A DNA stretch of 22,267 bases, from IMG/VR virus record IMGVR_UViG_3300042314_002142, positions 1 to 22,267 of that record; one strand, written 5' to 3'. The notes below the pieces were generated by a model. It was not told where the DNA came from. It made no database searches and was given only the letters and a program-made list of their open reading frames with translations. The position numbers were made by a program, and so were the translations under genes. Below, piece by piece: positions 1-22,267 of the stretch (position 1 is the first letter of the stretch; every line of letters starts with the position of its first letter). Source of the DNA: a virus.

Positions 1-2
1 TA

Positions 3-572
3 TTAAAAGGCGCGATGCCGCTTGATATGTGCGAGGCATTGATTGCGAGATATGATTCAATATCAAAAAATGATCCTTTAAAGGTACATCGTAAAAATAA
101 AATCCTTGATTTTGAAGAGATTAACATGCTTGATCATCCTGGATTTGAAGAGTTTAGGGTTCCAATGATGACGTTGATGAGAGCAGTCAATAAACACTAT
201 CTTGAAAAAACGTGTAATATTTTAAAGGATCGTTTACCGTGTTATGAACCTCTACAAGATTTTGAGGCGCCACGAATAAAACGTTATGAGCCTGGAACTG
301 GGCTCTTTGATTGGCACACTGATCATTGTGATGTTCCATCAAGTAAACGTGCAGTTGTAATGTTTTGGTATCTTAACGACGTTGCAGAAGGGGGTGAAAC
401 GTTGTTTGATATTGGCACAGAAATTGCAATAAAACCTGAAGCTGGTAATGTGCTCTGTTTTCCACCTTATTATATGTATCCACATAAGGGTGCAACTCCA
501 ATCTCTAACCCAAAGTATGTAATTTCATCATATGTCTGGCTTCCACAGAAGTATGGAAATTCTTGCGATTAA
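3..572 (+). CDS. 2-oxoglutarate/Fe(II)-dependent dioxygenase, prolyl-4-hydroxylase type (5' partial)
   Basis: This is likely a hydroxylase of the prolyl-4-hydroxylase-like 2OG-Fe(II) family, which uses 2-oxoglutarate, O2 and Fe(II) to hydroxylate a protein or amino-acid residue. Counting from the ATG at 15, the iron-binding H-x-D is H101-T-D103 (FDWHTD). The distal iron histidine is H157 in YPHKG, and K167 in NPKYVISSY fits the residue that binds the 2OG carboxylate. The frame is open to the window edge (L-K-G-A before the ATG). The family usually starts with residues leading into a CEALI-type helix, so the true start is probably outside the window. Such genes are common in marine T4-like phages; the substrate is unknown. 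It ends 5 nt before the next likely ATG. The family call is firm and the role is inferred. Confidence 0.85.
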   Translation, partial: LKGAMPLDMCEALIARYDSISKNDPLKVHRKNKILDFEEINMLDHPGFEEFRVPMMTLMRAVNKHYLEKTCNILKDRLPCYEPLQDFEAPRIKRYEPGTGLFDWHTDHCDVPSSKRAVVMFWYLNDVAEGGETLFDIGTEIAIKPEAGNVLCFPPYYMYPHKGATPISNPKYVISSYVWLPQKYGNSCD

Positions 573-577
573 AATTT

Positions 578-880
578 ATGCCGAGCGAAATATCTGACTA
601 TATATTTGTAGATGACCCTGCAAATGACAAAGTGTATGCAATACGACTTGTTAGTGGGCCGTATGTAGATACCATCTATAAGTATGCAAATATAAAAATA
701 AATGAAGACGCAGAAAAAGAAATGTGTACATTATCGTATGCATATAATATAATGTCTACTCCAACTGGATGCGATAAAGAAACATTGCATTCTGATGCAG
801 ATTTTAAAAACTATATCGGAGACGTATTATCTGATATACTTTCAAACCAAGAATATAAAATAGGAAACCATGGAGAATAA
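578..880 (+). CDS. Small acidic conserved hypothetical protein upstream of gp41
   Basis: A 100-aa protein that I do not recognise. It has no membrane segment and no metal-binding cysteine pattern. It alternates hydrophobic and acidic stretches, and its C-terminal part (about residues 70-95) looks helical. An earlier in-frame TTG at 563 would overlap the hydroxylase gene, while the ATG at 578 clears it and gives MPSEISDY, so I prefer 578. The 3' end overlaps the helicase gene by 11 nt, which suggests co-expression with replication functions. The gene contains a good sigma70-type promoter match for the downstream helicase. No Shine-Dalgarno sequence precedes it. The function cannot be stated from sequence. 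Confidence 0.75.
   Translation: MPSEISDYIFVDDPANDKVYAIRLVSGPYVDTIYKYANIKINEDAEKEMCTLSYAYNIMSTPTGCDKETLHSDADFKNYIGDVLSDILSNQEYKIGNHGE
725..753 (+). promoter_or_regulatory. Candidate sigma70-type promoter for the helicase gene
   Basis: TGTACA (725-730) and a perfect TATAAT (748-753) are separated by exactly 17 nt. The same TGTAC[A/T]-N17-TATAAT form occurs at 18645 upstream of RNase H and at 21979 upstream of a small peptide gene. It lies inside the preceding coding region, about 110 nt before the helicase ATG. AT-rich DNA makes chance -10 matches likely, so the support comes from the shared -35 and spacing. Confidence 0.4.
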
Positions 881-2258
881 TCTTCAAGACATCATAATTA
901 AAAATCTAGTCAATAACGAAGCATTTTGTCGTAAAACCCTACCACACCTAAAACCAGAATATTTTGAAGGACATCATAAGGCGATATATGGTCTTATATT
1001 GCAGTTTATAACAAAGTATAATAAACTCCCAAATTCATCATCGTTAGCAATTGAATTTCAACAGTCCGAACATACTCGTCGTACAGACGCAGGCGCAATT
1101 GCACAATCAATCTCAACGTTAAATGAAAATTTTTCAGTTGAGCATGAATGGTTACTTGTTCAAACCGAAAAGTGGTGTAAAGATCGAGCAGTTCATCTTG
1201 CTATTATTGAAGCAGTTTCTATTATTGATGGCAAGTCTCCTGACAAAGCAGAAGGAGCAATTCCAAGTATACTTAGTAAGGCGCTAAGCGTAACATTTGA
1301 TACAAACGTTGGGCATGATTATCTTGAAAACGTAGATGGTCGCTATGAGTTTTATCACAAGACAGAAGATAAAATTCCCTTTGACTTGGATATGTTTAAT
1401 ACAATTACTGGCGGAGGCATTCCACGTAAGACGCTAAACATTATTCTCGCTGGTACAGGTTGCGGCAAGAGTTTAGGCATGTGTCACATGGCTGCTGCTG
1501 CTCTTGCCCAAGGGCGAAATGTCTTGTATATTACTCTTGAAATGGCAGAAGAGCGTATTGCAGAACGTATTGATGCTAATTTGCTTGATATACGAATTGA
1601 TAAAATCAAAGACCTGTCTCAACGCGAATTTCATTCTCGTGTAGAGGACATCTCTAAACGCACTCATGGAAAACTTATTGTGAAGGAATATCCAACTGCA
1701 GCGGCACATGTTGGTCACTTTAGAGCACTGCTGCTCGAATTAAAACTTAAAAAGAAGTTTGAACCCGATATCATATATGTAGATTATCTTAATATTTGTG
1801 CATCTTCACGTGTTAAAGGATTAAGTGGTAGCATCAACACCTATAGTTTTATCAAGAGTATTGCTGAGGAGCTTCGTGGTCTTGCTGTAGAGTTTAATGT
1901 TCCAATCTGGAGTGCCACTCAGGTCACTCGCGGAGGATTTAATAATTCAGATGTAGAAATTACTGACACCTCAGAATCGTTTGGACTTCCCGCAACGGCC
2001 GATTTGATGCTTGCATTTATTCGAACTGAACAACTTGACAAAATGAATCAGATTATGGTTAAGCAACTCAAGAATCGTTATAATGATCCAACAAGCAATA
2101 AACGATTTACTATTGGAATTGATCTTTCCAAGATGAGACTATATGATATTTCAGATCCTATGGCAAATATTACCAATGATGGTGATAGTTCTCCAGTAGT
2201 AAGCACTCCATTTAATAGTCAACGAAAAAATAGAGATTATAGTAGCATAAACGTGTAA
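870..2258 (+). CDS. 41: Replicative DNA helicase, gp41/DnaB family
   Basis: A 462-aa protein of about the size of T4 gp41 (475 aa), the hexameric 5'-3' helicase that unwinds the replication fork and works with the gp61 primase. The N-terminal ~140 residues form the helical DnaB-N-like part. The RecA-like core has Walker A GTGCGKS (195-201), a glutamate in ITLEM (E224), Walker B IIYVDYLN (D305) and the later conserved stretch QVTRGGFNNSDV followed by TDTSESFGLPATADL. A basic KNRYND near the C-terminus fits the arginine-finger region. The start at 870 is supported by AGGA at 862-865, one of only two Shine-Dalgarno-like sites in the window. It overlaps the upstream gene by 11 nt. The family call is firm. 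Confidence 0.95.
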   Translation: MENNLQDIIIKNLVNNEAFCRKTLPHLKPEYFEGHHKAIYGLILQFITKYNKLPNSSSLAIEFQQSEHTRRTDAGAIAQSISTLNENFSVEHEWLLVQTEKWCKDRAVHLAIIEAVSIIDGKSPDKAEGAIPSILSKALSVTFDTNVGHDYLENVDGRYEFYHKTEDKIPFDLDMFNTITGGGIPRKTLNIILAGTGCGKSLGMCHMAAAALAQGRNVLYITLEMAEERIAERIDANLLDIRIDKIKDLSQREFHSRVEDISKRTHGKLIVKEYPTAAAHVGHFRALLLELKLKKKFEPDIIYVDYLNICASSRVKGLSGSINTYSFIKSIAEELRGLAVEFNVPIWSATQVTRGGFNNSDVEITDTSESFGLPATADLMLAFIRTEQLDKMNQIMVKQLKNRYNDPTSNKRFTIGIDLSKMRLYDISDPMANITNDGDSSPVVSTPFNSQRKNRDYSSINV

Positions 2259-2261
2259 TTT

Positions 2262-2292
2262 TATAAATAATACATAAATTATTTTATAAATA
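2262..2292 (+). promoter_or_regulatory. Two T4-type late promoter boxes (TATAAATA x2)
   Basis: Exact TATAAATA occurs at 2262-2269 and again at 2285-2292, directly after the helicase stop and before the ATG at 2299. In T4 this octamer is the sole core element recognised by the gp55 late sigma factor, and transcription starts about 6 nt after it. The second box would therefore start transcription at about 2298, giving an almost leaderless mRNA. The first would give a leader of about 24 nt. No Shine-Dalgarno sequence lies between. Confidence 0.7.
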
Positions 2293-2298
2293 CACTAT

Positions 2299-3831
2299 AT
2301 GTCAAAACTAACCGAATTTAAACGTTACCTAACAGAGGCGCTCTCTACATCATCTGTAGAAAAAGCTGCATTCATCATTCAACGCTACCTTAAGAAAAAG
2401 ACTGGTACTACATTTTTTAAATATCCTGGATTAGAAAAATACAAGAATCCTAATGGCACTGGTTTTGGACTACGTCTTTACTCGGCAAAGCGCAATATGA
2501 GTGTACGTTTTAACTGGACACAAAGCTCACTTGTAGGGCTTAATAATCTTACTTCGATAGATTATTGGAACGGTAAAAATCCAGTTCCTTTTCATATTGA
2601 ATTTGATCAGAGTGTCTCTCTTGTAAAGACTTTGCCTATTATCGCAGACATCTTAAGCGCTGGAACTGCCGAACTTGGCAAGATTTACAGCATGCCTGAC
2701 GAGGTGCCACTCTATGAAGGAGTGCTAAATGAAGCACGTAGCAGTCATGACTTTGAAGCTATTTTTGATGAGATTGCTGACTATCTTGTTGACCCAAACT
2801 TTGTAAAAAGTAAGATTTACAGCATGTACGGCATTCCTGGAGTCAAGATTTTTGACGCTCTTTCGGCAGCATATCCAAACTATATTGAAAAGCAAGGCAT
2901 CAAGTATGTCTGGGTTGGCAAGGCAAAAGACCTAAAGCAGATCAAAGCTGAAAAGGGAAAGATTATGGCTCGTATTGGAGTCGTGTCTGGTACAGTTTCA
3001 AAAGGTGCAGCTAAAGAAAAATACAGTTATTCTCCGGAAGTAGAACAAATTGAAGCAGATCGTGAGCGCCTATCATTTGAAGCTCAGCTAAAAGATCTTG
3101 AAAACCTAGTTAAACTCACTGTTAGCGGCGCATCAAATGCGCTCTTTGTTTCTGGTAAGGGTGGAGTTGGTAAAACTCATACAACTGAAAAGATACTTGC
3201 TGATATGGGACTGCGCGATGGCAATGGTTATTTTAAAAATACCGGTTCCGCAAGTGCTGCTGGTCTCTATTCATTGTTGTTCCGTTACAAAAATGATATT
3301 GTTTTCTTTGATGACAGTGACGACGCACTTGGCGATCAGGAAGCTCGTAACCTATTAAAGGCTGCTACTGACACCAAAAAGATTCGTAAACTTGTTTGGA
3401 ATAAAATGGGTAAAAATGTTGTCGATCCTGAAAACGACATGAGCGACGATGAAATTATCGATCAAGGATTGATTCCACGCTATTTCGAATTTACTGGTAA
3501 AATTATCTTTATCTCAAACCTTAACCTTGACAAACTTGATCCAGATGGTGCACTACGTACACGTGCTTTTATCATCAACATCGATCCTACTGAAGTTGAA
3601 ATCTATGACTTTATGGAAAAGATTGTCGGTGACATGAAGCTTGAAGACGGTTTATCACTTGATCAAAAAGCTCGTTTGCATGTCGTAGATCTTCTTCGTA
3701 AAGGCAAAAGCAAACAGAGTGCTAACCTTCGTAAACTATCACGCGGCTTAAATATGGCAGCAGGCGCACTTGCTGCCGGCGTTGAAGTATCTGATGGTGA
3801 CCTTGCTCGTATGATCGAGTCCTACGCATAA
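2299..3831 (+). CDS. AAA-type ATPase with N-terminal capsid-targeting-like peptide
   Basis: A 510-aa protein. Residues 1-13 (MSKLTEFKRYLTE) match the T4 internal-protein targeting peptide (T4 IPIII begins MKTYQEFIAE), with a gp21-type cut expected after E13. Residues about 20-130 form a domain of unknown function. Two further LxE sites, LYE140/G and LNE145/A, mark a junction. The C-terminal half is a P-loop ATPase: Walker A GKGGVGKT (286-293), Walker B IVFFDD (D338, D339), a sensor-1-like N407 in FISNLN, and arginines in LRTRAF (420, 422). This suggests an AAA+-like motor or remodeler packaged in the head. It has its own late promoters. The ATPase call is firm; packaging is inferred from the N-terminus. 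The target is unknown. Confidence 0.8.
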   Translation: MSKLTEFKRYLTEALSTSSVEKAAFIIQRYLKKKTGTTFFKYPGLEKYKNPNGTGFGLRLYSAKRNMSVRFNWTQSSLVGLNNLTSIDYWNGKNPVPFHIEFDQSVSLVKTLPIIADILSAGTAELGKIYSMPDEVPLYEGVLNEARSSHDFEAIFDEIADYLVDPNFVKSKIYSMYGIPGVKIFDALSAAYPNYIEKQGIKYVWVGKAKDLKQIKAEKGKIMARIGVVSGTVSKGAAKEKYSYSPEVEQIEADRERLSFEAQLKDLENLVKLTVSGASNALFVSGKGGVGKTHTTEKILADMGLRDGNGYFKNTGSASAAGLYSLLFRYKNDIVFFDDSDDALGDQEARNLLKAATDTKKIRKLVWNKMGKNVVDPENDMSDDEIIDQGLIPRYFEFTGKIIFISNLNLDKLDPDGALRTRAFIINIDPTEVEIYDFMEKIVGDMKLEDGLSLDQKARLHVVDLLRKGKSKQSANLRKLSRGLNMAAGALAAGVEVSDGDLARMIESYA

Positions 3832-3857
3832 AATAAACTAAATAAACTAAATAAACT
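3831..3857 (+). repeat. Three tandem copies of a 9-bp unit (AAATAAACT)
   Basis: AAATAAACT is repeated exactly at 3831-3839, 3840-3848 and 3849-3857, between the ATPase stop and the ATG at 3865. The repeat begins on the last base of the stop codon and ends in an A-run before the start. It replaces any recognisable Shine-Dalgarno sequence. It may be a slippage product, or an A-rich unstructured leader that helps translation initiation. Confidence 0.9.
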
Positions 3858-3864
3858 AAAAAAA

Positions 3865-4428
3865 ATGGAAAACAAACATCTAATTGAAGCCGCTAGAAAT
3901 ATTCTAGAAAATAATACTAACGATACCACTTCTATTCAAGAAATCTCTACTAATGAACAATTTATAGAGGAAATCGTTCGTGCTATAGTTGAGGAAAAAC
4001 AAGAACTTAATGAAGTACCTGCCGTAAGTTTTTCTATTATAATGGACTTTTGTATTAACGTAGCTGCGCAACAACTTGGCTCCGGTGCTTCTCTTATGTA
4101 TATACGGGCTCTCGCTGCTACTTATTTTGCATTGGTTGTAGTGGGTCCATTTGTATTATTATCACTCTATAGTCGAGGAGTTGGAGGAACACTTGAGCCT
4201 TGGGTCATTGGACCATTTAGAGGAATATGGAATGCAATTAAAGGAAAATATATTCTTAAACCAGACGAATTAGAAAAAGCAGCCGATAATGTAAAAGCTC
4301 TACTCACCGGAAATGACAAAGGCAAAATTACTCGTTTGACTAATGCTATGAAAAAGAACATAGAAAATAAAGATTGGGAGTCTGCTCAAGTTGTTGCAGA
4401 CCAACTTTATAAACTCATTAAAAAATAA
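3865..4428 (+). CDS. Hypothetical protein with one transmembrane segment
   Basis: A 187-aa protein that I do not recognise. Residues 1-50 are helical and acidic. Residues 54-70 are moderately hydrophobic, and 79-102 form a clear membrane helix (MYIRALAATYFALVVVGPF onward). The remaining ~80 residues are basic and helical with a KIIK/KLIKK-type C-terminus. An LNE at 48-50 followed by V-P-A resembles a prohead-protease cut site and would separate the acidic N-terminal piece from the membrane part. The N-terminus lacks the FKxYI signature of its neighbours, so packaging is uncertain. It lies between the ATPase gene and a strong terminator, and so ends a transcription unit. A membrane role in the virion or the infected cell is possible but not shown. 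Confidence 0.75.
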   Translation: MENKHLIEAARNILENNTNDTTSIQEISTNEQFIEEIVRAIVEEKQELNEVPAVSFSIIMDFCINVAAQQLGSGASLMYIRALAATYFALVVVGPFVLLSLYSRGVGGTLEPWVIGPFRGIWNAIKGKYILKPDELEKAADNVKALLTGNDKGKITRLTNAMKKNIENKDWESAQVVADQLYKLIKK

Positions 4429-4458
4429 TTTATCTCTATTATAACCTTTAAAAATATG

Positions 4459-4491
4459 CTGGGATCCTAGTTTTAGGATCCCAGTTTTTTT
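4459..4491 (+). terminator. Rho-independent terminator
   Basis: A perfect 11-bp stem, CTGGGATCCTA (4459-4469) with TAGGATCCCAG (4474-4484), encloses a 4-nt GTTT loop and is followed by seven T residues (4485-4491). It lies 30 nt after the stop of the membrane protein gene, with no gene overlapping it, and closes the 2299-4428 unit. It is the clearest terminator in the window. Confidence 0.95.
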
Positions 4492-4498
4492 ATAAGTA
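4491..4498 (+). promoter_or_regulatory. Late-promoter-like box TATAAGTA
   Basis: TATAAGTA differs from the T4 late consensus TATAAATA at one position. It directly follows the T-run of the terminator and lies 8 nt before the ATG at 4507. Initiation about 6 nt downstream would leave a leader of only about 3 nt. Its position between a terminator and a start codon supports it. Confidence 0.5.
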
Positions 4499-4506
4499 GT
4501 TTTAGA

Positions 4507-4971
4507 ATGATAAGTATCAAGGTACATGGCGCCAAACGTGACCGCCGCCTTTACAATCTTATAAAAAATGCTGCATATTTTTATCTAAAAACACTGTGTC
4601 CACGCATTCGAAAGATGCGCATAGTAATTCAACTTATTGATAATTTGTCAGAATCTGAACGTGTGCATGGTGACTGTTGTCAATGTGGAGTCGATGAACC
4701 AGACATTGACTATATTGTAAGACTCAATAAAAGTGATTCATATCATCTTATGTTAACGATACTAGCACATGAAATGGTTCATCTTAAGCAGTATGTTCGA
4801 AGAGAGCTTGTCCTTTATAGCGGCGACAACGAGGGTGCCCGATGGAAAGGAGTCTACTGTTCAGAATATGACTATGACTCTGCTCCGTGGGAAAAGGAAG
4901 CGGACGAGCGTGAACTTGAACTCTATATGACGTTTTTTGAAAGTTGTTCATTGTTGAGAGGGTATAAATAG
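4507..4971 (+). CDS. SprT/WSS1-like zinc metallopeptidase
   Basis: A 154-aa protein with the gluzincin-type motif HEMVH (residues 88-92), where H88 and H92 bind zinc and E89 is catalytic. A downstream acidic helix WEKEADERE supplies a probable third ligand (E131). The N-terminal ~80 residues have the mixed strand-helix pattern of small SprT-like domains, and C57, C58 and C60 (CCQC) could add a minor metal site. SprT-like proteins cut DNA-bound or misfolded proteins; the phage target is unknown. The gene starts its own unit after a terminator and lies beside CTS-bearing genes, but its own N-terminus (MISIKVHGAK) has no such tag. It is therefore more likely to act in the infected cell. The family call is good and the role open. 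Confidence 0.8.
   Translation: MISIKVHGAKRDRRLYNLIKNAAYFYLKTLCPRIRKMRIVIQLIDNLSESERVHGDCCQCGVDEPDIDYIVRLNKSDSYHLMLTILAHEMVHLKQYVRRELVLYSGDNEGARWKGVYCSEYDYDSAPWEKEADERELELYMTFFESCSLLRGYK
4963..4970 (+). promoter_or_regulatory. T4-type late promoter box TATAAATA
   Basis: An exact TATAAATA overlaps the last codons and stop of the metallopeptidase gene and lies 17 nt before the ATG at 4988. Initiation about 6 nt downstream gives a leader of about 12 nt without a Shine-Dalgarno sequence. Confidence 0.65.
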
Positions 4972-4987
4972 TTAACAGACACAAAGC

Positions 4988-5926
4988 ATGAAAAGTTTTA
5001 AACAATATATTTATGAAATTGAATCTATGATGACCTACGATAACTTAGTAAATATTTTAATTTCATTAGGGTATGACAAAATTAAAAAAATATCTGGAAA
5101 TAAAATTGCAGTTCTTGTTAATGATAACCGAGTAACAACTCTTGAAAAAATTAATAAGAATATTAAAGGATCAATATACGATAGAAATCCTAGTTCTGAA
5201 AGTAGTGTAGGACGTGTTAACATATCAGGCTTTTCTATTCTAGCTAAACCAGCTTCTAAACAGGGAAGCGCCAGTGCTGGTGTAGAAAACGAACAAATTA
5301 TTGTCGACACGATCAATAAAAGAACAAAAACTGGTCCAATTAATGTAATTTTTAAAGCAAAGAATAAAAAATTCACTGTTTTAAATTGTGTTAAAGCCAT
5401 TCAAGTTGGAGGAGATACTGCTGGAAGAAAAAAGGCAGATATTGTATTAATTAATTCAAAAAATAAGAGATATCCAATTTCAATTAAAAAGGATAATGCC
5501 GAAACATGGGAAAGCGCAGATAGTTATTTTGGTCCTACTGCATTAAAAATAATCAAAAAGGCAATAAAAGACAAAAAAACTAAACTTGTCAGCGAAGGCA
5601 GTTATTTTAAAATAGAACCTAACATTGCAGTTGAAGCCACACAAGCAGAAAAACAAGCCGTTGTTTTTGGTTCAGATTTAGAAAATGGCGGAGCGGTTGT
5701 CACAAAAACATTTGGTAGTTCGTCATTTTCTGATGACGGCGATACTTTAGTTGTTGATTGCTCTCACATAATTACATCTTTAAGTGATGTTAAAGGAGAC
5801 AAGGACGTATATTTTCTTATAAGAAATGATAAGACTCGTAAATCATTAAAGGAATATCCTGGCATTAGAATATTAGCTGTCTATACAAAGAGAATAAACC
5901 AAAACGTAGTAGTCGTTAAACGTTAA
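4988..5926 (+). CDS. Putative packaged PD-(D/E)XK-like endonuclease with CTS-like N-terminus
   Basis: A 312-aa protein. Residues 1-10 (MKSFKQYIYE) match the capsid-targeting consensus, with a cut expected after E10. Residues about 95-180 look like a restriction-endonuclease fold. There is a conserved acidic pair (E100, E102) on a helix, then GRKKADIVLI with D151, then a strand YPISIKKDN with K167, then ETWES with E172 and E175. The residue two before the lysine is serine (S165), not acidic. Cfr10I-type enzymes have a similar serine, with the glutamate moved downstream, and E172 or E175 could play that part. The rest (200-312) is strand-rich and unassigned. This suggests a nuclease delivered with the phage DNA, perhaps to attack host DNA. 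The CTS is seen directly; the nuclease call is moderate. Confidence 0.65.
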   Translation: MKSFKQYIYEIESMMTYDNLVNILISLGYDKIKKISGNKIAVLVNDNRVTTLEKINKNIKGSIYDRNPSSESSVGRVNISGFSILAKPASKQGSASAGVENEQIIVDTINKRTKTGPINVIFKAKNKKFTVLNCVKAIQVGGDTAGRKKADIVLINSKNKRYPISIKKDNAETWESADSYFGPTALKIIKKAIKDKKTKLVSEGSYFKIEPNIAVEATQAEKQAVVFGSDLENGGAVVTKTFGSSSFSDDGDTLVVDCSHIITSLSDVKGDKDVYFLIRNDKTRKSLKEYPGIRILAVYTKRINQNVVVVKR

Positions 5927-5934
5927 TTTATTTT

Positions 5935-7173
5935 ATGATTACTTTTAAACAATACATAACAGAAGCAAGTACGGAAGGTAAAAATCTTCATATGGTTCAT
6001 ATTGAGGATCAAGTGCTCTATGGCGGTGTAAAGGGCGCTCGTGAAGCAATCATTGCATTACGCAGTATGAGAGACATGTTAGCTGGAAACAGTCCACAAT
6101 CATATGATGTTGCTGCAAAGTTTGACGGTGCTCCAGCAATATTTGTTGGAACTGATCCATCAGACGGAGCATTTTTTGTTGCCAAGAAAGGCATCTTTAA
6201 TAAAAATCCAAAAGTCTATAAGAGTGAGCGTGATATTAAGGCTGATACAAGTGGCGACCTTGCAGAAAAATTAACTGTAGCATTTAATGAATTTAAAAAA
6301 CTAGGCATTAAAGGAGTATTGCAAGGAGATCTTGCCTATACACAAAAAGATTTAAAGACAGAACGTTTTGACGGTGTTGAATATCTTACATTTCAACCAA
6401 ACACAATTGTCTATGCAATTCCTGCTGACAGCACTCTTGCAAAAACTATAAAGGCATCTAAGATTGGTGTAATGTTTCATACACAATACTCTGGAGACTC
6501 TTTTGAAACGATGAAGGCTTCTTATGGCTTTGATTCAGGCACTCTTAAAAAGACGTCTAGTGTATGGTTTTCAGACACATACATACGTGATCTTTCAGGC
6601 AAAGCTACTCTAACCGCAAAGGAGACTGAAGAGTTAACAACGATTCTATCAAAAGCAGGGTCGCTCTTTCAAAAGATTAGTGGTTCAACTCTTCGTGAGA
6701 TCGAGTCAGATCAATCACTTGCACAGACTCTTGAAACATTCAACAACACACTCGTGCGACGCGGTGAAACTATAATCGATACCTCTGCTCATGTTCGCAA
6801 TCTTCTTGCATGGATAAATGACAAATATGCAAAAGACATTGAATCTAAAAAGAGTGAAGCTGGCAAAGCAAGTGCGACTGCTAAACGTGATGAGTTTTTA
6901 AAGTTTTTCTCTGACGAAAACAAGAAAAACCTAGAACTTGTCTATGCATTACAAAACGCTATCGTTGAAGCAAAACTTATTATAATACGCAAACTTGAAA
7001 CACTTAAAAAGATGTCAACTTTTGTTCGTACGACTGACGGTTTTAGAGTAACAGGGCAGGAAGGCTTTGCTATCAATGATCATATAAAACAAAATGTGGT
7101 CAAGCTTGTCGACCGAATGACCTTCTCTAAGAATAACTTTGATCCAAATATAATAAAGGGTTGGGAGAGATAA
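5935..7173 (+). CDS. Ligase-like covalent nucleotidyltransferase homologue (KxDG) with CTS-like N-terminus
   Basis: A 412-aa protein beginning MITFKQYITE/A, with the predicted prohead-protease cut after E10. The body matches a recurrent T4-like phage family (I believe DUF6267). It carries AAKFDGAPAIF, a K-x-D-G motif (K62, D64, G65) like motif I of DNA/RNA ligases and capping enzymes, where lysine takes AMP or GMP. Further conserved blocks are FFVAKKGIF (80-88), GVLQGDLAY (127-135, acidic D132 in a motif-III-like position), FQPNTIVYAIP (153-163) and IGVMFHTQYSG (177-187). The C-terminal ~200 residues are helical and lysine-rich. It may seal or modify nucleic-acid ends as a packaged enzyme. 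I cannot place motif V with confidence, so it may be a non-ligating relative. No promoter or Shine-Dalgarno sequence precedes it (9-nt gap). Confidence 0.7.
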   Translation: MITFKQYITEASTEGKNLHMVHIEDQVLYGGVKGAREAIIALRSMRDMLAGNSPQSYDVAAKFDGAPAIFVGTDPSDGAFFVAKKGIFNKNPKVYKSERDIKADTSGDLAEKLTVAFNEFKKLGIKGVLQGDLAYTQKDLKTERFDGVEYLTFQPNTIVYAIPADSTLAKTIKASKIGVMFHTQYSGDSFETMKASYGFDSGTLKKTSSVWFSDTYIRDLSGKATLTAKETEELTTILSKAGSLFQKISGSTLREIESDQSLAQTLETFNNTLVRRGETIIDTSAHVRNLLAWINDKYAKDIESKKSEAGKASATAKRDEFLKFFSDENKKNLELVYALQNAIVEAKLIIIRKLETLKKMSTFVRTTDGFRVTGQEGFAINDHIKQNVVKLVDRMTFSKNNFDPNIIKGWER

Positions 7174-7176
7174 GCG

Positions 7177-7806
7177 ATGCCATACTTAAATCATAACACT
7201 CCGAATATTACATGTTTCATAAGAAACGAATATCTTTTTAATCATGAAAAGGGTCATGGCGAATATACTCCTGCTAATATACACTCAGTAGCTTCTATTG
7301 AAAATCGTGTTCCACTCTTTGAAGCATTCTTGTCGAATGGTGTAAACTGGACCCGTCGTCCGCTGTCTGCGTTTTGTTGGAAAGAGTGTGATCCGCTTCC
7401 ACTCGAAGAGCTTGTCTACTGGGACTGCTTTAGTCCGTATATTGATGTTTCTATTCGCTCTCGCTTTAGGGGTTTGAGAGCAGAACTTATAACTCCATCA
7501 ACTGCTAAAGTCTGGGGTGAATATCTCTTTACTCTTGATTGGGCTTGGGAAAATAAAGGGGTATTAGACACAAACTTTTCAGAGACAAGCGAACATAAGT
7601 GCGCTCATCTTTTTAAAGCGGACAGTGGTCATTTTTATGCATATCCAAACAATCGAATCTTGTGGCATGACAAAGCATGGAGTGATGAGCCTATAACATG
7701 CAATCCAGGATATAAGATTGATAGCAATATATACAGTGTAGAAAACACAAAAGTTAGCTATACTGATGATCAATATATGACAAACTTTACAGCAACACCG
7801 CTATGA
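7177..7806 (+). CDS. Conserved T4-like phage protein of unknown function
   Basis: A 209-aa protein rich in aromatic residues, with a strongly conserved-looking core (HGEYTPANIHSVASIENRVP, then NGVNWTRRPLSAFCWKE, then WGEYLFTLDW). I associate this protein with T4-like phage genomes but know no function. There is no membrane segment, CTS or metal motif. About 10 His and 9 Trp are spread through the protein. GGGAG about 10 nt before the ATG could be a Shine-Dalgarno site, but it also encodes the preceding protein's C-terminus. The gene follows the ligase-like gene by 3 nt and overlaps the next gene by 4 nt (ATGA), so translation is probably coupled. Confidence 0.75.
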   Translation: MPYLNHNTPNITCFIRNEYLFNHEKGHGEYTPANIHSVASIENRVPLFEAFLSNGVNWTRRPLSAFCWKECDPLPLEELVYWDCFSPYIDVSIRSRFRGLRAELITPSTAKVWGEYLFTLDWAWENKGVLDTNFSETSEHKCAHLFKADSGHFYAYPNNRILWHDKAWSDEPITCNPGYKIDSNIYSVENTKVSYTDDQYMTNFTATPL

Positions 7807-8249
7807 TACAAACATTTAAAGAATTTTTATTGGAGAATACTGCCTATTATAGAGGCTTGTCAAAGAGTACGTCTGATAAACGAAGCGCTCATTTTAATCG
7901 TCAGACCCGTATGAGTGATGATGATGCAGCTGCATACAAACCTGCGCCTGGAGATGCACGCGCCGATACAAAGACGTCTAAATGGACGCAGGCATATGCC
8001 GACAAATACGGAGAAGAGCTTGAAGAATCAGAAACAAGTGCACTTCAAAAGAAAGCAGAAAAGACTGGCATAGCATACAGCATTCTTAAAAAAGTATTTG
8101 ATCGCGGCATGGCTGCATGGAAAACTGGTCATCGGCCAGGAGCCTCACAGCACCAGTGGGCATATGCTCGCGTCAACAGCTTTATTATGGGTGGACCTAC
8201 TCAAAAGACTACAGATGCTGACCTGTGGGCGCAGCATAAGGGTAAATAA
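7803..8249 (+). CDS. CTS-bearing small protein with conserved C-terminal domain (DUF5824-like)
   Basis: A 148-aa protein starting MIQTFKEFLLE/N, a good match to the capsid-targeting peptide with a cut after E11. A linker of about 60 residues, rich in Asp, Ala and Lys, follows. The C-terminal ~70 residues hold a compact domain with KTGIAYSILKKVFDRGMAAW, then GHRPGASQHQWAYARVNSF and a terminal DLWAQHKGK. I recall this as a small phage domain (DUF5824-like) also fused to other virion proteins. A further LEE/S site at EELEESET just before the domain could release it. The domain is small and basic, consistent with nucleic-acid contact, but no activity is known. ATGA overlap with the previous gene indicates translational coupling. 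Confidence 0.75.
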   Translation: MIQTFKEFLLENTAYYRGLSKSTSDKRSAHFNRQTRMSDDDAAAYKPAPGDARADTKTSKWTQAYADKYGEELEESETSALQKKAEKTGIAYSILKKVFDRGMAAWKTGHRPGASQHQWAYARVNSFIMGGPTQKTTDADLWAQHKGK

Positions 8250-8250
8250 G

Positions 8251-8258
8251 TATAAATA
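8251..8258 (+). promoter_or_regulatory. T4-type late promoter box TATAAATA
   Basis: An exact TATAAATA starts 2 nt after the stop of the preceding gene and ends 12 nt before the ATG at 8271. Predicted initiation about 6 nt downstream gives a leader of about 7 nt, with no Shine-Dalgarno sequence. Its intergenic position makes it one of the best late-promoter candidates here. Confidence 0.75.
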
Positions 8259-8270
8259 TATAATCTGCAT

Positions 8271-8963
8271 ATGAAAAAAGAAGTAAGACTCAAAGATCTA
8301 CTAACAGTTGACCCTACAGATGGCTCATATAACTATGATCCGCTTGACATTATGATCACTGCATACAAAAAACGCAAACGAGATTGGATGATCAGTGAAG
8401 AGGACCCAGAATGTGAGTGTCCAGTAGATTGTGATTGTGACTGTGACTGTGACTGTCATGACATAGAAGAGTCTGTCTATGATACTATGTCAAAACATGA
8501 GTTGAATGCAGAACTTCGTAGAATTAATGACGAACTTAAAAAATTAAAGTCTGCTGAAAAAACAAAAGACACACTCAACAAAATAGGAATATTGACTAAT
8601 GCTCGTGATAGTGTGTTGCAAATGCTAAACGAAGAAACAATTGTTGAAGTATTAACTATTCAGCAACGTATGGCACGCCGTGCAGCTATGCGTCGACTCA
8701 AGAGTCGCATAAAGGTTGGTCGCGAACGGGCAAAACGCCGTCGCGCATCAAATGAAGTATTAAAAGCTCGTGCACGTCGCGCAGCTCGTAACCAACTAGC
8801 TAAACGTTTACTTGGAGGCAAGAGCAAAAGTGAAGTATCCTATGCTGCACGTTCACGAGTTGAAAAGGCGCTGTCAAAACAAAAAAATCTTATAAATTCT
8901 TTAGCAGCAAAGTTATTAACACAAGTGCGGGCAAAGGAAGTTGCACGATTTAGAAAAAAATAA
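8271..8963 (+). CDS. Arginine-rich probable internal virion protein with Cys-Asp repeat tract
   Basis: A 230-aa protein with two contrasting halves. The N-terminal part is acidic and holds alternating Asp-Cys (C48, C50, C54, C56, C58, C60, C62, then H63), a likely metal-binding tract. The C-terminal ~100 residues (from about 131) are very basic (QQRMARRAAMRRLKSRIK, GRERAKRRRASNEV) and helical, like phage internal DNA-condensing proteins. The halves are split by LNE121/E and IVE126/V, which fit prohead-protease cut sites, so an acidic propeptide could be removed in the head. The N-terminus MKKEVRLKDLL is only loosely CTS-like. It is led by a late promoter and followed after 4 nt by a tagged enzyme gene. 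Packaging is inferred from composition and context. Confidence 0.7.
   Translation: MKKEVRLKDLLTVDPTDGSYNYDPLDIMITAYKKRKRDWMISEEDPECECPVDCDCDCDCDCHDIEESVYDTMSKHELNAELRRINDELKKLKSAEKTKDTLNKIGILTNARDSVLQMLNEETIVEVLTIQQRMARRAAMRRLKSRIKVGRERAKRRRASNEVLKARARRAARNQLAKRLLGGKSKSEVSYAARSRVEKALSKQKNLINSLAAKLLTQVRAKEVARFRKK
8427..8456 (+). repeat. Five tandem 6-bp units GAYTGT encoding Asp-Cys
   Basis: Five in-frame copies of GAYTGT (two GATTGT, three GACTGT) encode D-C-D-C-D-C-D-C-D-C inside the basic virion-like protein. The synonymous third-base change shows that the units have been kept at protein level after duplication, and the tract can expand or shrink by slippage. Confidence 0.9.
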
Positions 8964-8967
8964 AATT

Positions 8968-10023
8968 ATGGGAGTTCACTTAAAATCATTTAAGACATAC
9001 ACTGAAGAAAAGACTTCTGAAATTATAGTTTCTTTTGGTCGTTTTAATCCGCCTACACACGGTCATGAAGAAAATATTGAAGCCATAGCAAAACTTGCAA
9101 AAGGTAAACCATTTAGAATATACGCATCTCAAAGTGAAGATCCAAAGAAAAATCCTTTGGGTTATGAGGAAAAGATTAAATTTATGCGTAAAATGTTTCC
9201 ACAATATGGTCGCAATATTATATTAGATCGGTCTGTTAAAAATGTATTTGACATAGCAACAAGTGCATATGATGAAGGTTATACTCGCTTTACAGTTGCT
9301 GTTGGTAGCGATCGTGTTGAAGAGTTTAAGGCATTGCTTCGTAAATATGACGGCGTAAAGGGCACGCATGGCTATTATAAATTTCCTGATGGCATAAACA
9401 TTGTATCAACTGGTCAACGTGATCCTGATATTGACAGTCGTACTGGTGCAAGTACCTTTGCCGTTAGTGCTAGCAAGATGAGAAGCGCAGCAGCAGACAA
9501 TGATCTTGAAACTTTTGCAAAGGGCGTGCCAAAGACATACGGCGACGTAAAGGATCTTTTTAATGCAGTGCGCAAAGGCATGGGACTAAAAGAAAGTCAT
9601 AGTTTTAGAAAACACGTTCAGTTTGATACATTAAGCGAAACTCGTGAACGTTATATCTCTGGTGAGATATACAACGTTGGAGACTCTGTAGTGACGATAA
9701 AAGACAACACAGAATATAAGATTGCCAGTCGTGGTCCTAATTATGTGACATGTGTAAATGAAACTGAAAACAAACAAGTTAAATTTTTTATACATGACAT
9801 ACGAGAAAAGTTGATGCTCGACGAAGAAACATGGGAGGCTGGTTATGAGCGTCGAGTTGTAAAGGTTACCAAACCAGATCGTTTAGAAGCTGGATATAAA
9901 TGGAGAATAAAGGGCAAAGATGACTCTTCACGTACAATTAAATATTACAAAGACAAACCAGATTTCGAAGAATTTAAAGCACAAATGCAAAGAGTAGCAG
10001 GTCATGAATTTGGAACTCGATGA
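8968..10023 (+). CDS. HxGH-type nucleotidyltransferase (cytidylyltransferase-like) with CTS-like N-terminus
   Basis: A 351-aa protein. The start chosen is the ATG at 8968, which gives MGVHLKSFKTYTEE with the capsid-targeting signature. An earlier TTG at 8941 would overlap the previous gene. Residues 19-205 are a nucleotidyltransferase Rossmann domain: GRFNPPTHGHEENI (24-37) is the G-x-F-x-P-x-H-x-G-H motif, and SASKMR (167-172) is the S-x-x-x-x-R nucleotide-binding motif near its end. Relatives transfer CMP or AMP, as in CTP:glycerol-3-phosphate or NMN adenylyltransferases; the substrate is not readable here. After an LSE224/T site, a C-terminal piece (about 230-285) has a KOW-like strand pattern (YNVGDSVVTIKDNTEYKI). 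The family call is firm, packaging inferred. Confidence 0.8.
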   Translation: MGVHLKSFKTYTEEKTSEIIVSFGRFNPPTHGHEENIEAIAKLAKGKPFRIYASQSEDPKKNPLGYEEKIKFMRKMFPQYGRNIILDRSVKNVFDIATSAYDEGYTRFTVAVGSDRVEEFKALLRKYDGVKGTHGYYKFPDGINIVSTGQRDPDIDSRTGASTFAVSASKMRSAAADNDLETFAKGVPKTYGDVKDLFNAVRKGMGLKESHSFRKHVQFDTLSETRERYISGEIYNVGDSVVTIKDNTEYKIASRGPNYVTCVNETENKQVKFFIHDIREKLMLDEETWEAGYERRVVKVTKPDRLEAGYKWRIKGKDDSSRTIKYYKDKPDFEEFKAQMQRVAGHEFGTR

Positions 10024-10885
10024 AGAATATGGTGCCGGCTTTGAGGGCACAAAAGGCCTATTGTATAAATATATAAAAGACACCCCTGGGCAAAGCATAC
10101 AACAATATATGAAAACTAAAAGCTTATCTGAAATACTAAAAAAGAGCGATCCGGTCGGAGATTGGATTCGTGATTTTATTGACAGTGACAACTCCCGCTT
10201 TGCCGGAAAGTCAAAAAAAGAACGCATCAATATGGCACTCGGTGCATACTATGCTGCTCAACGCAATGAGAGCACAGCAGAAGTTGAACTTGAAGAAAGC
10301 ACAGTCTCTGCAAGTCAAATCAATCGATATATCGATACAGAAAACTGGAAAGCAATTGCTGACTTAATGAAGGGTCTAAACGATGATGAACACGAATTGT
10401 GGGCAAAAAACGGTTATGATGGACGTACCTATGAGTTGATGATGAAATCTCGTGAACGTTCTAAATCTTATAAAGATGCAGTTGAGAAGATGAAAAATAC
10501 ATTAGGTGTAAAAGAGTCTACACAAATTGATGAAATGCGCGAACTCTATGCTGTAGTAGACACTACAGACGGCACAGTAGTTGCAACTTCATCAAGTGAA
10601 GACGGAGCAAAGCGTAGCATACGCAGCGCACACCTTCCGCCAATTTCAAGTGAGCATCCGTCAAAGCTAAAGATTGTAAAGACTAAAAAGACTGCACAAG
10701 TTGGCTATCCAATCAAGGAAGAGACTGAAATAGGTTTAGACACTCTTCGTATCATGAAGATAGTTTCACTTGCTACTGGCAGCAAAGACATGGATGCACT
10801 CTATGAGTATGCATCCACATCACCAAGCTATTCTTCAATTGTAGAACTAAAAGAAGCCTTTAATAAGTATATTCAACAAGCATGA
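10004..10885 (+). CDS. Modular probable internal virion protein
   Basis: A 293-aa protein that overlaps the preceding gene by 20 nt and the next by 4 nt (ATGA). Residues about 40-88 hold SLSEILKKSDPVGDWIRDF, then DNSRFAGKSKKERINMALGA, a module I recall from many T4-like phage virion-associated proteins, with no known activity. A second helical segment (100-165) and a strand-rich segment (180-230, LYAVVDTTDGTVVATSSS) follow. The modules are separated by LEE98/S, IDE177/M and IKE239/E, all of prohead-protease type. No FKxYI peptide is present at the N-terminus, although SLSEILKK resembles the tag of the following gene. It may be a packaged multi-domain protein cut on maturation, but this is inference. 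Confidence 0.65.
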   Translation: MNLELDEEYGAGFEGTKGLLYKYIKDTPGQSIQQYMKTKSLSEILKKSDPVGDWIRDFIDSDNSRFAGKSKKERINMALGAYYAAQRNESTAEVELEESTVSASQINRYIDTENWKAIADLMKGLNDDEHELWAKNGYDGRTYELMMKSRERSKSYKDAVEKMKNTLGVKESTQIDEMRELYAVVDTTDGTVVATSSSEDGAKRSIRSAHLPPISSEHPSKLKIVKTKKTAQVGYPIKEETEIGLDTLRIMKIVSLATGSKDMDALYEYASTSPSYSSIVELKEAFNKYIQQA

Positions 10886-12024
10886 AATCATTAAACGAAA
10901 TTTTAAACGAATCATCTGGTGACGAGCTGCTCGGTCGCATGATGGCAGAATATAAGGTATTTATTTCTACGCTAAAATCTTTAGGTTTTGAAAAGGCTCC
11001 AATCGGATCTTCTACATACAAACCAGGACCTAATCGTGGAAAAGTAGAAGAACTTTGGGGCATTCCAATGCGTGCTGGAAAATGGGCAGACATCTTTTTT
11101 GCAGTTATGTATGATGACCGCCTTCCATGGCGTTTAATCGACCGTGATGGCACTGAAAGCTATGCCAAATTAAATGATGTCAATAAGGCACTCATGAAGC
11201 GTATACGTACCATCAAAGAAGAGCAGTCTGATGACGAAACAGATGCTATATATGAGCAGGTCAAAGTTGATGCCACTTTGGTTAAAGCGCTTAAAAAGCG
11301 CGGATTTGTTGAGGCTCCAGTTAATAAATTTGCTGGTCATTTTTTTGGCATTAAAAACATAACAAAGGGAAAGATTCAGCATATCTATGGTGTGTCAACT
11401 CGTCCCCGGGTTTGGATAAATCTATTTTTTATGGTCTTGGACGATGAGACTCACCCATATGCAATAGTCTATCGCGGTGCAGATTCGCAAATATTCTCTG
11501 ACTATAATGCTGCTCTTAAGGCGCTCGATAAAACGAAAGCAGAATTTGATCGAGAAGATTTTTACAGCGAAAGTACTGAAGATGAAGAAGTTGATCCAAC
11601 CGGAGAAGCACTATCAGAACTAGAAGACATTTGTGAAATGGCAGATGAATTATATGAGACTCTCTCTGACCTTGATGAAATTGATTCTGAAACGCGCGAA
11701 AGTATTACAGCAATCTATTTAGCACTTGATGATCTCTATGAAACCGTAGATAAAAAATATGAAGTCACAGTTGATGCAGATGAGTATGAAGAAGTAAACG
11801 AAGAGGTTGATATGACCCGCTTTAAGCAACTTGCTTCTACTGGACTTGTATCAAGAGAAGAACTTCCTAAACTCGTACTTGCTATGCGTGCACTTGACGC
11901 AGACAAACCGCTGTCAATGTCACAAAAAGATCTTATAAATTCAACATTTCAATCACTTATTGCAATTGTAACTGGTGATACAAGCGTACTCTCAAAGGTA
12001 AAAAGTAGCATCGCTAACAACTAA
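10882..12024 (+). CDS. Probable packaged protein with an internal domain duplication
   Basis: A 380-aa protein starting MKSLNEILNE/S, a variant of the capsid-targeting peptide. Two homologous domains follow. Residues 28-108 contain LKSLGFEKAP and GKVEELWGIPMRAGKWADIF; residues 133-218 contain LKKRGFVEAP and GKIQHIYGVSTRPRVWINLF. They share order and spacing, with IKE113/E between them. Residues 230-305 are strongly acidic. The C-terminal ~70 residues (MTRFKQLASTGLVSREELPK, then a helix ending in VTGDTSVLSKVKSSI) form a separate conserved-looking module that I recall as the tail of other T4-like phage proteins. Function is unknown; the two domains could bind a repeated or symmetrical partner. 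It ends the block, with a 140-nt gap after it. Confidence 0.7.
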   Translation: MKSLNEILNESSGDELLGRMMAEYKVFISTLKSLGFEKAPIGSSTYKPGPNRGKVEELWGIPMRAGKWADIFFAVMYDDRLPWRLIDRDGTESYAKLNDVNKALMKRIRTIKEEQSDDETDAIYEQVKVDATLVKALKKRGFVEAPVNKFAGHFFGIKNITKGKIQHIYGVSTRPRVWINLFFMVLDDETHPYAIVYRGADSQIFSDYNAALKALDKTKAEFDREDFYSESTEDEEVDPTGEALSELEDICEMADELYETLSDLDEIDSETRESITAIYLALDDLYETVDKKYEVTVDADEYEEVNEEVDMTRFKQLASTGLVSREELPKLVLAMRALDADKPLSMSQKDLINSTFQSLIAIVTGDTSVLSKVKSSIANN

Positions 12025-12151
12025 TTCTATCTCGCCTTAAAACCCATTATCCATCCGTCCCGGAACTTTCAGGTTATAGTTTTTTTATCAAGGTATTTTA
12101 GGAAGCTTTTATTGAAAGGAATGTATATTATTATACCAATCAAACCCAAGA

Positions 12152-12159
12152 TGTAAATA
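12152..12159 (+). promoter_or_regulatory. Weak late-promoter-like box TGTAAATA
   Basis: TGTAAATA differs from TATAAATA at one position and lies 5 nt before the ATG at 12165. Initiation 6 nt downstream would fall exactly on the start codon, giving a leaderless mRNA. It is the only late-type box in the 140-nt gap. A TTGAAA at 12112 lacks a convincing -10 at normal spacing. No strong terminator is visible in the gap. Confidence 0.3.
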
Positions 12160-12164
12160 ACAAA

Positions 12165-13469
12165 ATGCCGAACTACACTAAAAATTATACGCTGTCTCGT
12201 AAGATAGAAGACTTTCTTGATTCTAATACTGTTTCAACTAATCAATCAATATTACAGTCTGAAACAGCAGGTGATGCATTTGGACGACTACGTACATCAT
12301 CGCCGCTTACTCTATTTGATTCTAGTCATAGATTTGCTGATAATGGTCTTTGGAGTACTGGTGTAGCTGGTAGCGGTACAGCAACATTTAATGCAAACCA
12401 AGGTCTAATTGATTGTAGTGTTACTGCACTGTCTGGCTCATCTGTAAAGCGAGAAACGACGAAGGTTTTTTCATATCAACCCGGAAAGTCACTGTTAGTT
12501 CTTAACACATTTGTAATGTCATCTGCAAAAGCAGGATTAGTGCAACGTGTAGGATATTATGGTGCCGATAATGGCATCTATTTTGAACTTGATGGCACGA
12601 CTTTAAATATAGTAAAACGCACAATTGTAAATGGATCTTTGCAAAATATCAAAATACCACAATCGCAGTGGAATGGTGATAAACTATTAGATGGAACCGG
12701 TTCGTCTGGGCTTACTCTTGATATTTCTAAAGCACAAATTTTATGGATGGATTTTGAATGGTTGGGAGTTGGCAGCGTTCGAGTTGGTTTTGTAATTAAT
12801 GGAAAATTTGTTGTATGTCATACATTTCATCATGCTAATATAATTGCTTCTACATACATAACTACTGCTTCACTGCCATTGCGATACGAAATCGAAAATG
12901 CCTCTAACACTGGCAGTACAAGTACTCTTAAGCAAATATGCTCTACAGTAATTTCAGAAGGTGGATATCAACTATATGGAGCGCAACAAAGCATAGGCAC
13001 TGCAATTAATGCTCCATATAATTTAATAACTGCTGCGGGCACTGATTATCCAATACTTACGATGAGATTAAAATCTACAAAACTGGATGCAGTTGTAATT
13101 CTTACTGCTCTTTCAATATTACCTGTATCAACAACTAACTATAAATGGAAAGTAGTTTCAGGAGGCGCAACTACTGGTGGAAGTGGACTTTGGCAGCCAG
13201 CATCGGCAGATTCAGCTGTAGAATATAAGATGGATGCTAGTGCAATTACCGGTGGAAGAATATTGGCATCTGGTTATATGAGCTCTACAACTCAGAGCAA
13301 ACCTTCCCTTGATATTTTAAAAGAAGCGCTATTTAAATTTCAACTTGAACGCAATGGTTTAAGTGGAGTTCCAAATGAATTATCATTAGTAGTTTCCGCG
13401 AGCACTGCCTCAGGTGGTAATCCAGCACAAATTCACGCATCTCTAGATTGGGAAGAAATCTCACGCTAA
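12165..13469 (+). CDS. Virion structural protein of the marine T4-like type
   Basis: A 434-aa protein, mostly beta and rich in Ser, Thr and Gly, with the stretches AFGRLRTSSPLTLFDSSHRF, then YQPGKSLLVLNTFVMSSAK, then QRVGYYGADNGIYFE, and TLKQICSTVISEGGYQL. I recognise this as a protein repeatedly found in marine T4-like phages and usually listed as a virion structural protein. Its exact location (head decoration, fibre or baseplate) is not known to me. There is no CTS, signal peptide or membrane helix. The C-terminus (SLDWEEISR) looks complete. It is the only clear structural protein in the window and follows the block of tagged cargo genes, which supports late expression. Confidence 0.75.
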   Translation: MPNYTKNYTLSRKIEDFLDSNTVSTNQSILQSETAGDAFGRLRTSSPLTLFDSSHRFADNGLWSTGVAGSGTATFNANQGLIDCSVTALSGSSVKRETTKVFSYQPGKSLLVLNTFVMSSAKAGLVQRVGYYGADNGIYFELDGTTLNIVKRTIVNGSLQNIKIPQSQWNGDKLLDGTGSSGLTLDISKAQILWMDFEWLGVGSVRVGFVINGKFVVCHTFHHANIIASTYITTASLPLRYEIENASNTGSTSTLKQICSTVISEGGYQLYGAQQSIGTAINAPYNLITAAGTDYPILTMRLKSTKLDAVVILTALSILPVSTTNYKWKVVSGGATTGGSGLWQPASADSAVEYKMDASAITGGRILASGYMSSTTQSKPSLDILKEALFKFQLERNGLSGVPNELSLVVSASTASGGNPAQIHASLDWEEISR

Positions 13470-13475
13470 TATATT

Positions 13476-13790
13476 ATGATGCGTTTTAAAGAATATATCT
13501 CTGAGCAGGCAGAATATGATGGTCGTAAGGTGACTCTCAATGAACCGTGGCGTAGCGACGATGAAAAGCATAAGTTTTATGTCTATGTGCGTAATGAAAA
13601 GGGCAACGTCATAAAACTTGGATTTGGTGATCCAAAGGCAGAGATTAAACGAGATGATCCAGAGCGTCTAAAAAACTTTAGAGCTCGCCATCAGTGTGAT
13701 ACAGATCCGGGTCCAAAGTGGAAGGCTCGTTATTGGAGCTGTAAGTTTTGGGAAAAGGGACAGACTGTAACTGATTTATTGTCGAAGTAA
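13476..13790 (+). CDS. Small CTS-bearing protein with conserved phage domain
   Basis: A 104-aa protein starting MMRFKEYISE/Q, a close match to the capsid-targeting peptide with a cut after E10. Either of two adjacent ATG codons (13476 or 13479) may be used. The rest is one compact domain with KVTLNEPWRSDDEKHKFYVY, FGDPKAEIKRDDPERLKNFR, ARHQCDTDPGPKWKARYWSC and KFWEKG. I recall this domain from many T4-like phages, alone or fused to other virion proteins, with no known activity. It has two cysteines and an RRx-type basic surface, consistent with nucleic-acid binding but not proof. It is separated from the main tagged block by the structural gene, so tagging is not confined to one operon. Confidence 0.75.
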   Translation: MMRFKEYISEQAEYDGRKVTLNEPWRSDDEKHKFYVYVRNEKGNVIKLGFGDPKAEIKRDDPERLKNFRARHQCDTDPGPKWKARYWSCKFWEKGQTVTDLLSK

Positions 13791-13797
13791 ACGACGA

Positions 13798-13805
13798 TAT
13801 AAATT
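13798..13805 (+). promoter_or_regulatory. Late-promoter-like box TATAAATT
   Basis: TATAAATT differs from the T4 late consensus only at the last base. It lies in the short gap between genes and ends 5 nt before the ATG at 13811. Initiation about 6 nt downstream falls on the start codon, predicting a leaderless mRNA. Confidence 0.5.
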
Positions 13806-13810
13806 ATAAT

Positions 13811-14179
13811 ATGCAGTTGGTAAATGAGTTAACGGATAAAAATTTTTTAGTCTACGCGGCTAAACATTATAACAATCCACACTGTCTAGATATAAAAGAG
13901 TTTCACGCTGATCTTGCTCATCTGAAGTATATCAAAAAACTCTTTAAAAAATATCAAGATAAAAGTATACTTCAAGAGAGGCTAATCTTAAACCATCTCA
14001 TTATACTTCACAATATGTTTTACCCTGAGGCAGCAACACGCATGTGTTTTAATCGAGTAAACGAACACAGTTGGCCAGCACTTAAGACATTTTTGCTTTA
14101 TCTAAACTATATTCCAGAAGGCGAATATATAAATATACCTATTGATCTATACGTAGCTCGAACACTTCAAAGAATTTAA
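13811..14179 (+). CDS. Conserved T4-like phage protein of unknown function (helical, 122 aa)
   Basis: A 122-aa, mostly helical protein with NELTDKNFLVYAAKHYNNP at the start, then basic KYIKKLFKKYQ, then ERLILNHLIILHNMFYPEAA and LKTFLLYLNYIPEGEYINIP. I recall very similar small proteins next to virion-assembly genes in many T4-like phages (possibly DUF7207), with no assigned function. There is no signal peptide or true membrane helix; the hydrophobic helices are amphipathic. It starts a short cluster with the genes at 14184 and 14765, closely spaced or overlapping, so the three products may act together. Confidence 0.75.
   Translation: MQLVNELTDKNFLVYAAKHYNNPHCLDIKEFHADLAHLKYIKKLFKKYQDKSILQERLILNHLIILHNMFYPEAATRMCFNRVNEHSWPALKTFLLYLNYIPEGEYINIPIDLYVARTLQRI
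14128..14135 (+). promoter_or_regulatory. Possible intragenic late promoter TATAAATA
   Basis: An exact TATAAATA lies inside the end of the preceding gene, where it encodes Y-I-N-I, and 48 nt before the ATG at 14184. It could serve the next two genes. An exact match inside AT-rich coding sequence may be chance. Confidence 0.3.
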
Positions 14180-14183
14180 AACT

Positions 14184-14768
14184 ATGGGACTCCTAACACG
14201 CACTACAGACACTGTTTACGCATTTAGATTTTTACGCTTACTCACTACTCCATGGACGAAAACAGGAGCCTATAAGATGGGGCTTATTGATGCTAATGGA
14301 AATGTAATTCGCAAACCAGAAACAAGTGAAGAAAAAAGTAAGTATAATATTTTTCATAAATTGGTCTTTAACGTTAAACGTATGCTTAATGTAATTCCAT
14401 TTGGCAAGACTACAATTGCTTCGTATCTTGCGGCGCTCTATCTCATAAAAGAAAAAACTGGAGTTTCTGATCGAGCACTTGCTAAGGTTATCAAAGAGGC
14501 CACTGGGTGCGATCCACGTGCGCTTCATCTTGAAGAGTCTTTTTGGTATCTCAATGAAGACAACACTCTTCGTCATGGAACATACAGATTAACGCGTAAC
14601 CTACCATTACAACTAACTGGAGACATATTGGCTCTCAAGAATACAACAATATCAATAGCAGAAAATTCATGCCCGGTTGGAAATATTTTTGGCGTAAATG
14701 TGTATGACGCCGTGCATTGTAAGACTGGACAAAAAGTATTAATAACTCAACACGATATTAAGCAATGA
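14184..14768 (+). CDS. Conserved T4-like phage protein of unknown function (194 aa)
   Basis: A 194-aa protein beginning MGLLTRTTDTVYAFRFLRLL and continuing TTPWTKTGAYKMGLIDANGN, then FHKLVFNVKRMLNVIPFGKT, a helix with IASYLAALYLIKEKTG, and a strand-rich C-terminal half. This N-terminal signature is strongly conserved in T4-like phages as I recall it, but no function is known to me. The C-terminal domain (about 130-194) with a GDILALKN/VYDAVHCKTGQKVLIT pattern looks like a small beta fold. The gene starts 4 nt after the previous stop and overlaps the next gene by 4 nt (ATGA), showing an operon with coupled translation. Confidence 0.75.
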   Translation: MGLLTRTTDTVYAFRFLRLLTTPWTKTGAYKMGLIDANGNVIRKPETSEEKSKYNIFHKLVFNVKRMLNVIPFGKTTIASYLAALYLIKEKTGVSDRALAKVIKEATGCDPRALHLEESFWYLNEDNTLRHGTYRLTRNLPLQLTGDILALKNTTISIAENSCPVGNIFGVNVYDAVHCKTGQKVLITQHDIKQ

Positions 14769-15049
14769 AAAACGAAGAAGTAGTTACTGGAGACGTTGCA
14801 ATGCCACCTTCTGACTATCCTAAAAGTGGAGCAACATGGAGACTTTTTAATGTACCAACTGACATCTTTAGACGGTTTGAAACCGGGCGAAATAAGTTTG
14901 AACGCTGGTGTAAATATCTAGATATGGCAGATGAGGAGCAGCAAGCTTTATATAATTATGCCAAGAAAAATAGCAAGCATACAATTGTACTACGTGATTC
15001 TGTTAGTGGCGCTCTTCGTAGCATACGCAGACGTGCCATGAATGAATGA
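14765..15049 (+). CDS. Small conserved phage protein of unknown function (94 aa)
   Basis: A 94-aa protein with VPTDIFRRFETGRNKFERWC and KYLDMADEEQQALYNYAKKN in the middle and a basic C-terminus ALRSIRRRAMNE. The mix of helices and Arg residues suggests RNA, DNA or protein binding, but no family with known function can be named. It overlaps the 194-aa gene by 4 nt (ATGA) and is the last gene before the promoter of the ribonucleotide reductase genes. No terminator stands out in the 85-nt gap, so read-through into nrdB is possible. Confidence 0.7.
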   Translation: MKNEEVVTGDVAMPPSDYPKSGATWRLFNVPTDIFRRFETGRNKFERWCKYLDMADEEQQALYNYAKKNSKHTIVLRDSVSGALRSIRRRAMNE

Positions 15050-15072
15050 ATCACGAGACGTGTAAAAAATTA

Positions 15073-15101
15073 TTTACAACTCGCCTTTTTCTGTTTATAA
15101 T
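15073..15101 (+). promoter_or_regulatory. Strong sigma70-type promoter upstream of nrdB
   Basis: TTTACA (15073-15078) and a perfect TATAAT (15096-15101) are separated by exactly 17 nt, in the non-coding gap before nrdB. Predicted initiation at about 15108 gives a leader of about 27 nt. This fits early or middle expression of nucleotide-supply genes by the host polymerase, placed between late genes. Confidence 0.75.
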
Positions 15102-15134
15102 AAACATCTGCTACACAGCGTAACATTTTCCAAC

Positions 15135-16127
15135 ATGAATGACAATAATACACACAGCATCTTCGAAGAACAAATTAGCCGCAAACCAAACCACTATCCA
15201 TGGACAGAGCAGTTTATTGAGGCCATGCACAATGGATTTTGGACAGACAAAGAGTTTAGTTTTAAATCTGATGTGCAGCAATTTAAGGTTGATTTAAATG
15301 ATCAAGAACGCGAGATTATTGTGCGTACACTTTCAGCAGTTGGACAAATTGAAGTTGCAGTAAAAACTTTTTGGGCCAAACTGGGAGAAAACTTGCCGCA
15401 TCCTAGTCTTCAAGATCTAGGCTATGTTATGGCAAACATTGAAGTTATTCATAATAGTGCCTATGAGCGTCTACTTAGTGTGCTTGAACTAGAAGATATT
15501 TTTGAAGAGAATCTTAAACTTGAATGGATACAAGGTCGTGTTAAATATCTTCGTAAGTATACTCACAAGTTTTATAAAGATTCTAAAAAACAATATCTCT
15601 ATGCTTTGATTCTTTTCACTCTTTTTGTTGAAAATGTTTCGTTATTTTCTCAGTTTTATATTATTAACTGGTTCGCTCGTTTTAAAAATGTACTTAAAGA
15701 CACAGATCAGCAAGTAAAGTATACTCGCAATGAAGAAAACATTCATGCTCTTGTTGGTATAAAGATTATCAACACAATTCGTGAAGAGCATCCTGAACTA
15801 TTTGACAATGAGCTTGAGGCACGCATCGCGCATGAAGCTGAAGAGGCATACAAGTCTGAAGCTAAGATTGTTGACTGGATGATCAATGGCATAAACGAAC
15901 CTGGGCTATCAGCACCAATTCTTAAAGAGTTTATTAAAAATCGTATCAATGAATCCCTTGCTCAAATCAGTTTTAAACCAGTATTTGAAGTGGATAGAGA
16001 GTTGCTTGAGTCCACTATGTGGTTTGAAGAAGAACTACTTGGCAATAATATGGCGGATTTTTTTCACACCCGCCCGACTGAATATTCAAAGAAAAATCAA
16101 AGCTTTAGTGAAGACGACCTGTTTTGA
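15135..16127 (+). CDS. nrdB: Ribonucleotide reductase class Ia, small (radical) subunit
   Basis: A 330-aa R2 protein that holds the diiron site and stable tyrosyl radical needed to convert ribonucleotides to deoxyribonucleotides. The pattern E103-x-x-H106-x-x-x-Y110 (EVIHNSAY) gives two iron ligands and the radical tyrosine, equivalent to E115, H118 and Y122 of E. coli. E73 fits the first-helix ligand, E166 is in FVENVSLFSQF, and E201-x-x-H204 (NEENIHA) completes the set. The C-terminal tail ends in acidic SFSEDDLF, as needed to dock on the large subunit. All key residues are present, so the enzyme should be active. It is followed by nrdA after 21 nt, in the order nrdB-nrdA. The start at 15135 has no Shine-Dalgarno sequence. 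Confidence 0.95.
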   Translation: MNDNNTHSIFEEQISRKPNHYPWTEQFIEAMHNGFWTDKEFSFKSDVQQFKVDLNDQEREIIVRTLSAVGQIEVAVKTFWAKLGENLPHPSLQDLGYVMANIEVIHNSAYERLLSVLELEDIFEENLKLEWIQGRVKYLRKYTHKFYKDSKKQYLYALILFTLFVENVSLFSQFYIINWFARFKNVLKDTDQQVKYTRNEENIHALVGIKIINTIREEHPELFDNELEARIAHEAEEAYKSEAKIVDWMINGINEPGLSAPILKEFIKNRINESLAQISFKPVFEVDRELLESTMWFEEELLGNNMADFFHTRPTEYSKKNQSFSEDDLF

Positions 16128-16133
16128 TGTGAT

Positions 16134-16147
16134 ATATAGATCTATAT
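16134..16147 (+). repeat. Perfect 14-bp palindrome between nrdB and nrdA
   Basis: ATATAGATCTATAT is a perfect inverted repeat with no loop, one base before the nrdA ATG at 16149. It occupies most of the 21-nt gap, where a ribosome-binding site would normally lie. It could bind a dimeric repressor or be a chance result of AT-rich sequence. Confidence 0.8.
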
Positions 16148-16148
16148 T

Positions 16149-17807
16149 ATGAGTGATAAAATATATTGGTTAAATAAAGATAGTAGAAAATTTTTAGAGA
16201 GAGGATATCTCTTAGAGGGAGAAACTCCAGAACAGAGAATACAGGACATTGGAGATAGAGCGCAGGCGTTATTAGATGATATGCCTGGTTTTTCAGACAA
16301 GTTTGTAGACTATATGTCAAGAGGTTTTTATTCTCTTGCTTCTCCAATCTGGTCAAACTTTGGCCGTAAACGCGGGTTGCCAATCTCATGCTTTGGTAGT
16401 TATATACCTGATGACATGAATGGAATCCTCTCAAAGGTCGGAGAGATTGGTACAATGTCAAAAGTCGGCGGAGGAACCTCTGCATATTTTGGAGATGTGC
16501 GCGGTCGAGGAGCCCCAATATCTTCCGGTGGTGCTGCTACAGGTGTGCATCATCAACTTACAGTTTTCGATTCGCTTATCAACTATGTCTCGCAAGGCAA
16601 CGTTCGTCGTGGTTCTTTTGCAGCCTATTTGCCTATTGATCACCCTGACATTGAAGAGTTTCTTAAGATTCGGTCTGAAGGTAACGCTATTCAAGACTTG
16701 TCCATAGGCGTGTGTGTATCAGATGAGTGGATGAAGAGTATGATTGGCGGCGACAAAGACAAACGTAAAGTTTGGAGTACAGTCATTAAAAAACGATTTG
16801 AGTCTGGTTATCCTTATATCTTTTTCTCTGATAATGTAAACAACGGCGCACCTCAGATGTATAAGGACAAGGGTCTTAAGATACATGCAAGTAACCTTTG
16901 TACAGAAATCTTTTTGTCTACATCAGAAGATGAAAGTTTTGTATGTGACCTCTCTTCACTTAATCTTGAAAAGTGGGACGAGATTGCAGAGACAGATGCA
17001 GTAGAGACGCTTGTATATTTCTTGGATGCAGTTATGTCTGAATTTATTTTGAAGACTGGAAATCCTGGCAATGAATTTATGAGAGCGCCTCGTAAGTTTG
17101 CTATCAATCAGCGTGCACTCGGTGTAGGTGTGCTTGGTTGGCATTCATTGTTGCAGTCAAAGATGGTGCCATTCGAGTCGATGGAAGCAAAGATGATGAA
17201 CAATCAAATTTGGAGTACTATCCGTGCCAAGGCAGACTCTGCTACCTCCCAACTTGCAAAACTTTTTGGCGAGCCATTTATGTTAGAAGGCTATGGTCGA
17301 CGCAACTCTACTACGCTTGCAATTGCTCCTACTACAAGTAGTTCGTTTATACTTGGACAAGTATCTCCAAGTATTGAACCGCTGAACAGCAATTATTTTG
17401 TTAAGGATCTTGCTAAAGGCAAGTTTACCTATCGCAATCCATATCTTGAAAAGTTGCTCAAAGAAAAAGGCAAAAATGATCAAGAAACATGGAAGGATGT
17501 TCTTACTCATGGTGGTTCTGTACAACATCTAGAATTTCTTTCTGCAGAAGAAAAAGATGTATTTAAAACCTTTGGTGAAATTAGTCAAAAAGAAATTGTC
17601 ATTCAGGCAGCACAACGTCAAAAGTATATTGATCAAGGTCAATCACTTAACTTGATGATTGCACCTACTGCAAAGCCAAAAGAAGTCAACGAGCTTCTTA
17701 TCTTTGCTTGGGAACAAGGAGTCAAGTCGTTGTATTATCAACGTAGCGCAAATCCAGCACAGGAACTTGCACGTTCAATCTTAACTTGCAGCACATGTGA
17801 AGGGTAA
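16149..17807 (+). CDS. nrdA: Ribonucleotide reductase class Ia, large (catalytic) subunit, no ATP cone
   Basis: A 552-aa R1 protein, which reduces NDPs to dNDPs with NrdB. The active-site set is complete: C81 (GLPISC) and C266 (FVCDLSSLN) form the redox pair, and N249, C251 and E253 in SNLCTEI carry the thiyl radical chemistry. SLYYQRS near the end holds the tyrosine pair of the radical path, and C547 and C550 (CSTC) are the C-terminal shuttle thiols. E. coli NrdA is 761 aa; this protein starts close to the catalytic barrel and lacks the N-terminal ATP cone, so dATP shut-off by that route is not expected. A GTG-start gene overlaps its 3' end by 11 nt. No promoter of its own is evident. Confidence 0.95.
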   Translation: MSDKIYWLNKDSRKFLERGYLLEGETPEQRIQDIGDRAQALLDDMPGFSDKFVDYMSRGFYSLASPIWSNFGRKRGLPISCFGSYIPDDMNGILSKVGEIGTMSKVGGGTSAYFGDVRGRGAPISSGGAATGVHHQLTVFDSLINYVSQGNVRRGSFAAYLPIDHPDIEEFLKIRSEGNAIQDLSIGVCVSDEWMKSMIGGDKDKRKVWSTVIKKRFESGYPYIFFSDNVNNGAPQMYKDKGLKIHASNLCTEIFLSTSEDESFVCDLSSLNLEKWDEIAETDAVETLVYFLDAVMSEFILKTGNPGNEFMRAPRKFAINQRALGVGVLGWHSLLQSKMVPFESMEAKMMNNQIWSTIRAKADSATSQLAKLFGEPFMLEGYGRRNSTTLAIAPTTSSSFILGQVSPSIEPLNSNYFVKDLAKGKFTYRNPYLEKLLKEKGKNDQETWKDVLTHGGSVQHLEFLSAEEKDVFKTFGEISQKEIVIQAAQRQKYIDQGQSLNLMIAPTAKPKEVNELLIFAWEQGVKSLYYQRSANPAQELARSILTCSTCEG

Positions 17808-17991
17808 AGACTATATAAAACTGTCTCCATTTTGGTATGCACTTGGTATGTTTGCAGTAGCTCCGTTTGTTGCAATAGTATTTATCGTCACTGCTCTTTT
17901 ATTAATGCTGGTTTGGCCATTGGTTCCATTTGTCGCATATTTTGAAAGAAAGAACGACCCCGTTGTTGATGATATAAATAACAGAAAATAA
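17797..17991 (+). CDS. Small membrane protein overlapping the nrdA 3' end
   Basis: A 64-aa protein dominated by a long hydrophobic stretch (about residues 11-48, including FVAIVFIVTALLLMLVWPLV), long enough for one or two membrane helices, followed by a charged cytoplasmic-type tail (ERKNDPVVDDINNRK). The GTG start at 17797 overlaps nrdA by 11 nt. The next in-frame ATG (17848) would leave 47 aa and cut into the hydrophobic region, so GTG is preferred but not proven. The product resembles small phage inner-membrane proteins; no function is known. A late promoter box lies in its last codons. Confidence 0.55.
   Translation: MKGKDYIKLSPFWYALGMFAVAPFVAIVFIVTALLLMLVWPLVPFVAYFERKNDPVVDDINNRK
17973..17980 (+). 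promoter_or_regulatory. T4-type late promoter box TATAAATA
   Basis: An exact TATAAATA lies in the last codons of the small membrane protein gene, 21 nt before the ATG at 18002. Initiation about 6 nt downstream gives a leader of about 15 nt. A second, weaker box (TTTAAATA, 17992-17999) is too close to the ATG to be useful. Confidence 0.55.
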
Positions 17992-18001
17992 TTTAAATAT
18001 A

Positions 18002-18202
18002 ATGATAGAAAACAACAGATGTCCAAAATGCAAATACGTCTACGAAGTCTCTTGGGATGATGAGGACGATAAATACTATTGCGATGACGAAGAAGATTTT
18101 GAAGATCTAGAACGCGAAGAACTCTACCCAGAATATTGCCCTTTTTGTGGAACCTATCGTATCTATGGAACAGAAGACGATTCTCGTGATGACGAAATTT
18201 AA
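18002..18202 (+). CDS. Small acidic zinc-binding protein
   Basis: A 66-aa protein with two CxxC knuckles, C7-x-x-C10 (CPKC) and C46-x-x-C49 (CPFC), which would form a zinc ribbon. The loop between them is very acidic (DDEDD, DDEEDFED), and the C-terminus is acidic as well. Acidic zinc ribbons often bind protein partners such as RNA polymerase subunits rather than DNA, but nothing here shows a target. It is 10 nt from the next gene and preceded by a late-type promoter box. The zinc site is clear and the function unknown. Confidence 0.75.
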   Translation: MIENNRCPKCKYVYEVSWDDEDDKYYCDDEEDFEDLEREELYPEYCPFCGTYRIYGTEDDSRDDEI

Positions 18203-18212
18203 TATATAATTT

Positions 18213-18644
18213 ATGACATGGCTATATAATGAACTTCCTTTTACTCGCGAACTTGCTCAAGAGAAGATTGATGAAGGTTATATTGGGTTTGTCTATGAAA
18301 TAACTGATAGTCTAAATGGCAAAAAATATATTGGCAAAAAACTGTTGTCTAGTGTAAAAAAACTTGCTCCGCTAAAAGGCAAAACGCGCAAAAGAAAAAA
18401 GTGTGTACAGTCTGATTGGGAAAAATACTATGGCAGCAGTGAAACTGTAAAGGCTTTGGTCGAATCACGCCAATCAGATTTTATTCGTCGAATCATATAT
18501 CTCTGCAAATCTAAAGGTGAATTGTCTTATATGGAAGCAAAGGAACAGTTTGACAAAGAGGTGCTGCTTACAGATGATTTTTACAACGAATTTATTGGAG
18601 TAAAAATAAATTCATCTCATGTGAAAAGTTTATGGAAAAAGTAG
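18213..18644 (+). CDS. GIY-YIG-like nuclease
   Basis: A 143-aa protein with the core GFVYEI (Y28) and KYIGKK (Y39-I-G41), the G-x-[Y]-x11-YIG pattern of GIY-YIG endonucleases such as T4 Seg proteins. KYYGSS and the helix DFIRRIIYL (R92, R93) and SYMEAKEQF (E108) fit the arginine and glutamate that complete the active site. A basic stretch KGKTRKRKKC lies between the strands and the helix. It could be a free-standing homing nuclease or a phage DNA-processing enzyme; the lack of a separate DNA-binding C-terminal domain and its tight fit in the cluster favour a resident function. A sigma70-type promoter for the next gene starts directly after its stop. Confidence 0.7.
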   Translation: MTWLYNELPFTRELAQEKIDEGYIGFVYEITDSLNGKKYIGKKLLSSVKKLAPLKGKTRKRKKCVQSDWEKYYGSSETVKALVESRQSDFIRRIIYLCKSKGELSYMEAKEQFDKEVLLTDDFYNEFIGVKINSSHVKSLWKK

Positions 18645-18673
18645 TGTACATTTGAGTCACACTAGTGTATAAT
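18645..18673 (+). promoter_or_regulatory. Sigma70-type promoter of the RNase H gene, predicted leaderless
   Basis: TGTACA (18645-18650), a 17-nt spacer and a perfect TATAAT (18668-18673) fill the gap between the nuclease stop and the ATG at 18680. Initiation 7 nt after the -10 falls on the A of the ATG. The 11-mer TAGTGTATAAT at the -10 is identical to that of the promoter at 21979-22007. Confidence 0.75.
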
Positions 18674-18679
18674 TATATC

Positions 18680-19549
18680 ATGTTACTAATCGACTATTCT
18701 GGAATTGCAATCTCTGCTATATTTTCTCAATCACGTCCTGGGAAAATTACAGAGGACTTTATGCGACATATTATCTTAAATTCGCTGAGAATGTATAATC
18801 TCAAGTATAGAGAAAAGTATGGACGTATGATTATCGCATGTGATGGCGGCAGTTGGCGTAAAGAGTATTATCCGCAATACAAAGCTGGACGCAAGAAGAG
18901 TCGTGAGGCGTCTGATCTTGACTGGAAAGAAATTTTTGGTATTATAAACAAGATACGTGATGAAATAGTTGAGCATATGCCATATCCAGTAGTAGTTGTA
19001 CAAGGCGCAGAAGCAGACGATGTTATTGGCACACTCGTTGAATCTACTCAAGAGTTTGGCCAGCACGAACCCGTAATGATTATCAGCGCAGACAAAGATT
19101 TTATTCAACTTCAAAAGTATGATAATGTCTCTCAGTACAGCCCTATGACTAAGAAAATGTTGAGTGATAAAAACCCAGCTAATTATCTCTATGAGCATAT
19201 CTTTCGCGGTGACAGCGGTGATGGCATTCCAAATGTCTTGTCATCTGATACTGTATTTGTTGATGGCGGGCGCCAAACACCACTCAGTTCAACTAAAATG
19301 ACAGCATGGATCGCTGCTGCGCATGAAGGTAAACTACAAAGTGTTCTTCCAGAAACAGTCTATCGCAACTATATTCGTAATAGCACAATAATTGATCTTA
19401 GCAAAACACCAGAAAATGTAAAAGCTTCAATTCTATCTGCATATTCCGAGTGTGCTTCGGTCGGAAACTCTAAGATACTTAACTATCTTATCTCTAAGCG
19501 TTGCAACATGTTAGTATCATGTGCTGAAGAATTTTTTACACATAAATAA
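18680..19549 (+). CDS. rnh: T4-type RNase H (5'-3' exonuclease, FEN-1 family)
   Basis: A 289-aa protein close in size to T4 RNase H (305 aa), which removes RNA primers and flaps from the lagging strand. Acidic metal ligands of the FEN family are in place: D5 in LLIDYSG, D55 in IACDGG, E111, D113 and D114 in GAEADDVIG, D138 and D140 in SADKDF, and D178 and D181 in RGDSGDGIPN. The basic WRKEYYPQYKAGRKK matches the family's DNA-binding loop. An in-frame GTG at 18665 lies inside the promoter's -10 region and is not credible. The ATG at 18680 gives MLLIDYSG, with the first ligand at the normal place. It works with the gp41-type helicase encoded at 870. Confidence 0.93.
   Translation: MLLIDYSGIAISAIFSQSRPGKITEDFMRHIILNSLRMYNLKYREKYGRMIIACDGGSWRKEYYPQYKAGRKKSREASDLDWKEIFGIINKIRDEIVEHMPYPVVVVQGAEADDVIGTLVESTQEFGQHEPVMIISADKDFIQLQKYDNVSQYSPMTKKMLSDKNPANYLYEHIFRGDSGDGIPNVLSSDTVFVDGGRQTPLSSTKMTAWIAAAHEGKLQSVLPETVYRNYIRNSTIIDLSKTPENVKASILSAYSECASVGNSKILNYLISKRCNMLVSCAEEFFTHK
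19541..19548 (+). promoter_or_regulatory. Late-promoter-like box CATAAATA
   Basis: CATAAATA differs from TATAAATA only at the first base, overlaps the RNase H stop and lies 12 nt before the ATG at 19561, the same spacing as the exact box at 8251. Predicted leader is about 7 nt, without a Shine-Dalgarno sequence. Confidence 0.4.
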
Positions 19550-19560
19550 AACCATACATT

Positions 19561-20013
19561 ATGAGACCACAAACTGCATCAAACAACAGAACAAAACATC
19601 CGTTTGAAATTTTTGAAAGCATACAGGCGACAGACAAAGTCGCTGATCGAGTGCGCATACTTCAAGAAAATGAATCTTATGAATTAAAGACTATACTTCA
19701 GGCAGCATTTCGTCCTGATATAAAATTTGATTTACCGGTAGGTGCTCCTCCATATACGCCTAGCCCAAACCCAGCAGGAGTAAATTTTTCTCCGCTAAGA
19801 AAACAGATTGATGTGTTGCCTCGCCTTTTAGTTGGTAATACTACATATGACAAGATTAAAAAGGAGATGGCCTTTATCAAACTGTTAGAAAATGTTCATG
19901 CATCTGATGCAGAAATTTTAATTGCAATGAAAGATAAAAAACTACATAAAAAATATAGTCTACTTACGTCTTCACTCATTAAAAAGGCCTTTTCAAATCT
20001 TGGCATAGAATAA
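19561..20013 (+). CDS. Conserved T4-like phage protein (DUF6433-like)
   Basis: A 150-aa protein with an N-terminal helical part (HPFEIFESIQATDKVADRVR), then ILQENESYELKTILQAAFRP, the signature KFDLPVGAPPYTPSPNPAGV, and a helix pair with MAFIKLLENVHASDAEILIA followed by MKDKKL. I recall this signature from marine T4-like phages as a family of unknown function (DUF6433-like). It lies right after rnh and before a zinc ribbon gene, 1 nt apart from the latter. In T4, genes next to rnh include dsbA and 33, which act in late transcription. A similar role here is possible by position only; no motif supports it. Confidence 0.75.
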   Translation: MRPQTASNNRTKHPFEIFESIQATDKVADRVRILQENESYELKTILQAAFRPDIKFDLPVGAPPYTPSPNPAGVNFSPLRKQIDVLPRLLVGNTTYDKIKKEMAFIKLLENVHASDAEILIAMKDKKLHKKYSLLTSSLIKKAFSNLGIE

Positions 20014-20014
20014 T

Positions 20015-20272
20015 ATGACATACACATATAATTGCACATCTTGCAACTATTATTGGGACGCAAGTTTGCCTATGGATTCGCGTGACCTGCCGCTAAGCGA
20101 ACCATGCCCGCACTGCACTTTGGCTGGAAACGTAAAACGCGTCATCTCCGCTCCTGGTATATCATATGAAGGAGGCAAGACAATACTTCAACGTGCTGGT
20201 AGTGGATGGAATGACGTACTAAACAAAGTAAAAAAAGCAAGTGGAAGACAAGCAAAAATAGAAACCCGTTGA
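20015..20272 (+). CDS. FmdB-type zinc ribbon protein
   Basis: An 85-aa protein starting MTYTYNCTSC, with C7-x-x-C10 and C31-x-x-C34 (CPHC) forming a zinc ribbon of the FmdB-like type, which typically begins with a short tyrosine-rich strand and CxxC. The later VISAPGISYEGG also fits the family. The C-terminal ~30 residues are basic and helical (VLNKVKKASGRQAKIETR). FmdB-like proteins are usually guessed to be regulators, and T4-like marine phages often carry one. Its partner is unknown. It is 1 nt from the previous gene and 3 nt from the next ATG, so it belongs to one operon. Confidence 0.8.
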   Translation: MTYTYNCTSCNYYWDASLPMDSRDLPLSEPCPHCTLAGNVKRVISAPGISYEGGKTILQRAGSGWNDVLNKVKKASGRQAKIETR

Positions 20273-20275
20273 GAT

Positions 20276-20443
20276 ATGGGACGCAGCAGAAAAAATAGAG
20301 ACAAGAAAAGGGGACATGGTTATTACGATGATGGTCATGATGATTATTCTCGCAATAAAAAATTTAAGAAAAATCGCTTTGATGACAATCGAAGAGATAA
20401 AGAAATACAACAAAAACTATTTGTTGATTGGGATAAACTCTAA
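20276..20443 (+). CDS. Small basic/acidic low-complexity protein (55 aa)
   Basis: An ATG at 20276 opens a 55-aa frame that fills the gap exactly. It starts 3 nt after the zinc-ribbon stop and its TAA shares one base with the next ATG (TAATG at 20441-20445). The N-terminus is basic (MGRSRKNRDKKRGHG), the middle is YDDGHDDYSRNKKFKKNRFD, and the C-terminus ends FVDWDKL. Alternating Lys/Arg and Asp, with no hydrophobic core, suggests a disordered peptide with a conserved-looking C-terminal hook (QQKLFVDWDKL), as would fit a partner-binding tail. Exact packing between two genes is the main support. I recall similar small proteins in cyanophages, but cannot name a function. Confidence 0.6.
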   Translation: MGRSRKNRDKKRGHGYYDDGHDDYSRNKKFKKNRFDDNRRDKEIQQKLFVDWDKL

Positions 20444-21138
20444 TGAATCGAAAAAAGTTTACGCACTCACCTATAGATCTTGGCTATAGTGATCTAGAAG
20501 CAAACACTACCACTTCTGGTCGTTTTTATATGACGCCTAATGGTAAAGCCTATCCTAGTATTACTACTGTATTAGGCATTCGTAACAAAGGTGCACTTCA
20601 AGAATGGAGAACACGAGTTGGCGAAGTTGAAGCAGCACGTGTAGCCCGGCATGCAAGCACGCGAGGCACAGCTTTACACGCAGCGGTTGAACGATATATT
20701 GATAATATTGATTCATATTTTGCTGAAGGAGAGATGCCTCATGTAAAAGATATGTTTAACTCTATCAAGCCTGTCTTGGATGACCGAATCGATAACGTGT
20801 GTCTTCAAGAGGCTCCACTCTACTCAGATCATCTTGGACTCGCTGGTCGAGTTGACCTCATCGCAGAATTTGATGGTCGGCTGAGCATAATCGATTTTAA
20901 GACAAGTTCTCGAGCTAAAACAGAAGATGAGATTGACAGTTATTTTATACAGATGGCGGCATATGCTATTATGTGTGAAGAGCGTACAGGCACACCAGTA
21001 AGTCAAGGAGTAATCGTTATGGCTGTAGAAAACAGTTCGCAACCACTGGTTTTTGTGCAAAAACGAGATTGTTGGACGGATGAACTTTTTAAGACTATAA
21101 ATGAATATAATACCAAAAAACTATTTGGACATGCATAA
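20443..21138 (+). CDS. PD-(D/E)XK exonuclease, RecB/MGME1-like
   Basis: A 231-aa nuclease of the RecB-like PD-(D/E)XK superfamily. The motifs are in the family order: RGTALHAAVE with H79, an acidic E123 in CLQEAPL, GLAGRVDLIAEFDG with D138, LSIIDFKTS with D151-x-K153, and the helix SYFIQMAAYA with Q170 of the Y-x-x-Q motif. The GRVDL/DFKT pair is characteristic. Such stand-alone nucleases act on single-stranded or recombining DNA ends. It shares one base with the upstream small gene (TAATG) and overlaps the ClpP-like gene. It belongs by position to the replication and repair cluster with RNase H. The family call is firm, the pathway role inferred. Confidence 0.9.
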   Translation: MNRKKFTHSPIDLGYSDLEANTTTSGRFYMTPNGKAYPSITTVLGIRNKGALQEWRTRVGEVEAARVARHASTRGTALHAAVERYIDNIDSYFAEGEMPHVKDMFNSIKPVLDDRIDNVCLQEAPLYSDHLGLAGRVDLIAEFDGRLSIIDFKTSSRAKTEDEIDSYFIQMAAYAIMCEERTGTPVSQGVIVMAVENSSQPLVFVQKRDCWTDELFKTINEYNTKKLFGHA

Positions 21139-21742
21139 ACACAACATACAAAATAAGGGCTTACTGGATCTACTAAAGGGTGGTGCAAATGATTGCTTTA
21201 CGAGCGACTATGGTGCAGTCAAAGAGTATTATCTTTCTGAAGAGATTGGTGATGCAAGTGACTATATACAATGGTTTCATGATATACGCAATAGTCGTCC
21301 ATCCGATGTAGTAAAGATTCATATCAATTGCCCAGGAGGTAATCTGTTTACTACCATTCAATTTATGCAGGCACTCTCTGAAACTGAAGCCCATATTATG
21401 GTAAGTGTTGAAGGGGCATGTATGAGTGCTGCAACTCTGATCTTTTTGATGGCCGATGAGTATATGATTACAGATCATAGCATGTTCCTATTTCATAACT
21501 ATAGTGCTGGTACTGCTGGCAAAGGTGGCGAGATGTATCATGGCATGGTTCATGAACGCAACTGGAGTGCAAATCTTTTCAAAGACATGTATTCAGACTT
21601 TCTTACCGAAGGCGAGATTAAAGAGATGCTTGAAGACAAAGACATCTGGATGGACGCACATCAGGTACTTGATCGTTTGGAAAAGCGCGGCAAAAAGATA
21701 CAGAGTCGCATACGCGCCGAAGAGAAGAAGCAAAAGGCATAA
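21101..21742 (+). CDS. ClpP-like serine protease (S14 family)
   Basis: A 213-aa ClpP-fold protein. Counting from the ATG at 21101: INCPGGNL (75-82) is the oxyanion/handle region, S109 in GACMSAATLIF is the nucleophile, H132 in FLFHNYS is the base and D181 in DKDIWMDA fits the acid, so the triad is intact. Host ClpP needs an ATPase partner; no ClpX or ClpA gene is seen here. It may use the host's, or act alone in head maturation or in cutting regulators. The start is uncertain: 21101 overlaps the exonuclease gene by 38 nt, while the ATG at 21131 overlaps by 8 nt and gives 203 aa. The C-terminus is a lysine-rich helix. Confidence 0.85.
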   Translation: MNIIPKNYLDMHKHNIQNKGLLDLLKGGANDCFTSDYGAVKEYYLSEEIGDASDYIQWFHDIRNSRPSDVVKIHINCPGGNLFTTIQFMQALSETEAHIMVSVEGACMSAATLIFLMADEYMITDHSMFLFHNYSAGTAGKGGEMYHGMVHERNWSANLFKDMYSDFLTEGEIKEMLEDKDIWMDAHQVLDRLEKRGKKIQSRIRAEEKKQKA

Positions 21743-21830
21743 ATAGACTATATAACAAACCCACTAAAGACGCTAAAGCAACTCTCATTCATGTGAAATA
21801 AGACTACACTCACGTTTTTGCATATAGCAG

Positions 21831-21875
21831 ACCCACCATGCCTCTCAACGATGCACACTTTGGTGGGTATTTTTT
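21831..21875 (+). terminator. Rho-independent terminator after the ClpP-like gene
   Basis: An 8-bp perfect stem, ACCCACCA (21831-21838) with TGGTGGGT (21861-21868), encloses a 22-nt loop and is followed by A and six T residues (21870-21875). The large loop makes it weaker than the terminator at 4459. It lies 89 nt after the last large gene, which fits the end of the 18680-21742 unit. Confidence 0.8.
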
Positions 21876-21978
21876 ACATAAAAAATCATAAATTTAGCAT
21901 TTTTAGACCTGGAAGCACTAGATTTCTCTATACGGGGCCTAACTTCGGGACCTTTTTTCACTTTTTTGAAAAAAGTTG

Positions 21979-22007
21979 TGTACTTTCTCTGCATTTTAGT
22001 GTATAAT
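21979..22007 (+). promoter_or_regulatory. Sigma70-type promoter upstream of a small peptide gene
   Basis: TGTACT (21979-21984), a 17-nt spacer and a perfect TATAAT (22002-22007). It shares GTGTAC and the 11-mer TAGTGTATAAT with the promoter at 18645. A 17-nt A/T palindrome lies directly upstream of its -35 and could be an operator or part of a terminator. The first ATG after it is followed at once by a stop codon. Confidence 0.7.
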
Positions 22008-22032
22008 GACCATGTAAGCAACACAACACAAT

Positions 22033-22119
22033 ATGAAAGAAACATTAGGAATTTTCATCGGAATCAATATCGCGGTTTGGTTCGTCATCTTTATCCAAAC
22101 CATGAATGGTAGTTGGTAA
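22033..22119 (+). CDS. 28-aa single-pass membrane peptide
   Basis: An ATG at 22033 opens a 28-codon frame beginning MKETLGIFIGINIAVWF and ending QTMNGSW before TAA. Residues 5-21 form one hydrophobic helix, with a charged N-terminus (K2, E3) and a short polar tail, typical of small membrane peptides. It lies 25 nt after a strong sigma70-type -10 element, with no other frame in its way, which supports expression. No Shine-Dalgarno sequence is present, as in most genes here. A short hydrophobic frame can arise by chance, so support is moderate. Confidence 0.5.
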   Translation: MKETLGIFIGINIAVWFVIFIQTMNGSW

Positions 22120-22124
22120 TCACA

Positions 22125-22203
22125 AGAGTTGAACATCTTTTAAAAAGCTTTGAGCTTCGGGCACTCGTTAAACTGCTCTAGAGAGTTGAGCATCTCTTAA
22201 AAC
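22125..22203 (+). repeat. Two diverged 21-nt direct repeats with hairpins in the 3' non-coding end
   Basis: A unit starting AGAGTTGAACATCTTTTAAA (22125-22145) recurs as AGAGTTGAGCATCTCTTAAA (22182-22202) with 19 of 21 bases equal. Each is linked to a small hairpin: AAGCT/AGCTT at 22145-22157, and TGAGCA (22187-22192) with TGCTCA (22204-22209). AACTGCTC occurs after both. The rest, up to the window end at 22267, holds no gene. This may be the start of a structured RNA or regulatory region that continues beyond the window. Confidence 0.6.
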
Positions 22204-22267
22204 TGCTCACCACTTTCAAAAAACAATTTTCCCCTGAAGTACTGGCCCGCCAGACACTAAGGTTGAG

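Follow-up and report, generated by a model that had tools for sequence, protein, structure and literature searches.

Capsid-targeted proteins in described phage systems

The closest described system is the capsid-targeting sequence (CTS) system of phage T4, in which IPI, IPII, IPIII and Alt share a short N-terminal peptide with four key positions and an [I/L]xE end, placed ahead of unrelated bodies (IpI, for instance, starts with MKTFKEF). In IPIII genetics, residues 4 and 7 serve targeting and residues 8 and 10 serve processing (PMC9026906). A further parallel is seen in DarB of phage P1, a large protein that an N-terminal signal loads into the myovirus head, although the authors find no N-terminal consensus among the P1 Dar antirestriction proteins, and the head system differs (PMC9024508). 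The idea of capsid-packaged enzyme arsenals has likewise been put forward for the polyvalent proteins (Iyer et al., 2017, PMC5512222), which combine many domains in one polypeptide, whereas the locus described here has separate genes, each with its own tag. Finally, NMNAT/cytidylyltransferase, kinase and SAM hydrolase proteins are reported as virion-associated in the cyanophages S-CREM2, S-CRM01, S-SCSM1, S-SZBM1 and S-SM1; the word 'N-terminal' is absent from the S-CREM2 paper, and the consulted passages of the other cyanophage virion papers name no targeting signal. Our comparisons draw on passages of this literature (PMC10665884, PMC9146016, PMC9602691, PMC9964418, PMC3037559, PMC3012670, PMC5694885).

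A block of tagged genes in a T4-like phage

The window analyzed here is a stretch of 22,267 nt of the IMG/VR record IMGVR_UViG_3300042314_002142, from a T4-like phage known from its sequence alone. Seven tagged ORFs and their N-termini had been singled out in a sequence-only reading, and all were recovered at their positions (Table 1; genes are named by their start coordinates). Whereas T4 has few such proteins, namely small basic ones and Alt, here at least seven lie in one block and are mostly enzyme-like. We consider it highly probable that the seven N-termini, together with a variant in gene 8271, are T4-type capsid-targeting sequences within an overall scheme of packaging, processing and delivery. 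The T4 capsid-targeting system itself is already known; the novelty lies in the cassette of enzymes, among them an RNA-ligase-like DUF6267 protein, and in how varied the tagged cargo is.

Table 1. Tagged genes, promoter-like sites and an untagged structural gene of the block, in window coordinates
Feature	Position	Strand	Tag and its position	Family or remark
Two TATAAATA T4-late-promoter-like sites	2262-2269, 2285-2292	+		ahead of first tagged gene (2299)
Tagged AAA-type ATPase, 510 aa	2299..3831	+	MSKLTEFKRYLTE 2299-2337	phrog_1250, 2e-27
TATAAATA	4963..4970	+		ahead of 4988
Tagged nuclease-like protein, 312 aa	4988..5926	+	MKSFKQYIYE 4988-5017	motif
Tagged DUF6267 protein, 412 aa	5935..7173	+	MITFKQYITE 5935-5964	DUF6267, 6.5e-97
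Tagged DUF5824 protein, 148 aa	7803..8249	+	MIQTFKEFLLE 7803-7835	
TATAAATA	8251..8258	+		ahead of 8271
Variant-tagged protein	8271..8963	+	RLKDLLTV 8286-8309	
Tagged cytidylyltransferase/NMNAT-like nucleotidyltransferase, 351 aa	8968..10023	+	MGVHLKSFKTYTEE 8968-9009	phrog_395, 1.9e-63
Tagged protein, function unassigned, 380 aa	10882..12024	+	MKSLNEILNE 10882-10911	
Untagged virion structural protein family within block	12165..13469	+		phrog_1645, head and packaging, 1.2e-130
Tagged protein, 104 aa	13476..13790	+	MMRFKEYISE 13476-13505	phrog_7595

Among 31 called ORFs, seven begin with [FL]xx[FYI][ILT]xE, and seven match the looser pattern M-x(0-8)-[FYL]xx[FYI][ILMVTFC]xE. At the rate at which the core occurs in protein interiors, 0.21 matches are expected for one start per ORF (P 1.5e-9) and 0.62 when all 91 tried starts are counted (P 3.3e-6), both P values being post hoc since the pattern was derived from the seven tags themselves. 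The proposed [I/L]xE ending holds for six of the seven tags but not for that of 8968, which has T at position 8 (TEE). CTS positions 4 and 7 are aromatic or hydrophobic in all seven. Among relatives of the 2299, 5935 and 8968 proteins, column 4 is mostly F and column 7 mostly Y/F in an alignment anchored on these columns; E at column 10, which the anchor leaves free, is present in 24/35, 44/63 and 34/57 relatives, respectively. The bodies behind the tags are unrelated, as had been supposed: they display no mutual BLAST similarity at E 0.01 and belong to different Pfam or PHROG families, or to none. In both predicted models the tag forms a low-confidence segment separate from the folded body. 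Of the 55 entries in the 2299 family, which are relatives or fragments, 52 carry the tag. In 13476 the tag adjoins a conserved body, EYxGxxVxL, and 38 of the 41 homologous junctions in this family place [IL]xE no more than 7 residues ahead of the conserved Tyr. The variant of the eighth gene, 8271, lacks the E, and its relatives bear the usual tag, with starts such as MKSFKEYIAE, MKSFAEYLFE and similar.

Distribution of the tag

A 173.8-kb sister record has seven tagged ORFs among 268, all inside one 14-ORF block (P 1.9e-10); a rescan without the ORF filter adds two matches outside the block, one following 55 open codons upstream and the other at an internal Met. Across IMG/VR, a strict pattern written at the DNA level for MK[ST]FKx[FY]IxE is found in at least 120 stretches, against 7 for the same codons scrambled. 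These counts bear on the possibility that the similarity reflects a feature of start regions in DNA or RNA, or chance among AT-rich ones. The genome is indeed AT-rich and the tags sit at the start codon or a few residues after it. Yet the codons of the fixed positions F4, K5, I8 and E10 vary synonymously, which places the constraint on the protein and disfavors a DNA-level signal, while the interior rates, the scrambled-pattern scan and the clustering of tagged ORFs all disfavor a chance origin; we therefore hold this explanation to be very improbable.

The IMG/VR scan yielded 135 listed matches, from which nine were left out (five short ORFs and four with long upstream open frames); a Shine-Dalgarno-like sequence accompanies 59 of the 126 kept among the matches listed. 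The tagged proteins form at least 65 cargo groups, and 29 of the 40 groups that were scanned against Pfam match no family at E 0.01. The listed cargo includes adenylate-kinase-like, HD hydrolase, ADP-ribosyltransferase-like and ligase-like proteins. A gp21-family protease is encoded in 10 of 16 tag-bearing contigs versus 1 of 7 scrambled-pattern contigs (with one more below the cut-off), both samples being small.

Genome-wide counts were made with the loose pattern, starts at ATG, GTG or TTG, and an expectation for one start per ORF, an underestimate given that more than one start was tried. Found/expected matches are 11/1.3 in C48C1, 7/0.8 in Melnitz, 6/0.7 in DLP6, 14/2.1 in S-CRM01, 8/1.6 in T4, 3/0.9 in S-SZBM1 and 7/0.7 in S-CREM2; HTVC008M, with 2 matches against 1.1 expected by the same genome-wide loose pattern, has no tag excess. 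Some of these matches look like chance. The ORF filter missed the tagged S-SZBM1_192, and three genomes were rescanned without it. A T4 match within uvsW, which starts at an internal Met, was dropped.

We think it fairly likely that the tag is a portable capsid-targeting code, a swappable label across T4-like viruses that fits ahead of almost any protein, so that the enzymes carried into the host would be readable from sequence alone. If so, the cargo groups offer an initial view of phage effectors that are injected and form a large, so far hidden class, and candidate virion-delivered proteins of uncultured phages, most without an assigned function, can be listed by sequence only; such proteins would likely work within minutes of the onset of infection, at the time when host defenses act.

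The cargo and a possible role in head assembly

The assignment of 2299 as an ATPase is supported by its PHROG match, its Pfam AAA match (AAA_16, 4.6e-5) being under the curated cut-off. That 8968 belongs to the HxGH-type nucleotidyltransferases is confirmed by its PHROG profile. The DUF5824 protein 7803 aligns to the C-terminus of a cytidylyltransferase profile, phrog_3041 (678 positions). For 4988, the candidate assignment as a PD-(D/E)XK nuclease keeps the motif KADI...ISIKK, seen by eye, but the fold search returned no clear nuclease match: HinP1I appears at rank 49 (Z 5.6 over 165 residues), with the higher rows covering the N-terminal part. In the alignment, the tag of 4988 precedes an older-looking start at Met14/15, and among the 11 entries of its family only the window protein has the tag, one of the other ten being cut off. 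The tag may have been gained by this protein.

The DUF6267 protein 5935 had been read as ligase-like, and its predicted fold supports this. K62, D64 and G65 are invariant in 35 sequences, forming a K-x-D-G that we take to be motif I of the RNA/DNA ligases (covalent nucleotidyltransferases). The best 50 VIA rows are all RNA, tRNA or DNA ligases, the top match having a middling Z of 8.7 (185 residues, 3.7 A); Foldseek by itself gives weak matches (best E 0.05). A Pfam scan of the protein finds DUF6267 and a sub-threshold CBM46 only, with no ligase family, so the predicted model supports a protein that works like a ligase, as opposed to a member of those families. DUF6267 matches 403 records of the phage collection. 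In the 5935 family the strict tag pattern is present in only 48 of 91 members, and many others look like variants. The DUF6267 proteins S-SZBM1_141, S-CRM01 132c and S-SM1 189 have no tag and start close to the predicted mature end; S-SZBM1_141 is absent from the 30-protein S-SZBM1 virion list. If the reading is right, DUF6267 would be an enzyme of ligase-like character, carried in the head by the tagged lineages and not by the untagged cyanophages.

The tag might instead bring proteins to the head for its assembly or for DNA condensation, with no delivery of effectors. T4 IPIII does affect head assembly (PMC9026906), the block includes the structural family of 12165, and a predicted cut in 8271 (IVE|V, after residue 126) would yield a very basic 104-aa piece (8649-8960; pI 12, 34% K+R). 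Against this, no structural role suggests itself for the bodies of ligase-like, nucleotidyltransferase, ATPase or nuclease-like type, and near-identical phages differ in the tagged cargo of the same slot, which holds the 312-aa protein in 4 contigs and a 248-aa protein in 11. We accordingly judge a purely head-directed function unlikely, and favor delivered cargo.

Predicted late expression and processing, and virion proteomes of relatives

The sister record encodes homologs of gp20, gp21, gp22 and gp23, including, as in the T4 CTS system, a gp21-family prohead protease (G001, Peptidase_S77 at 2e-44); in the 22-kb window, a fragment, no S77 protease of this family was seen. The octamer TATAAATA is, we presume, a T4 late promoter-type site. 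In the sister record it has the same arrangement ahead of the first tagged gene as in the window, 45 of its 50 occurrences are on the coding strand, and it lies 6-17 nt ahead of gp21, gp20, gp14, gp13 and the first block gene. An adjoining 24.8 kb (52 ORFs, including gp41, recombinase and DNA polymerase) has zero coding-strand copies.

In the mechanism that we propose, the block would be transcribed late, together with the head genes. The tag, whose position 4 is aromatic or leucine and whose position 7 is aromatic or isoleucine, would dock each protein on the prohead scaffold core, and a gp21-type protease would cut after [I/L]xE. Once freed, the enzymes would stay beside the DNA inside the head and pass with it into the host. 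Packaging is well supported through relatives, whereas docking, cleavage and ejection in this phage are inferred. For the putative processing after [I/L]xE the support is comparative, with indirect signs in the junctions of the 13476 family and in the starts of the untagged DUF6267 proteins. As the label is that of T4 head-loaded proteins, the phage probably ships an enzyme kit into the cell with its DNA; our best guess is a role in early repair or counter-defense, for which the ligase-like and NMNAT-like enzymes would be available as soon as infection begins.

Published virion proteomes of relatives bear on packaging. In S-CREM2, 5 of 7 tagged proteins are virion-detected versus 47 of 212 untagged ones (p 0.009), and 5 of 7 versus 21 of 186 once 26 structural or lysin proteins are removed (p 5e-4). 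A length-stratified test gives p 0.005, and other tag patterns p 0.003 to 0.009. The test covered all 219 CDS, with gp85, gp130 and gp200 read to the end of a piece only, leaving their N-termini whole but their lengths shortened in the length test. Both S-CREM2 pattern matches that went undetected are below 90 aa. For S-SZBM1, the list of 30 virion proteins includes one of the three tagged ones, a count that leaves out a fourth, 51-aa ORF fitting a looser pattern. The claim that tagged proteins are packaged is supported by sequence logic and the relatives' proteomes, though not by the two undetected S-SZBM1 proteins.

Those two proteins also suit the view that the tag docks its bearers onto a phage complex inside the cell, e.g., in replication or nucleotide synthesis, and not onto the prohead, and that virion detection reflects carry-over, which the proteome authors mention as possible in CsCl preparations. 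The block is flanked by gp41-helicase genes on one side and ribonucleotide reductase genes on the other. Such a complex nevertheless appears improbable: the promoter-like sites group the block with the head genes and are missing from the gp41/recombinase/polymerase region, the motif agrees with the T4 CTS genetics (PMC9026906), the S-CREM2 enrichment survives length control, and unrelated cargo, such as the ADP-ribosyltransferase-like and adenylate-kinase-like proteins, is tagged too. If the capsid-targeting reading is right, whether the NMNAT-like proteins, kinases and SAM hydrolases of cyanophage virions are carry-over or cargo becomes a testable rule. The cyanophage NMNAT/cytidylyltransferases are related to 8968 and bear the same tag, which is present in all four virion-detected representatives (S-CREM2, S-SZBM1, S-SCSM1_91 and S-SM1_190), and in S-SZBM1 and S-SM1 the gene neighborhood is also the same as here.

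A shared N-terminal tag on unrelated proteins of a T4-like gene block

The window is a linear IMG/VR virus record of 22,267 bases that, judged by its predicted genes, is T4-like; via its DUF6267 protein, its closest annotated relatives are phage C48C1, Methylophilales phages Melnitz, Stenotrophomonas phage DLP6, cyanophages, and Pelagibacter phage HTVC008M. Directly after the gp41-type gene begins a block with seven genes (2299, 4988, 5935, 7803, 8968, 10882, and 13476, named by start coordinate) whose products carry a short N-terminal tag of the form [FL]xx[FYI][ILT]xE. All seven N-termini singled out by the sequence-only reading are present, and BLAST detects no similarity among the bodies behind them, as it had claimed; of the ending that it assigned to the whole set, [I/L]xE or a close variant, the full processing site occurs in six tags and is lacking in one. 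The pattern marks 7 of the 31 called ORFs, against 0.21 expected from its rate in protein interiors with one start per ORF (P = 1.5e-9) or 0.62 counting the 91 starts tried (P = 3.3e-6); since it was drawn from these same ORFs, we place weight on independent tests instead. An eighth gene, 8271, has the variant RLKDLLTV, and its relatives begin with MKSFKEYIAE, MLRLKEYIEE, MKSFAEYLFE, and the like; a predicted cut between the E and second V of its IVEV would release a 104-residue piece (pI 12, 34% K+R) comparable in kind to T4's basic internal proteins.

In the T4 IPIII capsid-targeting sequence (CTS), according to a T4 review (PMC9026906), targeting depends on residues 4 and 7 and processing on 8 and 10, ten residues are enough for incorporation, and CTS fusions reached the host. 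These are the tag's four conserved positions, and T4 IpI itself begins with MKTFKEF. The hypothetical T4 gene 61.1 (AF158101, 18966-19130), located between genes 41 and 61 and thus near the slot that in the window holds the tagged block, has the N-terminus MKTFKEFIKE, and its product may be an unrecognized T4 internal protein. The capsid-targeting-like tag is real and agrees with a T4-type CTS in most points testable from sequence. We consider it likely that the tags are T4-type CTSs, with cleavage by a gp21-type protease and ejection with the DNA as predicted consequences. Among the papers listed in literature searches, none has a title or abstract opening that connects a CTS with enzyme cargo of cyanophages or marine phages, and the one paper found for capsid targeting together with cyanophages was the T4 review. 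That review already proposes that T4-like phages can take up various proteins by means of the CTS (PMC9026906), so the principle is known.

Features of the window and of the sister record (G001, a 173,760-base IMG/VR record)
Record	Feature	Position	Remark
Window	gp41-type helicase	870-2258	unsplit
Window	two TATAAATA sites	upstream of 2299	coding strand
Window	187-aa protein	3865-4428	several [L/I]xE sites in first residues, then hydrophobic stretch; 3 matches among loci
Window	TATAAATA site	upstream of 4988	coding strand
Window	TATAAATA site	upstream of 8271	coding strand
Window	TATAAATA sites	10064, 14128, 17973	coding strand
Window	virion structural protein	12165	
Window	ribonucleotide reductase small subunit	15135	
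Window	ribonucleotide reductase large subunit	16149	by eye
Window	exonuclease-family protein	18665	
G001	14-ORF tagged block	40,230-52,479	
G001	GIY-YIG-like ORF	50223-50924	inside block; by eye
G001	gp41-type helicase	52518-55125	two ORFs, the break lying exactly between residues 195 and 196
G001	HNH-like ORF	between helicase halves	opposite strand; by eye

Virion proteomes of relatives

The S-CREM2 report (PMC10665884, Table 3) gives 52 of 219 CDS as detected in virions, among them five of seven tagged versus 47 of 212 untagged CDS (Fisher 0.009). With 26 structural and lysin proteins set aside, the figures are 5/7 versus 21/186 (p = 5e-4). Permutation within length bins gives p = 0.005. The five are a SAM hydrolase (gp6), gp13, an APH-like kinase (gp14), gp136, and a cytidylyltransferase (gp154). 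The virion-detected, Cas9-annotated gp12 (L003:7704-10313) has RFASFMAE at residues 18-25, outside the main pattern's count; by eye, the preceding leader resembles the start of S-CRM01 128c. Virion-reported cytidylyltransferases bear the tag in all four phages examined (S-CREM2 gp154, S-SZBM1_140, S-SCSM1_91, S-SM1_190). An S-CRM01 kinase begins with MISFDQFLSE, and we infer it to be the one found in S-CRM01 virions according to the S-CREM2 paper (PMC10665884). Tagged S-SZBM1_191 and _192 are absent from the 30-protein virion list of that phage, leaving one of three tagged proteins detected. The tag predicts virion content in one relative and only partly in another. HTVC008M shows no excess of tags by pattern count, which lowers our confidence in the CTS reading. 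Near the tagged NMNAT of S-SCSM1, S-SCSM1_93 (L258:5508-5717), a 69-aa annotated virion protein, has a tag-like FKEFLEYIE at its C-terminus.

Late-promoter-like sites and the sister record

The sister record's DUF6267 protein is 99% identical to the window's. Among the 268 ORFs called in this record, which may be incomplete, seven have ATG plus tag, all inside the block (P = 1.9e-10); a rescan without the ORF filter adds two matches beyond it, one after 55 open codons and the other at an internal Met. Homologs of the gp21 protease (Peptidase_S77, 2e-44), gp22, gp23, and gp20 are also encoded.

The motif TATAAATA, which we take to be the T4 late promoter core, has 50 sites in the sister record, 45 of them on the coding strand, including sites shortly upstream of gp21, gp20, gp14, gp13, and the block's first gene. 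The 12-kb block contains five on the coding strand and two on the opposite strand; the neighboring 24.8 kb (gp41, recombinase, DNA polymerase) have no coding-strand site. The window has seven exact sites, a count reached by 2 of 100 shuffles, versus 1.97 expected.

Cargo and its exchange

As anticipated, 2299 encodes a predicted ATPase (AAA-type, phrog_1250), a relative of nrdC.10 from T4-like phage Ac42, and 8968 a nucleotidyltransferase (cytidylyltransferase family phrog_395); the 4988 product is putatively nuclease-like, by its motif. The 7803 product (DUF5824) also matches the C-terminus of a cytidylyltransferase profile, so a domain apparently in one shared polypeptide elsewhere is separately tagged here. 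For the DUF6267 protein (5935; model pLDDT 84), K62, D64, and G65 are common to the 35 sequences aligned, and in fold comparison each of the 50 VIA rows listed is an RNA, tRNA, or DNA ligase, with a top Z of 8.7 across 185 residues.

Counting once per contig and leaving out more diverged copies, the slot immediately upstream of DUF6267 holds the window's 312-aa tagged protein (4988) in four contigs and an unrelated 248-aa protein, tagged in the sister record, in eleven. The 312-aa protein has relatives at 69-41% identity; all nine with the N-terminus covered lack the tag and start near its Met14/15; some also adjoin a distant DUF6267 gene. The simplest reading of these alignments is that the tag would have been added ahead of an older start. 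Ahead of the start codon of one untagged relative (L240:690-780) lies an in-frame RSF-stop-KRFIK, perhaps the remnant of a tag, perhaps a coincidence. DUF6267 proteins of the window's lineage show the strict tag in 48/91 cases, plus many variants; those of S-SZBM1, S-CRM01, and S-SM1 are untagged. In the 13476 family, [IL]xE stands at most seven residues ahead of a conserved Tyr, behind differing leaders, in 38 of 41 distinct junctions, which are not independent events because the sequences are homologous. The untagged 10004-10885 product has a segment (GAGFEGT...YIKDTPGQ) resembling, by eye, one (GAGYWGT...YVTDTPGQ) of a tagged 55-aa ORF in L286, and hence may belong to the packaged set.

Breadth across viral contigs

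With MK[ST]FKx[FY]IxE written as a strict DNA pattern, at least 120 viral-contig stretches match, against seven for the same codons in scrambled order. Among the matches listed, 126 of 135 are plausible ORF starts, forming at least 65 groups whose bodies lack BLAST similarity to one another at E 1e-4. In a Pfam scan of 40 of the 65 group representatives, the hits above cut-off are adenylate kinase (3e-41), HD_4 (3.6e-16), ART-PolyVal (9.7e-24), DUF5661, and DUF5662; ADPrib_exo_Tox (5e-4) and RNA_ligase (1.7e-5) score below it, and 29 representatives had no match at E 0.01. Of the 16 tag-bearing contigs searched, 10 have Peptidase_S77; of seven scrambled-pattern contigs, one has it over cut-off and one more below, its absence from fragments being possibly trivial. 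One 14-kb contig (L322:5915-9422) has five tagged genes of five different sequence groups in tandem, and in locus L334 a tagged RNA_ligase-like gene lies near a tagged gene of, by eye, cytidylyltransferase-type sequence.
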